From positions 434,001 to 498,000 of the forward strand of contig BMZV01000001.1 of assembly GCA_014652975.1 (NCBI GenBank): a stretch of 64,000 nt of DNA, read 5' to 3'. This document shows, piece after piece, positions 1 to 64,000 of the stretch. Below the pieces are notes generated by a model that worked only from the letters and a program-made list of their open reading frames with translations, was not told the DNA's origin and did no database searches. The position numbers and the translations under genes were made by a program. This DNA comes from Kocuria marina (GTDB lineage Bacteria > Actinomycetota > Actinomycetes > Actinomycetales > Micrococcaceae). The stretch's first letter is position 1; each line of letters begins with the position of its first letter.

Positions 1-468
1 CGAGATCCCGAGTCCCGGGGCCACCTCCACGGTGACCACGGCATTCTGCGTGGCCGAGGCCCCGACGGCCGGGAATTGCGTGCCGGACACCTGCAGCTTG
101 TGCAGTTGCTTGGGCAGGGGCTGCACGGGTGCGGGCACGAATGCCCTCACGGCCGCGGTGCCGTGCTCGTCCGCTGCCGTAGTCGGCGCCTTCTGCGCCA
201 CCGTGACCCCGGGTAACGCCTGCACGTCCTCCCAGCGCTTGCCGTCCGCGCGCCGCACAAGTTTGCGGATCTGCACGTCCCGCCACGTTCGCACGGCCTC
301 GTGCCATGGCCCACCCGGGGCGCTGCGTTCGTCGCCCAGCAGCATCACGACGGCGCGCGCCGCCGCTTCCGCGACGTCCACCTCCCGTGCGGGGCGCCCA
401 CGATCCCGGTACACCACCAGTTGCATGGCCCAGGGGACGTCGTGGGTCTCAGTCGGCTCAGCACTCAT
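1..468 (-). CDS. Peptidyl-tRNA hydrolase, Pth2-like (partial, C-terminus outside window)
   Basis: The minus strand is open from an ATG at 468 to the window edge and encodes at least 156 residues. The N-terminal part (PWAMQLVVYRDRG) and the later segment VRTWRDVQIRKLVRR, followed by PGV, match the small Pth2-type hydrolases of actinobacteria as I know them. These release tRNA from stalled peptidyl-tRNA in the cytoplasm. The start ATG overlaps the TGA of the preceding E2 remnant (ATGA), so it was probably the last gene of, or coupled to, the decayed oxoacid dehydrogenase operon. The C-terminus is missing, so family assignment is fairly but not fully secure. Confidence 0.7.
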   Translation of the reverse strand, partial: MSAEPTETHDVPWAMQLVVYRDRGRPAREVDVAEAAARAVVMLLGDERSAPGGPWHEAVRTWRDVQIRKLVRRADGKRWEDVQALPGVTVAQKAPTTAADEHGTAAVRAFVPAPVQPLPKQLHKLQVSGTQFPAVGASATQNAVVTVEVAPGLGIS

Positions 469-1340
469 GGCCCCGAGTCTCCCACGCGGATCCGCAGCGC
501 GAGCTCGCCCATGGACAGCGCGTGCGTGTCCGGGACCACGGGGACCATGAGACCGCGGTCCGTGGCCCTGCGGACGCCCTTCAACGGGATGGTCCACGTC
601 TCGTCGCCCTCCGGGGCGCCGGGCGACGTCGTCGGCGCGACCTCCGGGAGACCACCGGTGCCTACCAGGTGCTGCGCGAGGTCCCTGCGGGTGACCTCGC
701 CGGCCGCACCCGTTCCGGTCAGCGCGGCGAGATCCACCCCGGCGTCCTTGGCCCGCTTGCGCACGGGCGGTGTGGCGCGGGCACGGGTGTCCCCGGGGGC
801 CGGCACCGAGGGTTCAAGACGCTGCGGGGCCCCCACGTCCTCGTGGAGACCGATAGGACCGGACGGTGCGGGCCCCGCCGGCTCCGCCGCCCGCTGCTCC
901 GCAAGGGCACGACGTCGCCCGAGTCGCCCGCGGCGCTTCGTGTCCTCCCGCGCCCCGCACCCGACCAGGGTGGCACCGGAACCCTCGGCATCGGCCGCGG
1001 GTTGCGCGCCGGTCTGGGGGCCGGACTCCCGTGCAGAACCGGCCGGGGCAGCGGGTGCACCGGTGGACCCGTCCGCCGCGGCGTCCTCGGCCACGATGTC
1101 GATGATGGGCGTCCCTACCTCCACCGTGGCTCCCTCGGGGGCGAGCAGCGCCGCCACCGATCCCGCGGTGGGACACGGCAGTTCCACGACCGGCTTGGCG
1201 GTCTCGATCTCCACGATCACCTGGTTGACCTTCACGGCGTCACCGGCAGCGACTTTCCAGGTCAGGATGTCCGCTTCCGTGAGGCCCTCGCCGACGTCCG
1301 GGAGCTTGAACTGGGCTGTATTCATGATCTTCTCCTCCAT
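465..1340 (-). pseudogene. Branched-chain 2-oxoacid dehydrogenase E2 (dihydrolipoyl acyltransferase), catalytic domain deleted
   Basis: The N-terminus is a complete lipoyl domain (LPDVGEGLTEADIL, lipoyl-lysine in EIETAK). An Ala/Gly/Pro-rich linker and a peripheral-subunit-binding domain follow (RKRAKDAGVDL, GAAGEVTRRDL). The acyltransferase domain begins (IPLKGVRRAT) and then jumps near position 560 directly to DRGLMVPVVPDTHALS, which normally lies more than 100 residues later. It ends after about 15 more residues without the HxxxDG catalytic motif. The remaining frame is 291 codons against about 450 expected. It cannot be an active E2. The start is ATG 1340 or ATG 1325. The stop overlaps the start of the Pth2 gene. 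Confidence 0.85.
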
Positions 1341-1755
1341 ACTCGAGAGCCCGGTCGATCCCGTCGAGGATTCTGTCCACGTCGGGCAAGTCGTGGTGCT
1401 CGGAACGCGACGCCGGGTACGGGGTGTGGAACCCGCCCACGCGGATCACGGGTGCCTCGAGGTCGTAGAAGCATTTCTCCCCGACCCGCGCGGCGATCTC
1501 AGCGCCCTCACCGAAACTCGTGGGCGCTTCATGGACGATCACGAGACGACCCGTCTTGCGCACGGAGGTCACCACGGTGCCCGCTTCCGCGAGAGGAGCA
1601 TGGATGACCCGCTGGTCGCCGAAGTCCTTCTGCAGTCCGTCCGTGATGAGGAAGACCCCGCCCAGCACGCCGATGTCCTCCCCGAACAGCACGACCCTGG
1701 GATCGTCCTCGAGGGCCTTGCGCAGTCCCCGGTTGATGGCAGCGGCCAGGGTCAT
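1240..1755 (-). pseudogene. Branched-chain 2-oxoacid dehydrogenase E1 beta, internally deleted
   Basis: The reading frame starts with a normal E1beta N-terminus (LAAAINRGLRKALEDDP, GEDIGVLGGVF, TDGLQKDFG). After about residue 59 (near position 1575) it jumps to the C-terminal domain (SVRKTGRLVIVHEAPT, GAEIAARV, LEAPVIRVGGFHTPYP). About 170 residues are missing, which are the thiamine-diphosphate half and the linker of the two domains. The normal stop is also gone: the frame reads on past the E2 start into E2 sequence. The start ATG overlaps the stop of the E1alpha remnant. Confidence 0.85.
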
Positions 1756-2009
1756 GGTGGTGTTCTCGGCCCCGGGTGCCTGGGCCGCGGTCCCAGCTCG
1801 CCCTGGTGCTGGAGAGCCGTGGCCTCCTGGTCGAATCTGCGTAACAGGACCATGGATCGGTACATGGTCATCAGGTCGGTCATCTCGAGGGTATCGAGCT
1901 CGTATCCGTTCGGGGACAGACGCTCGCCGCTGGGACTGATCATCTGCACGGGATGAGGTTCACCCAGTCCCGTTCGTTCCGGATCCATCACCTCGTTGTG
2001 AACGTTCAT
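1752..2009 (-). pseudogene. Branched-chain 2-oxoacid dehydrogenase E1 alpha, about 75 N-terminal residues left
   Basis: The first 73 residues are typical E1alpha (MTDLMTMYRSMVLLRRFD, ATALQHQGELG). The normal sequence would continue for about 300 residues through the thiamine-diphosphate motif. Here it meets a 12-residue tail and a TGA that overlaps the E1beta ATG. The break lies near position 1790. The ribosome binding site (CGAGGAG before ATG 2009) is intact, so a short peptide could still be made. Intact E1alpha would form an alpha2beta2 decarboxylase in leucine, isoleucine and valine breakdown. Confidence 0.85.
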
Positions 2010-2134
2010 GTCACTCCTCGAAGTAGCGCGTATTCAATTGTCACTAGGTCTCTGTGATGCAGGTCGCTACGCCTATCCCGCGCGGCTCCGCCAGGGGGCC
2101 CGGGTGTACCCGATCCACGCCCCATACTGGGAGC

Positions 2135-3895
2135 ATGCACATCGTGGTGGCCGCCGCAGAGCCCGGGTCCTGGGTGTTGCGGGTGGTCTCCGCGAACGGC
2201 AAGCCCGCCGGGGAGCCGCACACCGTCACGGACGAGGGCCTCGCCTTCGAGGTCGCCCGGCGCGAGAACGCGGCACGTGCCGCGGGCGTGGTGCCTCCCG
2301 TGTGGACGTGGCTCGAGACCTCCGTCCCCGCCGCACTGCTGCTCGCCGCGGGCGTGTGGGTGACCCGCTGCCGGGACCTGGGACTGTGCGCCACGATCCT
2401 TGCCACGGCCGCGACCGCCCCCGGATCCGGCGCACCCGATCCCACCTCGGACGAACCCCGCCCACTCGACTACCGTCCCGTGATCGAACCCGCGGACCCG
2501 CGCCGCGTGGCCGGTCCGCACGCCCCGGCCGAACCGAGCAGCCAGGGGTCGCTGTTCGCCGTCGTCGAGCAGCGCGGGCACGGGACGGACGAGTTGATCG
2601 CGGAGCTCGCCGCGCAGAACCGGGCGTGCGAGACCGCGCGCTATCCCCGGCGGATCGAACGCCTGCTGGCCCTCGAGTCCCAGGGCGCGTTGGTGGCCGC
2701 GGACATGCGCCACCACGGCGTCCCCTGGAGCCCCCGGGCCCACGAGGAGATCCTCGAGGAGCTGCTCGGCCCCCGTCCGGTCGGTGAGGAGCGGCCCGCG
2801 CGCATGCAAGAACTCGCCCGGCGGGTACGTGACGTGCTCGACGCCCCCACCCTCAACCCGGACTCCCCCGTGGAGCTGCTCAAGGCCCTGCGCAACGCCG
2901 GGGTGGACGTGGACACCACGCGCGCGTGGAAACTGCGGGACTGGGCCCTCGTCAACGGCCGGCCGCAGGAGCAGCGCGTGGCCATCGTGGAACCGGTGCT
3001 CGAGTACAAGAAACTCTCCCGGGTCTTCTCCGCGACCGGGTGGCACTGGTTGGACACATGGGTGCGGGAGGAGCGCTTCCACCCCGAGTACGTCGTGGGC
3101 GGCGTCGTGACCGGACGATGGGCCGCGCGCGGCGGCGGTGCGCTGCAGATCCCCAAGTACATCCGCGGCGCCGTGCGCGCGGATCCCGGCCGCGCGCTCG
3201 TCGTGGCCGACGCCGCCCAGCTCGAGCCGCGCGTGCTGGCCATCCTCGCGCGCGACGACGCTCTGGCCGAGGCGTCGCGCGACCGTGACCTCTACGAGTC
3301 CATCGCACTACAGGGCGAGGCACGCGGTTCGGAATTAAAGGAGCGGGCGCACGCGAAGCTCGCGCTGCTGGGCGCGATGTACGGTGCGACGTCCGGGGCC
3401 GGCGGGCGGTTCATGCCTCACCTGGCCCGGATGTTCCCGCGCGCCGTGGGTTACGTGGAACACGCCGCGCGCGTGGGCGAGCTGGGGCACCAGGTCTGCA
3501 CCTACCTGGGCCGCTGGTCACCCGTTCCCGGGGCGGAATGGTTTGAGGTGCAGCGCGCCACGGCCACCCAGGCCGGCGAGCGCCGGGCCACCCAGGCCGC
3601 GCGCGGTCACGGCCGGTTCTCCCGGAACTTCGTGGTCCAGGGCTCGGCCGCCGAGTGGGCGCTCGCGTGGTTGGGACACATCCGACAGGGTCTGCACGAC
3701 GCCGGCCTGGACGCACAGCTCGTGTTCTTCCTGCACGACGAGGTCATGGTCCACTGTGCCGAGCAGCATGCGCCCCGGGTGCGGGACCTCGTGACGCAGG
3801 CGGCCGAACAAGCGGTGATCACGGTGTTCGGCAGAGTACCCGTGGCGGTCCCGGTGGCCACGACGGTGGTGACGTCGTACGCGGATGCGAAGTGA
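2135..3895 (+). CDS. Family A DNA polymerase (PolA-like) with vestigial 3'-5' exonuclease region
   Basis: 586 residues. The C-terminal 350 residues carry the three family A polymerase motifs: motif A as VADAAQLEPR (catalytic Asp359), motif B as KLALLGAMYGATSG, and motif C as FLHDEVMV (His534-Asp535-Glu536). The N-terminal 200 residues sit where the exonuclease domain would be, but I see none of its DxE/DxxxD acidic motifs. There is no 5' nuclease domain. Proteins of this size are found in Micrococcaceae alongside a full-length PolA and are usually labelled bifunctional 3'-5' exonuclease/DNA polymerase. The start ATG 2135 was chosen because upstream in-frame codons lack polymerase-like sequence. 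It is divergent from the E1alpha remnant. The role is probably repair or gap filling (inference). Confidence 0.85.
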   Translation: MHIVVAAAEPGSWVLRVVSANGKPAGEPHTVTDEGLAFEVARRENAARAAGVVPPVWTWLETSVPAALLLAAGVWVTRCRDLGLCATILATAATAPGSGAPDPTSDEPRPLDYRPVIEPADPRRVAGPHAPAEPSSQGSLFAVVEQRGHGTDELIAELAAQNRACETARYPRRIERLLALESQGALVAADMRHHGVPWSPRAHEEILEELLGPRPVGEERPARMQELARRVRDVLDAPTLNPDSPVELLKALRNAGVDVDTTRAWKLRDWALVNGRPQEQRVAIVEPVLEYKKLSRVFSATGWHWLDTWVREERFHPEYVVGGVVTGRWAARGGGALQIPKYIRGAVRADPGRALVVADAAQLEPRVLAILARDDALAEASRDRDLYESIALQGEARGSELKERAHAKLALLGAMYGATSGAGGRFMPHLARMFPRAVGYVEHAARVGELGHQVCTYLGRWSPVPGAEWFEVQRATATQAGERRATQAARGHGRFSRNFVVQGSAAEWALAWLGHIRQGLHDAGLDAQLVFFLHDEVMVHCAEQHAPRVRDLVTQAAEQAVITVFGRVPVAVPVATTVVTSYADAK

Positions 3896-4021
3896 CCGCG
3901 GCTGCGCGCACCGGCATTACGCTGAGACGTCCCGCTCCTGAGTAGCGTCCTGCTGGTGACCTCGCGGACCGTCCGCACCATGCGCCTCGACGGGGACCGA
4001 GGGTGAACGGCGCTGAAAGGG

Positions 4022-4804
4022 TTATGCCTTCGGCCCGAACCTCGGCACGGGGCGCTTGATCGAGCGGTCCCACTCCACGGACCAGCCGAGCCAGTCGAGC
4101 ACGCGGTCGATGATGACGCCGGTGAACCCCCACACGGTGATGGGCTCGGCCACGCCCGCCACGCGCACGTCGAACGCCGGGGACTCGTAGGTGTGCTGCC
4201 CGCGGGTCACGGTCGCGTAGTACCGGTGGGCGGGGTTGATCAGGTCCAGCACCGGCACCCGGAACACCAGGGAGGACTCGGCGTGGTCCACCACGTCTAC
4301 GGGGGACGGACTGCGCCACCAGCCGATCACCGGCGTAACCAGGTGGTTGCTCACGGGCAGCGGCACGGGGTGCAGTGCACCGAGGACCTCCACGCCGTCC
4401 GGGTCCACCCCGGTCTCCTCGTGGGCCTCCCGCAGTGCCGCCCGGACATGGGGTGCGCTCACGCGCCCGCCGGGCACGTCCAGGAAGGTGCCGGGTTCGC
4501 CGTCGGGCGGATCGAGGCGCCCGCCCGGGAAGGCGACCTGGCCGGGGTGGGCACGCAGGGTCGCGGCGCGCTGGACGAGCAGCACGTCCAGGTCACGTCC
4601 CGGCCCGTCCGTGTGCTCGGCGTAGTGCGAGGGCACGGCGTCCAGCGCGCCGAAGAGGATGAGCACCGCGGAGTGCCGGTGGTTCTCGTCCAGCTCGCCG
4701 ATCCGCCACGGTTCGCGGTCGTGCATGATCACGGAATCACCGTGCCGGGCGAGCTCCACGAGCTGATCACGGGGGTCGGCCCCGTGAGGGTCGGAGGGGG
4801 TCAT
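4022..4804 (-). CDS. Nudix hydrolase, coenzyme A pyrophosphatase-like
   Basis: 260 residues, start ATG 4804. A central Nudix domain shows AFPGGRLD and then the box end LREAHEETGVD, with the expected Glu residues for metal binding. An upstream segment (LLVQRAATLRAHPGQVAFPGG) matches the CoA-diphosphatase (NudL) subgroup, which cleaves CoA to phosphopantetheine and 3',5'-ADP. It lies 11 bases behind endonuclease III on the same strand, so the two are probably cotranscribed, an order common in actinobacteria. The exact substrate is inferred from family resemblance. Confidence 0.8.
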   Translation of the reverse strand: MTPSDPHGADPRDQLVELARHGDSVIMHDREPWRIGELDENHRHSAVLILFGALDAVPSHYAEHTDGPGRDLDVLLVQRAATLRAHPGQVAFPGGRLDPPDGEPGTFLDVPGGRVSAPHVRAALREAHEETGVDPDGVEVLGALHPVPLPVSNHLVTPVIGWWRSPSPVDVVDHAESSLVFRVPVLDLINPAHRYYATVTRGQHTYESPAFDVRVAGVAEPITVWGFTGVIIDRVLDWLGWSVEWDRSIKRPVPRFGPKA

Positions 4805-4815
4805 GCGAAGTCCTT

Positions 4816-5769
4816 TCACGCGCCGAGGGTGTGTCCGTCGGCGCGCAGTTCGCGGCGCGTGCGCCCGGCCAGGAAGCCCGCGAGCAGCTCCTCGCGGCCC
4901 GGGGCGAGTTCGTAGGCCAACAGTTTCCGGGCGGCCAGTGGATCGGTGGGGCCCGTGCCGTAGGAGGGGCACAGATCCGCGACCGGACACACTCCACACG
5001 CCGGTTTGCGCGCGTGGCACATCCGCCGCCCGTGGTAGATCAGTTCGTGGGACAGCTCGGTCCACACCGCGGGCGGGAACAGGGCGGCCACGTCCGTCTC
5101 GACCTTGACGGGGTCCTCCTGGTCGGTCCAGCCGAAGCGGCGCGCGAGCCTGCCGAAATGCGTGTCCACCGTGATCCCGGGGACCCCGAACGCATTGCCG
5201 AGCACCACGTTCGCGGTCTTGCGCCCCACGCCGGGCAGGGTCACGAGCTCGGCGAGCGTACCCGGGACGCGGCCGTCGTACTCGTCCACGATCCGCGTGG
5301 CCAGCCCCTGGATGGAACGCGCCTTGGACCGGTAGAACCCGAGCGAGCGCACCCGTTCCTCGACGTCCTCGGCCGGCGCCTCGGCCAGCTCCCAAGGCCC
5401 GGGGTATGCGGCGAACAGCCCCGGCGTCACCGAGTTGACGCGCACGTCGGTGGTCTGCGCGGAGAGCACCGTGGCCACGAGCAGCTGCCACGCGTCGTCG
5501 AAATCCAATTCCGCCACGGCGTACGGATAGCTGCGCGCGAGCTCGCGCTGGATCCGCCGCGCGCGCCGCGTCGTCGCCAACCGCGTTTCGCCCCCGGTAC
5601 GACGACGCCGCGCGGCCGCCTGCTCGGCCTGGCGCGGGGGCACGAAGCGCACGTGGGCAGCGGCGGCCGGGGAGTCCATGTCCTCGATCATGGTGGCCGC
5701 CGTGGCGGGGGTCAAACCGCGCGGCCGCCGTGACGGTGCGCGCGACACCGGCCGCCATGGATCGAGCAC
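4816..5769 (-). CDS. nth: Endonuclease III (DNA glycosylase/AP lyase)
   Basis: Base-excision repair enzyme for oxidised pyrimidines. The helix-hairpin-helix LPGVGRKTANVVLG contains the catalytic Lys184, and VDTHFGRLARR holds the catalytic Asp202 (numbering from 5769). A [4Fe-4S] cluster loop with exact C-x6-C-x2-C-x5-C spacing lies at residues 251-267. At 317 residues the protein is longer than usual, with about 70 extra basic and Ala-rich N-terminal residues. The GTG at 5769 has a GAGG about nine bases upstream. ATG 5691 or 5679 would give a more typical length but lack a clear ribosome site. It is divergent from acs. Confidence 0.88.
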   Translation of the reverse strand: MLDPWRPVSRAPSRRPRGLTPATAATMIEDMDSPAAAAHVRFVPPRQAEQAAARRRRTGGETRLATTRRARRIQRELARSYPYAVAELDFDDAWQLLVATVLSAQTTDVRVNSVTPGLFAAYPGPWELAEAPAEDVEERVRSLGFYRSKARSIQGLATRIVDEYDGRVPGTLAELVTLPGVGRKTANVVLGNAFGVPGITVDTHFGRLARRFGWTDQEDPVKVETDVAALFPPAVWTELSHELIYHGRRMCHARKPACGVCPVADLCPSYGTGPTDPLAARKLLAYELAPGREELLAGFLAGRTRRELRADGHTLGA

Positions 5770-5859
5770 GGGCGGGAACCTCGACTACGCTGGGGAACAA
5801 GAATGTGAACTGAACCACGTGCCCGCGAGCGGCACGAGACGGCCCAGGTAAGGAGCACC

Positions 5860-7812
5860 ATGTTCCCGGAATCCGCAGCATCCCAGTCGAAGACCTACGC
5901 ACCCAGCGAGGAGTTCGCCACCCAGGCCAACGCCACCGCGGAGCTGTACACGCGAGCCGAGGAGCAGGGTGAGGAGTTCTGGGCGGACCAGGCCCGCGAG
6001 CTGCTGACGTGGTCCACCCCGTTCACCGAGGTATTGGACTGGTCCAACCCGCCGTTCGCCAAGTGGTTCCAGGACGGCACCCTGAACGCCGCGTACAACG
6101 CCGTGGACCGCCACGTGGAGGCCGGCAACGGGGACCGCGTGGCCCTGTACTTCGAGGGCGAGCCCGGAGACAGTGCGTCCTACACGTACGCGCAGCTCAA
6201 GGACGAGGTCTCCAAGGCCGCGAACGCGTTCGAGGCGCTCGGCGTGGGCAAGGGCGACCGCGTGGCCGTGTACCTGCCCATGATCGCAGAGGCCGTGGTC
6301 ACCATGCTCGCGTGCGCGCGCATCGGAGCGATCCACTCGGTGGTCTTCGGCGGCTTCTCCGCGGACGCCCTGCGCTCGCGCATCGAGGACGGCGAGGCCA
6401 AGCTCGTGGTCACCGCGGACGGCTCCTACCGCCGCGGCAAGCCCACGACGCTCAAGCCCGCCGTGGACGCCGCCCTGGAGAAGGGCGGGAGCTCCGTCCA
6501 ACACGTGGTGGTGGTCAAGCGCAACGGCGAGGACGTTGCGTTCCAGGACGGCCGTGACGTGTGGTGGCACGAGGTCACCGAGAACGCCTCCACCGAGCAC
6601 ACGCCCTCGGAGCAGAACGCCGAGGATCCGCTGTTCATCCTCTACACCTCCGGCACCACCGGCAAGCCCAAGGGCATCCTGCACACCACCGGCGGCTACC
6701 TCACCCAGGCGGCGTTCACCCACAAGAACGTGTTCGACCTCAAACCGGAGACGGACGTCTACTGGTGCACCGCGGACGTCGGGTGGGTCACGGGCCACAC
6801 CTACATCACTTACGGGCCGCTCGTGAACGGCGCCACCCAGGTGATCTACGAGGGCACCCCGGACTCCCCGCACCGCGGCCGGTTCTGGGAGATCGTGCAG
6901 AAGTACGGCGTGAGCATCCTCTACACGTCCCCCACCGCCATCCGCACCATGATGAAGTGGGGCGAGGAGATCCCCGGCGAGTGGGACCTCAGCTCGCTGC
7001 GCTTGCTGGGCACCGTGGGCGAGGCCATCAATCCCGAGGCCTGGACCTGGTTCCACCGTGTGATCGGCGGCGAGCGCTGCCCCATCGTGGACACGTGGTG
7101 GCAGACCGAGACCGGCGCGATCATGATCTCCCCGCTGCCCGGGGTCACCCACGCCAAGCCCGGTTCCGCGCAGGTCCCGCTGCCGGGGATCGCGGTGGAC
7201 GTCGTGGACGACGCCGGCAACTCCCTGCCCAACGAGACCGACGGTTTCCTGGTGGTCCGCAAGCCGTGGCCGTCCATGCTGCGCACCATCTGGGGGGACG
7301 ACGACCGTTTTGTCAACACCTACTGGGGCCAGTTCGGTGACAAGTACTTCGCCGGCGACGGCGCCAAGCGGGACGCGGACGGGGACGTCTGGATCCTGGG
7401 TCGCGTGGACGACGTCATGAACGTCTCCGGCCACCGCCTGTCCACCCCCGAGATCGAGTCCGCGCTGGTCTCCCACCCGTCCGTGGCCGAGGCTGCCGTG
7501 GTGGGCGCCCAGGACGAGACCACGGGCCAGGCGGTTTTCGCCTTCGTGATCCTCTCGGACCAGGCCACCGCCGAGAACCGGGACGCCGCCGAGCTCGCCG
7601 AGGAGATCCGCGCGCACGTGGGCCGGGAGATCTCCCCGATCGCCAAGCCCAAGAAGGTCTTGATCGTCCCCGAGCTGCCCAAGACCCGCTCGGGCAAGAT
7701 CATGCGCCGTCTGCTCAAGGACGTCGCCGAGGACCGTCCCGTGGGTGACGTCTCCACGCTCGCGGACCAGACGGTCATGCAGCAGATCGTGGACTCGCTC
7801 GGCCAGAAGTAA
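5860..7812 (+). CDS. acs: Acetyl-coenzyme A synthetase
   Basis: 650 residues, normal family length, preceded by AAGGAG at good spacing. Activates acetate to acetyl-CoA via acetyl-AMP. The AMP-binding loop [11 protein letters not shown] lies at about 262-272, and the adenylate core [17 protein letters not shown] and TWWQTETG are clear. The C-terminal [11 protein letters not shown] carries the catalytic and acetylatable Lys613. It stands alone, divergent from nth. The downstream segment to aroQ contains an inverted pair of the recurrent 11-mer, listed separately. Confidence 0.97.
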
Positions 7813-7867
7813 CCCCGGCCCCGGCGCACGACGCCGCTGCGGTGCCTCGCGTGAAGAGGTCATCGTG

Positions 7868-7908
7868 GCGGCGTCGTCCGGTGTTGTCAGGGTGTTCGAC
7901 GACGCCGC
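7868..7908. repeat. Inverted pair of the GACGACGCCGC word, possible terminator of acs
   Basis: GCGGCGTCGTC at 7868-7878 faces GACGACGCCGC at 7898-7908, separated by 19 bases, so the RNA could form an 11-bp GC-rich stem. It sits 56 bases behind the acs stop. The next 70 bases hold imperfect repeats of a GGTGCCGCACTGTTSGTCGG-like unit. No gene is supported between 7813 and 7996. Confidence 0.5.
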
Positions 7909-7996
7909 ACTGTTCGTCGGTGCCGCACTGTTGGTCGGCGCCGCCTTGTTCGGAGGTGCCGTGTCGCTCCACGTGACCGTGTTGTTGAATGGAGCC

Positions 7997-8452
7997 ATGA
8001 GTGAGCTGCCGATCCACGTCCTGAATGGGCCCAATCTCAACACCCTGGGCACCCGCAAGCCCGAGATCTACGGGCACACGACCCTTGCGGACGTCGAACG
8101 CAATGTGCGCGTCCGCGCGCAGTCGTACGGGCTGGACGTGGTGTTCGAGCAGTCCAACTATGAGGGGCAGCTCGTGGACTGGATCCAGCGGGCGCGCACC
8201 GAGGCGTGCGGGATCGTGATCAATCCCGCGGCGCTGACCCACTACTCCGTGGCCCTGCACGACGCCCTCGAGATGTGCGAGATGCCGATCGTGGAGGTGC
8301 ACATCTCCAACGTGCACCGCCGGGAGGCCTTCCGGCACACGTCCTTCGTGTCACCGCAGGCCACGGCCGTGATCGCCGGTGCCGGTGTCCTGGGGTACGA
8401 ACTGGGCGTGCAGGTGATCGCCAACGAACTGGGTAAGAACATCGAGAGATAG
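7997..8452 (+). CDS. aroQ: 3-dehydroquinate dehydratase, type II
   Basis: 151 residues, the usual length for the dodecameric type II enzyme of the shikimate pathway. [18 protein letters not shown] gives the catalytic Tyr25. [16 protein letters not shown] holds the catalytic His, and [14 protein letters not shown] the substrate-binding loop. The start is ATG 7997 behind GGAG. A longer in-frame reading upstream is repetitive and not part of the protein. The gene stands alone from the other shikimate genes. Confidence 0.93.
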
Positions 8453-8461
8453 GACGCACCC

Positions 8462-9056
8462 ATGACCGCAGCAGATCCACGGTCCGGTGTGCCCCTGGTC
8501 TACAGGCGCATCGACGAGTCCTTCCACCAGGTGGCCGCCGCCGGGGACGTGGAGCTGTTCGCCGATGCGTGGTTGCCCGGCGGCCACGAGGTGTACTGCG
8601 AGCAGGTCAAGGACACGTGCGTGGAAGCCGCGGTGCTCTTCGAGGGGTGCATGTTCTCCTGGGCATTCCAGCCCACGTCCCGGAGGACCTGGTCTCGTCC
8701 CTCGAGGAACTGGCCAGCCCCGAGGTGGCCGAGCGGATGACCACGCTCACCGCGCAGGGGACCATGCCCGGGACCGGTCTGACCATGCGCTCCGAGAAAC
8801 TCATCGAGGCCTACGGACTGGCTGCGCTGGGGCGGCGCCAGGAGATCGGTGACCCGCGGGCCATCATCGACACGGTCGACCGGCGCATGGCGGACGAGGA
8901 CTGGTTCGTCACTGCCCTGTGGCAACCGCAGTACCTCCACGACGTGTAGTACGACCTGCGCCCGCTGCGTGATCCCCTGAATGCGTTCTTGGCCCCGGAC
9001 CGCGCCTCCCTGCTGGCGCACTCGGTACCCGGCCACCGCTCGTCCGTGCTCGACCG
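8462..9056 (+). pseudogene. Glycine betaine/proline ABC transporter substrate-binding protein (OpuAC-like), frameshifted with a premature stop
   Basis: The first frame (from ATG 8462) has SFHQVAAAGDVELFADAWLP, which resembles an OpuAC/ProX domain whose N-terminal half is shortened. Near 8665 the similarity moves to another frame (IPAHVPEDLVSSLEELASPEVA, then GTGLTMRSEKLIEAYGL and WFVTALWQPQYL). That frame hits TAG at 8947-8949, after which the same frame continues with family-like residues (YDLRPLRDPL, APDRASLLAHS). At least one frameshift, one nonsense codon and an N-terminal deletion are needed to explain this. There is no signal peptide. No permease or ATPase gene is nearby. Confidence 0.75.
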
Positions 9057-9117
9057 CCGGTCATCGGTGCTCAGCCGCTGCTTGTCGGTGTTCAGCTGCT
9101 ACCGACAGGATGTCCGC

Positions 9118-10302
9118 TCAGGACACCACGCACTGACCCGTGGGGACGGACTCCGTGGAGTCCCCCGCCGCGGCGAGGATCTCGGTGACACGAGCCACGG
9201 GGATCGCATACCCCACCTGGTCCGTGACGGCCTTGGCGAAGACCACGCCCACGACCTCACCGTCCGCGTTGAGCAGCGGACCGCCCGAGTTGCCCTGCTC
9301 CACGTTGCCCGCGATCTGGATGATGCTGCGGGTCTGGGTCTGCCCCGTGGTCACGTTCTGCACGGGGGCCACCGCCTGACCCTGGATCGTGGCCGGGCGC
9401 AGCGTATAGGGACCGCCCAGCGGGTAGCCCGCGAAGGACACGGTCTGTCCGCTCGTCACCGAACCCTGCAGGGCCAGGGGTGCCTCGGGCAGATCGGGGA
9501 CGCGCAGCACCGCGAGGTCGGACGCGGCGTCGTACTGCACGGCCTGCGCGCGGTAGACGCGACCGTCGCGCGTCTGGACCACGGGCTGGTCCACGCCCGC
9601 GACCACGTGGGCGTTGGTAACCACCGTGCCGGGCTGCGCCACGAATCCCGAACCCGTCTGGTTCTGGGCGCACTGGGCGGCCGTGCCGTAGACCTGGACC
9701 ACGGACTGGCCCGCGTCCGCGACGCTCTGGGTGTCCGGGGTGTCCGTGGGGTCCGGGGCGGCCTGGGACGGGAAGAGCAGTTCGTCCAGCTGCCGGATGC
9801 CCTGGGCGCCGCTGATCGCGTTGCGGGTCTGTGTCATGGCCTGGCGCACGGGCTCCGGGGTGACCCGCTCGATACCGCGCAGCACCTGCGAGGACGCGAC
9901 CTGTTGGGACAGTGCGGGAAGGCCCAGCTGACCCACGAGCGAACCCACGAGCCCCATGACCAGGGCGGCCACGACCACGTTGAGCACCCCGCCGCCCACG
10001 CGGTCCAGGATCCCCAGTCCCGTCCTCTCGGTGATCCGCGCGAGGGCATTACCCGCGATCGACCCCAGCCACTGACCCAGGGCCAGGGCCACGAGGACGG
10101 TGAGCAGCACGGCCGGGATCCGCCATTCGTCCGAGACGTACGCGGACACCACGGGGCCGGCCCAGAACGCCACCACGGCGCCGAGCACTAGCCCCACGAG
10201 GGACGCGAACGAGCGGAAGAACCCTCGGCTCAGCCCTGCGACGAGATACGCCACCAGCGCCACGATCAGCAGCACGTCCAGGATGTTCAGGGACAGGGTC
10301 AT
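9118..10302 (-). CDS. MarP-like membrane serine protease (CvpA domain plus trypsin-like domain)
   Basis: 394 residues. The first 130 residues hold four hydrophobic segments of the CvpA type. The periplasmic protease domain then shows the triad His232 (TNAHVV), Asp262 (SDLAVL) and Ser339 (GNSGGP). Cys211 and a Cys four residues from the end could form the disulfide that locks the active form, as known for Mycobacterium tuberculosis MarP, which is needed for acid resistance. Start ATG 10302 was chosen because the membrane segments begin there. It is divergent from the Crp gene across 250 bases. Confidence 0.88.
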   Translation of the reverse strand: MTLSLNILDVLLIVALVAYLVAGLSRGFFRSFASLVGLVLGAVVAFWAGPVVSAYVSDEWRIPAVLLTVLVALALGQWLGSIAGNALARITERTGLGILDRVGGGVLNVVVAALVMGLVGSLVGQLGLPALSQQVASSQVLRGIERVTPEPVRQAMTQTRNAISGAQGIRQLDELLFPSQAAPDPTDTPDTQSVADAGQSVVQVYGTAAQCAQNQTGSGFVAQPGTVVTNAHVVAGVDQPVVQTRDGRVYRAQAVQYDAASDLAVLRVPDLPEAPLALQGSVTSGQTVSFAGYPLGGPYTLRPATIQGQAVAPVQNVTTGQTQTRSIIQIAGNVEQGNSGGPLLNADGEVVGVVFAKAVTDQVGYAIPVARVTEILAAAGDSTESVPTGQCVVS

Positions 10303-10553
10303 CGAAGTCCTCACGGAGGGGGAACACGCGGGGATCGGGTGCGTGCTCAGCCGAGCATACGGTGGGGGGCTGGGTAAATCGTGGATCGTGAACGGTGGAT
10401 GAACACGAGCGGGAACACCCGGAACTCGCAGCGCGTTCACACCGGGCATAACCAGCGGGGTGGACCCGGGCGGTGTGAAATTCGTTACGATGGAACGTAC
10501 TCAGATCATGTGCCCCTGTCCGGGCTCATCCGCAATCCGTGAGGAGTTTTACC

Positions 10554-11231
10554 TTGGATACAGACGTCCTACGCCGCGCTCCGCTGTTCGCTTCCTTGGA
10601 CGATGAGGCGTTCGCCGCTCTGACCGAGGAGATCACCGAGGTGAACCTCTCCCGCGGTGCCACCCTGTTCTACGAGGGTGATCCGGGGGACCAGCTCTAC
10701 TTCATCGTCTCCGGCAAGATGAAGCTTGGGCGCACCGCGAGCGACGGTCGCGAGAACCTCGTGGCCGTCATGGGTCCCGGTGAGATCTTCGGCGAGATGG
10801 CCCTGTTCGACCCCAGCCCCCGCTCCACCTCTGCGACCGCCGTGTCCGAGACCCGTCTGGACGGGCTCAAGCACGAGAACCTGCGCAAGGTCATCCAGCG
10901 CTCCCCCGAGGTCTCCGCGCAGCTGCTGCAGGCGCTCGCCCGGCGCCTGCGCCGCACCAACGAGAACCTCGCGGACCTAGTGTTCTCGGACGTCCCCGGC
11001 CGCGTGGCCAAGGCCCTGCTGGACCTCGCGGACCGGTTCGGCCGCCCCGCCACGGACGGCATCCTGGTGGCGCACGAGCTCACCCAGGAGGAACTCGCCC
11101 AGCTCGTGGGTGCCTCTCGCGAGACCGTGAACAAGGCCCTGGCCGAGTTCGTCCAGCGCGGTTGGATCCGCCTCGAGGCGCGCGCCGTGGTCATCCTGGA
11201 CCTGCAGCGCCTCAAGCAGCGCTCCCGCTGA
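10554..11231 (+). CDS. Crp/Fnr-family transcription regulator (GlxR-like)
   Basis: 225 residues from TTG 10554, preceded by GAGGAG at seven bases. The upstream GTG at 10539 would place that ribosome site inside the gene, so TTG is preferred. The cyclic-nucleotide-binding domain has a phosphate-binding cassette at about 76-94 (GEIFGEMALF, SPRSTSA). A winged helix-turn-helix lies at about 177-200 (TQEELAQLVGASRETVNKAL). This is the single global cAMP-type regulator typical of Micrococcaceae. It is followed by a hairpin terminator. Confidence 0.92.
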   Translation: MDTDVLRRAPLFASLDDEAFAALTEEITEVNLSRGATLFYEGDPGDQLYFIVSGKMKLGRTASDGRENLVAVMGPGEIFGEMALFDPSPRSTSATAVSETRLDGLKHENLRKVIQRSPEVSAQLLQALARRLRRTNENLADLVFSDVPGRVAKALLDLADRFGRPATDGILVAHELTQEELAQLVGASRETVNKALAEFVQRGWIRLEARAVVILDLQRLKQRSR

Positions 11232-11244
11232 CGCCGGTTCTTCC

Positions 11245-11284
11245 GCCGACGGCGCTCGTGGCACCCGCCACGGGCGCCGTCGCC
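11245..11284 (+). terminator. Hairpin terminator after the Crp gene
   Basis: GACGGCGCTCGTGGC and GCCACGGGCGCCGTC form an inverted repeat of about 14 pairs with one bulge around a short loop, followed by GCCTTT. Confidence 0.7.
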
Positions 11285-11344
11285 TTTCACACGGGATGCG
11301 TGAGGGGTGCGTGAGGGCGCGCGGGACGCGACCCACCCGGGAGG

Positions 11345-12259
11345 TCACTCGTCCAGGACGAGGACGGGTTCGCCGTCGCGCAGATCCAGTCGGGGACTCT
11401 TGACCCGCAGGTCCCGCCGGGCCGCGAGGAACGCCACCGCCGAGCCGGCGTGCGCAACCGCCTCGAGGGCGCACTGCACCCCGGGGGTCGTGAGCTCGTT
11501 GAGGTCGAAGTGCCAGGGGTCGTCGGTGAGGCTGGCTTCCTCCGACTGGCGCCGGAACAGCTCCGGCACCGGTGTGGACCACGGGTCCTCGAACAGGGCG
11601 CGCGCGTCCACCCAATCGAGCCACGCCATACCGCGCTGCGTGGCCAGCGGCACGGGTCGCTGGCCCACGGGAACGGCCGCCGAATAAAACTGCAGGTCCA
11701 CGCGCTGGTGGATGAAGTCCGAGGTGATCCAGTGGGACAGCGGCCGGAGGCATTCGCTGTGGAACGTGAGACTGCGCTTGGCCAGCAGGTCCGCGAAGGA
11801 GAACTCCTCTGCTGCCAGCCGTTCCCGCGAGGTCATCCAGTCCGCGCCGTCCACGCTCTCGGCGACACCGTGACCCGGGGTTCCCGCGAGCAGGATCCCG
11901 GTCTCCACGAACACCTTGCGCGCGGCGGCCACCACGCTGCGGCGCGTGCGGCCGATGTCCTCCGAGAGCACCTTGTGGGCCCACTGCGCGGGGGTGGGGC
12001 CGTGCCAGTCCAGGGGTTCGTCGTCGCTGGTCTCGCACACCCCGCCGGGGAACGAGAGCGTGCCCATGGACTGGCGGCCCGGGCGGTGGAGCATGAGGGT
12101 CTCCACGCCGTGCTCGCCGTCCCGCACGAACACGGTGGCGGCGCCGTGGCGGGGGGCGGAACCGTGCAACCCCAACCCTCGTTCCATCCAGGCCCGGGCG
12201 GCCGTGGAATAGGCGCGGGGCACCGCGAAGATGCGTTCGTTCCCGCGGCCCCCGCTCAT
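11345..12259 (-). CDS. Nudix-domain protein
   Basis: 304 residues. A Nudix-type fold is indicated by TLMLHRPGRQSMGTLSFPGG and then AARKVFVETGILLA, where the usual REUxEEx is partly degenerate (ARKVFVETG). The N-terminal 30 residues and the C-terminal 100 residues have no motif I recognise. The start is ATG 12259, two bases after the ridA stop on the same strand, so the two are probably one transcript. Substrate unknown. Confidence 0.7.
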   Translation of the reverse strand: MSGGRGNERIFAVPRAYSTAARAWMERGLGLHGSAPRHGAATVFVRDGEHGVETLMLHRPGRQSMGTLSFPGGVCETSDDEPLDWHGPTPAQWAHKVLSEDIGRTRRSVVAAARKVFVETGILLAGTPGHGVAESVDGADWMTSRERLAAEEFSFADLLAKRSLTFHSECLRPLSHWITSDFIHQRVDLQFYSAAVPVGQRPVPLATQRGMAWLDWVDARALFEDPWSTPVPELFRRQSEEASLTDDPWHFDLNELTTPGVQCALEAVAHAGSAVAFLAARRDLRVKSPRLDLRDGEPVLVLDE

Positions 12260-12261
12260 CG

Positions 12262-12741
12262 TCAGTGGAACTCGACGATCAGTTCGACCTCCACCGGGGA
12301 GTTCAGCGGCAACACGCTGACACCCACGGCGGAGCGGGCATGCACGCCGGCGTCCCCGAACACCCGGCCCAGCAGGGTGGACGCGCCGTCCACCACGGCG
12401 GGCTGACCGTAGAAGTCGGTCGCGGAGGCCACGAAACCCGTGACCTTGACGATGCGTTGGATCCGGTCCAGGTCCTCGATCTGGGACTTCACCGCGGCCA
12501 GGGCGTTGAGCGCGCAGCGTTCGGCGAGCTCGGCGGCCCGTTCCGGGGACACGGTCCCCTCGGCGCCGGAATCGCTCACCACGCCGGTCTCGAGTAGTGA
12601 CCCGGACACCAGCGGCAGCTGGCCTGCGGTGTAGACGTGCTTCCCGCTCACCACGGCCGGGGCGTAGGCCGCGAGCGGCCGGGCCACGCCCGGCAGTTCC
12701 AGACCCAGCTGCGCGAGCCGGTCTTCGTAGCTCTTGTCCAT
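12262..12741 (-). CDS. RidA (YjgF/YER057c/UK114) family protein
   Basis: 159 residues. YTAGQLPL, a central ALNALAAVKSQIEDLDRIQRIVKVTGFV block and the end SPVEVELIVEF match the larger (about 150 residue) RidA subgroup. RidA proteins remove reactive enamine/imine intermediates from PLP enzymes. I do not see the catalytic Arg of the archetypal subgroup in its usual place, so the deaminase function is uncertain. It lies between the Nudix gene and a DUF4177 gene in a likely operon. Confidence 0.82.
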   Translation of the reverse strand: MDKSYEDRLAQLGLELPGVARPLAAYAPAVVSGKHVYTAGQLPLVSGSLLETGVVSDSGAEGTVSPERAAELAERCALNALAAVKSQIEDLDRIQRIVKVTGFVASATDFYGQPAVVDGASTLLGRVFGDAGVHARSAVGVSVLPLNSPVEVELIVEFH

Positions 12742-12761
12742 GATGTCCTCTTCCCCGCGGG

Positions 12762-12956
12762 TCAGTTCTTGGGCCGCTTGAAGTAGGCGATCGGGTTGGT
12801 CTGGACGGGGGCGTTCACGTTGCCCGCGGGGGTGTCCGCGGCCTGCGTGCCGGGCAGGACGGTCACGAGCTCCCAGCCGTCCTCACCCCAGTTGTCCAGG
12901 ATCTGCTTGGTGGCGTGGATCATCAACGGAACGGTGGCGTATTCCCATGTGGTCAT
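12762..12956 (-). CDS. Small DUF4177-type protein
   Basis: 64 residues, starting TTWEYATVPLM and containing NWGEDGWELVTVLPG, the typical WExxxxP...G.DGWELV pattern of DUF4177. The family is common next to ridA in Arthrobacter relatives. Function unknown. The start ATG 12956 lies 125 bases from the divergent PBP gene. Confidence 0.8.
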   Translation of the reverse strand: MTTWEYATVPLMIHATKQILDNWGEDGWELVTVLPGTQAADTPAGNVNAPVQTNPIAYFKRPKN

Positions 12957-13081
12957 GGCCACCACCCTACTGGTCCCGCCCCCCGCAGCGCGCCGGGAGC
13001 GTTCCCGCACGAGGTTCGCGGGCCGTGTGCCACCCTCTCCGGTACACGATTCGCACAGGACCCGGCCTATAGACTGGCCCA

Positions 13082-15223
13082 ATGGCATCACGCAACAACT
13101 CGGGCTCCGAGCCCACCTCGGTACTGGGCAACATCGTGGCGTTCATCGCCGTGTCGGTGGTTGCCGGGGTGGTGGCAGCCGGGCTCCTCGTTCCCCCCGC
13201 CGCGGCCGCCGGACTGGCCGCCAACGCGTCCATCGGCTGGTTCAAGTCCCTTCCCGCGGACATGGAAATGGGCCCCCTCTCCCGTTCCTCCACCGTGGTG
13301 GCCAAGGACGGTTCCGAGATCGCCACGTTCTTCGCGCAGAACCGGGAACCGGTCTCCCTGAACCAGATCTCCCCCAACATGAAGAAGGCGCTGCTGTCCA
13401 TCGAGGACCGCGACTTCTACGACCACGGCGGTGTGGACCCCTGGGGCATCGTGCGTGCCATGGGCAATAACGTGTTGCGCCCCAGCAACCGCCAGGGTGC
13501 CTCCACCATCACGCAGCAGTACGTGAACAACCTGATCATCGATCAGCAGGTCCGGGCCGGCGAGCAGGCCAGCACCATCGGCGCGGACAAGGGCATCGTG
13601 GATAAGATCAAGGAAATCAAGCTCGCGCTGTCCATGGAGCAGGAGAAGTCCAAGGACGAGATCCTGGAGGGCTACCTCAACATCGTGCTCTTCGGCGGTC
13701 AGAACTACGGTGTGCAGGCGGCCTCCGAGTACTACTGGGGCATCCCGGCCTCCCAGCTGAGCATCGCGCAGGCCGCCACGCTCGCGGGCATGGTGCAGTC
13801 CCCCAACTACTACGATCCGCAGGTCAACCCGGAGGCCTCGGTGCAGCGGCGCAACGTGGTGCTGGACACCATGGTGCAGACCGGCGCGATCACGCAGCAG
13901 CAAGCGGACCAGGCGGCCCGCGAGCCCCTGAACCTGGACATCCACCCCACGAGTTCCGGGTGCTCGGCCGCGCGGACCGCTCCCTACTTCTGTGACTACG
14001 TGGAGAACCAGGTCATGCAGTCCAACTCGTTCGGTGCCACGCCGGAGGAGCGCCTGGCCACGCTGCAGCGCGGTGGTCTGACGATCACCACCACCCTGGA
14101 CCCCAAGGCCCAGCGGGCCGCGGACACCCAGGTGAACGCGACCCAGCCCAAGGACGACAACCCGGACAACGTCTCCACGGCGTTGGTTTCCCTGGAGCCG
14201 CGCAACGGTCACATCGTGTCCATGGCGCAGAACACCAACTACTCCGCCGCGGAGGGCACCTCCAACACCACGTACAACTTCAACGTGGACAGCTCCATGG
14301 GCGGTGCCGGTGGGTTCCAGGTGGGCTCCACGTTCAAGCCGTTCACCCTGGCCCAGTGGATCAACGCGGGCAAGGGCATCAAGGCGAGCGTGGACGCGCG
14401 TCGTCTGCACTATCCCGCGGACTTCCGTTGGAAGGCCTCGTGCCTGCCCAACGGGTACAAGATCGAACCGGGTGATGACGGCAACGGGTTCAGCTTCCAG
14501 AACGCGACCGAGGGATACGCCCGGGTCATGGACGTGGACTACGGCATCTACAACTCCATCAACTCGGCGCTGTACGCCATGGCCGCGGACCTGGACCTGT
14601 GCGAGATCGGTGAGTTAACCAAGGCCATGGGCATCCACGACGGTAAGACCGGTGATCCCGTGGACACCACCGTCCTGTCCTCCCTGTTGGGTGGTTCGGT
14701 GGACATCTCCCCCATGACAATGGCGCGTGCCTTCTCCGGCTTTGCGAACGACGGCGTGATGTGCGAGCCCCGCGCTGTCACCAAGGTCGTGGACTTCACC
14801 GGGAAGAACTACGACGTCCCCGGTGACAGCTGCCAGCAGGTGATCAAGAAGGAGGTGGCCCAGGGCGTGAACGAGGTGCTCAAGCAGGTGCTCGTGCGCG
14901 GTTCCGGGTACCAGCGCTCGATCGGGCTGCCGGATGCCTCCGCCGCCAAGACCGGCACCACCGACAACTCGACCCAGACCTGGATGCTCGGCTACACCAA
15001 GGGCCTCGCGACCGCCTCGTGGGTGGGTAACTACGAGTTCGGTTCCCGCTCCCTCAACGGCCTGAGCATCGGCGGGCGGACCGGCGGTTCGGGTACCGAG
15101 TGGGTGGACGGTGCCACGTACGCGGGTGGCCAGTGGCAGAACTACATGCGCACCGTGGCCCCCGACTACGACACCTCCCGGTTCTCCTCGCCGACGCCCA
15201 GCGTGATGTCGGCGCGCAAGTAG
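13082..15223 (+). CDS. Class A penicillin-binding protein (transglycosylase/transpeptidase)
   Basis: 713 residues. One membrane anchor lies at about 15-48. The glycosyltransferase-51 domain has EDRDFYDHGGVDPWG (catalytic Glu108) and QGASTITQQ. The transpeptidase domain has STFK (Ser416), SIN at 492-494 and KTGTTD at 623. It polymerises and crosslinks peptidoglycan outside the membrane. There is no PASTA domain and only a short Ser/Pro tail. The ATG at 13082 is downstream of a divergent promoter region. The TAG stop overlaps the GTG of the metallophosphoesterase. Confidence 0.95.
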   Translation: MASRNNSGSEPTSVLGNIVAFIAVSVVAGVVAAGLLVPPAAAAGLAANASIGWFKSLPADMEMGPLSRSSTVVAKDGSEIATFFAQNREPVSLNQISPNMKKALLSIEDRDFYDHGGVDPWGIVRAMGNNVLRPSNRQGASTITQQYVNNLIIDQQVRAGEQASTIGADKGIVDKIKEIKLALSMEQEKSKDEILEGYLNIVLFGGQNYGVQAASEYYWGIPASQLSIAQAATLAGMVQSPNYYDPQVNPEASVQRRNVVLDTMVQTGAITQQQADQAAREPLNLDIHPTSSGCSAARTAPYFCDYVENQVMQSNSFGATPEERLATLQRGGLTITTTLDPKAQRAADTQVNATQPKDDNPDNVSTALVSLEPRNGHIVSMAQNTNYSAAEGTSNTTYNFNVDSSMGGAGGFQVGSTFKPFTLAQWINAGKGIKASVDARRLHYPADFRWKASCLPNGYKIEPGDDGNGFSFQNATEGYARVMDVDYGIYNSINSALYAMAADLDLCEIGELTKAMGIHDGKTGDPVDTTVLSSLLGGSVDISPMTMARAFSGFANDGVMCEPRAVTKVVDFTGKNYDVPGDSCQQVIKKEVAQGVNEVLKQVLVRGSGYQRSIGLPDASAAKTGTTDNSTQTWMLGYTKGLATASWVGNYEFGSRSLNGLSIGGRTGGSGTEWVDGATYAGGQWQNYMRTVAPDYDTSRFSSPTPSVMSARK

Positions 15224-16140
15224 TGGCGGACTCCACCGCATCCGCCCCGGTCGCCCGCTCCCTCGCCGCGGCCGGAGCGGGCTTGTTCGCCGCTGGCGCC
15301 GGGACGCTCGCGTGGGCCTCACTCGGGGAGCGGCGTCGATTCCAACTGCGCCAGGAGACGGTGCGTGTGCTCCCGGAGGGCTCCCGGCCCGTGCGGATCC
15401 TGCACATCTCCGACCTGCACACCGTGCCCGGGCAGGAGGCCAAGAAGCGCTTCGTGCACTCGCTCGCCGCACTGCGCCCGGACCTCGTGATCGACACGGG
15501 TGACAACCTCTCGCACCTGCGCGCCCTGCCGTACCTGCTCGAGATCCTGGAGCCGCTGTTCGCGTTCCCCGGTGTGTACGTCCCGGGGTCCAACTGCTAC
15601 TTCGCGCCGCAGCCCAAGAATCCCGCGCGCTACCTGTGGCGCACCACGAGCGGCGAGAAATCGGACGAGGCCCCGCGGTTGCCCACCGAGGACATGCACC
15701 GCGCGTTCGACGAACGCGGCTGGACCGGGCTCATCAACCGCGCCGAGCGGCTCAACATTGCGGACACCGTCATCTACTTCTCCGGCGTGGACGACCCCCA
15801 CCTGCGCTTCGACCGGCACCCGGGCTTCCCGCGTGAGCAGGACGGGCCGGCCCACGTGCGCATCGGCGTGGCGCACGCGCCGTACGTGCGCACGCTGGAC
15901 CGTTTCGCCGCCCACGGTGCGGACATCGTCTTCGCGGGTCACACCCACGGCGGTCAGGTCTGCCTCCCCGGGGGCCGCGCGCTGGTGAGCAATTGCGACC
16001 TGGATCCCGCGATGTGCAAGGGATTGATCTCCCACAGGGGCGTCCCGGTGAACATCTCCCAGGGCCTGGGCGAGTCCCGCTTCGCCCCGGTGCGGCTTTT
16101 CTGCCCACCACAGGCCGTTCTGGTCACGCTCACGGACTAA
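15223..16140 (+). CDS. Metallophosphoesterase, membrane-anchored (YkuE/YaeI-like)
   Basis: 305 residues from GTG 15223, which shares a base with the PBP stop (TAGTG). The first 30 residues contain a hydrophobic stretch, probably a signal anchor. The calcineurin-like motifs are ISDLH, DTGDN (where N replaces the usual GNH partner region), a VAHAP segment and GHTHGGQ. Proteins in this position behind a PBP are conserved in Micrococcales. The family includes lipid A or UDP-sugar pyrophosphatase-like enzymes, but no substrate can be named from sequence. Confidence 0.85.
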   Translation: MADSTASAPVARSLAAAGAGLFAAGAGTLAWASLGERRRFQLRQETVRVLPEGSRPVRILHISDLHTVPGQEAKKRFVHSLAALRPDLVIDTGDNLSHLRALPYLLEILEPLFAFPGVYVPGSNCYFAPQPKNPARYLWRTTSGEKSDEAPRLPTEDMHRAFDERGWTGLINRAERLNIADTVIYFSGVDDPHLRFDRHPGFPREQDGPAHVRIGVAHAPYVRTLDRFAAHGADIVFAGHTHGGQVCLPGGRALVSNCDLDPAMCKGLISHRGVPVNISQGLGESRFAPVRLFCPPQAVLVTLTD

Positions 16141-16150
16141 GGTTCTTCCC

Positions 16151-19048
<2,898 letters not shown>

Positions 19049-19082
19049 CACCGCGCTCGGACGTTTTCGGTGACTCGGGGAT

Positions 19083-19112
19083 TTCACATTCCTCCCGTGC
19101 TGCCGCTATGCT
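19083..19112 (+). promoter_or_regulatory. Promoter for tRNA-Pro
   Basis: TTCACA at 19083-19088 and TATGCT at 19107-19112, 18 bases apart, lie 33 bases before the tRNA. Confidence 0.55.
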
Positions 19113-19145
19113 GGAGCAGTTGTTCGCGGCTCTGCCGTGTGACAT

Positions 19146-19222
19146 CGGGATGTGGCGCAGCTTGGTAGCGCGCGTCGTTCGGGACGACGAGGTCGCAGGT
19201 TCAAATCCTGTCATCCCGACCA
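19146..19222 (+). tRNA. tRNA-Pro (anticodon CGG), CCA encoded
   Basis: The acceptor stem CGGGATG pairs with CATCCCG. The D-arm is GCGC...GCGC with AGCTTGGTA, the anticodon stem CGTCG/CGACG has loop TTCGGGA, and the T-arm contains GGTTCAAATCC. The discriminator A and CCA follow. It reads CCG codons, which are common in this GC-rich genome. Confidence 0.96.
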
Positions 19223-19225
19223 CAT

Positions 19226-19262
19226 GAACACCCGGACCCACGAATCGTGGGTCCGGGTGTTC
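19226..19262 (+). terminator. Perfect hairpin terminator behind tRNA-Pro
   Basis: An 18-base arm (GAACACCCGGACCCACGA) is followed after one base by its exact complement at 19245-19262. It sits four bases behind the tRNA CCA end. Confidence 0.85.
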
Positions 19263-19653
19263 TGCATTTCCCCACGGACCCGGATCCCGGAAACCCATTC
19301 CGAGCCTCTTCCCGGGAAATGTTCCGGCCCGGCGATACTCGGCAGCGGCACATAGAAACCTATGCATAATCATTCATTGTCTGAACCGATATGCACTCCG
19401 GTCATGATCGCGTAGCTAACCGGCAATCCGTCACCCCCCCCGGCGCACCGGTGAACTCCACGATGACAAGCACTGACGACGAGCCCCTCCGGTTCAGACA
19501 CAATTCATCTGTTGGTTTGCTAGTGCACACATGAACTGTATATATTCACTGCGGCGACAGCGGAACTGGCCTCATCGCCTTCACATCATTTGCATGGGGG
19601 AATTCTCGTTAGCGGGGGCTGACGGGAAGCGCCAGGATCCCCGGGGGACAGCT
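19263..19653. other. AT-richer gene-free leader before the Pel-like cluster
   Basis: About 390 bases without a supported gene. Compared with its surroundings it is clearly richer in A and T (for example CATAGAAACCTATGCATAATC and GAACTGTATATATTCACTG), and it probably holds the promoter and 5' leader of the pel-like genes. In-frame ATG codons at 19531 and 19594 have no ribosome site and no membrane-protein-like sequence. No riboswitch consensus is recognised. Confidence 0.5.
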
Positions 19654-21093
19654 GTGACAGCTCTGAGAACTTTGGTGCACGATTCTTTCAGTCGCACTCG
19701 TACCGCCACGATCGTCGTGGCCCTATTGCTCACGGGACTGGTCCCCGTGGTGCTTGAACTCCTGGGCTCACACGCCGAGGTCCTGGTCATCGCGGGCGGA
19801 CTGCTGGTGTTGCTCACCGCATTCCTGGTGCTGCGCGGCTCCCGTCCGGTGGACGCCGAGCACGCATCGGAACCCGCCGGGAGCTCCCGCGGCGGGGTGG
19901 AGCTGTTGCTCTACCTCTCGCCGGTGATCTTCCTGAACATCGTCTTCCCGCTCGTGAGCCCGCGCATGGCGGAGGCGACCGTGGGTGGGGTCCAACTGAC
20001 CCACGTGGTCCTGGCCTCTTCCATCACCGTGCCCTGGCTCGCGCAGGCCGCGTGCATGCCCGCGTACCGCGCGATCGGTGACCTCATGGCCGAGCGGGAC
20101 ATGCAGAAGATCACCCAGCGCTTTTGCGAGGTGTGGCCGGCCATGTTCCTGCAGACCCTCCCGCTCGCCGCGCTGTTCGCACTGCCGCTGTGGCTGGCCA
20201 CCGGCTGGTCCTGGCAGGCCATGGGCGCCTACCTGCTGTTGCTGGGCGCGCACGTGCTGTTCGTGCAGTCCCTGGTCCTCGCCAACGTGGGAGAACGCCG
20301 CGGCCTGTGGGCCGTGGCATGGGGCGCCTACGCCCTGGCGCTGGCCGTGGTTCCCACCGTGTGGATCCTTCCGCCCCTGGTCGCCGCGGCCACCCAGATC
20401 GCGGCAATGGGCCGTCAGCTGTCCCACGTGCGGGTCTTCGAACGCCTGGACCACCGCAACTTCGCCGCGGACGCCCTGCGCGGATTGCTGCTCGGATCGG
20501 TGTTGTGGGCGGACAAGTTCGTGCTGTTCCTGGCCACGGACGGGACCTTCCAGGTGATCGTGGTGTTCATGGCCATGCTCCCCGCGGTGCTCGCCTACAA
20601 CTTCTACTTCGTCAACATGGCCCCGCACGTGGACCGCGCCGTCAGCGGACTGCACCGGGCCATCGAGAAGGAAACACTGCCCGTGCTGGCCTCCCGCTCC
20701 ACGCTGCTCAGCTACGTGGTGGACCGCTCCGTCCTGCGCACCGGCGCGGTGGGCATGGTGCTGACCCTGGCGGCCGCACTGCTACTGGGCGGCTTGCAGC
20801 CCAACCACGTCCTACTCGCGGTGACCGTGGCCGTGGCCTCATGGACATTCATGATGCTCACCCTGTTGAGCTACGAACTGGACTACATCGGGGAGAAGAT
20901 CACGGCCCAGGCCCTGGGTGCGGTGCACCTGGTCGTGAGCGTCCTCGCGTTCGCGGTGTTCTCCACCAACGGGGCGTACGCCCTCCTGTTGCTCGCGGAC
21001 CTGGTGCTGGTCGCTGGTGCCTGGGCGCTGTACAAACGCCACTGGGCCCAGCCCGAGTACACCCTCTTCTGGCGCCACGCCACGTCCTGGTAA
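19654..21093 (+). CDS. PelG-like exopolysaccharide export membrane protein
   Basis: 479 residues from GTG 19654, which has GGGGGA five bases upstream. Start codons at 19594 and 19531 lack such a site. The protein is almost entirely hydrophobic, with roughly twelve membrane segments. The central block GLLLGSVLWADKFVLFLA, followed by a LPAVLAYNFYFVNM segment, matches the PelG family (MOP flippase-related transporter of Pel polysaccharide). The next gene encodes a PelF-like glycosyltransferase, which supports the call. It probably moves a polysaccharide made by that enzyme across the membrane. Confidence 0.8.
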   Translation: MTALRTLVHDSFSRTRTATIVVALLLTGLVPVVLELLGSHAEVLVIAGGLLVLLTAFLVLRGSRPVDAEHASEPAGSSRGGVELLLYLSPVIFLNIVFPLVSPRMAEATVGGVQLTHVVLASSITVPWLAQAACMPAYRAIGDLMAERDMQKITQRFCEVWPAMFLQTLPLAALFALPLWLATGWSWQAMGAYLLLLGAHVLFVQSLVLANVGERRGLWAVAWGAYALALAVVPTVWILPPLVAAATQIAAMGRQLSHVRVFERLDHRNFAADALRGLLLGSVLWADKFVLFLATDGTFQVIVVFMAMLPAVLAYNFYFVNMAPHVDRAVSGLHRAIEKETLPVLASRSTLLSYVVDRSVLRTGAVGMVLTLAAALLLGGLQPNHVLLAVTVAVASWTFMMLTLLSYELDYIGEKITAQALGAVHLVVSVLAFAVFSTNGAYALLLLADLVLVAGAWALYKRHWAQPEYTLFWRHATSW

Positions 21094-21233
21094 CGCAGTC
21101 CACGTAAGCGCTTCCTATCAAGCGCATCCGCCGCGCACGGGCGCAGTCCTGCCCGGTCCCGGCCCCACTGCACGTCCCGACTGGTCGCCACATTGCGCCC
21201 CCGGACCCTTTCATCCCGTGAGGAATAGCCGAC

Positions 21234-22958
21234 ATGTACCCTTTCACGCGCTCACACGCCAAGCACCGCGCCACCAAGTCCGTGGCCGTCGCGGAACCCG
21301 CCCGTCTGTCCCCCGCCGCGCAACAGCGCCAGAAGCAGTACGAGGACGTGGACGTCGCCATCGTCATGGAATCCACCTACCCCTTCCTCAAGGGCGGGGT
21401 CTCGGCGGTCGTCCACGACATCGTCACGGGTAACCCCGACCTGAGCTACGGGATCATCCACATCTCCTGGGACTCCGAGGCACCCCAGGAGGACCTCTAC
21501 TCCATGCCCGAGAACGTGAAATGGGTCCGCGTGGTCTACCTGAGCATGCAGGAGCACCGGGACGACTTCATGTCCGTGCGTCCCAAGGACCTGCGCATGA
21601 CCGCGGAGCAGCGAACGGTGCTGTCCCACCGGATCTTCGACGCGATCTACGCCCTGGCCGGTGCCCGGGACACCGAGCCACTGTGGGAGCTCATCGACGA
21701 AGGACTCAATGAACGTACCCGGCAGTACCCCCTGTGGGCCGTGCTGGGCTCCCGCGAGTTCCTGCATGCGCTGACGGAGCGGATGCCGCAGCTCGGGCTC
21801 CCCCTGTCCGAATCGTTCTGGTTGCTGCGCGGATTCTTCTCCCTGGCCCACGCGATCCTGGGCGAGACCATGCCCCGGGCCCGGGTGTACCACGCGCACA
21901 CGACCGGCTACGCGTCCCTGCTGGGTGCCGCGGCCGCGCGCGATCACGGCACGTCGTTCCTGCTCACCGAGCACAACCTGTACGTGCGCGACACCGTGAA
22001 CACCCTGCTCGACCGCAACATGGCGCTGTCGATCACGTCCGAGGACTACCGCACGTTTGACGTCAGTGCCGAGGACCGGGCGTGGATGGCGTGGTGGATC
22101 GAGATCGGGCACTTCTGCTACCCGAGCGCCGAGCTCGTAACCTACCTCTACCCCACGGCCATCACGGAGGCCGCGAGCCTGGGCGCGGACGTGGACAAGT
22201 CCGTGGTGCTGCCCAACGGCATGATCATCGAGGAGTTCGAGGAGAAGTACCACGCCCGCCAAGCCGCGGTAGAGCGCATTGCGCAGTCCCCGGAGGAACA
22301 CACCTGGCGACTCGTGTACATCGCCCGCGTGGTGCCCATCAAGGGACTCATGGATCTGCTCTCCAGCATGGACATCCTGCGGGATCGCGGGTACCCCAAC
22401 ATCCACCTGGACGTCCTGGGCCCCACCGAGCATGTGCCCGAGTACTACGAGGCGTGCCTCGAGAAGATCGAGGCCCTGGGCCTCCACGACCTCGTGACCA
22501 TCCACGGGACCGTGAACGTACGGGACATGCTCGACCAGTTCGACCTCCTGGTGCTCCCGAGCTACAACGAGGGCCAGCCGATCGTGGTGCTCGAGGCCAT
22601 GGCCGCGGGCATCCCCACGGTGGGTTCGGACGTGGGTGGCATGAGCCAGCTCGTGGGCGACGACCTGGTGACCCCCGACGGCCGCACGTGGGGACCGTGC
22701 GGTGAACTGCTCGCACCCGGTGACATCGTGGCCATGGCGGACAAGGTCCAGGCCGTGATCGGGAACGTGGACCGTTACCGCTCCTACAGCACCAACGCCC
22801 GCGGCCGCGTGGAGGACTTCTTCCAGCTCCACGAGGTCATGTCCTCCTACAACAAGATCTACCGGATGCTCGGCAACATGGGTGAGAAGCGCAACTTCGA
22901 GTACTCGGACCTGCGTCAACCGGCGCTCGACGCGCCGTTGGCGGGCGCGGGCGAGTGA
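21234..22958 (+). CDS. PelF-like GT4 glycosyltransferase
   Basis: 574 residues, ATG 21234 behind GAGGA. The N-terminal half has VAIVMESTYPFLKGGVSAVVHD, the PelF signature (xEGTYPFxxGGVS). The C-terminal GT-B half has DLLVLPSYNEGQPIVVLEAM with the EX7E pair Glu446 and Glu454. PelF polymerises UDP-GalNAc/GlcNAc in Pseudomonas and some Gram-positives. The first 35 residues (basic, Ala-rich) are additional to the family core. It stops in a GTGA overlap with the next gene, so the two are cotranslated. Confidence 0.88.
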   Translation: MYPFTRSHAKHRATKSVAVAEPARLSPAAQQRQKQYEDVDVAIVMESTYPFLKGGVSAVVHDIVTGNPDLSYGIIHISWDSEAPQEDLYSMPENVKWVRVVYLSMQEHRDDFMSVRPKDLRMTAEQRTVLSHRIFDAIYALAGARDTEPLWELIDEGLNERTRQYPLWAVLGSREFLHALTERMPQLGLPLSESFWLLRGFFSLAHAILGETMPRARVYHAHTTGYASLLGAAAARDHGTSFLLTEHNLYVRDTVNTLLDRNMALSITSEDYRTFDVSAEDRAWMAWWIEIGHFCYPSAELVTYLYPTAITEAASLGADVDKSVVLPNGMIIEEFEEKYHARQAAVERIAQSPEEHTWRLVYIARVVPIKGLMDLLSSMDILRDRGYPNIHLDVLGPTEHVPEYYEACLEKIEALGLHDLVTIHGTVNVRDMLDQFDLLVLPSYNEGQPIVVLEAMAAGIPTVGSDVGGMSQLVGDDLVTPDGRTWGPCGELLAPGDIVAMADKVQAVIGNVDRYRSYSTNARGRVEDFFQLHEVMSSYNKIYRMLGNMGEKRNFEYSDLRQPALDAPLAGAGE

Positions 22959-24019
22959 GCGGCGTCGGCGCCTGGATCCGGTACGGGGGCCCGATCAGCC
23001 CCGAGCAGCTCGACTTCGCCGCGCAGCACTACCGGGCGGCGATCCTGCAACCGTGGGAGACGGCGGCGGCCGCGGACCTCAAGCGGCGCCGCCCGGACAT
23101 GACGGTGCTGTGCTACAAGTGCCTGTCCTCGACCCGCAGTTACGAACCGGGCCCGATCCACAGTTCCGGGGTCTCGTACGCCGAAGCCCCGGACCGGTGG
23201 TTCGCGCGGCGCCTGGACGGTGAACGCATCGAGTGGGCCCGCTACGGCGGACACTGGCAGATGACCGTGTGGTCGCCCGAGTACCGCGAGCGCTGGGTGC
23301 GCAACGTCGTCGCCGAGCTGCGGGATTCGCCGTTCGACGGCGTGATGGCGGACAACGACGTGTTCGACGACTACTACGGCCTGGACCTGCCCATCCGTCA
23401 TGCCCGGACGATGGCGGATTTCCGCGACGGCGCGGGCGAATTGGTGCATGCCGCGGGCACGGCCCTGAACGAGGTCGGTAAGATCCTGGTCCCGAACATC
23501 GCGGAATCGCGGCGCGAGCCCGGCCGCTGGGCGAGCCACGCGGCCTACGGCGGCGGATTCGAGGAGGTATGGCTGGGTTTCAGCCCGGTGGACCTGTTCG
23601 ACCCGCAGACCACCGAGGCGCAGCTGCCCCAGGCGGACGGGCCGGGCCTCAGCATCCTGCGGGTGCCCACGGACGGCGACGACGACCACCCCAATGTCGA
23701 GTACGGTCTGGCCGCGTTCTGGATCTTCGGGGCGGGCCGCGGCGCGTACTCGGCCACGGCGCACGACGACTACAGCCGCACCCAGCACACCGCGCAGCTC
23801 GATTGGGATCTCGGCGCGCCAGTGCAGGACCCCGTGCGCCGCGGTCACACGTGGTGGCGCGAGTTCACGCACGGCTGGGCCGCGGTGAACTTCAACGCCG
23901 ACCGCCGACGACGCCGCCGCGTCCGGGTGCCGCGCGGCATGGTCGACGTCCGGGGTCGGGCGGCGGGGTCCCACCTGGTGCTGCAGCCCCGCCGCGGGGT
24001 GGTGCTGCGGCGGGGGTGA
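22955..24019 (+). CDS. Putative glycosyl hydrolase (GHL15-like TIM barrel)
   Basis: 354 residues from GTG 22955, overlapping the pelF stop. There is no signal peptide. A barrel-type pattern is visible: AILQPWE, MTVLCYKCLSSTRS, SPEYRERWVRNVVAEL, and then the acidic strand end FDGVMADNDVFDD (Asp128, Asp133, Asp135, candidate catalytic). The C-terminal 50 residues look like a small beta domain ending RRGVVLRRG. This matches uncharacterised hydrolases found beside PelF/PelG in Gram-positives. By analogy with PelA it may trim or release the polysaccharide (inference), but it would have to be exported by an unknown route or act inside. Confidence 0.7.
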   Translation: MSGVGAWIRYGGPISPEQLDFAAQHYRAAILQPWETAAAADLKRRRPDMTVLCYKCLSSTRSYEPGPIHSSGVSYAEAPDRWFARRLDGERIEWARYGGHWQMTVWSPEYRERWVRNVVAELRDSPFDGVMADNDVFDDYYGLDLPIRHARTMADFRDGAGELVHAAGTALNEVGKILVPNIAESRREPGRWASHAAYGGGFEEVWLGFSPVDLFDPQTTEAQLPQADGPGLSILRVPTDGDDDHPNVEYGLAAFWIFGAGRGAYSATAHDDYSRTQHTAQLDWDLGAPVQDPVRRGHTWWREFTHGWAAVNFNADRRRRRRVRVPRGMVDVRGRAAGSHLVLQPRRGVVLRRG

Positions 24020-24041
24020 GCCCACCGGGGGTGCGGGGCAT

Positions 24042-24069
24042 CGCGTGCCGGACGCCCGTCCGGCACGCG
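24042..24069 (+). terminator. Hairpin terminator of the Pel-like cluster
   Basis: CGCGTGCCGGACG and CGTCCGGCACGCG form a perfect 13-bp inverted repeat with a two-base centre, 22 bases behind the hydrolase stop. No T-run follows. Confidence 0.65.
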
Positions 24070-24158
24070 TGTGCGCCGGACATGTTGTCTCTGGCCGCGC
24101 CGTGTGAGGCCCGGGCGCGAGGTGACACCCCGTCGGCGCATCGTGATGGAATCACCCC

Positions 24159-25010
24159 ATGAGCCCAATACCTCGTCCGCGCCCGTTCACCCAGGTCGAC
24201 GTCTTCTCCCGGGAGCCCTATCTGGGCAACCCGGTGGCGGTCGTCCTGGATGGCACCGATCTCACCGACGACGCCATGGCCCGCTTCGCGCGCTGGACCA
24301 ACCTGTCCGAGACCACGTTCGTGCTCCCACCCACGGACCCGGACGCCGACTACCGGTTGCGCATCTGGACCCCGGACCGTGAGCTGCCGTTCGCCGGTCA
24401 CCCCACCCTGGGCTCGGCTCACGCATGGCTCACCGCGGGCAACACCGCGCGCGCCAAGGACGTCATCGTCCAGGAATGCGCCGCGGGCCTCGTGCGGATC
24501 CGCCCGTCCGACGACGGCGCACTGACCTTCGAGGCCCCACCCACCGACCGCACGGGAGACCTGGGCCCGGAATTGCTCGGGGGCGTAACCGCGGCCCTGG
24601 GCCTGCGGGACGAGCAGGTCGTCGCCCATCAGTGGGTCGACAACGGCCCCGGCTGGGCCGCGCTGCTTCTGGCCGGCGCCGAGGACGTCCTGGCGATCGA
24701 GCCCGACCTTCCCGCTCTCCACGGCGCCAAGATCGGCGTGGTGGGTCCCCACCCGCAGAGCAGCCCGCACCAGTTCGAGGTCCGCGCCTTCGTGGGTGGC
24801 ACCGGCGGGTACGAGGACCCCGTCACGGGAAGCCTCAACGCGAGCCTGGCCCAGTGGCTCATCCGTACGGACCGGGCGCCCGCGAACTACATCGCCCGAC
24901 AGGGCACCCTCATGGGACGCAGCGGCCTCGTGACCGTGACGTCGGACGGGGACCACGTGTTCGTGGGCGGACACTGCACCGCGTGCATCGACGGGACGGT
25001 GCTGTTGTGA
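24159..25010 (+). CDS. PhzF-family isomerase/epimerase
   Basis: 283 residues, close to the family norm. TQVDVFSREPYLGNPVAVV starts the first domain, and the catalytic Glu is in WTNLSETTF. FAGHPTLGSAHAWL and the C-terminal GYEDPVTGSLNASLAQWL mark the two pseudo-symmetric halves. No phenazine genes are present, so it is one of the many PhzF homologues of unknown substrate. Its stop overlaps the next start. Confidence 0.88.
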   Translation: MSPIPRPRPFTQVDVFSREPYLGNPVAVVLDGTDLTDDAMARFARWTNLSETTFVLPPTDPDADYRLRIWTPDRELPFAGHPTLGSAHAWLTAGNTARAKDVIVQECAAGLVRIRPSDDGALTFEAPPTDRTGDLGPELLGGVTAALGLRDEQVVAHQWVDNGPGWAALLLAGAEDVLAIEPDLPALHGAKIGVVGPHPQSSPHQFEVRAFVGGTGGYEDPVTGSLNASLAQWLIRTDRAPANYIARQGTLMGRSGLVTVTSDGDHVFVGGHCTACIDGTVLL

Positions 25011-25423
25011 ACCCCCGGGGCACCGAGCAGGGCGCATCCCTGCACCTGGTCTTCGACGGCAACTGTGGGTTCTGCACGCGCTGCGTGGGATGGGCCCGGA
25101 CACTGGACCGCCATGACCGGATCGCCCTGCACGCCTACCAGGTCCCCGGCGTACTGGAGCGGTTTGGACTGACGAATGCGGAGGGCAACGCGTCGGTGTG
25201 GGCCGTCCTATCCCGTTCCGGTGAGCGATCCTCGGGGGCGCACGCGGTGGCCGTGACCCTGGACACCGCCCTGAGCATCCGGGTGTTCGAGCCGTTCTAC
25301 CGGTTACCGCCCGTGCGGTGGGTCCAGGACCGCGTGTACCGGTGGGTGGCCGATCACCGGGGGAAGTTCCCCGGTGTCACCCCGTGGTGCCAGCAGCACC
25401 CCGGGCAGTGCGGGACCCCGTAA
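25007..25423 (+). CDS. DCC-family (DUF393) thiol-disulfide oxidoreductase-like protein
   Basis: 138 residues from GTG 25007 (overlaps the phzF TGA). The defining DxxCxxC motif appears as FDGNCGFCTRCVGW near residue 18. The C-terminus YRWVADHRGKFPG is also typical. The function is unproven; the family name reflects its thioredoxin-like CxxC. Confidence 0.85.
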   Translation: MNPRGTEQGASLHLVFDGNCGFCTRCVGWARTLDRHDRIALHAYQVPGVLERFGLTNAEGNASVWAVLSRSGERSSGAHAVAVTLDTALSIRVFEPFYRLPPVRWVQDRVYRWVADHRGKFPGVTPWCQQHPGQCGTP

Positions 25424-25596
25424 CGGTTCCGCTCCGCGTACCGAGCGAGCCGTGCCACCCGCGCGACGGCAAGACACTGCGGCGCCATGACTCCATGACT
25501 CCGCCCCGACGCGCACCACCCCACCGAACACGTCGCCACCCGAGCGGTGCCATCCCACCGCGGCGCCGCCGCTCCACCGCGTTCAAAGATCGGGTC

Positions 25597-26259
25597 TCAC
25601 CCGGGCAGCGTGTCCCGCAGCGCCCGCGCCGCCGCGGTGACGTCCTCCGCATCGGTCACGGCCCGCACGACCACGATGCGCGAGGCACCCGTGTCGAGCA
25701 CGGACGGCAACCGCGCGGTGTCGACCCCACCGATCGCGAAGAAGGGCTTGTCCCCCGCCTGCTGAGCGGCGTAGCGCGGCAGCTCGAGCCCCACGGCCGC
25801 GCGACCCGGCTTGGTGGGGGTCTCCCACACGGGCCCTGTGCAGAAGTAGTCGAGCCCGGCGTCGGCCACGGCGGCGTCCACCTGGGCCGGGGAGTGACAG
25901 GACCGCCCGATCACCACGTCGTCCCCCAGGACCCGCCGAGCCTGCGCGGTGGTGAGATCGCCCTGGCCCACGTGGAACACGTCCGCGCCGGTGAGCAGCG
26001 CGACGTCCGCACGATCGTTGACGGCGAAGAGTGCGCCGTGCTCACGGGCGACGTCGGCGAGCACCTCGATGGCCTCGATCTCCGCGGCGGCCTCGAGGGA
26101 TTTGTCCCGCAACTGGATGATGTCCACCCCGCCCTCGTACGCGGCGTGCAGAAATTCGCGCAGGTCACCGCGCTCGTGGCGCGCCGTGACGCACACGTAC
26201 AGTCGCGCGTTCTCGAGGGCGGCGCGGCGCCCGGTACCCGTCTGGCTCGTGTGTCCCAT
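25597..26259 (-). CDS. thiE: Thiamine-phosphate synthase
   Basis: 220 residues from ATG 26259. It couples hydroxymethylpyrimidine-diphosphate with thiazole phosphate. [35 protein letters not shown] and [11 protein letters not shown] are the diphosphate- and substrate-binding loops. It is divergent from the riboswitch-led thiO operon and shows no riboswitch of its own in the 85 bases upstream. Confidence 0.95.
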
Positions 26260-26383
26260 GCGGCCATCGTGGCACGAACCGCGCGCCCGCGGACACCTCG
26301 CCCGATCAGCCCGCCGCGAAGTCCCCCTGCGTTCCACAGCTAGGGGTGATTAGACTGGCAGGGCCGTTCGTCGCCGTTCGACG

Positions 26384-26490
26384 AACTCCACGGGAGTCCG
26401 CACACGTTGGCAACAACCACCGCAGCGGGCTGAGAGGGCGTGAGCCGCCGACCGGATCACCTGATGCGGATCATGCCGCCGGAGGGAGGA
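26384..26490 (+). ncRNA. TPP riboswitch (THI element)
   Basis: The conserved CTGAGAGG (26429-26436, in GGGCTGAGAGGGCG) and CTGATGCGGATCATGCCG (26461 onward) segments are both present. The outer stem pairs the CTCC/GGGAG area at 26386-26396 with the 3' GGAGGGAGG. The 3' arm contains the ribosome binding site of thiO six bases before its ATG, so control is probably translational: TPP binding would hide the site. A candidate -10 (TAGACT) lies at 26351. Confidence 0.93.
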
Positions 26491-26493
26491 ACA

Positions 26494-30174
<3,681 letters not shown>

Positions 30175-30333
30175 CCCGTTCGATCACAGCTCCTCCTCAA
30201 GGAGCGGTTTCCGCGCGTGTGTCACCATGAGGTCCAGCGGTTCGTGGTGGATAGCCGTTGGACTGACTGATCGCTTGTCGCGCGCGGCAGCTCCTCGTGA
30301 GCGATCGCTGCTGGTGAGCAACGTGTGAACGCG

Positions 30334-30375
30334 AAGGTCCCCGTCACCGCGGTAACGCGGGCGACGGGGACCTTT
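30334..30375 (+). terminator. Terminator between the convergent thi and lut operons
   Basis: AAGGTCCCCGTC (30334-30345) and GACGGGGACCTT (30363-30374) pair perfectly around a 17-base loop that can itself fold, followed by TTCTC. It can act on both strands. The remaining 30175-30333 shows no gene. Confidence 0.8.
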
Positions 30376-30406
30376 CTCGAAGTATGCGGGACAGGACCGC
30401 GCGGCC

Positions 30407-31051
30407 TCAACCCAGCAGGATCACGTCCAGCGTGCGCGGACCGTGGACACCCTCCACGCGTTCGAGCTCGATGTCCGAGGTGGCCGAGGGCCCCGAGATC
30501 ATGGTGGTGGGCGCAGTGGGCTCCACGCGGGCCATGGCCTCCGGGATGAGCTCCACCACGGAGTCCAGCGGCACGATGCAGATGTGGTGGTCCGGCACCA
30601 GGGTGATGGCGCGCCGACCCTCGTCCGGGCGCCCGGACAGGAAGATGGTGCCCGTCTGCGCGCACGAGACCGTGGAGGAGGTCACCACGGCGTCCACCTG
30701 GTTGAGGTCCCGCACGGTCAGCGCGGAGGCCTTGCGACCGTCATTGGGGTCCACGATGGCCCGGCGCGCGGCGGTCTCCTCAGGCAACCACGCGGTGTCG
30801 AGGCCCTCGGGGATCACGTAGCGCGCGGAGGTCCCGAGCTGGGTGGCGACGCGCTGCGCCACGGTCTGCGCGGTCTCCCTGTAGACGTTGGCCTTGTAAT
30901 CCAGCAACCGGTCCTCGAGCATGTCGATGATCTCGTCCCGCCCGAGGTCCGAGGTGTGCCGGTAGTCGCGGGGCACGTGGGGTGCCCGCGGGTGGTCCGT
31001 GAGCGCACCGTTGAGCCGCTCGAGGATTTCGGTCTTGGCGTCGGCGCTCAT
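30407..31051 (-). CDS. lutC: LutC-like LUD-domain protein (lactate utilisation)
   Basis: 214 residues, ATG 31051, overlapping the lutB stop. LUD/DUF162 features: LDTAWLPEETAARRAIVD, VDAVVTSSTVSCAQTGT, VPDHHICIVPLDSVVELIPEA, and a C-terminal GPSATSDIELERVEGVHGP. It forms, with LutA and LutB, the L-lactate dehydrogenase complex found in Bacillus and many actinobacteria. It is the last gene of the operon. Confidence 0.92.
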   Translation of the reverse strand: MSADAKTEILERLNGALTDHPRAPHVPRDYRHTSDLGRDEIIDMLEDRLLDYKANVYRETAQTVAQRVATQLGTSARYVIPEGLDTAWLPEETAARRAIVDPNDGRKASALTVRDLNQVDAVVTSSTVSCAQTGTIFLSGRPDEGRRAITLVPDHHICIVPLDSVVELIPEAMARVEPTAPTTMISGPSATSDIELERVEGVHGPRTLDVILLG

Positions 31052-33036
31052 GCCGGCTCTCCGTCCTGGTTCCCGCGGCCTGCGTGGCCGTTGCGGGGTG
31101 CGATGTTGTCCTCGTGGGGGTCGCCCGTGGCAGCACTGTACGCCCCGGCCACGGCATCCGCGCCGGCACCCGGGGCGGCGGCGTCCTGGCCGGTGCCGGC
31201 CGCGGTCTCCTCGGTCCGGGCGGCCTTGGACTCGCCGTGCGGGCCCTGGGGGGTTGCCACCTCGACGGACGACGCCGGGTGGTCCTCCGCGGGCCCCGCA
31301 CCGGTGCGCGCGGTTCCCGACGCCGCAGTGACGCCGTCGCGCTCGAGTCGTTCCCCGGTCTCCCCCTCGTGCTTCTTCCACCAGTTGCGGAAGGATTCCT
31401 TGGGGGGCTCGGGGATGTCGCGTTCGGCGGTCCAGCCGCCCACCATGCCGGGCAGCCAGCCGATGGCGCGGTCGCGGCCGGCGATTACACGGCCCATGGG
31501 TAGCCCGCGCTCCGCCAAGGACATCCGCTGACCAGAGGACATCACGAAGGAAGCGCCCTTCATCATGGCGTCCATCTGCGTGGGCACACCGCGGGAAGGC
31601 ACGGCTCCTCGGATGCGGCGTCCTGCGCGACGCGCCCGAGAACCGAGCTCCTGGGGGCTGCCCTTCTGGGGGGCAGTGTCCTGCCCACCCCGGCCCTCGT
31701 CCGCGGTCAGGGACTTCTCCTCGCGCCAGTTGTCGTCCCCGCCCACCGCCGGGTCCTTGGAGGCCGGTGCCGGGTGGGCGTGGTCCGCGCGTTGCCCGTG
31801 CTGGGTGCGGATGTCCTCGTCCCGCAGATGCACGAGGATCTCGGGGATGTTGATCTTCACGGGACACACCTGGTAGCACGCCCCGCACAGGGAGGACGCG
31901 TACGGCAGGGAGGCATTCTTCTCGGACGTGATGCCCGTGAGCTGCGGCGAGAGGATCGCCCCGATGGGACCGGGGTAGGTGGAGCCGTAGGAGTGCCCGC
32001 CCGCGTGCTCGTACACGGGGCACACGTTCAGGCACGCGGAACACCGGATGCAGTGCAGTGCGGAGCGACCCTGGGGGTCCGCGAGCACCGCGGAGCGCCC
32101 GTTGTCCAGGAGCACCACGTGAAAGTTCTTGGGGCCGTCCCCGGGCGTCACGCCGGTCCACAGGGAGGTGTACGGGTTCATGCGTTCGCCAGTGGAGGAG
32201 CGCGGCAAGAGCTGGAAGAACACCTCGAGGTCCTGGTAGGTGGGCAACAGTTTCTCGATGCCCATCACGGTGATCAGGGTCTCGGGCAGGGTCAGGCACA
32301 TGCGCCCGTTGCCCTCGGACTCCACCACGGACAGGGTGCCAGTGTCCGCGATGCCGAAGTTCGCGCCGCTGATGGCCACCTTGGAGGTGAGGAACTTCTC
32401 CCGCAGGTGCTGCCGCGCGGCCTCCGCGAGCACTCGAGGCTCGCTCGTGAGCTCCTCGGTGACGCCGGGCATCTCGCGGCTGAAGATCTCGCGGATCTCC
32501 TCGCGGTTCTTGTGGATCGCGGGCACCAGGATGTGGGAGGGCTTGTCCCGCCCCAGCTGCACGATGAGCTCGGCGAGGTCCGTCTCCGTGGCGGTGATCC
32601 CGTGCTCGGAGAGGTGCTCGTCCAGCCCGATCTCCTGGGTGGCCATGGACTTCACCTTGATCACGTCCGTGGTGTCCTGCTCCTGGACCAGGCGGGTCAC
32701 GATGGCGTTCGCCTCGTCCGCGTCCCGGGCCCAGTGGACGACGCCGCCGCGCGCCGTCACATTCGCCTCGAACAGCTCGAGCAGCTCGGGCAGCTCCGCC
32801 ATCACGGTCTCCTTGATGGCGGAGCCGGCGTCGCGCAGCTCGCTCCAGTCCGGGACTTCCCCCACCACGCCGGCGCGCTTGGCGCGGATGGTGTGGGTGG
32901 CGTGCCGGATGTTGGCGCGCATCTGCTTGTTCTGCAGCTCCTTCTTGGCGGCCTTGGGGAAGGCGACCTGCGCGTGCAGGTTGCCCTGCCCGTGCACGGG
33001 ACGCACGGCGGGCATGCCGAGGGACGTGACGCTCAT
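31048..33036 (-). CDS. lutB: LutB-like iron-sulfur protein with long C-terminal extension
   Basis: 662 residues. The LUD domain (residues 1-300) contains SGANFGIADTGTL. The ferredoxin part has CIRCSACLNVCPVYEHAGG and CGACYQVCPVKINIP. After about residue 420 come some 60 disordered charged residues. A conserved-looking block (FVMSSGQRMSLAERGLPMG, PPKESFRNWWKKH) and about 90 more low-complexity residues follow. Typical LutB is about 475. ATGA overlaps join it to lutA and lutC. Confidence 0.92.
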   Translation of the reverse strand: MSVTSLGMPAVRPVHGQGNLHAQVAFPKAAKKELQNKQMRANIRHATHTIRAKRAGVVGEVPDWSELRDAGSAIKETVMAELPELLELFEANVTARGGVVHWARDADEANAIVTRLVQEQDTTDVIKVKSMATQEIGLDEHLSEHGITATETDLAELIVQLGRDKPSHILVPAIHKNREEIREIFSREMPGVTEELTSEPRVLAEAARQHLREKFLTSKVAISGANFGIADTGTLSVVESEGNGRMCLTLPETLITVMGIEKLLPTYQDLEVFFQLLPRSSTGERMNPYTSLWTGVTPGDGPKNFHVVLLDNGRSAVLADPQGRSALHCIRCSACLNVCPVYEHAGGHSYGSTYPGPIGAILSPQLTGITSEKNASLPYASSLCGACYQVCPVKINIPEILVHLRDEDIRTQHGQRADHAHPAPASKDPAVGGDDNWREEKSLTADEGRGGQDTAPQKGSPQELGSRARRAGRRIRGAVPSRGVPTQMDAMMKGASFVMSSGQRMSLAERGLPMGRVIAGRDRAIGWLPGMVGGWTAERDIPEPPKESFRNWWKKHEGETGERLERDGVTAASGTARTGAGPAEDHPASSVEVATPQGPHGESKAARTEETAAGTGQDAAAPGAGADAVAGAYSAATGDPHEDNIAPRNGHAGRGNQDGEPA

Positions 33037-33875
33037 CGAGTTGCTCCTGCAGTGGTGGCCGGGCTCGCCGCGCGACGGCCGGGCTGGGGGATGGACAGTT
33101 CAACGGGGCCCTCTACCTGCAGCGGGTTGGCCCGGGTTGAGGCGAGGATTTCCGCGAAGTGGACGGTCTGGACGTCCACGTTCCGCTTGGACGCCGCTCC
33201 GCCCAGGTGCAGCAGGCACGAGGCATCCCCGCCGGTGCACAGCGAGGCGCCCGAGCTGCGAATGTTGTTGAGCTTGGCGTCCGCCATGGCACCGGAGACG
33301 TCCGGATTCTTGAAGGAGAACGTGCCGCCGAAGCCGCAGCACTCCTCGGCGTCGGGTAGCTCATGGAACTCGATGTCCGCCACGGAGCGCACGAGGTCTT
33401 TCTGGCGATCCCCGAGTCCCAACAGGCGCATGCCGTGGCACGAGGGGTGGTAGGTCACCGGGTGCGGGAACCAGGAGCCGAGCTGCTCGGCGGCGTCCGT
33501 CACGCCCAGCACGTCCACGAGCAGCTCGGAGAGCTCGTAGGTGTTCTTGGCCACCATGGCGGCATCCTCGGCCAGGGCGTCCTCGCCGCACTGGCGCGCA
33601 ACCATCGGCTGCTGGTGCCCCAGGGAGGCCACACAGGAGCCGGAGGGGGCCACGGCGACGTCGTAGTCCACACTCGTGAACGCGCGCACGTGGTTGCGGA
33701 TCACCGGCACAGCGTCCTGGAAGTACCCGCTGTTGACGTGCATCTGGGAACAGCAGCCCTGCCCCTGGGGAAACACGACCTCGTGTCCCAGCCGCTCGAG
33801 GATCCGCACGGTGGCCAGCGCCACCTTGGGATACATGGCATCCACAATGCATGTGGCGAAGAGCGCGATTTTCAT
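33033..33875 (-). CDS. lutA: LutA-like CCG-domain protein
   Basis: 280 residues, slightly longer than usual (about 240) because of a Pro/Ala-rich tail. Two CCG motifs are visible: GQGCCSQMHVNSGY and DAEECCGFGGTFS, with PSGSC and YHPSCHGMR also conserved. They bind an Fe-S centre or quinone. It is the first gene of lutABC, divergent from lldP, with an LldR-like operator about 40 bases upstream of the ATG. Confidence 0.92.
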   Translation of the reverse strand: MKIALFATCIVDAMYPKVALATVRILERLGHEVVFPQGQGCCSQMHVNSGYFQDAVPVIRNHVRAFTSVDYDVAVAPSGSCVASLGHQQPMVARQCGEDALAEDAAMVAKNTYELSELLVDVLGVTDAAEQLGSWFPHPVTYHPSCHGMRLLGLGDRQKDLVRSVADIEFHELPDAEECCGFGGTFSFKNPDVSGAMADAKLNNIRSSGASLCTGGDASCLLHLGGAASKRNVDVQTVHFAEILASTRANPLQVEGPVELSIPQPGRRAASPATTAGATR

Positions 33876-33915
33876 GTGTGTGGTCTCCTAACCGTCTGCC
33901 CCGGTCCATACTCTG

Positions 33916-33926
33916 CGGTCATACCA
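33916..33926. promoter_or_regulatory. LldR-like operator near lutA
   Basis: CGGTCATACCA, minus strand TGGTATGACCG, matches the TNGTNNNACNA-type site known for Corynebacterium LldR at all but one defined base. It covers the likely lutA -10. Confidence 0.5.
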
Positions 33927-34066
33927 GGCTACGCCCGTGAGCCCGGTCACAACAACGTACGGCGTGGCATGGGACAGGCATGAAAGGCCGCGCGGGCTCC
34001 CCGTGGCGGGGCGCGAGGTGTTCACCATGTGACCTGCATCATGTACGCTGTGCGGTAGGACCAATG

Positions 34067-34077
34067 TGGTCTGACCA
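34067..34077. promoter_or_regulatory. LldR-like operator in the lldP leader
   Basis: TGGTCTGACCA is a perfect odd-centred palindrome and a full match to the known FadR-type LldR consensus. It lies about 18 bases after the lldP -10, where a bound repressor would block transcription. Confidence 0.7.
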
Positions 34078-34181
34078 CTCATCGTACGACTTGCCCGGAC
34101 GTGGCGCACACCGCCCCGCCGAGACCACACTCTCGATCCGGGAACCACGGTTCCGATCCGGCCCCACCCCTTGGAGAACGC

Positions 34182-35852
34182 GTGAACACCTTTACCGCCG
34201 CGACCGACGCCGTGGGCGGCAGCGTCGGGCTGTCCGCCCTGGTCGGCTGCCTGCCCCTGCTGACCTTCTTCGTGATGCTGCTGGCCTTCAAGGCCAGCGC
34301 CTACGTGGCGGGGCTGACGTCCCTCGCCGTGGCCCTGCTGGTGGCCATCCTGGGCTTCGGCATGCCAGCGCACCTCGCCGCACTGACCGCCACCCAGGGC
34401 GCCGTCTACGGACTGTTCCCGATCGTGTGGATCGTGGTCATGGCCCTGTGGTTCTACCAGGTGACCGTGCTCTCCGGGCGTTTCGAGGACCTGCGCACCA
34501 TCTTCGACACCATCGGGGGCGGTGACCTGCGCATCCAGGCCATGCTCATCGCGTTCTGCTTCGGCGGTCTGCTCGAGGCTCTCGCAGGCTTCGGTGCCCC
34601 CGTGGCGATCACCGCCACGATGATCCTGGCCCTCGGCCTCAAGCCGCTCAAGACGGCCACCCTGGTGCTGATCGCCAACACCGCCCCGGTGGCCTTCGGC
34701 GCGATCGCCATCCCCATCACCACCGCGGGCACGCTCACGGATCTGGACCCCGCCCACATCGGTGCCGTGGTGGGGCACCAGGCCCCGTTCTTCGCGTTCG
34801 TGGTCCCCTTCTTCCTGCTGCTGATCGTCGACGGCGCCCGCGGTCTCAAGCAGGCCTGGCCCGCCGCCCTCGTGGTGGGCGGCAGCTTCGCGATCGCCCA
34901 GTGGTGGTGCGCCACGCACTTCTCGTACGAGCTCACCGACGTGGTGGCGTCCCTCGCCGGGCTCGCCGGTGTGGTGATCCTCATGCGCTTCTGGCGTCCC
35001 AAGGGCGCCGAGGCCGTGCGCGCGGACCTGGGCGTCTCCCGCCCGGAGGATGCTGCGGTGCTCACGGCCGGGCGCGTGTGGATGGCAGTGCTGCCCTACC
35101 TGCTGGTGGTGGCCGTCTTCGGCGTCGCCAAGCTCTGGACCGCCGGGGTCAATGTGCCCAAGGCGCTGGCGTCCACGGACGTCAAGATCCCGTGGCCCGG
35201 CCTGAACGGGCACCTGCTCAATGCCAAGGGCGAAGCCATCTCGGGCACGGTCTACTCTTTCCAGTGGCTCTCCAGCCCCGGCACGCTGCTGCTCATCACC
35301 GGCCTGCTGGTGGCCGTGATCTACGCCCTGTTCAACCACCACGGGATGTTCCGACTCTCGATCGCGGATGCCCTTGCCGAAATCGGACGCAGCTTCTGGA
35401 AGATGCGTTTCTCCGCCCTGACCATCATGTCCGTGCTGGCACTGGCCTACGTGATGAACTTCTCCGGCCAGACCCTGGCGATCGGCACGTTCGTGGCCGG
35501 TCTTGGCGCGGCGTTCGCGTTCTTCTCCCCCGTGCTGGGCTGGGTGGGCACCGCGGTCACCGGTTCGGACACGTCCGCCAACGCACTGTTCGCCAACCTG
35601 CAGAAGACCGCGGCCCTGGGGTCTGGGCTGGACCCGCACCTGATGACCGCCGCGAACACGTCCGGCGGTGTGGTGGGCAAGATGATCTCGCCGCAGTCAC
35701 TGGCCATCGCGTCCTCAGCGGTGGGCATGCAGGGCAAGGAGTCTCAGATCTTCCGCTCCGTGGTCCCGTGGTCCCTGGGCATGCTGCTGGTGCTGTGCTG
35801 CCTGGTGTTCCTGCAGTCCAACGTGCTCGCATGGATGCTGCCCGCCGCCTGA
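34182..35852 (+). CDS. lldP: L-lactate permease
   Basis: 556 residues from GTG 34182 behind GGAG. Upstream in-frame codons are not membrane-like. There are about 13 membrane segments. The family blocks GGLLEALAGFGAPVAITA, TAVTGSDTSANALFANLQ and ANTSGGVVGKMISPQS are all present. It imports lactate (or glycolate) with protons. It is divergent from lutABC and followed by its likely regulator. Confidence 0.94.
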   Translation: MNTFTAATDAVGGSVGLSALVGCLPLLTFFVMLLAFKASAYVAGLTSLAVALLVAILGFGMPAHLAALTATQGAVYGLFPIVWIVVMALWFYQVTVLSGRFEDLRTIFDTIGGGDLRIQAMLIAFCFGGLLEALAGFGAPVAITATMILALGLKPLKTATLVLIANTAPVAFGAIAIPITTAGTLTDLDPAHIGAVVGHQAPFFAFVVPFFLLLIVDGARGLKQAWPAALVVGGSFAIAQWWCATHFSYELTDVVASLAGLAGVVILMRFWRPKGAEAVRADLGVSRPEDAAVLTAGRVWMAVLPYLLVVAVFGVAKLWTAGVNVPKALASTDVKIPWPGLNGHLLNAKGEAISGTVYSFQWLSSPGTLLLITGLLVAVIYALFNHHGMFRLSIADALAEIGRSFWKMRFSALTIMSVLALAYVMNFSGQTLAIGTFVAGLGAAFAFFSPVLGWVGTAVTGSDTSANALFANLQKTAALGSGLDPHLMTAANTSGGVVGKMISPQSLAIASSAVGMQGKESQIFRSVVPWSLGMLLVLCCLVFLQSNVLAWMLPAA

Positions 35853-36026
35853 GCACTCCTGAGATACCAGACCGTCCGGGCGCCGCGGAGCTGCGGGCAC
35901 CCCGGGGACGCCGAGCGCCACGGGGCTCAGCACGCCCTGGCACCCGCAACCCTGTGGGCACCGTGAGGAGACCGGTCCGGCGGCACCTCGCCGCAACGGA
36001 CCACGGACCCGCCCCGAGAGGAATCA

Positions 36027-36794
36027 ATGAGCACCACCCCCGCCTACACCCTCGTGCTGGACTGGCTCGAACACCAGTTGCGCACGGGCGGGCTGCACGT
36101 GGGCGACAAGCTCCCCGCCGAACGCGCGCTCGCCGAGGACTTCGGCATCTCCCGGGCGTCGGTACGGGAGGCCGTGCGGATCCTCGCGGCCATGGGGCTC
36201 GTACGGACGGCCACGGGCTCGGGCCCGCAGTCCGGGGCCTCCGTTATCTCGGACCCCTCCGCGGCGCTCGGCTGGGCCCTGCGGATGCACATTGCCACCC
36301 GTTCCTTGCCGGTCGCGGACGTGGTGGGCACACGCGTGCTGCTGGAGAGCCACGCGAGTCTTGAGGCGGCGTCGTCGACCGATCCGCACCGGGACGAGAT
36401 CCTTGCGCAGGCCGGCGAACTGCTCGACCGCATGGACGACCCCGAGGTGAGCGACGCCGAGTTCCACGCGCTGGACGCGCAGTTCCACGTGCGCCTCGCA
36501 TCCCTGAGCGGGAATGTGGTGCTCGAGACGATCATGGCGTCCCTGCGCGAGGCCACGATCGGGTACGTCCAGGAGACGGTCGCGAAGGTCACGGGCTGGC
36601 CGGAGATCCGCGCGCACCTGCAGCAACAGCACCGCGCGATCCTGCGCGCGACCACCGAACGCGACGGCGCCCTGACCGCGCGCCTGCTGCGCGAGCACAT
36701 CATGTGGTTCTACGGCTTCGTGCCGGATGCGACCGGCACGGCCGACCAGGACCGAGCCAACCACGACCGCGCCGCGCATGACCGCGCCGAATAG
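36027..36794 (+). CDS. FadR-subfamily GntR regulator, probable LldR
   Basis: 255 residues, behind GAGAGG. The winged HTH (GGLHVGDKLPAERALAEDFGISRASVREAVRILAAMGLV) is N-terminal, and an FCD ligand domain (about 100-235) contains the metal-type Asp/His positions (DAQFHVRLA, HRAIL). With lldP and lut next door and palindromes of the LldR type in their promoter, it most likely represses them until lactate binds (inference). The C-terminus is a decaying repeat (DRANHDRAAHDRAE), continuous with repeats after the stop. Confidence 0.85.
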   Translation: MSTTPAYTLVLDWLEHQLRTGGLHVGDKLPAERALAEDFGISRASVREAVRILAAMGLVRTATGSGPQSGASVISDPSAALGWALRMHIATRSLPVADVVGTRVLLESHASLEAASSTDPHRDEILAQAGELLDRMDDPEVSDAEFHALDAQFHVRLASLSGNVVLETIMASLREATIGYVQETVAKVTGWPEIRAHLQQQHRAILRATTERDGALTARLLREHIMWFYGFVPDATGTADQDRANHDRAAHDRAE

Positions 36795-36972
36795 GACCGG
36801 GCCCGGCAGGACTGAACTGAACGGGACTGAGCCGGGTAGAAACCGAGCCGAACGGGACTGAACGACCCGGCAGCGAACGGTCTCGAGACCGGCTACGACC
36901 GACCCGGGCGTCAGCGTCGGATCGATGAAGGGGCGCCGTTGACCCGCACGTCGGAAACTCCCCTGACAAAGG
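36795..36972. repeat. Degenerate tandem repeats behind the lldR-like gene
   Basis: The 12-mer GAACGGGACTGA occurs at 36819-36830 and 36850-36861. Related GACCGGGCC and GAGCCGGGT units fill the gap and extend back into the last codons of the regulator. No gene is supported between 36795 and 37294. Confidence 0.6.
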
Positions 36973-37009
36973 AAAAACCCCGGCGCCTCCTGGCCGGGAG
37001 GCGCCGGGG
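36973..37009 (-). terminator. Strong terminator for the minus-strand response regulator
   Basis: The stem CCCCGGCGCCTCC/GGAGGCGCCGGGG with loop around TGGCC is flanked on the plus 5' side by AAAAA, which is a T-run on the minus strand. It can also end transcription from the lldR side. Confidence 0.8.
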
Positions 37010-37186
37010 TCAGGCTTGCATCCGCCCTGGCCCGCTGACGCGACGGAGGACCTCGGAACTGCACGCGAGGTGATCCAGGCCTCGCGGAGCTCTGTCACAA
37101 GGGGGTACGAGGACCCCCGCCGCGAGTTCAGCGGTCCGCTCCTACTCGGGGCCGCACGCCGTACACTCGCTCGACCCCCGTGGAGC

Positions 37187-37212
37187 GGTGGACATCTCTT
37201 CCGATGTCCACC
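37187..37212. terminator. Second hairpin between the terminator and the response regulator
   Basis: GGTGGACATC and GATGTCCACC form a perfect 10-bp stem with a six-base loop, 80 bases behind the regulator stop. It has no T-run, so it may be a processing or attenuation structure. The rest of 37010-37294 shows nothing recognisable. Confidence 0.4.
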
Positions 37213-37294
37213 ACTAACTGTGCCGTACCGGGGACCCGCGCCACCATGGCCATTCGGCCAGTCTTCGAGCGTGAACCTGAAGGTAACCTGGGAA

Positions 37295-38041
37295 TCAGGT
37301 CAGGTGGGGGTACCGCTCGTCGTCCAGCTCGGGATGCACGAGGCCCCACTGGATGCCCGAGATCAGCACCTGGACCCGATCCCGCACCGCGAGTTTCTCG
37401 CACAGATGGGACACGTAGGCCTTCACACTGCCGTGCGAGACGGACATGCGCTCGGCGATCTCATTGTTGTTGAGCCCCTTGGCGATCCACTCGAGCGTTT
37501 CGAGTTCGCGCGGCGAGAGCTTGGGCGCGTCCGGGTGGGGTCCCCGGGATGCGGGTTCGACGGCGCCGGCCGCCGCCGCGCGCAGGTGACCGCGGCGCAC
37601 GGAGGGCACCGGGACGTCCCCCAACACGTTGTTGGCCAGCGAGCTGGCCACGGACGGGGACAGCGCGAGTTCGTCCTCGCGGATCAGGCTCACGGCGGAG
37701 ACGATCTCGTCGTGCCGGGCGTCCTTGACGAGGTACCCGGAGGCTCCCGCGCGCAGAGCGGGGACCACGTACTCGAGGGTCGAGAACGTGGTCAGCGCGA
37801 GCACCTTGGTTTCCGGGCAGCGCTGCACGATCTCCCCGGTGGCCTCGATCCCGTCCATCCCCGGCATACGGATGTCCATGAGCACCACGTCAGGGCGCAG
37901 TTCCAGGCACGTGGCCACGGCCTTCGCGCCGTCCGAGGCCTCCCCCGCGACCTCGAAACCCGGCTCCGCGCGGAACAGGTTCGCGAGGGCGTCACGCATG
38001 AGCGGATGATCGTCCACCAAGAGAAGCCTGCACAAATCCAT
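37295..38041 (-). CDS. NarL/LuxR-type response regulator
   Basis: 248 residues from ATG 38041. The receiver domain has Asp10-Asp11, the phosphorylated Asp56 in VLMDIRMPGMDG, a switch Thr in LALTTFS and the Lys in YLVKDA. A linker of about 40 residues joins it to the GerE-type HTH (LSPRELETLEWIAKGLNNNEIAERMSVSHGSVKAYVSHL split over 177-215). It is the partner of the divergent kinase. Only 22 bases separate its start from that of the peptide gene. Confidence 0.92.
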   Translation of the reverse strand: MDLCRLLLVDDHPLMRDALANLFRAEPGFEVAGEASDGAKAVATCLELRPDVVLMDIRMPGMDGIEATGEIVQRCPETKVLALTTFSTLEYVVPALRAGASGYLVKDARHDEIVSAVSLIREDELALSPSVASSLANNVLGDVPVPSVRRGHLRAAAAGAVEPASRGPHPDAPKLSPRELETLEWIAKGLNNNEIAERMSVSHGSVKAYVSHLCEKLAVRDRVQVLISGIQWGLVHPELDDERYPHLT

Positions 38042-38063
38042 GGCCTGATCATAAACTGAGCGC
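38042..38063. promoter_or_regulatory. Overlapping divergent promoters, probably leaderless on both sides
   Basis: On plus, TAAACT (38052-38057) ends six bases before the peptide ATG. On minus, TATGAT (38053-38048) ends six bases before the regulator ATG. Both fit an actinobacterial -10 with transcription starting at the start codon, and neither gene has room for a ribosome site. The two -10 elements share bases, so the promoters must compete. Confidence 0.55.
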
Positions 38064-38258
38064 ATGACTGAGCACTCGTCCCCCGTGACCACCACCACTT
38101 CGACCCGCACACGCTGGGTGCGCACCGCCACCGCGGCCCTGCTGAGCGGAGCCCTCATCCTCAGCGCGGCGCCGGCGCACGCCGCGTCCCCCACAGTCCC
38201 GCGCGGCCCCACGAACGTGATCTGCCACTACTGGCCCGTTCTCTGCCCCAACCGGTGA
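38064..38258 (+). CDS. Small secreted peptide with two cysteines, coupled to a sensor kinase
   Basis: 64 residues. Residues 1-20 are polar with Arg, 21-40 form a hydrophobic signal core ending SAAPAHA, and cleavage is expected after Ala40. The mature part would be 24 residues, Pro-rich, with Cys54 and Cys61 framing HYWPVL and a basic end (PNR). A disulfide would give an eight-residue ring. The last codon overlaps the GTG of the histidine kinase gene (GTGA), so the two are cotranslated. I do not recognise the family. It could be an exported signal sensed by the kinase, or an accessory envelope peptide. Confidence 0.7.
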   Translation: MTEHSSPVTTTTSTRTRWVRTATAALLSGALILSAAPAHAASPTVPRGPTNVICHYWPVLCPNR

Positions 38259-39439
38259 TCCCGGGGGGTACTGCTATCGGGGTGGACCCCGCCCCTCGAT
38301 CCGGCGGTATGCCGAGCTGGCTGCGTGTCGTCGTGGTGCTCTTCGCCGCGGTGGCACTGCTCGACGACCTGCGGTCCATGCCGTGGTCGTTCATGCCCCC
38401 GGCACCCGCCGTGCTCTCGAGCAGTTTCCTGGTCCTGAGCTACGGGGCCGTGGCGCTGCTCGCATGGTCGCCCCTCGCGAGCGCCGTGGCCATCACGCTG
38501 TCGTACGTGTTGGCCACGGTCTTGCACGACTACGCCCTGGCCCTGTTGTGCGGGTGCGTCGTGATGGTCGCGGTGCTCGCGATGCTCTCCCGCGGGACCG
38601 CGCTGGCCCACCTCGCGGTCACCGCCACGTGGATAGTCGTGTCCGCGGGGGTGCTGCGCAATTCCGATTTCGTGTGGACCGTGGGCATCCCCCTGGGTGT
38701 GTCCGCGCTGATCGGTGCGGCCGTGCGGTTCTTCGTGACCCAGTACCGGCTCAACACCCGCCGCCTCGCGGTTCTGGAGGTCACCCACCAGCGGCTGCGG
38801 GAGCAGGAACGGCTCGCCCTGGCCCGGGACCTGCACGACGTGGTCGCGCACGAACTGACCCTCGTGACCATGCAGGCTGCGGGGTCCCACCGGCAGCAGG
38901 ACCCCAGGGAACTGCACCGCACGATCGACATGATGGACTCCGCCGCCCGCTCCGGGCTGCATGAGCTGCGCACGCTGCTGCACATCCTGCGGGACTCCCC
39001 CGGCGCCCCGGACGAGCGGGACAGCAGTTCCGGGCTCACCACGGGGTCCCTGTACGGCGTGGCCCGGGCACTCGCGGCGAGCCTCGAACGCGCCGCACTC
39101 GTGCCGGAGCTCGAACTGGGTGACGGCCTGGACGAGATCCCCACGTCCATCCGCGGCACCGCGGCCCGGGTGCTGCAGGAGGCCTCGACCAACATGATCA
39201 AGTACGCGCCCACGGGTTCCCGGTGCGCCCTGCGGGTGTTCGTCCGGGACGGCGCCGTGCACGTCCACGCCGAGAACCAGATCCGCCGGGGTGCCGGCAC
39301 CGACTCCGGGCGCAGGGAACTGACCTCCGCGTTCGGGCTGCGCGGCATCCAGGAACGGGTCGCCCTGCTCAACGGTCAGGTGGAGTACGGTCCGCGCAAT
39401 GCCGTGTGGCACCTGGACGTGCGGATCCCGGTCGCGTGA
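38255..39439 (+). CDS. HisKA_3-type sensor histidine kinase
   Basis: 394 residues from GTG 38255. Residues 20-165 hold about five or six membrane segments with very short loops and no large extracellular domain. The dimerisation helix ERLALARDLHDVVAHELT places the phospho-His at 194. The ATPase domain has an N box (LQEASTNMIKYAP) and a late G box (GLRGIQERV), but the usual DxGxG is replaced by AENQI. It is paired with the divergent response regulator. The next gene overlaps its stop (GTGA). Confidence 0.9.
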   Translation: MIPGGTAIGVDPAPRSGGMPSWLRVVVVLFAAVALLDDLRSMPWSFMPPAPAVLSSSFLVLSYGAVALLAWSPLASAVAITLSYVLATVLHDYALALLCGCVVMVAVLAMLSRGTALAHLAVTATWIVVSAGVLRNSDFVWTVGIPLGVSALIGAAVRFFVTQYRLNTRRLAVLEVTHQRLREQERLALARDLHDVVAHELTLVTMQAAGSHRQQDPRELHRTIDMMDSAARSGLHELRTLLHILRDSPGAPDERDSSSGLTTGSLYGVARALAASLERAALVPELELGDGLDEIPTSIRGTAARVLQEASTNMIKYAPTGSRCALRVFVRDGAVHVHAENQIRRGAGTDSGRRELTSAFGLRGIQERVALLNGQVEYGPRNAVWHLDVRIPVA

Positions 39440-39774
39440 GTGACACCCCGGACGCCCCGAGGACCGGGACGGACGCGGTCGAGGCCGTGCGCGGCGTCGT
39501 CGTCGCGATCCCACCGGGCGCGGTGCTCAGCTACGGGGACGTGGCGGAACTCGCGTGGTTGAGCACCCCGCGGCTCGCGGCGCGGATCATGGCCATGGGC
39601 CTGGCCGGGACGGACGTCCCGTGGTGGCGTGTGGTGCGCGCGGACGGCACGCTGCCCGACCACCTGCAGATCACTGCGCGGGAACACTACGAACGCGAGG
39701 GCACGCCCCTGCGCGAGACCGACGCCCATTGGGTCCGCGTGGATATGCGCACCGGGCGCTGGGACGGCCGGTGA
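39436..39774 (+). CDS. Alkyltransferase-like protein (MGMT C-terminal domain, no active-site Cys)
   Basis: 112 residues from GTG 39436. The fold matches the DNA-binding domain of O6-alkylguanine transferase (IPPGAVLSYGDVAELAW, PRLAARIMAMGL), but the PCHR motif is PWWRVV, with Trp in place of the reactive Cys. Such ATL proteins bind alkylated guanine and hand it to nucleotide excision repair. GTGA overlap links it to the kinase gene, although the functions seem unrelated. Confidence 0.88.
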   Translation: MSDTPDAPRTGTDAVEAVRGVVVAIPPGAVLSYGDVAELAWLSTPRLAARIMAMGLAGTDVPWWRVVRADGTLPDHLQITAREHYEREGTPLRETDAHWVRVDMRTGRWDGR

Positions 39775-39778
39775 GCAC

Positions 39779-39796
39779 CGGCGCGTGAGCGCGCCG
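39779..39796 (+). terminator. Short hairpin after the ATL gene
   Basis: CGGCGCG-TGAG-CGCGCCG, a 7-bp GC stem four bases behind the stop, between the convergent ATL and purC genes. Confidence 0.45.
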
Positions 39797-39870
39797 ACGC
39801 GTCAGTCTCGACAAAGTAGGACCCGCGCTGCCGCCAGCCTAGCGCCGGGCAGGATCCGTACTCGGCCGGA

Positions 39871-40842
39871 TCAGTACTCGGGCGGGCCGGCGACCTCGAA
39901 GAACGGGCCGCGGGCGTCGAACACCCGACCGGTGAGCCGCTCGTACGCCTCCACGTAGCGCTCGCGCGTCTTGGCCACGACCTCCTCGGGCAGCTCGGGC
40001 ACGGGGCCCTGGCCGTCCCACCCGGAGGCGTCCGAGCGCAACCAGTCCCGCACGTACTGTTTGTCGAAGGACGGTTGCGGGCGGCCCGGCTTGTAGGTCT
40101 CCAGGTCCCAGAACCGTGAGGAGTCCGGGGTGAGCACCTCGTCCCCCAGGGTGATGGCCCCGCGGTAGGAGTCCAGGCCGAACTCCACCTTGGTGTCCGC
40201 CACGATGATCCCCCGCTCCCGGGCGATCCGCTCGGCGCTCGAGTAAATCTTCAGGGACAGCTCCCGCAACCGGTCCGCCACGGAATTGCCCACCACGTTC
40301 GCCATTTCCTGATATGTGATGGGCTCGTCGTGCTCCCCCAGTTCGGCCTTGCCCGTGGGGGTGAAGATGGGCTGCTCCAGCCGGTCGCCGTCCTCGAGGC
40401 CCTCCGGCAGCTCGATCCCGCACACCGACCCGGTGGCGCGGTAGTCCTTGAGCCCGGAGCCGGTGAGATACCCGCGCACGATGTTCTCCACGGGAAACAT
40501 AGACAGGTTCTTGCACACGACCGCGCGCCCGCGCACGGACTCGTGAACGTCCGTGGTCAGGATGTGGTTCGCGATCCCGTCCAACTGCTGGAACCACCAC
40601 AGGGACAACTGGGTGAGGATGACGCCCTTGTCCGGGATGGTGGTGGGCAGCACCTGGTCGAACGCGGAGATCCGGTCGCTCGCGACCACGAGCACGGCAC
40701 CGGCGCGGTACTCGGCGTCGTCGTGGATCGCCACACCCGTGGCGCTGAGGCGGGAGTCGTCCGGGACGTAGAGTTCCCGGACCTTGCCGGAGTAGACGTG
40801 CTTCCAGCCCGGGATCTCGAGGGGTATGCCGTGCTCGCTCAT
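39871..40842 (-). CDS. purC: Phosphoribosylaminoimidazole-succinocarboxamide synthase (SAICAR synthetase)
   Basis: 323 residues, the long form of the enzyme. VYSGKVRELY at the N-terminus is the ATP-binding loop; VVASDRISAFDQVL, PVENIVRGYLTGSGLKDY and DTKVEFGLD are family blocks. It ligates aspartate to CAIR. Its start overlaps the purD stop (ATGA). Confidence 0.96.
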   Translation of the reverse strand: MSEHGIPLEIPGWKHVYSGKVRELYVPDDSRLSATGVAIHDDAEYRAGAVLVVASDRISAFDQVLPTTIPDKGVILTQLSLWWFQQLDGIANHILTTDVHESVRGRAVVCKNLSMFPVENIVRGYLTGSGLKDYRATGSVCGIELPEGLEDGDRLEQPIFTPTGKAELGEHDEPITYQEMANVVGNSVADRLRELSLKIYSSAERIARERGIIVADTKVEFGLDSYRGAITLGDEVLTPDSSRFWDLETYKPGRPQPSFDKQYVRDWLRSDASGWDGQGPVPELPEEVVAKTRERYVEAYERLTGRVFDARGPFFEVAGPPEY

Positions 40843-42206
40843 GCCTGCTCCTCTGCTGTGGTCGCGGTGGGCGCCCCGGTGCGACCCGGCGTCCCGCCCG
40901 GGGCGTCCGTGGTGCCGGGACCCGGTTGGCCCCCGGGGACCGTGATCCGTCCCTCGGACGCGGCCAGTGCGATGTCGGTGCGGTAGTGCGATCCGGGAAG
41001 GGTGATGCGCTCCATCCCACGATAGCCACGCTCGCGCGCTTCCCGCAGGTCCGCCCCGCGGGAGACGACGGCGAGCACGCGCCCGCCCGCCGAGACGATC
41101 TCCCCGGCGGCGTTGCGGTCTGTGCCGGCGTGGATGACCCACGTGTCCGGGTCCTGGGCGGCCTCGGCCAGCCCCGTGATCACGTCCCCCTTGCGCGGGG
41201 CGCCCGGGTAGTTGTGAGCCGCGAGCACGATGGTCACGGACGCGCCGGAGGCCCACTGGAGCTCCTCGCGCTCGGACAACCGGCCCTGCGCGGCGTCGAG
41301 CAGCAGTTCGCCCAGCGGGGTTTCGAGCACCGCCAGGACGGACTGGGTCTCGGGATCGCCGAAGCGCGCGTTGAACTCGATGACCTGGATGCCGCGCTCG
41401 GTCACGGCGAGACCGCAGTAGAGCACCCCCACGAAGGGGGTGCCGCGGCGTCGCAGTTCGTCGATCACGGGGCGGGCCACGCGGCGCACGACCTCGTCCG
41501 TGAACCCCTCGGGCAGCCACTCGAGCGGCGTGTAAGCGCCCATGCCACCCGTGTTGGGGCCCTGGTCACCGTCGCGAACGCGCTTGAAGTCCTGGGCCGG
41601 TTGCAGTGGGACCACGTTCTCGCCGTCGCTGAGCACGAACAGGGACACTTCCGGGCCGTCCAGGAACTCTTCGACGACCACGGCACCGCCCGCGTCCAGG
41701 CACTCGCGCGCGTGGGCCTCGGCACGGTCCCGGTCCGGCGTGACCACCACGCCCTTGCCCGCGGCCAACCCGTCGTCCTTAACCACGTAGGGCGCACCGA
41801 AACGCTCGAAGGCCGCCCGCACGTCCGCGAGATCCGTCGTGGCCACCGATCGCGCGGTGGGGACACCCGCCGCCGCCATGATCTCCTTGGCGAACGCCTT
41901 GGAGCCCTCGATCCGCGCGGCCTGTGCGGACGGACCGAACACGGGGATGCCCGCACGAGTGAGGGCGTCCGCGACACCGGCGACGAGCGGTGCCTCCGGT
42001 CCCACGACCACGAGGTCCGCGTCCAACTCCCGAGCCAGCGCGACCACGGCCTCCGGGTCCTGCGCGTTGAGGGGATGTACCGGGACGTCCTGGGCGATCC
42101 CCTGGTTACCGGGTGCGCTGTGCACCTCGCTGACGTGCGGGTCCCGTAGCAGGGACGTGATCATCGCGTGTTCGCGGCCCCCTGGGCCCACCACCAAAAC
42201 CTTCAC
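40839..42206 (-). CDS. purD: Phosphoribosylamine-glycine ligase (GAR synthetase)
   Basis: 455 residues from GTG 42206. VLVVGPGGREHAM at the N-terminus, the ATP-grasp blocks (VVKDDGLAAGKGVVVT, EEFLDGPEVSLFVLSDG, DFKRVRDGDQGPNTGGMG) and NARFGDPETQ are intact. About 30 Pro/Gly/Thr-rich residues are added at the C-terminus. It is the first gene of purD-purC, divergent from the asparaginase gene by 71 bases. Confidence 0.96.
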   Translation of the reverse strand: MKVLVVGPGGREHAMITSLLRDPHVSEVHSAPGNQGIAQDVPVHPLNAQDPEAVVALARELDADLVVVGPEAPLVAGVADALTRAGIPVFGPSAQAARIEGSKAFAKEIMAAAGVPTARSVATTDLADVRAAFERFGAPYVVKDDGLAAGKGVVVTPDRDRAEAHARECLDAGGAVVVEEFLDGPEVSLFVLSDGENVVPLQPAQDFKRVRDGDQGPNTGGMGAYTPLEWLPEGFTDEVVRRVARPVIDELRRRGTPFVGVLYCGLAVTERGIQVIEFNARFGDPETQSVLAVLETPLGELLLDAAQGRLSEREELQWASGASVTIVLAAHNYPGAPRKGDVITGLAEAAQDPDTWVIHAGTDRNAAGEIVSAGGRVLAVVSRGADLREARERGYRGMERITLPGSHYRTDIALAASEGRITVPGGQPGPGTTDAPGGTPGRTGAPTATTAEEQA

Positions 42207-42277
42207 GCGCTCAGCGTATCGGCCACAGCCCCCGTCCGGGCAACGATTGCGCGGGCCACGCTGCCATACTGGAAGGT

Positions 42278-43279
42278 ATGCAGACCTTCAGCTCGGACCA
42301 GGCCGTGGAACTCGCCGTGGTGCAACGCAGCGGCTTCGTGGAGTCCCGGCACAGCGGATCCGCCGTGGTGCTGGCACCTGACGGATCCGTGGCGTTCTCC
42401 GTGGGCGCTCCGGACGAGGCGATCTTCCCGCGCTCGACCCTCAAGCCGTTCCAAGCGATCGCCGCGATGAAGGCCGGGGCCCCGCTGCGCGGCGAGCAGG
42501 TGGCGATCGCGGCGGCGTCGCACACCGCCACGTTCGACCACCTGGACGCGGTCAACTCGATCCTCAAGGCGGCCGAGCTGGACCCCGAGGCGCTGCAGTG
42601 CCCGCCGGACTGGCCCCAGGACGAGGACACGCGCGCGTGGTTGATCCGCACCGAACGCGGCCGCAACCGCATGTGCATGAACTGTTCGGGCAAGCACGCG
42701 GCGTTCCTGCTCGCGTGCGTGACCAACGGGTGGCCCATCGACTCCTACCTGAATCCCGAGCACCCGCTGCAGCAGCTCGTGATCGAGACCATCGAGGAGT
42801 TCTCCGGCGAGCGCGCCCAGCACGTGGGCGTGGACGGCTGCGGTGCACCGCTCACGGCGATCACCCTCACCGGCCTCGCCCGCATGTACTCCACGCTGGG
42901 GCGCGCCGCACGCAACGTCCAGGCTGACGCCCGCGCCGCGACCGTGGCCACGTCCATGCTCGACTACCCCGAGTACGTCCAGGGCCCGGGGCGTTCGAAC
43001 ACCGTGATCATGGAGGAGCTGGACGTGATCACCAAGCTCGGCGCGGAGGGCGTGCTGGGGCTGGGCACCCGTTCCGGGTGGTCCGTGGCCATCAAGATGC
43101 TGGACGGTTCCTCGCGCGCCAACTCACTCGTGGGCCTCACACTGCTCGCGCACGCGGGTGCCGTTTCCCGGGCCGACGCCGATCGCGTCCTCGAACGCGT
43201 CACGCACCCGATCACCGGGGCCGGGCGGCCCGTGGGTGCCATCGAGCTCGCCGAGCCGCTGCGGGAACTCCTGGGCTGA
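42278..43279 (+). CDS. L-asparaginase II family protein
   Basis: 333 residues. [43 protein letters not shown] and GVDGCGAPL match the Rhizobium-type asparaginase (PF06089), which is unrelated to E. coli AnsB. There is no signal peptide, so it is cytoplasmic. It probably deaminates asparagine or a related amide. An 11-C tract follows the stop. Confidence 0.85.
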
Positions 43280-43282
43280 CCG

Positions 43283-43293
43283 CCCCCCCCCCC
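43283..43293. repeat. Homopolymer tract of 11 C
   Basis: Three bases behind the asparaginase stop and 38 bases before the ATG of the next gene, in the spacer that may carry its promoter or leader. Confidence 0.8.
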
Positions 43294-43331
43294 GATCCTC
43301 AATCCGAGATCCACGATCCCAGAGGTGGGCC

Positions 43332-43697
43332 ATGACGATCCGACGCAAGGTCGACCCGGCGGACGGCAGCCTCGCGCTCGCGCGCTGGCGTCGATCCCCT
43401 GACGAGGCCGACCGCCGCACCACGGCCACCGCGGTGCGCTACTGCCTCGAGGAACTCGCGAGTCGCGCTGAGGGCAATTCCGTGGAGGTGCGCGTGCCGC
43501 CCTTCGGCGTGACCCAGTGCGTCCCCGGTCCGCGCCACACGCGCGGCACCCCACCCAACGTGGTGGAGACCGACGCCACCACGTGGCTCGCGCTCGCGAC
43601 CGGACGCGCACGGTGGACCGACAGCGTCCGCGAGGGCAGCGTCGCGGCGTCCGGGACGCGCACCGACCTCAGCGCGTGGCTCCCGCTGTTCGGCTGA
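43332..43697 (+). CDS. Sterol-carrier-family-like small protein
   Basis: 121 residues, ATG 43332 behind GAGGTGG. It has [30 protein letters not shown] and later [12 protein letters not shown], a pattern I know from the actinobacterial sterol carrier family (SCP-2-related) proteins encoded just before purF. Function unknown; the carrier role is by name only. Confidence 0.7.
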
Positions 43698-43768
43698 GGC
43701 ACCACCCACGCCCCACCGACGACATCGCGTGGCCCGCGCACGCCCGGATGCGCGATAACCTGGAAACC

Positions 43769-44110
43769 ATGAGCTCCGCCGATCCCGAGACGCCCGCGCC
43801 CGCCTCGCAGCCCGGTTCCGCCACCGAACGGATGACGGTGCGCCGCGCCCCCAACATGATCGCGTTCCTCATCACGGGCGCGGCCGTCGGGGCCATCGCG
43901 GGACTGCTCGTGGGGGCGCTGGGCCCCGGATCGCTCGCCTACACCCGCGGGGCCATCATCGGGTTCTTCCTCATGACGTTCCTGATCGTGGGTGCGACCG
44001 TGGGTGCCGTGGTGGCACTCGTCCTGGACCGGATCTCCCTCAAACGCTCCCGGCACGTGACCGCGGAGGTCCAGGATCTTCACGGGGCGGACGAGCGCCC
44101 CGGCACATGA
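43769..44110 (+). CDS. Small membrane protein upstream of purF
   Basis: 113 residues. A polar Ser/Pro N-terminus (about 30) is followed by two membrane segments (MIAFLITGAAVGAIAGLLVG and GAIIGFFLMTFLIVGATVG) and a charged tail. No functional motif. The gene position before purF recurs in Micrococcaceae, as far as I know. 12 bases separate it from purF. Confidence 0.75.
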   Translation: MSSADPETPAPASQPGSATERMTVRRAPNMIAFLITGAAVGAIAGLLVGALGPGSLAYTRGAIIGFFLMTFLIVGATVGAVVALVLDRISLKRSRHVTAEVQDLHGADERPGT

Positions 44111-44122
44111 GACACTGTCTGC

Positions 44123-45664
44123 GTGGTTCGAGCTGACGGAAAACTCTCTCACGACCTCTTGCCCGGAGAAAAAGGCCCCCAGGACGCGTGCGGCGTGTTC
44201 GGCGTGTGGGCCCCGGGCGAGGACGTCGCCAAACTGACGTACTACGGCCTGTACGCGCTGCAGCACCGCGGGCAGGAGTCCGCGGGCATCGCGACGTCCG
44301 ACGGGGAACGGATCTCGGTCTACAAGGACATGGGGCTCGTGTCCCAGGTCTTCGACGAGACCACGCTCAACACCCTCAAGGGGTACCTGGCCGTGGGACA
44401 TGCGCGCTACTCCACCACGGGTGCGTCCCACTGGGCCAATGCCCAGCCCACCCTGGGTGCCACCCCGCACGGCACGCTCGCGCTCGCGCACAACGGCAAC
44501 CTGACCAACTCCGCCGAGCTCTACGACCTGCTGCTCGACAAGTCCGGGTTCCCGTCCCGCGGTGAGATCGCCCGGGGCAACACCACGGACACCGCGTTGA
44601 TCACCGCGCTGCTCGCGGAGCACCCCCTAAACTCGCTCGAGGAGGCGGCCATGATGCTGCTGCCCCGGCTCGTGGGGTCCTTCTGTCTCACGTTCATGGA
44701 CGAGGCCACACTCTACGCCGCGCGCGATCCCCTGGGCGTGCGTCCCCTCGTGCTGGGCCGACTGGAACGCGGCTGGGTCGTGGCCTCCGAGACCGCTGCG
44801 CTGGACATCGTGGGCGCCTCCCTCGTGCGCGAGGTGGAACCTGGTGAGTTCATCGCAATCGACGAGAACGGCCTGCGTTCGCGCCGTTTCGCGGAGGCGA
44901 AGCCCGCGGGGTGCGTGTTCGAGTACGTGTACCTGGCCCGCCCCGACACCACGATCGCCGGGCGCTCCGTGTACGAGTCCCGCGTGGAGATGGGCCGACA
45001 ACTCGCGCGCGAGCATGCCGTGAACGCGGACCTCGTGATGCCCACCCCCGAGTCCGGGACCCCCGCCGCGATCGGATACGCGGAGGCCTCGGGCATCCCG
45101 TTCGGACACGGACTCGTGAAGAACTCCTACGTGGGCCGCACGTTCATCGAGCCCTCGGACACCATCCGTCAGCTCGGGATCCGGCTCAAGCTCAACCCCC
45201 TGCGTTCGATCGTGGCGGGCAAGCGCCTGGTGGTCGTGGACGACTCGATCGTGCGCGGCAACACCCAGCGGGCCCTCGTGCGCATGCTGCGTGAAGCGGG
45301 GGCGGCGGAGATCCACGTGCGGATCTCCTCCCCGCCCATCAAGTGGCCGTGCTTCTACGGCATCGACTTCGCGTCCCCCGCGGAGCTGATCGCCAACGGG
45401 CTCGCCGTGGAGGACGTCCGCGCCTCCCTGGGCGCCGATTCCCTGGGGTACATCTCCGAGGAGGGGATGATCGAGGCCACCGCCCGCCCCCGTTCCACCC
45501 TGTGCACCGCGTGCTTCTCGGGTGATTACCCCACGGCCCTGCCCAAGGCGGACCGGCTCGGCAAGTCCGTGCTGGAATCCCCCGGGGCCCACGCGGAACC
45601 TTCCGAGGACCTCGTGGACCCAGCACCGCGCACCGACACCGCCCACGAGGAGACCACCGCATGA
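44123..45664 (+). CDS. purF: Amidophosphoribosyltransferase
   Basis: 513 residues from GTG 44123. The catalytic Cys23 follows a short propeptide (QDACGVFGVW), so N-terminal processing is expected as in Bacillus PurF. The glutaminase domain has HARYSTTG, and the PRPP loop is VVVDDSIVRGNT. Cysteines in KWPCFYG and STLCTACFSGDYP fit the 4Fe-4S-type enzyme. First committed step of purine synthesis. ATGA overlap with purM. Confidence 0.97.
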   Translation: MVRADGKLSHDLLPGEKGPQDACGVFGVWAPGEDVAKLTYYGLYALQHRGQESAGIATSDGERISVYKDMGLVSQVFDETTLNTLKGYLAVGHARYSTTGASHWANAQPTLGATPHGTLALAHNGNLTNSAELYDLLLDKSGFPSRGEIARGNTTDTALITALLAEHPLNSLEEAAMMLLPRLVGSFCLTFMDEATLYAARDPLGVRPLVLGRLERGWVVASETAALDIVGASLVREVEPGEFIAIDENGLRSRRFAEAKPAGCVFEYVYLARPDTTIAGRSVYESRVEMGRQLAREHAVNADLVMPTPESGTPAAIGYAEASGIPFGHGLVKNSYVGRTFIEPSDTIRQLGIRLKLNPLRSIVAGKRLVVVDDSIVRGNTQRALVRMLREAGAAEIHVRISSPPIKWPCFYGIDFASPAELIANGLAVEDVRASLGADSLGYISEEGMIEATARPRSTLCTACFSGDYPTALPKADRLGKSVLESPGAHAEPSEDLVDPAPRTDTAHEETTA

Positions 45665-46821
45665 GCCAGTCCCGAGCCCACGGCACGGAAGCCGTCACCT
45701 ACGCGAGCGCGGGGGTGGACGTCGAGGCCGGGGACCGCGCCGTCGAACTCATGAAGTCCGCCGTGAAGGCGACCCACACGTCCGGCGTGGTGGGCGGCGT
45801 GGGCGGCTTCGCCGGGCTCTTCGACGTCTCCGAGCTCACCGGCTACCGCAAGCCCTACCTGGCCACGTCCACGGACGGCGTGGGCACCAAGGTCGCGATC
45901 GCCCAGTCCCTGGACGTCCACGACACCATCGGGTGGGACCTCGTGGGCATGGTCGTGGACGACATCGTGGTCGTGGGCGCCAAGCCGCTGTTCATGACCG
46001 ACTACATCGCGACCGGCAAGGTGGTCCCGGAACGCATCGCGGACATCGTGCGGGGCATCGCCGCGGCGTGCGAGGCCGCGGGCACCGCCCTCGTGGGCGG
46101 AGAGACCGCCGAGCACCCCGGGCTGCTGGGCGTGGACGAGTACGACGTCGCCGGTGCGGCCACCGGCGTGATCGAGGCGGACGAACTGCTCGGCCCGCAG
46201 CGCGTGCGTGACGGGGACGTCGTGATCGGCATGGCGTCCTCCGGGCTGCACTCCAACGGGTACTCCCTGGTGCGCCGGGTCATCAACGTGGCCGGTTGGC
46301 AGCTGGACCGCCAGGTCAGCGAACTGGGCCGGACCCTGGGCGAGGAACTGCTCGAACCCACGCGCGTCTACGCGGCGGACGTCCTGGACCTCGCGCGGGC
46401 GTTCCCCGTGAACGGTCCGGACGGCACCACGGGCCACGGCGTGCGCGGCTTCTCCCACGTGACCGGCGGTGGTCTCGCGGCCAACCTGGCGCGTGTTCTG
46501 CCCGCGGACCTGCAGGCCACGGTGGAGCGCTCCACGTGGTCCCTGCCGCCCGTGTTCCAGCTCGTGGCGCAGCTCGGTCAGGTGCCCCTGGCGGACCTCG
46601 AGCGCACGCTCAACCTGGGCGTGGGCATGGTCGCGATCGTGGACCCCGCCGTGGCCGACGCCGCCGTGGCCCATCTCACCGAACGCGGGCTGCCGTCCTG
46701 GATCATGGGCCGCGTGGGTCCCGTGGACCCGGATGCCTCCCGCCACGGCAGTGACTGGGTGCAAGGCGCCAAGGGCGTGGCCGGCGGCGGCGTGCTCATG
46801 ACAGGTGACTACGCCCTCTGA
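45661..46821 (+). CDS. purM: Phosphoribosylformylglycinamidine cyclo-ligase (AIR synthetase)
   Basis: 386 residues. TYASAGVDVEAGDRAVELMK, STDGVGTKVAIA, DDIVVVGAKPLFMTDYI, GGETAEHPG and GFSHVTGGGLAANLAR are the standard motifs. Converts FGAM to AIR. It is the second gene of the purFM pair, followed by a perfect bidirectional terminator. Confidence 0.97.
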   Translation: MSQSRAHGTEAVTYASAGVDVEAGDRAVELMKSAVKATHTSGVVGGVGGFAGLFDVSELTGYRKPYLATSTDGVGTKVAIAQSLDVHDTIGWDLVGMVVDDIVVVGAKPLFMTDYIATGKVVPERIADIVRGIAAACEAAGTALVGGETAEHPGLLGVDEYDVAGAATGVIEADELLGPQRVRDGDVVIGMASSGLHSNGYSLVRRVINVAGWQLDRQVSELGRTLGEELLEPTRVYAADVLDLARAFPVNGPDGTTGHGVRGFSHVTGGGLAANLARVLPADLQATVERSTWSLPPVFQLVAQLGQVPLADLERTLNLGVGMVAIVDPAVADAAVAHLTERGLPSWIMGRVGPVDPDASRHGSDWVQGAKGVAGGGVLMTGDYAL

Positions 46822-46854
46822 ACGCGCACCGAGCGCCCGCGACGCGACGGGCAC

Positions 46855-46894
46855 GCAAGGAACCGCCCACACGCTCGTGTGGGCGGTTCCTTGC
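46855..46894. terminator. Bidirectional terminator between purM and the DUF3073 gene
   Basis: A 19-bp perfect stem, GCAAGGAACCGCCCACACG with its complement after two bases, ends in TTCCTTGC on plus and the same on minus. Confidence 0.88.
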
Positions 46895-46941
46895 TCTGCT
46901 GGTCACGATGACGACGCCGCCGCGGTGGCGCGGCGAGCGGA

Positions 46942-47142
46942 TCAGTCGTAGTCCGAGTACTTCTCCGCGTAGGTCGAGTAGTCGTCCTCATCCTCGGGAC
47001 GTTCCTCGTGATCCATGGCTCGGGAGGACGGTTTGCTGCTGCGCAACTCCCGCTGCAACGCCGAATAGTCGGTCTGCGGGCTGAAGTACTTCATCTCCCG
47101 CGCCTGTCGTGTCGCCTTCGCCTTTTGACGGCCGCGCCCCAT
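46942..47142 (-). CDS. DUF3073 protein
   Basis: 66 residues from ATG 47142. It starts MGRGRQKAKATRQAREMKYF and ends in an acidic Tyr-rich tail (DEDDYSTYAEKYSDYD). This is the DUF3073 pattern, conserved next to purM in actinobacteria. Highly charged; function unknown. Confidence 0.9.
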   Translation of the reverse strand: MGRGRQKAKATRQAREMKYFSPQTDYSALQRELRSSKPSSRAMDHEERPEDEDDYSTYAEKYSDYD

Positions 47143-47420
47143 GGCGTGACCCCCTCTGCGTCTCGTGTCCGATCGGCGGTACCGTGTTGAGCACACAGTA
47201 CGGCCCCGGAGTGTCTTGTCAGTTTTTCGTGTGTCCAGGGTACATGTTTTGTACGCTTCTCGCGCACCCGCACGCCGTGCGTCCACCCCGGGCGAATCCC
47301 GGGCGAATCCCGGGCCCTCACGGCGTGGTTCGAGGAAACTCGCGGGGCGAATCCGGCCGGTACAGTGAAACGGCCCCGGCGGCGCAGTCCGCACATTCCC
47401 CGCACCAGAGCAGGTTTGCC

Positions 47421-49325
47421 ATGAGTTCATCCCCGCGGAGGGTCCCGCCCTCCGAGAGTCCGTATCCCCATGACACCCACCCGGGCCTGGTGCCCGGGGT
47501 CTCGGTGGAGGAGCAGCGGGTGCGCTACCGCACGGACAAGATCACGTTCGGGGTCGCCGGAGCACTGATCGTGGGGTTCGTGGTGTGGGGTGCGGTCTCC
47601 ACCGAATCGCTCACCACGGTGTCCAAAGGTGCGCTGGACGCGGTGGTGACCTACGGCGGATGGGTCTTCACCTTGTTGGCCGCCGTGATGCTGTTGTTCC
47701 TGCTCTTCGTGGGGTTCTCACGCTACGGCCGGATCCCTCTGGGCAAGGACGGCGAGGAACCGGCCTACTCCATGGGGTCGTGGATCGCCATGCTCTTCGC
47801 GGCGGGGATGGGCGTGGGGCTCATCTTCTTCGGTGTCTACGAACCCGTCACGTACTACATGACCCCTCCCCCGGGACGCGCCGCGGCGCAGAGCTACCAC
47901 GCGATGCATTCCGCACTCGCACAGACCATCTTCCACTGGGGACTGCAGGCGTGGGCCATCTACGCGCTCGTGGGGGCGGCCGTGGGCTACGCGGGCTATC
48001 GCCGTGGGCGGCCCCTGCTGATGTCCGCGATCTTCGGCCAGCGCGCGCACCTGAGCGTGGGCGGGCGGCTCATCGACATGTTCGCGATCGTGGGCATCCT
48101 CTTCGCGACCTCCGCCTCCCTGGGATTGGGCACGCTGCAGATCGGCCGCGGTCTGCAGATCATCACCGGTCTCGGTGAGGTGGGCAACGCGGTGCTGATC
48201 GCGATCATCGCGGTGCTCACGTGCGTGTTCCTGATCTCCGCGGTCTCCGGCGTGGCCAAGGGGATCCGCAGGCTCTCGAACTTCAACATGGTGCTCGCGG
48301 CCGTGGTCGCGTTCTTCCTGTTCGTGGCGGGCCCCACCGTGTTCCTGCTGAACTTCATCCCCTCGGTCGTGGGCACGTACTTCGGTGAGATGTTCCAGAT
48401 GCTGTCCCTCTCCGCGTCCTGGGGCAGGGAGGCCGAGGAATTCATGCGCTCATGGACCCTGTTCTACTGGGCGTGGTGGGTTTCGTGGGCGCCGTTCGTG
48501 GGCGTGTTCGTGGCCCGCATCTCCCGCGGGCGCACCCTGCGCCAGTATGTGAGCGTGGTACTGCTGGCACCCACCGTGATCTGTGTGCTCGCGTTCTCGG
48601 TCTTCGGCGGCACCGCCATCTGGTTGCAGCGCGACGGCGTGGACATCGCGGGTGCCGCGTCCCCCGAGGACATGCTCTTCCGCGTCCTGGACGCCCTGCC
48701 GTTCGCGCAGATCACGCCCATTGCGATCATCGTGCTGCTGGCCGTCTTCTTCATTACGTCCGCGGACTCCGCGACGCTCGTGATGGCGTCCATGTCCCAG
48801 CAGGGCAAGCCCGAACCGGACCGGAAGATCATCATCTTCTGGGGTGTGGCCCTGGCCGGGGTGTCCTCCGTGATGCTCGCGGTGGGCGGGGCGAACGCCC
48901 TGCAGGGTCTGCAGGACCTCGTGACCGTGGCGGCGCTGCCGTTCGCGGTGATCCTGCTGGCCCTGATCCCGGCGTTCCTGCGGGACCTCTCCACCGATCC
49001 CATGAGTCTGCGCCACCACTACGCGCGCACGGCGCTCGACAACGCGGTACGCCAGGGCATGGACGAGCACGGGGACGACTTCGCCCTGGAGGTCCGCCAC
49101 CAGGAGGGCCCCGCCGCGGCCGGTCACGACGTGGACTCCACGGGGGAGCGCATGAGTTCGTGGTACCAGCGCACCGACGAGAACGGTCAGCCCGTGGAGT
49201 ACGACTACCGTCAGGACACCTACGTGGACGCGCGGCCGGCCGTGGCCGATCAGCCGGCCGCGGGCGAGAGGCCCACCGTGGATGAGCGGTCGCCCCGGAA
49301 CGGACGACCGCCCGAGCAGCACTAG
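47421..49325 (+). CDS. BCCT-family betaine/choline/carnitine transporter
   Basis: 634 residues, ATG 47421 behind GAGCAGG. Twelve membrane segments. The glycine-rich GMGVGLIFFGVYEPVTYY and the tryptophan-rich WTLFYWAWWVSWAPFVGVF with RISRGRT are the sodium and substrate sites. The C-terminal 100 residues are hydrophilic and may sense osmotic stress as in BetP. It imports compatible solutes. The 278-base upstream region contains two CCGGGCGAATC repeats (47289-47310) but no operator I can name. Confidence 0.93.
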   Translation: MSSSPRRVPPSESPYPHDTHPGLVPGVSVEEQRVRYRTDKITFGVAGALIVGFVVWGAVSTESLTTVSKGALDAVVTYGGWVFTLLAAVMLLFLLFVGFSRYGRIPLGKDGEEPAYSMGSWIAMLFAAGMGVGLIFFGVYEPVTYYMTPPPGRAAAQSYHAMHSALAQTIFHWGLQAWAIYALVGAAVGYAGYRRGRPLLMSAIFGQRAHLSVGGRLIDMFAIVGILFATSASLGLGTLQIGRGLQIITGLGEVGNAVLIAIIAVLTCVFLISAVSGVAKGIRRLSNFNMVLAAVVAFFLFVAGPTVFLLNFIPSVVGTYFGEMFQMLSLSASWGREAEEFMRSWTLFYWAWWVSWAPFVGVFVARISRGRTLRQYVSVVLLAPTVICVLAFSVFGGTAIWLQRDGVDIAGAASPEDMLFRVLDALPFAQITPIAIIVLLAVFFITSADSATLVMASMSQQGKPEPDRKIIIFWGVALAGVSSVMLAVGGANALQGLQDLVTVAALPFAVILLALIPAFLRDLSTDPMSLRHHYARTALDNAVRQGMDEHGDDFALEVRHQEGPAAAGHDVDSTGERMSSWYQRTDENGQPVEYDYRQDTYVDARPAVADQPAAGERPTVDERSPRNGRPPEQH

Positions 49326-49376
49326 GCTCCTCGGGCGGTCTCGGTCACCGCGAACGCATCCGCGGTAGCCGGGGTG

Positions 49377-52067
49377 TCACTCGTCGACGATCTCCGCGTC
49401 CACGACGTCGTCGCCGCTGTCCCGCGCCGGGGCGTCGTGGGCGTGCGCGGCGTCGTCGTCCTGCGGGTCGTCGCCGTGCGAAGCGGTGACAGTCAGGCCG
49501 TCCTGAGCGACGTCCGGGTTGACGTCCACGAGCACGGTGTCCCCGTCCGTGATGGCGCCGGAGAGCAGCCCGCGCGCCAAGCGGTCACCGATCTCGCGCT
49601 GCACGAGCCGACGCAGCGGGCGGGCACCGTAGGCGGGGTCGTAGCCCGTGATACCCAGCCACTCGCTAGCCCCGGGCGTGACCTCCAAGGACAGGCGCCG
49701 CTGCTCGAGACGGTGCGCGAGCTGGGCCACCTGGATGTCCACGATCTTGGCCAGGTCCTCGGTGCTCAGCGGGTCGAACATGATGATGTCGTCCAACCGG
49801 TTGAGGAACTCCGGCTTGAACGAGGCGTTGACCACGCCCATCACGGCGTTCTTCTTGGCCTCCTCGTCCATGGTGGGATCCACCAGGAACTGGCTGCCCA
49901 TGTTCGAGGTCAGGATCAGGATCACGTTGCGGAAGTCCACCGTGCGGCCCTGCCCGTCGGTCAGGCGACCGTCGTCCAGGACCTGCAGCAGGATGTCGAA
50001 GACCTCGGGATGGGCCTTCTCGACCTCGTCGAGCAGCACCACCGAGTACGGACGACGCCGCACGGCCTCGGTCAGCTGTCCGCCCTCGTCGTAGCCCACG
50101 TACCCCGGAGGGGCGCCGACCAGGCGTGAGACGGAGTGCTTCTCCGAGTACTCGGACATGTCGATGCGGATCAGGGCGCGCTCGTCGTCGAACTGGAAGT
50201 CCGCGAGGGACTTGGCCAGCTCGGTCTTGCCCACGCCCGTGGGACCCAGGAACAGGAACGAGCCGATGGGGCGGTCCGGGTCCGAGATCCCCGCGCGGGA
50301 ACGCCGTACGGCGTCCGCGACCGCACTCACGGCCGGCTTCTGCCCGATCAGGCGCTTGCCCAGCAGCTGCTCCATGTGCAGCAGCTTGTCGGACTCGCCC
50401 TGCAGCATCTTGCCCGCGGGGATACCGGTCCACGCGGAGATCACCTCGGCGATGTCGTCCGCGGTAACCTCCTCCGAGACCATGGTGTCATGCCGGGCCC
50501 CGGCCTCCTCCTGCGCCTGTGCGGCGTCCAGGTCCTTCTGCAGAGCCGGGATCTCGCCGTACAGCAAGCGGGAGGCCTCCCCCAAGTCACCGTTGCGCTG
50601 GGCGCGTTCGGCCTGCGAGCGCAGGTCGTCGATCTGCGCCTTGAGGTCACCCACGCGGTTGAGTCCGGCCTTCTCGGCCTCCCACCGCGCGTTGAGGGCA
50701 TCCAGCTCGGCCTCCTTGTCCGCCTTGTCCTGGCGCAGAGCGGCCAGACGTTCGACGGACGCGGGGTCTGTCTCCCCGTCCAGGGCCAGTTCCTCCATGG
50801 TCAAGCGGTCCACGGAGCGGCGCAGCTCGTCGATCTCCTCCGGGGCGGAATCGATCTCCATGCGCAACCGGGACGCGGCCTCGTCAATCAGGTCGATGGC
50901 CTTGTCCGGGAGCTGACGGCTGGGGATGTAACGCTGGGACAGTTGAGCGGCGGCAACGAGTGCCGAGTCCGCGATCTGCACCTTGTGGTGCGCCTCGTAA
51001 CGCTCCTTCAACCCGCGCAGGATCGCCACGGTGTCCTCGACCGAGGGCTCCCCCACGTAGACCTGCTGGAACCGACGCTCCAGGGCGGCGTCCTTCTCGA
51101 TGTTCTCGCGGTACTCGTCCAGCGTGGTGGCACCAATCAGGCGCAGCTCACCGCGGGCCAGCATGGGCTTGAGCATGTTGCCCGCGTCCATGGACCCCTC
51201 GGACGCACCCGCGCCCACGACCGTGTGGATCTCGTCGATGAACGTGACGATCTGACCCTCGGACTTCTTGATCTCGTCCAGGACGGCCTTGAGGCGTTCC
51301 TCGAACTCCCCGCGGTACTTGGCGCCGGCCACCATGGACCCCAGGTCCAGGGAGATCAGGGTCTTGCCGCGCAGCGACTCGGGTACGTCCCCGGCCACCA
51401 TGCGCTGGGCGAGGCCCTCGACCACGGCGGTCTTACCCACACCGGGCTCACCGATCAGCACGGGGTTGTTCTTGGTCCGGCGCGAGAGCACCTGGACCAC
51501 GCGGCGGATCTCCGAGTCACGCCCGATCACGGGATCGAGCTTCCCCTCGCGGGCGATCGCCGTGAGGTCCGTGCCGAACTTCTCGAGGGACTGGAAGGTC
51601 CCCTCCGGGTCCGGGCTGGTGACCCGGCGGTCACCGCGCACCTGCGGGATGGCCTGTGCGAGCGCCTCCGTGGTCACGCCCGCCGCCTGCAGCGCCTCGG
51701 CGGTCTTGTCGCGTCCCGCGGCCAGACCGTAGAGCAGGTGCTCGGTGGAGACGTACTCGTCCTTGAGGTCACGCGCGTAGTTCTCCGCGGCCTGCAGTGC
51801 CTGCAGCGCGGTGCGGCTCAGCTGGGGCTGGGCCGTGGAGGTCCCGGATGCGCTGGGCATCTCGTGGATGATGTTGCTCGCCTTGATGGACACGGCGTCC
51901 GCGTTGGCACCGGTGGCCTGTAGGACAGCGACGGCCACGCCGTCGCGCTGGTCCATGAGCGCCTTGAGGACGTGGGCGGGCTCGATATTGGGGTTGCCCG
52001 CGGTCGCGGCATTCGACGCTGCAGCGCTCAGGGCTTCTTGAGACTTGGTCGTGAACTTGGTGTCCAC
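49377..52067 (-). CDS. clpB: ClpB chaperone (disaggregase)
   Basis: 896 residues from GTG 52067 with AAGGAG at good spacing. An N domain ([19 protein letters not shown]), AAA1 with GEPGVGKT and [12 protein letters not shown], a coiled-coil middle domain (about 400-520), and AAA2 with GPTGVGKT and [12 protein letters not shown] are all intact. It works with DnaK to refold aggregates. The C-terminus has an extra acidic/His tail. A HAIR-like repeat lies 44 bases upstream. Confidence 0.97.
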
Positions 52068-52110
52068 GGCGGCTCCTTCCGACAGTAGTGATGACGTTGA
52101 CTTCAGTTAA

Positions 52111-52131
52111 CTTGAGTCTACTACGCTCAAC
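52111..52131. promoter_or_regulatory. HAIR-like element (HspR site) upstream of clpB
   Basis: CTTGAGT-N7-GCTCAAC resembles the HspR target CTTGAGT-N7-ACTCAAG with two mismatches, at a position that would cover the clpB promoter. HspR controls clpB in other actinobacteria. Confidence 0.6.
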
Positions 52132-52303
52132 TTGATACGGGAAGCCCGATATTCCGCTCAGCGCGAAATGATTTGTCAATTCATTTTCCATTCCGGGTTT
52201 TCGGCCTAACCGGGTGGAAATAGATTATCGAATGCTCTATACCAATCCCCCGATAATATGTAGCCTTATTAAATCCACCACATGCTGTAGGAAAGGTGCC
52301 ACT

Positions 52304-53098
52304 ATGAGCAACAACAACGATCAGCGTCGAGCTGGTCAACAGACCCACTCCCAGGGTTCCACCGAGGTCCCGTCCAAGAAGGACGTCGCCGCGGAATCCG
52401 GCAAGGTCGAGGCGCAGCAGCTCAAGAACGAGGCGGCTGGATCCGGCCGCCGCGTGAAAGAGACCGCCAAGGAGCAGGCCGTCGCCGCCAAGGACGAGGC
52501 CATGGGCCAGGCGCACGACCTGTGGGGCCGCCTCAAGGAAGACCTACAGGGCTACGTGGGCCCGCAGCAGGAGCGCCTCGCATCGACCGTCCGCTCCGTG
52601 AGCGATGAGGTGGACGCCATCTCCCAGGGCAAGAAGCCGGAGACCGAGTACGTCAGTGGCCTGCTCGGCAACGCCTCGGGCACCGTGAACTCCCTCGCGT
52701 CCTCGCTGGAGAACAAGGACCCGCAGCAGCTGCTCGGTGACGTACGCCGTTTCGCTGCCCGCCGTCCCGGGACCTTCCTGGCCATCGCGGCCGGCATCGG
52801 TCTGCTCGCCGGGCGCGCCACGCGCAGCGCCAAGGACAGCGACGAGATCGGCAACGACCACCACGACACCGTCGCCCGCACCCAGGCACCCGCGTACGGC
52901 ACCCCCAGCACGGGTGACACGTACGCGTACCGCAACGACACCCGTGGCGAGGGCACCCGCACCTACACCGACCGGGTTCCCGGCACGGTCTACCCGGATC
53001 AGCGCGACGCGCAGGTTCCCGGCACCACGTACCCCGGTCAGGGCGACACCCAGGTCCCCGGCACCACCTACCCCGGACAAGGCAGTGAGCGTCGATGA
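52304..53098 (+). CDS. Uncharacterised stress/envelope protein with C-terminal VPGTxYPxQ repeats
   Basis: 264 residues. A charged Ala/Lys/Glu-rich N-terminal half resembles LEA-type or CsbD-like sequence. A conserved block follows (GLLGNASGTVNSLASSLENKD and RRFAARRPGTFLAIAAGIGLLAGR), with one membrane segment near 160-178. The tail carries three VPGTxYPxQ repeats. It overlaps the next gene and starts a three-gene unit with a holin-like DUF1469 and a DUF3618 protein, a set that accompanies envelope stress functions in Micrococcales. Divergent from clpB through an AT-rich promoter zone with a GATAATATG -10-like element. Confidence 0.75.
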   Translation: MSNNNDQRRAGQQTHSQGSTEVPSKKDVAAESGKVEAQQLKNEAAGSGRRVKETAKEQAVAAKDEAMGQAHDLWGRLKEDLQGYVGPQQERLASTVRSVSDEVDAISQGKKPETEYVSGLLGNASGTVNSLASSLENKDPQQLLGDVRRFAARRPGTFLAIAAGIGLLAGRATRSAKDSDEIGNDHHDTVARTQAPAYGTPSTGDTYAYRNDTRGEGTRTYTDRVPGTVYPDQRDAQVPGTTYPGQGDTQVPGTTYPGQGSERR

Positions 53099-53565
53099 GT
53101 CACCCCATTCCCCCGTCGGAACCCGAAGAGCGGGCGGAGCACGAGTCGCTCGGTGAGATGTTCAAGTCTCTGAGCACCAACCTGACCACCCTGATCCAGC
53201 AGGAGATCGCGCTGGCCAAGGCCGAGGCGAACATGGCGATCCAAAAGGCCACGGACTCCGTAAAGGTCACAGGTAAGGGCGCGGGGCTGTTGGGAGGCGC
53301 CGGTGTGGCCGGCCACTTCGTGCTCCTGTTCCTATCCCTGGCCCTCATGTGGGCCCTGGGCAACCTGGTGGGTCTTGGCTGGTCGGCCGTGATCGTGGCG
53401 CTCATCTGGGCGATCATCGCCGCGATCCTCGCCGCGGTGGGCAAGAAGAACCTGGACCGCGGCAAGCGCAAGATGGCCCAGGCCACCAAGGACCCGCTGC
53501 CCCGAACCCGCGAAACCGTCAGCGAAATTCCGGATACCGTGAAGCCTTCCAAGGAGACCCGATGA
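53095..53565 (+). CDS. Phage-holin-family/DUF1469 membrane protein
   Basis: 156 residues. The segment LSTNLTTLIQQEIALAKAE followed by two membrane segments (VAGHFVLLFLSLALMWAL and VIVALIWAIIAAILAAV) is typical of the DUF1469 (phage holin family) domain, which in bacteria is a chromosomal membrane protein and not a phage lysis gene. Overlaps its neighbours by four bases at both ends. Confidence 0.85.
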   Translation: MSHPIPPSEPEERAEHESLGEMFKSLSTNLTTLIQQEIALAKAEANMAIQKATDSVKVTGKGAGLLGGAGVAGHFVLLFLSLALMWALGNLVGLGWSAVIVALIWAIIAAILAAVGKKNLDRGKRKMAQATKDPLPRTRETVSEIPDTVKPSKETR

Positions 53566-54185
53566 GCCAGCAGAACCCTGATCAGATCCGCGCCGATATC
53601 GAAGCCACCCGTGCACGCCTGAATGCGGACGTGGACGCCGTGGCGGAGAAGGTGACCCCGGAAAAGGTGGTCGACCGTCAGAAGAGCAAGGCCCGCCACA
53701 AGATCCAGGACGTCCGTGAGTCCATCATGGGCTCCGCAGAGGACGCCCGGGATACAGGCCGCGACCTTCGTGACGAGGCCTCCCACCGCATGGACCAGGC
53801 CGGCGAGGCCATCAGCAACGCCCCGGCGGCCGCCCGGGCCAAGACCCGTGGCAACCCCATGGCCGCGGGCCTGATCGCCCTCGGTGCCGGTTGGTTGATC
53901 GGTTCCCTGCTGCCCTCGAGCCAGAAGGAGCAGGAGCTCGTGGCCGAGGCCGCCGACCGCGTCCAGCCGCACCTGCAGAGCGCCATGGATTCCACCAAGG
54001 AAACCGCGCAGGAGATCGCGGACGACCTGAAAAAACCGGCCAAGGAGGCTGCGGAGTCGGTCAAGCAGACCGCGCAGTCCGGCGCCCAGGAGGTCAAGGA
54101 GCAGGGTCAGCAGGAAGCCGGCCAGCTCAAGGGCTCCGCGCAGGAGCACGCCAAAAACGTCAAGGACGACACGCAGCGGGCCTGA
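53562..54185 (+). CDS. DUF3618 protein
   Basis: 207 residues, ATG behind AAGGAG. It starts with the signature QIRADIEATRARLNADVDAV. One membrane segment is at about 108-122 (AAGLIALGAGWLIGSLLPSS), and the rest is amphipathic Ala/Lys/Glu/Gln helix. Last gene of the unit, followed by a perfect terminator. Confidence 0.85.
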   Translation: MSQQNPDQIRADIEATRARLNADVDAVAEKVTPEKVVDRQKSKARHKIQDVRESIMGSAEDARDTGRDLRDEASHRMDQAGEAISNAPAAARAKTRGNPMAAGLIALGAGWLIGSLLPSSQKEQELVAEAADRVQPHLQSAMDSTKETAQEIADDLKKPAKEAAESVKQTAQSGAQEVKEQGQQEAGQLKGSAQEHAKNVKDDTQRA

Positions 54186-54201
54186 TCCGCTCGTAATCGC
54201 A

Positions 54202-54246
54202 CCCTAGGGCCCCTGACCGGGAACGGTCAGGGGCCCTAGGGCCTTT
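54202..54246 (+). terminator. Perfect hairpin terminator of the DUF3618 operon
   Basis: CCCTAGGGCCCCTGACCG, loop GGAA, exact complement to 54241, then CCTTTC. Confidence 0.9.
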
Positions 54247-54335
54247 CTCACCCCTGCGTCGGGCATAATGGAGGTGGGACGCGCGTGCGCTCCCCAGAGT
54301 TCTCTCCCCACCCGCAGTCTCCAAAGGAACCCGCC

Positions 54336-54569
54336 GTGGACACCGATTCACCGTCCGATGAGACCACCCCGCGCAAGCCGAGTCGGCTGCAGCGTTTCAA
54401 CAAGGTGGTGATGCGCTTCGTGGGACCGGCCAACCGCAGTTCCATGAACCTGCGGGGCAACACCGAGATGACCCCCGAGGCCCAGGACTGGTACCGCAAC
54501 CTCCAGGACGACTACGAGATGGTCAGGGATTCCGACGGCCGCAGCTATCTGCGCCGTCGTGATCGCTAG
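54336..54569 (+). CDS. Small conserved-looking protein
   Basis: 77 residues from GTG 54336 behind AAAGGA. A disordered N-terminus is followed by RLQRFNKVVMRFVGPANRSSMNLRG and WYRNLQDDYEMVRDSDGRSYLRRR. I recall similar small proteins in Arthrobacter relatives but cannot name a family. Convergent with the glycosylase gene. Confidence 0.65.
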   Translation: MDTDSPSDETTPRKPSRLQRFNKVVMRFVGPANRSSMNLRGNTEMTPEAQDWYRNLQDDYEMVRDSDGRSYLRRRDR

Positions 54570-54587
54570 CGCCCGCGGCACCCGGTC

Positions 54588-55184
54588 TCACGTCCAGACC
54601 CCGGAGGTCCCGCGGCGGTGACTGCCCACCAAATGGGTGTCCACCATCCCGATCGCTTCCATGAGCGCGTACATGGTCGTGGGACCCACGAACACGAACC
54701 CGCGCCGTTTCAGTTCGCGGGACAGGGCCCTGCTCTCATCCGAGGTGGTCGGGACGTCCGCGAAGCGATCGGGATGCGGGGTACTGCTCGGCATGAAGGA
54801 CCACACGAGGTCCGCCAGACCGCCGTCCTCGCGCAGAGCCACGGTGGCTCGCGCGTTCGTCACGGTCGCCTCGATCTTGCGCCGGTTGCGGATGAACCGC
54901 GCGTCCCCCAGGAGCCGCTCGACGTCCCGTTCGTCCATGGCCGCCACGGCCTCCGGGTCGAAGCCGTGAAAGACCTCCCGGAACGCCGGCCGTTTCGCGA
55001 GCACCGTGCGCCATGACAGCCCGGATTGGAACGCCTCGAGCGTCACGCGCTCGAACAGCCCGGTCTCGTCCCGCACCGGCACGCCCCACTCGTGGTCGTA
55101 GTACTCCCTGAGCAGTGGGTCCGAGGCCGCCCATCTGGGCCGGGCGAGACCGTCCGCACCGATCACGAGATCGGGATCACTCAT
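54588..55184 (-). CDS. tag: DNA-3-methyladenine glycosylase I without the usual zinc ligands
   Basis: 198 residues. The family core is clear: EWGVPV, LEAFQSGLSWRTVLAKR, FDPEAVAAMDERDVERLL, IRNRRKIEATVTNA, and LKRRGFVFVGPTTMYALMEAIGMVDTHLVG. Of the four zinc ligands of E. coli Tag (Cys4, His17, His175, Cys179), only the His equivalent to 175 remains (DTHLVG). The others align with Pro16, Tyr29 and a Ser. It excises alkylated adenine. Its ATG overlaps the GNAT stop. Confidence 0.9.
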   Translation of the reverse strand: MSDPDLVIGADGLARPRWAASDPLLREYYDHEWGVPVRDETGLFERVTLEAFQSGLSWRTVLAKRPAFREVFHGFDPEAVAAMDERDVERLLGDARFIRNRRKIEATVTNARATVALREDGGLADLVWSFMPSSTPHPDRFADVPTTSDESRALSRELKRRGFVFVGPTTMYALMEAIGMVDTHLVGSHRRGTSGVWT

Positions 55185-55728
55185 GCTGCCTCCCCTTCGT
55201 GCGCGGTGGGTGCCCGGAGCTCGAAGAGTGCGCACTCGGCGTCGTAGTACGCTCGGCTGAGACCGCGGTGGGTCATGCCCAGGCGATGACACACGGCCTG
55301 CGACGCCCGGTTGGCCGGGTGCGTCACGGCGACCACCCGGTCCTGACCGTGCTCGAAGGCGTGGGCCAGCACGGCACGGGCCGCCTCCGTGGCGTATCCG
55401 CGTCCCCACGCGCGCGGGTGCAGGTGCCACCCGACCTCCACGTCGGTCGCGGTGTTCGTGCCGGAATCGGGGATGGGCTTGAGCAGCAGGGTCCCCGCGA
55501 GGGCGTCGACCGGGTCGACGATGGCCCACACACCGAGCACCGGCTCGTGCGCGTAGCCTTGGTCCCAGCCCCGGATCTTCTCCCGGGCCTGCCCGTCCGA
55601 GCTCACGCGCTGCGTGCCGTCCCCGATGTAGCGCTGCACCTCGGCGCGCGCATACAGGTCACGCACGAACGCGGCGTCGTCCGCGCGGTAGACACGCAGC
55701 ATGAGTCGCGGCGTGCGCAGCGGCACCG

Positions 55729-55732
<4 letters not shown>
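55181..55732 (-). CDS. GNAT-family N-acetyltransferase (RimJ-like)
   Basis: 183 residues. LRTPRLMLRVYRADDAAFVRDLY, then VEVGWHLHPRAWGRGYATEAARAVLAHAF with the acetyl-CoA loop, and NRASQAVCHRLGM. This is the Acetyltransf_3 type. Substrate unknown. It overlaps genes at both ends (ATGA). Confidence 0.88.
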
Positions 55733-56373
<641 letters not shown>

Positions 56374-56425
56374 ACGTCCATCGTAGGGCGCGGTCCGTGT
56401 CGGGGCGGGCAGGTACCGTGGGGTC

Positions 56426-57097
56426 ATGAGTACCCACGACTTCCCGCAGGCCGTCCTCTTCGACCATGACGGCACCCTGGTGGACACCGAACCGCTGTGG
56501 GAACTGGGCAAGCAGCGGATCGTGGTCGCGCACGGGGGTGAGTGGACCGAGCGGGACACCCAGGACACCCTGGGCAGGCCGCTCGCGACCACCGTGGAGC
56601 GGTTGAGCGCGCTGGGCGTACCGGGGTCGCTGGACGAGGTCTACCGCGAGTTCTACGGGGTGCTGCAGGCGGTGTTGGAGGAGAACCCGCCCACGTTCAT
56701 TCCCGGGGTCGTACCTCTCCTGGAGGACCTGGACCGTGCCGGGATCCCCGCGGCGATCGTCACGAACGCTACCTCCGAGGTGGCCCGCTACAGCGCGTCC
56801 CTGGCCCCGGACAACCTGTTCCGGGTGATCATCGGGGACCAGGAGGTGGCCCAGGGTGTCAGGCCCAAACCGGATCCGGACGCGTACCTTGAGGCCGCCA
56901 GGCGTCTGGGCGTGGCGCCCGGGGCCTGCGTAGTCGTGGAGGATTCGCCCTCCGGCGCGGCGTCCGGCGTGGCCGCGGGGATCACCACGGTCGTGGTCCC
57001 GGGGGTGCAGCAGGTCCTGCCCGGACCCGGCATCGTGCACGTGGCCGATCACGCGGCGCTCACCCTGGACTTCCTGCGCGGTCTGGCTCCTGCATAG
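56426..57097 (+). CDS. HAD-superfamily phosphatase (beta-PGM-like)
   Basis: 223 residues. Nucleophile motif LFDHDGTLVDTEP, motif II IVTNAT, Lys in RPKPDPDAYLEAA and acidic motif VVEDSPSGAASG. A small helical cap is inserted after motif I. Substrate unknown. A close paralogue follows in tandem. Confidence 0.88.
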   Translation: MSTHDFPQAVLFDHDGTLVDTEPLWELGKQRIVVAHGGEWTERDTQDTLGRPLATTVERLSALGVPGSLDEVYREFYGVLQAVLEENPPTFIPGVVPLLEDLDRAGIPAAIVTNATSEVARYSASLAPDNLFRVIIGDQEVAQGVRPKPDPDAYLEAARRLGVAPGACVVVEDSPSGAASGVAAGITTVVVPGVQQVLPGPGIVHVADHAALTLDFLRGLAPA

Positions 57098-57191
57098 CGC
57101 GGCGGCATCCCGACGACGCCGCCTCCGGCCCCGGGGTTCGCCGGTAAACTGGGGTCCCATATCCCACCCCCGATGCTTCCGAAAGGTGGCC

Positions 57192-57842
57192 ATGACCTAC
57201 CCCCTGGCTGTGCTTTTCGACCACGACGGCACCCTCGTGGACACGGAGCCCCAATGGGCGGCCGCCAAGCGCAAGGTCGCGCAGCGGTACGACCAGAGCT
57301 GGACCGTGGAGGACGATCACGCGACCCTCGGGGGGACCGTGCCGGATGCGGCCCGCAAGTTCGTGGAACGCGGGGCCACCGATTCCGTCGAGGACATCAC
57401 GCAGCAACTCGCCGAGCACGTGATCGACAGCATGGACGACCGCGTACCCTTCCTGCCCGGCATGCGCTCGCTGTTGAGCGAACTGAGCGAGGCCGGTATC
57501 CCGGCGGCGATCGTCACGAACGCGCTGAGCTCGGTCGCGGGGACCACCGCTGCTGGCGCCCCGGACGTGCTCACCCGGATCGTCTCCCAGGACGATGTGA
57601 CCCGTCCCAAGCCGGATCCCGAACCGTACCTCACGGGTGCCAAACTGCTCGGAGTCGCCCCGCGGAATTGCGTGGCCATCGAGGACTCGGAACCGGGGGT
57701 GCGCAGTGCGGTTGCCGCGGGCATGACCGTGGTGGTCGTCCCGGGTGACAAGCCCGTCCCCGACGGCCCGCACCGGGTGTTCGTCAACGCGCACGAGGAC
57801 ATCACCCTGGACTTCCTGCGCTCGCTCACTCCTCCGGAGTAG
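57192..57842 (+). CDS. HAD-superfamily phosphatase, tandem paralogue
   Basis: 216 residues from ATG 57192 (GAAAGG five bases before; the GTG at 57186 overlaps that site). LFDHDGTLVDTEPQW, IVTNALS, RPKPDPEPYLTGA and IEDSEPGVRSAVAAGMT match its neighbour motif by motif, so the pair arose by duplication. The cap regions have diverged, which suggests different substrates. Confidence 0.87.
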   Translation: MTYPLAVLFDHDGTLVDTEPQWAAAKRKVAQRYDQSWTVEDDHATLGGTVPDAARKFVERGATDSVEDITQQLAEHVIDSMDDRVPFLPGMRSLLSELSEAGIPAAIVTNALSSVAGTTAAGAPDVLTRIVSQDDVTRPKPDPEPYLTGAKLLGVAPRNCVAIEDSEPGVRSAVAAGMTVVVVPGDKPVPDGPHRVFVNAHEDITLDFLRSLTPPE

Positions 57843-57888
57843 GCCCGCGGGCATGATGCCGGAACCGCCCCGGCCCGAACCAGCAATA

Positions 57889-57929
57889 GAGAACTCCCGG
57901 TCCGATGACTCATCAGACCGGGAGTTCTC
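57889..57929. terminator. Hairpin terminator between the HAD and helicase genes
   Basis: GAGAACTCCCGGTC and GACCGGGAGTTCTC pair perfectly over 14 bases with a 13-base loop. It serves the convergent genes on both strands. Confidence 0.8.
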
Positions 57930-58011
57930 CACTGGGAAGCGCAGTTCCGCGAGCACCGTTCCACCCCGGGGTCGAGGTGGGACAGCGCTCGCGGCGACCC
58001 TCGCCGAGCGA

Positions 58012-59643
58012 TCAGCGAGTGGGCTGACCCGCCCGGTTGTTCTCACGGCGCCGCTGCGCCGCCGCCGTGGCGCGGTCCGGAACCCGGTCCGCCCCGTGAC
58101 CGCGCTGGGCGGAACCGCTGCGGGCGGAGCGGGACGCGCCGGTGCGTGCGCTACCGGAGGCCGCGCCATCGACGCTGCCACCGCGGCGTCGTTCGCTGGA
58201 GCGAGCCTGCGAACGCCCGTTCGAGGGACCGCGCCCGGCACCGGCGTCGCCGGAACGAGTACCGTTGCCGCGTCCGGCGGCCTGAGCGGAACCGCGACCG
58301 CGGCCCCGGCCCGAACCGCCACGGCCACCGCGGCGGGACCCGGAGGCACCCCCGCCGGAACGGGAAGCGGAAGGCGAGCCACCGGTCGCGCCGGCCGGGG
58401 TGGCACCCGGCGCAACGCGCTCGGCGCGCTCGCCCACGAGGTCCTTCACGACCTCGGAACCGGGTGCGACCTGGTCCACCCGGGGCGTGACACCGGCCTT
58501 CTTCATGAGCTTGTTGACGTCCGAGCGCTCCTCGGTGGTCGCGATCGTGATCACGGACCCGGAGGCGCCAGCCCGCGCCGTGCGGCCGGAACGGTGCAGG
58601 TAGGACTTGTGCTCGGCGGGCGGGTCGATGTGTACGACGAGTTCGACGTCGTCCACGTGGACACCGCGCGCGGCCACGTCCGTGGCCACGAGGACCCGCA
58701 CGTCACCCGCGGAGAACGCGGCGAGATTGCGGTCCCGCGCGCCCTGGGACAGGTTACCCTGCAGGTCCACCGCGGGGATCCCGGCCTGGCTGAGCTTCTT
58801 GGCCATCTTCTTGGCGCGATACTTGGTGCGGGTGAACATCATCCGCCGACCGGTGCCCGACGCGAGGGTCTCGATCAGCGCTTGCTTGTGATCGCTGTCG
58901 GTGACCAGGACGTGGTGGTCCATGGTGGTCACCGCGGCCTGGGCGTTGTCCGCCGAGTGCAGCACCGGGTCCTTGAGGAACTTCTTGACCAGGATGTCCA
59001 CGCCGTTGTCCAGGGTTGCGGAGAACAGCAACCGCTGGGAGCCCTTGGGGGTGCGGGACAGGATCCGGGTGACCACGGGCAGGAAGCCCATGTCGGCCAT
59101 GTGGTCGGCCTCGTCCAGGACGGTCACGCGGACGTCGTCGAGCGTGAGCAGACCTTGCTTGATGAGGTCCTCGAGCCGGCCCGGGCAGGCCACGACGATG
59201 TCCACACCGCCCGCGAGCGCCTTCTCCTGGTGCTTCTGGGAGACACCGCCGAAGATCACGGTGGTGTTCAGCCCCGCGGCCTTGGCCAGGGGCGCCACCG
59301 TGCGATCGATCTGGGTCGCGAGCTCACGCGTGGGAGCCAGCACCAGGCCGGTGGGGCGGTTCGCCCGGCGGGCCACGCGGGACGAACCGGGGGCGAGTCC
59401 CGCGAGCCGGGACACGAGCGGCAGCGCGAACGCGACCGTCTTGCCCGAGCCGGTGCGGCCGCGGCCGAGCACGTCACGCCCGGACAGTGAATCGGGGAGG
59501 GTTTTCTCTTGGATGGGGAAAGCTTCCGTGATGCCCACGCGGGCGAGGTCAGCGGAAAGCGCCTCGGATACACCGAGGTCTTCAAAGGAATGAGACAAAG
59601 AACGTCTTTCAGGTTGGTCCGCGCGAAACGATTCCGCGCGCAC
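58012..59643 (-). CDS. DEAD-box RNA helicase with Arg/Gly/Ser-rich tail
   Basis: 543 residues. FEDLGV and a Q-motif-like FPIQEKTLP lead in. Walker A is GRTGSGKT (where A/G usually varies), DEAD is VLDEADHMADMGF, SAT is LLFSATL, and motif VI is HRSGRTARAG. The last 130 residues are Gly/Arg/Ser repeats (GGRGGSGRGRGRG), suited to RNA binding. It probably aids ribosome assembly or cold growth as in other actinobacteria. The start is uncertain: GTG 59643 has no ribosome site, while TTG 59598 has GAAAG upstream and would still keep the whole domain. Confidence 0.9.
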   Translation of the reverse strand: MRAESFRADQPERRSLSHSFEDLGVSEALSADLARVGITEAFPIQEKTLPDSLSGRDVLGRGRTGSGKTVAFALPLVSRLAGLAPGSSRVARRANRPTGLVLAPTRELATQIDRTVAPLAKAAGLNTTVIFGGVSQKHQEKALAGGVDIVVACPGRLEDLIKQGLLTLDDVRVTVLDEADHMADMGFLPVVTRILSRTPKGSQRLLFSATLDNGVDILVKKFLKDPVLHSADNAQAAVTTMDHHVLVTDSDHKQALIETLASGTGRRMMFTRTKYRAKKMAKKLSQAGIPAVDLQGNLSQGARDRNLAAFSAGDVRVLVATDVAARGVHVDDVELVVHIDPPAEHKSYLHRSGRTARAGASGSVITIATTEERSDVNKLMKKAGVTPRVDQVAPGSEVVKDLVGERAERVAPGATPAGATGGSPSASRSGGGASGSRRGGRGGSGRGRGRGSAQAAGRGNGTRSGDAGAGRGPSNGRSQARSSERRRGGSVDGAASGSARTGASRSARSGSAQRGHGADRVPDRATAAAQRRRENNRAGQPTR

Positions 59644-59769
59644 GCGCCATGTTGGGGCGCGAACTGCGCGCCTCGGACCGGCGCGCCTCTACCCCGCAAT
59701 GTGTACGGGGGAACCTGACCATTCTACACGCGTGCCGGAACACCCGTGACCCGCGGGTGTCGCCGCTAC

Positions 59770-60522
59770 TCAGACCGCCGTGTACCCGCCATCCACCAGG
59801 AAGTAGCCCCCGGTGATGAAGGACGCGCCGTCCGAGAGCAGGAACGTGGTCAGCTGAGCCACTTCCTGCGAGGTGCCCAGCCGCCCCATGGGGTGCTTGT
59901 CGATCAGTTCCGACAGCGTCTGCGGGGGCAGGTTCTTGAGCAGCGGGGTGTCGATGTAGGCGGGACCCACCGCGTTCACGCGTACGCCGCGTCGGGCGTA
60001 GTCCACGCCCGTCTGCTTGGTGAGACCCACCAGACCGTGCTTGGCCGCGGTGTACGCGCTGTTGCCCACGGCAGTGGCCACGGTGGAATGGATGGAGCCG
60101 ATGTTCACGATGGCCCCTCCCCCGTGCTGTTCGATCACGGGCAGCTGGGCGTGCATCCCGTAGGCCACGCCGGTGAGATCGATCGCGAGCGTGCGCTCCC
60201 ACGCCTCGATATCGGTCTCCCCGAGGGCCTCCATCTGCCCGCCCACGCCAGCATTGTTCACGGCGTAGTGCAGTCCGCCGTAGGTCTGCACCGCGAAGTC
60301 GACGGCGGCCACGGCGTCCTCGCGCTTGGAGACGTCCTGGTGGATCCCGGCGGCGTCCCCGCCGTCCGCCATGATGGCCTGGACCACGTCGTCGATCCCG
60401 GTGGCATCGATGTCCGTGACCACCACCTTGGCGCCCTGCCGGGCCAGGTGTTTGGCAATGGCCTCACCGATACCGGAGGCGGCGCCGGTGACCAGCGCGA
60501 CACGGGACGTGAACTCTGGCAT
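59770..60522 (-). CDS. Short-chain dehydrogenase/reductase
   Basis: 250 residues. TGAASGIG cofactor motif, NNAG at 89-92, catalytic Ser143, Tyr157 and Lys161 (SAYTAAKHG), and Asp37 after the second strand, which favours NAD over NADP. The C-terminus ITGGYFLVDGGYTAV is typical. Substrate unknown. It stands 80 bases downstream of the DJ-1-like gene on the same strand. Confidence 0.9.
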   Translation of the reverse strand: MPEFTSRVALVTGAASGIGEAIAKHLARQGAKVVVTDIDATGIDDVVQAIMADGGDAAGIHQDVSKREDAVAAVDFAVQTYGGLHYAVNNAGVGGQMEALGETDIEAWERTLAIDLTGVAYGMHAQLPVIEQHGGGAIVNIGSIHSTVATAVGNSAYTAAKHGLVGLTKQTGVDYARRGVRVNAVGPAYIDTPLLKNLPPQTLSELIDKHPMGRLGTSQEVAQLTTFLLSDGASFITGGYFLVDGGYTAV

Positions 60523-60616
60523 GACAACTCCTGGCGTCGAATCCATGGGGACCGCTTCCAGTCTCACCCGTGTCGCCGCCGACCACCAGGGCGTGCGGCA
60601 ATGAGTCAGGACGCCG

Positions 60617-61393
60617 TCACTCGTCGTCCTCCGCGGCCTTCTCCGCGTCCCGCTCCGCACGCAGCTTCTGGGCGGCCTCTTCCTCCTCCGCCTTCTGTTC
60701 GCGCACGACCTCGGTGAGCAGCTTGGTCATCTCCTTGGCCACACCCGCGGCGGACTGGGGGTTCTGCCCCGTGACGAGGCGCTCGTCCACCTGGACGTTC
60801 TCCTCCCAGTTGTCGGCGAGCTTGACCGTGGCGCCCTGTTCCTCGAGCTTGTCCTGGAGCAGGTACGGCACCACGTCCTGCTTGCCCACGACTTTCTCCT
60901 CCGCATTGGTGAATGCGGCCACCTTGCGCCCGGACAGCAACGCCACGCCCGTGCCGAGCTCCACGTCCACGAGGCCGGCGGGGCCGTGGCACACCGCGCC
61001 CACCACGCCACCGGAGTCGTAGACGGACGCGATGAGCTTCTGCAGGTCCGCGTCCCCGGTGAAGTCCCACATGGTGCCGTGCCCGCCCACGAGGTAGACG
61101 GCGTCGTACTGGGAGGGGTCCACCACGGAGACCCGCGGCGTGTTGTAGAGGGACGCCTTGACGGTCTCATCCTGCGTGAACTCCACTTGGACGGGGTCGT
61201 CCTCCTGGACCTCGTCACGCGGGGGCTGACCCCCGGCGATCGAGGCGAAGTCCACGAAATAGCCGGCGTCCCGGAAGACCTTCCACGGGTGGGACGCCTC
61301 GGCCACGTTGTAACCGGTGGCCTCCCCCGTGTCTCCCAGGGTGTCCTGGCTGGTCAGCACCAGGAGGATCTTCTTCATGGTCTCGATGTCCAT
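60617..61393 (-). CDS. DJ-1/PfpI-family protein (Hsp31-like)
   Basis: 258 residues, ATG 61393 behind AAAGGAG. Nucleophile Cys135-His136 (GAVCHGPAG) and Glu24 (LGDTGE) form the expected site. It includes the lid segment LVGGHGTMWDF of the type 1 glutamine amidotransferase-like Hsp31 subgroup, known as glyoxalase III or chaperone. The C-terminal 30 residues are a charged Glu/Ala helix not usual for the family. Confidence 0.88.
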   Translation of the reverse strand: MDIETMKKILLVLTSQDTLGDTGEATGYNVAEASHPWKVFRDAGYFVDFASIAGGQPPRDEVQEDDPVQVEFTQDETVKASLYNTPRVSVVDPSQYDAVYLVGGHGTMWDFTGDADLQKLIASVYDSGGVVGAVCHGPAGLVDVELGTGVALLSGRKVAAFTNAEEKVVGKQDVVPYLLQDKLEEQGATVKLADNWEENVQVDERLVTGQNPQSAAGVAKEMTKLLTEVVREQKAEEEEAAQKLRAERDAEKAAEDDE

Positions 61394-61600
61394 GGTTCTC
61401 CTTTCCGAGGGCGCGCGGTGCGCGCGACGTGGCACCACAGTAGACATCGCACCGTGGGCGGCGTCCGTGCGTTCACTGTCGGCATGTTGCACCCACCCCG
61501 CCGCCGTGAAAAGGCCCGCTGTTAGGATGAACAGCGATCCCCGGTGGGTACCCAGGGCCCTGCTCCGCCCCCACCGCACCTCCCGACGAAAGGCCCAGTC

Positions 61601-61996
61601 ATGCGCATTTCCAACGCCATCCTGCGCGGTGTCCCCGGCGCGTTCCTGCTCCAGTCCGGCTACGGCAAGCTCGGCATGGACGCCGAGTCCGCCGAGGGCC
61701 TCAAGCAGTTCGCCTCCACCGGTGTCCCCCAGTTCGCGGACTGGGACTCCCAGACCTTCACCAAGTTCATCGCCGGCACCGAACTGGCCCTGGGCACCGC
61801 CCTGCTGACCCCGTTCGTGTCCAAGCGCCTGGCCGGCGCGGGCCTGCTCGCCTTCAGCGCCGGGCTGCTGAGCATGTACTTCCGCAACTCGGACATGACC
61901 CAGGAGGACGGCATCCGCCCGTCCGAGCAGGGCCTGACGCTGTCCAAGGACGCGTTCCTGGCCGCCATCGGCGCGGCCCTCGTGCTGCAGAAGTAA
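61601..61996 (+). CDS. DoxX-like small membrane protein
   Basis: 131 residues, CGAAAGG before ATG 61601. RGVPGAFLLQSGYGKLGM at the N-terminus, then membrane segments around FIAGTELALGTALLTPF and LAGAGLLAFSAGLLSMYF, and a last one at the end. Resembles actinobacterial DoxX/SURF4-related proteins. Function unknown. Confidence 0.75.
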   Translation: MRISNAILRGVPGAFLLQSGYGKLGMDAESAEGLKQFASTGVPQFADWDSQTFTKFIAGTELALGTALLTPFVSKRLAGAGLLAFSAGLLSMYFRNSDMTQEDGIRPSEQGLTLSKDAFLAAIGAALVLQK

Positions 61997-62016
61997 CGCA
62001 AGCACCACGCTTTCCC

Positions 62017-62052
62017 GACGACGCCGCAGTGGTCCGCCACTGCGGCGTCGTC
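62017..62052 (+). terminator. Terminator built from an inverted pair of the 11-mer
   Basis: GACGACGCCGCAGTGG (62017-62032), loop TCCG, exact complement 62037-62052, then ATCTTCCC. 20 bases behind the DoxX-like stop. Confidence 0.85.
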
Positions 62053-62146
62053 ATCTTCCCTGCCGGGACCGCCCCCCGGGACGCGCGCCGAGCTGCTACG
62101 TTAGTCAGCAATTCGCACCGTTGCTCACGGAAAGCTCCGTACCCCC

Positions 62147-63721
62147 ATGGAAACCCTCCAACACAATCTGGACTTGGTTCGTGACCTGATCTGGGGGCCG
62201 TGGCTCCTGATCCCCCTGCTGCTGGGAACGGGGATCTTCCTGACGTTCCGCTTGCGCGGCATCCAGTTCCGACTCTTCACCAAGGCCATGAGCCTGGGAT
62301 TCGGGCGCCGTTCCCGGGCCACCGGGGAGAAGGGCGACATCTCCTCCTTCGCAGCGATGTCCACGGCGCTGGCCGCCACGGTGGGGACGGGCAACATCGT
62401 GGGTGTGGCAGCGGCCATGTCCATCGGCGGCCCCGGCGCCCTGTTCTGGATGTGGATCACCGCGCTGTTCGGCATGGCGTCCAAGTACGCGGAGTGCTTC
62501 CTGGGCGTGCGCTTCCGCACCCGGGACACCGCCGGTCAGCTCACCGGCGGACCGCAGGTGTACCTGGCCCGCGGCATCCCCAACAAGTTCGGCCGCTTCC
62601 TGTCCGTGATGTTCGCGGTGTGTTGCGTGGTGGCCACGTTCGGGATCGGCAACATGACCCAGGGCAACGCGATCGCGTCCAACCTGGAACACACCTTCAA
62701 CGTCTCCCCCGTGATCACCGCCGTGGTCCTGGCCGTGGGCACCGGGCTCGCCCTGCTGGGCGGCATCCAGTCGATCGCCAAGGTCACCACGTACATGGTC
62801 CCGCTCATGATCGTGCTTTACATCGGTTCGGGGCTGTACATCATCGGCGTGAACTTCCAGGGGATCCCCGAGTCGCTACGCCTCATCTTCACCGGCGCGT
62901 TCACCCCCATGGGTGCCGCCGGCGGTTTCGTGGGCTCCACGGTGCTCATGGCCATCCAGATGGGTGCCGCCCGCTCCCTGTTCTCCAACGAGTCCGGCAT
63001 GGGCACCGCCTCGATCGCCGCGTCCGTGGCGCAGACGAGCCACCCCGTGCGTCAGGGTCTCGTGTCCATGACCCAGACCTTCGTGGACACCCTGGTGGTC
63101 ATCTCCATCACCGGTTTCGTGATCCTCACGACCGGGGTGTGGAACGGCGCGGACACCGCGACCATGACCTCCGTGGCGTTCTCCACGGGCCTGCCCGGTT
63201 CGTGGGGCGGGATCGTGGTCACCATCTGCCTGGTGCTGCTGGGTTACTCCACCGTCCTGGGGTGGGCGTACTACGGCGAGCGCAACGTGGAACGCCTCGC
63301 GGGGGCCCGAGCGGCCATCGTGTACCGCGTGATCTTCTCCCTCGCGGCCGGTCTGGGCGCCCTCGCCCCGCTCACGCTCGTGTGGTCCTTCTCGGACATC
63401 ATGAACGGGCTCATGGCCATCCCCAACCTGATCGGGCTGATCATCCTCTCCGGCCTGGTGGTCCGGGAGACCAACCTGTATCTGAAGAACGATCCCAAGT
63501 TCAACGCCACGACCGATCAGATCGACGCGTTCATGGGCACCCACCCCGGTGCCCTGGACGCCCAGATCCACCACACGGTGGACCTCTCCTCGGCCAACCC
63601 GGCGCTGTCGGAGACGGGTACGCTGCCCGTGGTCCCGCCCGCCGAGTCCCCGCGCGCCGGGGCCGCTACCGGTGCGGCACCGGGGGGCGACGCCGCGGCG
63701 TCGTCCGCCGAGCGCGACTGA
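62147..63721 (+). CDS. AGCS-family sodium:alanine symporter
   Basis: 524 residues, about 11 membrane segments. The signature region FAAMSTALAATVGTGNIVGVA and GGPGALFWMWITALFGM are family-specific, as are AECFLGVRFRT and LFSNESGMGTA. It imports alanine or glycine with Na+. The last 80 residues are hydrophilic and low-complexity (AATGAAPGG, AAASSAER) and include an 11-mer copy. Confidence 0.94.
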   Translation: METLQHNLDLVRDLIWGPWLLIPLLLGTGIFLTFRLRGIQFRLFTKAMSLGFGRRSRATGEKGDISSFAAMSTALAATVGTGNIVGVAAAMSIGGPGALFWMWITALFGMASKYAECFLGVRFRTRDTAGQLTGGPQVYLARGIPNKFGRFLSVMFAVCCVVATFGIGNMTQGNAIASNLEHTFNVSPVITAVVLAVGTGLALLGGIQSIAKVTTYMVPLMIVLYIGSGLYIIGVNFQGIPESLRLIFTGAFTPMGAAGGFVGSTVLMAIQMGAARSLFSNESGMGTASIAASVAQTSHPVRQGLVSMTQTFVDTLVVISITGFVILTTGVWNGADTATMTSVAFSTGLPGSWGGIVVTICLVLLGYSTVLGWAYYGERNVERLAGARAAIVYRVIFSLAAGLGALAPLTLVWSFSDIMNGLMAIPNLIGLIILSGLVVRETNLYLKNDPKFNATTDQIDAFMGTHPGALDAQIHHTVDLSSANPALSETGTLPVVPPAESPRAGAATGAAPGGDAAASSAERD

Positions 63722-63801
63722 CGGTCCCGCACCCCGGGACTTTCGCCCCGGGGCATTCCCACACCGGGGCGTTCCCCGCGGGGTGCGGGCCGGGCCGAGC
63801 G

Positions 63802-63843
63802 GCGCTCTCGCCGGGCGCCAGCGACGTTGCGTGGCGAGAGCGC
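63802..63843. terminator. Inverted repeat between convergent genes
   Basis: GCGCTCTCGCC and GGCGAGAGCGC form an 11-bp stem with a 20-base loop between the symporter and the mutarotase end. Confidence 0.55.
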
Positions 63844-63848
63844 GCTTA

Positions 63849-63894
63849 GGTGTCGTGGGCGACGGGCGCCTGCTCAGGCGTCGTGGGCGACGGG
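63849..63894. repeat. Tandem duplication of a gene 3' end
   Basis: GGTGTCGTGGGCGACGGG (63849-63866) recurs with one change at 63877-63894. The unit length is 28 bases. On the minus strand both copies read PVAHD followed by a small residue and a stop, in different frames. Confidence 0.75.
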
Positions 63895-64000
63895 ATCCTG
63901 CGCCATGAGCTCCTGCACCTCGATGCTCTGCACGAGGGTGTGTGACTCGCCGGCGGCGAGCCGGACCGGGGAGCCCATCACGTTGCCCGCTTCCACGCAC
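63874..64000 (-). CDS. D-hexose-6-phosphate mutarotase (YeaD-like), C-terminal 42 codons
   Basis: The window edge cuts the gene. The remaining residues (CVEAGNVMGSPVRLAAGESH and TLVQSIEVQEL) match the C-terminal strands of aldose-1-epimerase-related hexose-6-phosphate mutarotases. The 3' end is part of a 28-base tandem duplication (63849-63894). Confidence 0.7.
   Translation of the reverse strand, partial: CVEAGNVMGSPVRLAAGESHTLVQSIEVQELMAQDPVAHDA

Follow-up and report, generated by a model that had tools for sequence, protein, structure and literature searches.

What role does a short secreted peptide play when its gene runs directly into the gene of a membrane-embedded sensor kinase? This question is raised by a locus of Kocuria marina at positions 37295-39774 of the window, by which we mean the whole analysed stretch of 64,000 nucleotides, taken from a genome of 2.79 Mb. 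An earlier reading from the letters alone (the sequence-only reading) had described a signal-peptide gene of 64 codons with a predicted mature part of 24 residues and the cysteines C54 and C61 around HYWPVL, and all of this is present at 38064..38258 on the forward strand. The TGA of this gene (38256-38258) overlaps the GTG start codon of the kinase gene (38255..39439, forward strand), four nucleotides being shared, as had been noted. On the reverse strand, and divergent from the peptide and kinase genes as described, lies the gene of a NarL/FixJ-type response regulator with the Pfam domains Response_reg and GerE (37295..38041), whose identity across the 18 other close orthologous loci ranges from 55 to 99% over the matched stretch.

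The ATG start codons of the regulator and the peptide precursor are separated by a putative bidirectional promoter region of 22 bp (38042..38063), delimited from the sequence and from comparison within clade A. It holds a -10-like element on either strand, TAAACT (38052-38057, forward) and TATGAT (38053-38048, reverse), and as each of them lies 6 nt from its own ATG they point to leaderless divergent transcripts. The sequence GATCATAA[A/G]CT between both start codons is kept in all 12 loci of clade A (L032-L043, the window's included), and in clade B (L044-L050) AGGAG is found 6-7 nt 5' of the peptide start in 7/7 loci. Clade B loci also carry GACAAA(A/G)GTC repeats. With the kinase starts that were chosen, the peptide gene runs 4 nt into the kinase gene in seven of the 12 clade A loci and 7 nt in four, a gap being present in the remaining one.

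The peptide reading frame was compared with that of the nearest relative, G010, whose kinase is 94% identical. In the annotated frame 8.5 synonymous and 3.5 nonsynonymous differences were counted (dN 0.026, dS 0.179), and in the two shifted frames 1 synonymous and 11 nonsynonymous. Because the synonymous excess is absent in the other two frames, the peptide ORF is a real coding gene under purifying selection. The idea of a chance ORF was rejected on this coding signal together with the association, described below, with related and not with generic kinases. A second copy of the peptide in the own genome was also rejected for one of several weak matches there, which is antisense to another ORF.

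The N-terminal part of the precursor consists of a charged n-region and a hydrophobic core, with AHA before residue 41. The predicted Sec signal peptide accordingly comprises residues 1-40 (38064..38183, forward strand; assigned from the sequence with a simple signal test and not with SignalP), and cleavage at the AHA site would leave the mature peptide of 24 residues, ASPTVPRGPTNVICHYWPVLCPNR. In it the cysteines delimit an eight-residue loop, C54-HYWPVL-C61 (38223..38246, forward strand), which is recognised from the orthologue alignment and from the loop consensus of the family. P37 (in the signal region), P49, C54, P58 and C61 are invariant in the aligned orthologous peptides (n=19, 18 distinct). 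The window peptide matched no Pfam family at E<=0.1 and no NCBIfam family at E<=1; other peptides of the family (five against Pfam, three against NCBIfam) had no match at the cut-off either, the best weak match having an E-value of 0.04.

The kinase carries HisKA_3 above the Pfam cut-off (E 8e-14) and HATPase_c below it (E 0.027). Averaging hydropathy over 19 orthologues reveals six hydrophobic segments; with an inside N terminus, three outer loops would result, all of them short. This agrees with the polytopic kinase with almost no extracellular loops of the sequence-only reading. The altered DxGxG box was likewise recovered, since in the alignment Asn stands at the Asp position of the G1 box, which reads DDG in DesK, the closest solved kinase by profile (E 4e-19). 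Such an Asn G1 box presumably resembles that of the HPK10 kinases. Among 72 peptide-linked kinases this position holds Asn in 67, Ser in four and Thr in one; a clade of 24 peptide-free kinases has Asp in 22 and Asn in two, and of the 23 peptide-free kinases outside this clade 14 show Asn, four Ser, two Asp and three a gap. As Asn is common also in peptide-free kinases beyond the 24-member clade, it marks a wider kinase group and not the peptide. The own genome encodes five HisKA_3 kinases including the window's, and inspection of the ORF lists by eye revealed no small Cys ORF with a signal peptide near the other four.

How constantly the peptide accompanies the kinase was seen first of all within the genus. 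Searching 27 Kocuria genomes (E<=1e-20) yielded 30 kinase loci in 24 of them, and these were scanned for ORFs of 30-130 aa that pass a simple Sec test, with C-x(4-7)-C no farther than 6 residues from the C terminus. Such an ORF adjoins 29/30 related kinases. Nineteen of the 30, the window's included, are close orthologues with 38-100% kinase identity to the window's, and the secreted peptide with its Cys pair lies upstream of every one of them. The earlier reading had suggested looking for an upstream peptide beside orthologous kinases and for loss of the Cys pair in close relatives; with the peptide present and the pair kept at 19/19, and with 29/30 Kocuria loci carrying a peptide, the conserved actinobacterial peptide-kinase-regulator unit that it had proposed is not refuted. 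At ten of the remaining 11, more distant kinases, different peptides of the same plan are found. The sole miss is L055, and a wider fetch of this locus (L277) is likewise without a peptide. Two units with different loop peptides occur in 6/27 Kocuria genomes (G002, G003, G012, G014, G017 and G021). As background, the same scan matches three other ORFs in the 64-kb window and 1/48 generic HisKA_3 loci.

A profile built from the 30 kinases was then used to search 149 Micrococcaceae genomes, 248 at order level and 296 at class level, these sets overlapping, as well as two other families with 47 and 81 genomes. In 68 Micrococcaceae loci, which are part of the kinase places found by the profile and in which L083 was entered as L276, the same kinase with longer flanks, peptide linkage becomes rarer as kinase similarity decreases. 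Peptides were matched at 8/9 kinases with E<1e-100, 15/15 to 1e-75 and 14/14 to 1e-70, that is, beside 37/38 at E<=1e-70. Between 1e-70 and 1e-65 a peptide ORF was found at 7/9, the two misses (L252, L253) carrying a longer C-x9-C peptide, and in three successive bins weaker than 1e-65 the counts are 3/7, 1/7 and 1/7. Four further Micrococcaceae loci outside the 68, L183 with a peptide and L182, L185 and L188 without, bring the bins to 8/11 (1e-70 to 1e-65) and 3/9 (1e-65 to 1e-60); at L182, L185, L186 and L188 the flanks span only about 1.5 kb, so that peptides there may be missed.

Among the order- and class-level kinases L190-L237 (E about 1e-57 to 2e-49) there was one match in 48, L196, which was judged to be chance. 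A contig-wide pattern search gave, among its best 80 matches, a peptide ORF at 16/16 of L102-L117, mostly Kocuria loci already counted, and at 3/64 of L118-L181 (L149, L169, L181). Of these three only L149 looks real: it belongs to Glutamicibacter uratoxydans and has the loop FWCAQLGWWC, divergent from the kinase. Outside the Micrococcaceae a pair is present in Raineyella antarctica (L111, loop CYYLPWLC), in family f3 at all four kinases found at E<=1e-52 (L184, L281, L282, L283) and in family f11 at L187 (loop CDLIPELC), while L189 of family f13 has a divergent candidate peptide with the loop CFVAPWTC. L280, the only other f11 kinase at E<=1e-52 in the family genome search, showed no convincing peptide, and none was found in the about 1.5-kb flanks of L186. 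Re-inspection of 13 related kinases (L055, L182, L185, L186, L188, L255, L257, L259, L261-L264 and L268) revealed no recognisable peptide. That in many related kinases none can be recognised indicates that this kinase type can work without a peptide.

The reverse test led from the peptide to the kinase. When a profile of 20 peptides was searched against the 149 Micrococcaceae genomes, 28 matches reached E<1e-4, and 28/28 lie beside a kinase found by the kinase profile; 20 of them are in the profile and eight outside it (G081, G096, G106, G119, G127, G138, G175, G186). At this threshold no orphan peptide of the profile type was found in the 149 genomes. Most of the fifty weaker matches (2e-4 to 0.01) span just part of the profile, chiefly the signal region; at least two of the fifty (G146, G162) adjoin kinases. 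A blastn search of PLSDB returned no near-identical plasmid copies of one Micrococcaceae module. Taken from the genome comparison, it is strongly supported that the locus represents a conserved actinobacterial peptide-kinase-regulator unit and not an accident of a single genome.

The loops vary within a common plan. In the 20 aligned peptides of that profile, which come from one Micrococcaceae group, Pro24 (signal region), Gly42, Cys52, Gly56 and Cys59 are invariant. Over 82 distinct C-termini, a number that includes four resembling chance (from L079, L093, L100 and L258), the consensus is C-x-x-hydrophobic-[G/P]-x-x-C. Six residues lie between the cysteines in 56/82, and in this subset ring position 5 is occupied 29 times by Gly and 22 times by Pro. 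The tail past the second Cys measures 0-5 residues in 80/82. Examples from distant Kocuria loci are CQYYGRC, CKLLRSC, CSFLFLRWC and CGGWYFWC.

A tree was calculated from 119 selected kinases, 72 with and 47 without a peptide, L196 and L280 having been set to peptide-free by hand. It requires 14 label changes compared to a shuffle mean of 37.1, and 0/500 shuffles were as low. The 24 peptide-free kinases mentioned above form one clade with a support of 99 (quick tree method). The peptide-linked kinases are not one single clade, and the peptide-free rows interspersed among them mean that losses or repeated gains occurred.

In the 72 peptide-linked loci the peptide gene lies upstream on the kinase strand in 65, downstream on the same strand in three (L081, L084, L116) and upstream on the other strand in four. 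At L079 it is upstream on the same strand, at L258 upstream and divergent, and at L276 the order is kinase, regulator, peptide. The peptide-kinase pair is therefore kept in three different gene orders, and its persistence despite rearrangement speaks for a functional connection. For the Mantel test 96 loci were entered and 23 skipped, five of them because the kinase went unrecognised. In the 73 pairs, peptide distances correlate with those of the membrane domain (r 0.738, a value reached in 0/999 permutations) and of the catalytic part (r 0.752) of the kinase. Partial correlations of the peptide are 0.31 with the catalytic and 0.24 with the membrane domain, and the test on these 73 pairs thus did not single out the membrane domain. 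As the peptide tracks the catalytic as much as the membrane domain, the sequences give no hint of co-evolution specific to the receptor that goes further than shared ancestry, and we limit the claim to co-inheritance of the pair and do not extend it to co-evolution of ligand and receptor. In 13 loci inspected by eye no exporter, protease, immunity or target gene was consistently linked. At two loci, L241 and L243, ABC-type genes were seen by eye 3' of the kinase.

To which known system does this unit compare? The sequence-only reading had pointed to agr (AgrBDCA) of Firmicutes, and the likeness is retained in so far as a small, hydrophobic peptide ring is the proposed ligand and its kinase has about six TM segments, as is the comparison at the level of a peptide-kinase-regulator unit, which the comparative genomics bears out. 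Kinship with agr did not stand. In contrast to agr, the kinase is of the HisKA_3/HATPase_c and not of the HATPase_c_5/HPK10 type, the regulator is Response_reg/GerE and not LytTR, and the ring is probably closed by a disulfide and not by a thiolactone. AgrB, which had been reported missing from the neighbourhood, was not found in the whole own genome either, where a PF04647 search gave 0 matches; membership of agr was rejected on these grounds.

By analogy, ComX-ComP-ComA is the nearer working analogue. In ComQXPA of Bacillus the peptide gene adjoins a multi-TM HisKA_3/NarL-class kinase and a NarL/GerE regulator as here, comX being adjacent to comP; the mature ComX peptide carries a prenylated Trp. 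The Kocuria unit differs in its Sec-type signal and Cys loop, in the usually divergent regulator and in its actinobacterial host, and no gene for a ComQ-like isoprenyl transferase is adjacent, neither among the window neighbours nor in 13 other loci viewed by eye. ComP and ComA have been assigned to the NarL class; the complete Com(XQPASK) pathway is described from bacilli, the greater part of it from clostridia, and ComP-ComA from deinococci as well (PMC8895600).

DesK-DesR shares with the locus the polytopic HisKA_3 kinase, DesK being the closest solved one, and DesR is a NarL-type regulator. In difference to the Cys-loop-peptide kinase family with its Asn, the G1 box of DesK is DDG, and to our knowledge DesK has no peptide partner. 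Six-TM pheromone receptors have been described for ComD, and the six hydrophobic segments of the window kinase resemble them (PMC4873836).

The peptide is probably a cell-to-cell signal. We regard it as fairly likely that the locus is a self-contained signalling unit, in which a Sec-exported, disulfide-closed peptide would be the ligand of its own kinase and the regulator would alter transcription. In favour of this count the coding signal, the peptide with its Cys pair beside orthologous kinases and its absence near the other four HisKA_3 kinases, the loss of linkage as kinase similarity decreases, the reverse test, the three gene orders, the co-inheritance of the pair, the genomes with two different units, the Asn of the peptide-linked kinases, the six segments as in ComD and the VKOR genes named below. 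Against it count the equal tracking of the catalytic domain, the many related kinases in which no peptide was recognised, the Asn in peptide-free kinases and the lack of a consistently linked exporter, protease or target gene in the 13 loci. The precursor would be exported by Sec and a signal peptidase would release the 24-residue peptide, whose two cysteines would form a disulfide and so close a ring of eight residues, hydrophobic in character. The Kocuria marina genome has two VKOR genes, which would fit such a closure. The ring may then dock onto the kinase encoded next to it, either at the short outer loops or at the membrane helices, in the producing cell or in its neighbours, and shift the balance of kinase and phosphatase activity, upon which the regulator would change transcription, possibly including that from the shared divergent promoter. 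The circuit would resemble ComX-ComP-ComA, with Sec export and a disulfide in place of the ComQ modification.

The main rival, to which we give a rather low probability, is an accessory subunit of the MgrB kind. The peptide would not leave the membrane of the producing cell, where it would inhibit or tune the kinase stoichiometrically, its Cys pair would report the redox state outside, and no signal would pass between cells. A translationally coupled gene, as in the clade A loci with 4-nt (7/12) or 7-nt (4/12) overlaps, suits a stoichiometric partner, and co-inheritance of kinase and peptide fits as well. In MgrB-PhoQ, too, a sensor kinase is acted upon by a small protein that is exported and needs its Cys pair; MgrB is a small bitopic protein with two essential periplasmic cysteines, its Cys loop lying near the PhoQ linker (PMC10576120). 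In contrast to the released peptide proposed here, MgrB is membrane-anchored, and no sequence relation was seen, the window peptide being without a Pfam family at E<=0.1; moreover, mgrB is usually unlinked to phoQ. Against this rival, the AxA-type sites suggest that the peptides are cleaved, and both aligned groups, the 19 Kocuria and the 20 Micrococcaceae peptides, keep an invariant Pro in that region. In many peptides the linkers between signal and loop are long and variable, which suits a released precursor, and in 7/72 loci the peptide gene is not upstream on the kinase strand.

We consider it improbable that the peptide is instead a secreted effector, antimicrobial or surface-active, which is controlled by the two-component system while the kinase responds to a different cue, for instance damage to the envelope. 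Small secreted Cys peptides can act as antimicrobials, and the ABC-type genes after the kinase at L241 and L243 would agree with such a function. However, neither an immunity gene nor an exporter recurs consistently in the 13 loci, the loop is short and highly diversified, and the usual place of the gene is between those of regulator and kinase, where a signal component is expected. Least of all do we believe in a regulatory leader ORF whose translation merely sets kinase expression and whose product is incidental, which would agree with the 4 nt that the ORF shares with the kinase gene here and at six other clade A loci, whereas purifying selection on the amino acids, the invariant P/C/P/C residues and the retention of the peptide even where its gene follows that of the kinase or has the other orientation speak against it.

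Beyond the single locus, the signalling unit may belong to a widespread actinobacterial three-gene pheromone system, with Sec-exported, disulfide-closed rings of the type C-x-x-hydrophobic-[G/P]-x-x-C, every one of which would be recognised by a HisKA_3 kinase of its own, and with one or several private channels per genome, in Kocuria, other Micrococcaceae and some further actinobacteria; for this broader reading we see about even chances. The window locus has the three features by which the Cys-loop peptide/HisKA_3 kinase family was defined, namely a signal peptide, a C-terminal C-x(4-9)-C and an Asn kinase. Should the reading be right, it would describe a class of peptide quorum sensing without a dedicated processing enzyme, in which general secretion and disulfide closure suffice for a peptide pheromone. 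We know of no class of disulfide-ring pheromones that are read by kinases. The titles and abstract beginnings among the matches listed from the open-licence literature, outside which preprints and most subscription journals lie, hold no description of such a peptide family, and the parts available of papers on actinobacterial LuxR regulators and quorum sensing show none (PMC4748050, PMC9659744). The kind of system, peptide with kinase and regulator, is already known, while the family, the ring code, the export route and the hosts appear to be new. The family offers a candidate signal, receptor and regulator in dozens of genomes, and the peptide sequences can be synthesised.

A minor observation concerns the gene that follows the kinase. 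Its start overlaps the kinase stop by 4 nt, and it encodes an alkyltransferase-like protein with an MGMT DNA-binding domain (39436..39774, forward strand; Pfam and tblastn); the other window neighbours recognised by Pfam are a GntR regulator and an L-lactate permease. The alkyltransferase-like gene is probably an operon partner of the kinase, and by tblastn it is found 3' of the kinase in 19/19 close orthologous loci.

In the seven clade B loci (L044-L050, out of 19 close orthologous loci of Kocuria), the intergenic region between the regulator and peptide genes carries conserved direct repeats, TTCGACAAAAGTC and CTGGACAAAGGTC-type, which are spaced by about 22 bp, and TTGGCAAA is also present in this region. 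Judged from the sequence, the repeats and TTGGCAAA are candidate binding sites of the NarL-type response regulator. They suggest autoregulation, in which the regulator of these loci would control its own locus.

An alkyltransferase-like gene (39436-39774), encoding an MGMT DNA-binding domain, directly follows the kinase gene with an overlap of 4 nt, and each of the 19 close orthologous loci carries such a gene 3' of its kinase gene. A DNA-damage-type protein is probably encoded inside a sensor operon.

Outside this set the gene order varies. The peptide gene lies downstream of the kinase gene at L116 and L276, in the latter placed after the regulator gene, and kinase and peptide genes are divergent at L251, L254, L258 and, with a candidate peptide, L189, where the peptides of L251 and L254 have the loop CLILNRC in common. 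No recognisable peptide was detected near the kinases L055, L255, L257, L259, L261-L264 and L268, which belong to the same wider group as the peptide-linked kinases and could reveal the role of the kinase without a peptide.

In the Micrococcaceae units L241 and L243, genes for an ABC-transporter-like ATPase and permease (judged by eye) are located 3' of the kinase and are possible regulon members. At L116 and L276 a gene resembling proline/hydroxyproline racemases, again by eye, adjoins the unit.
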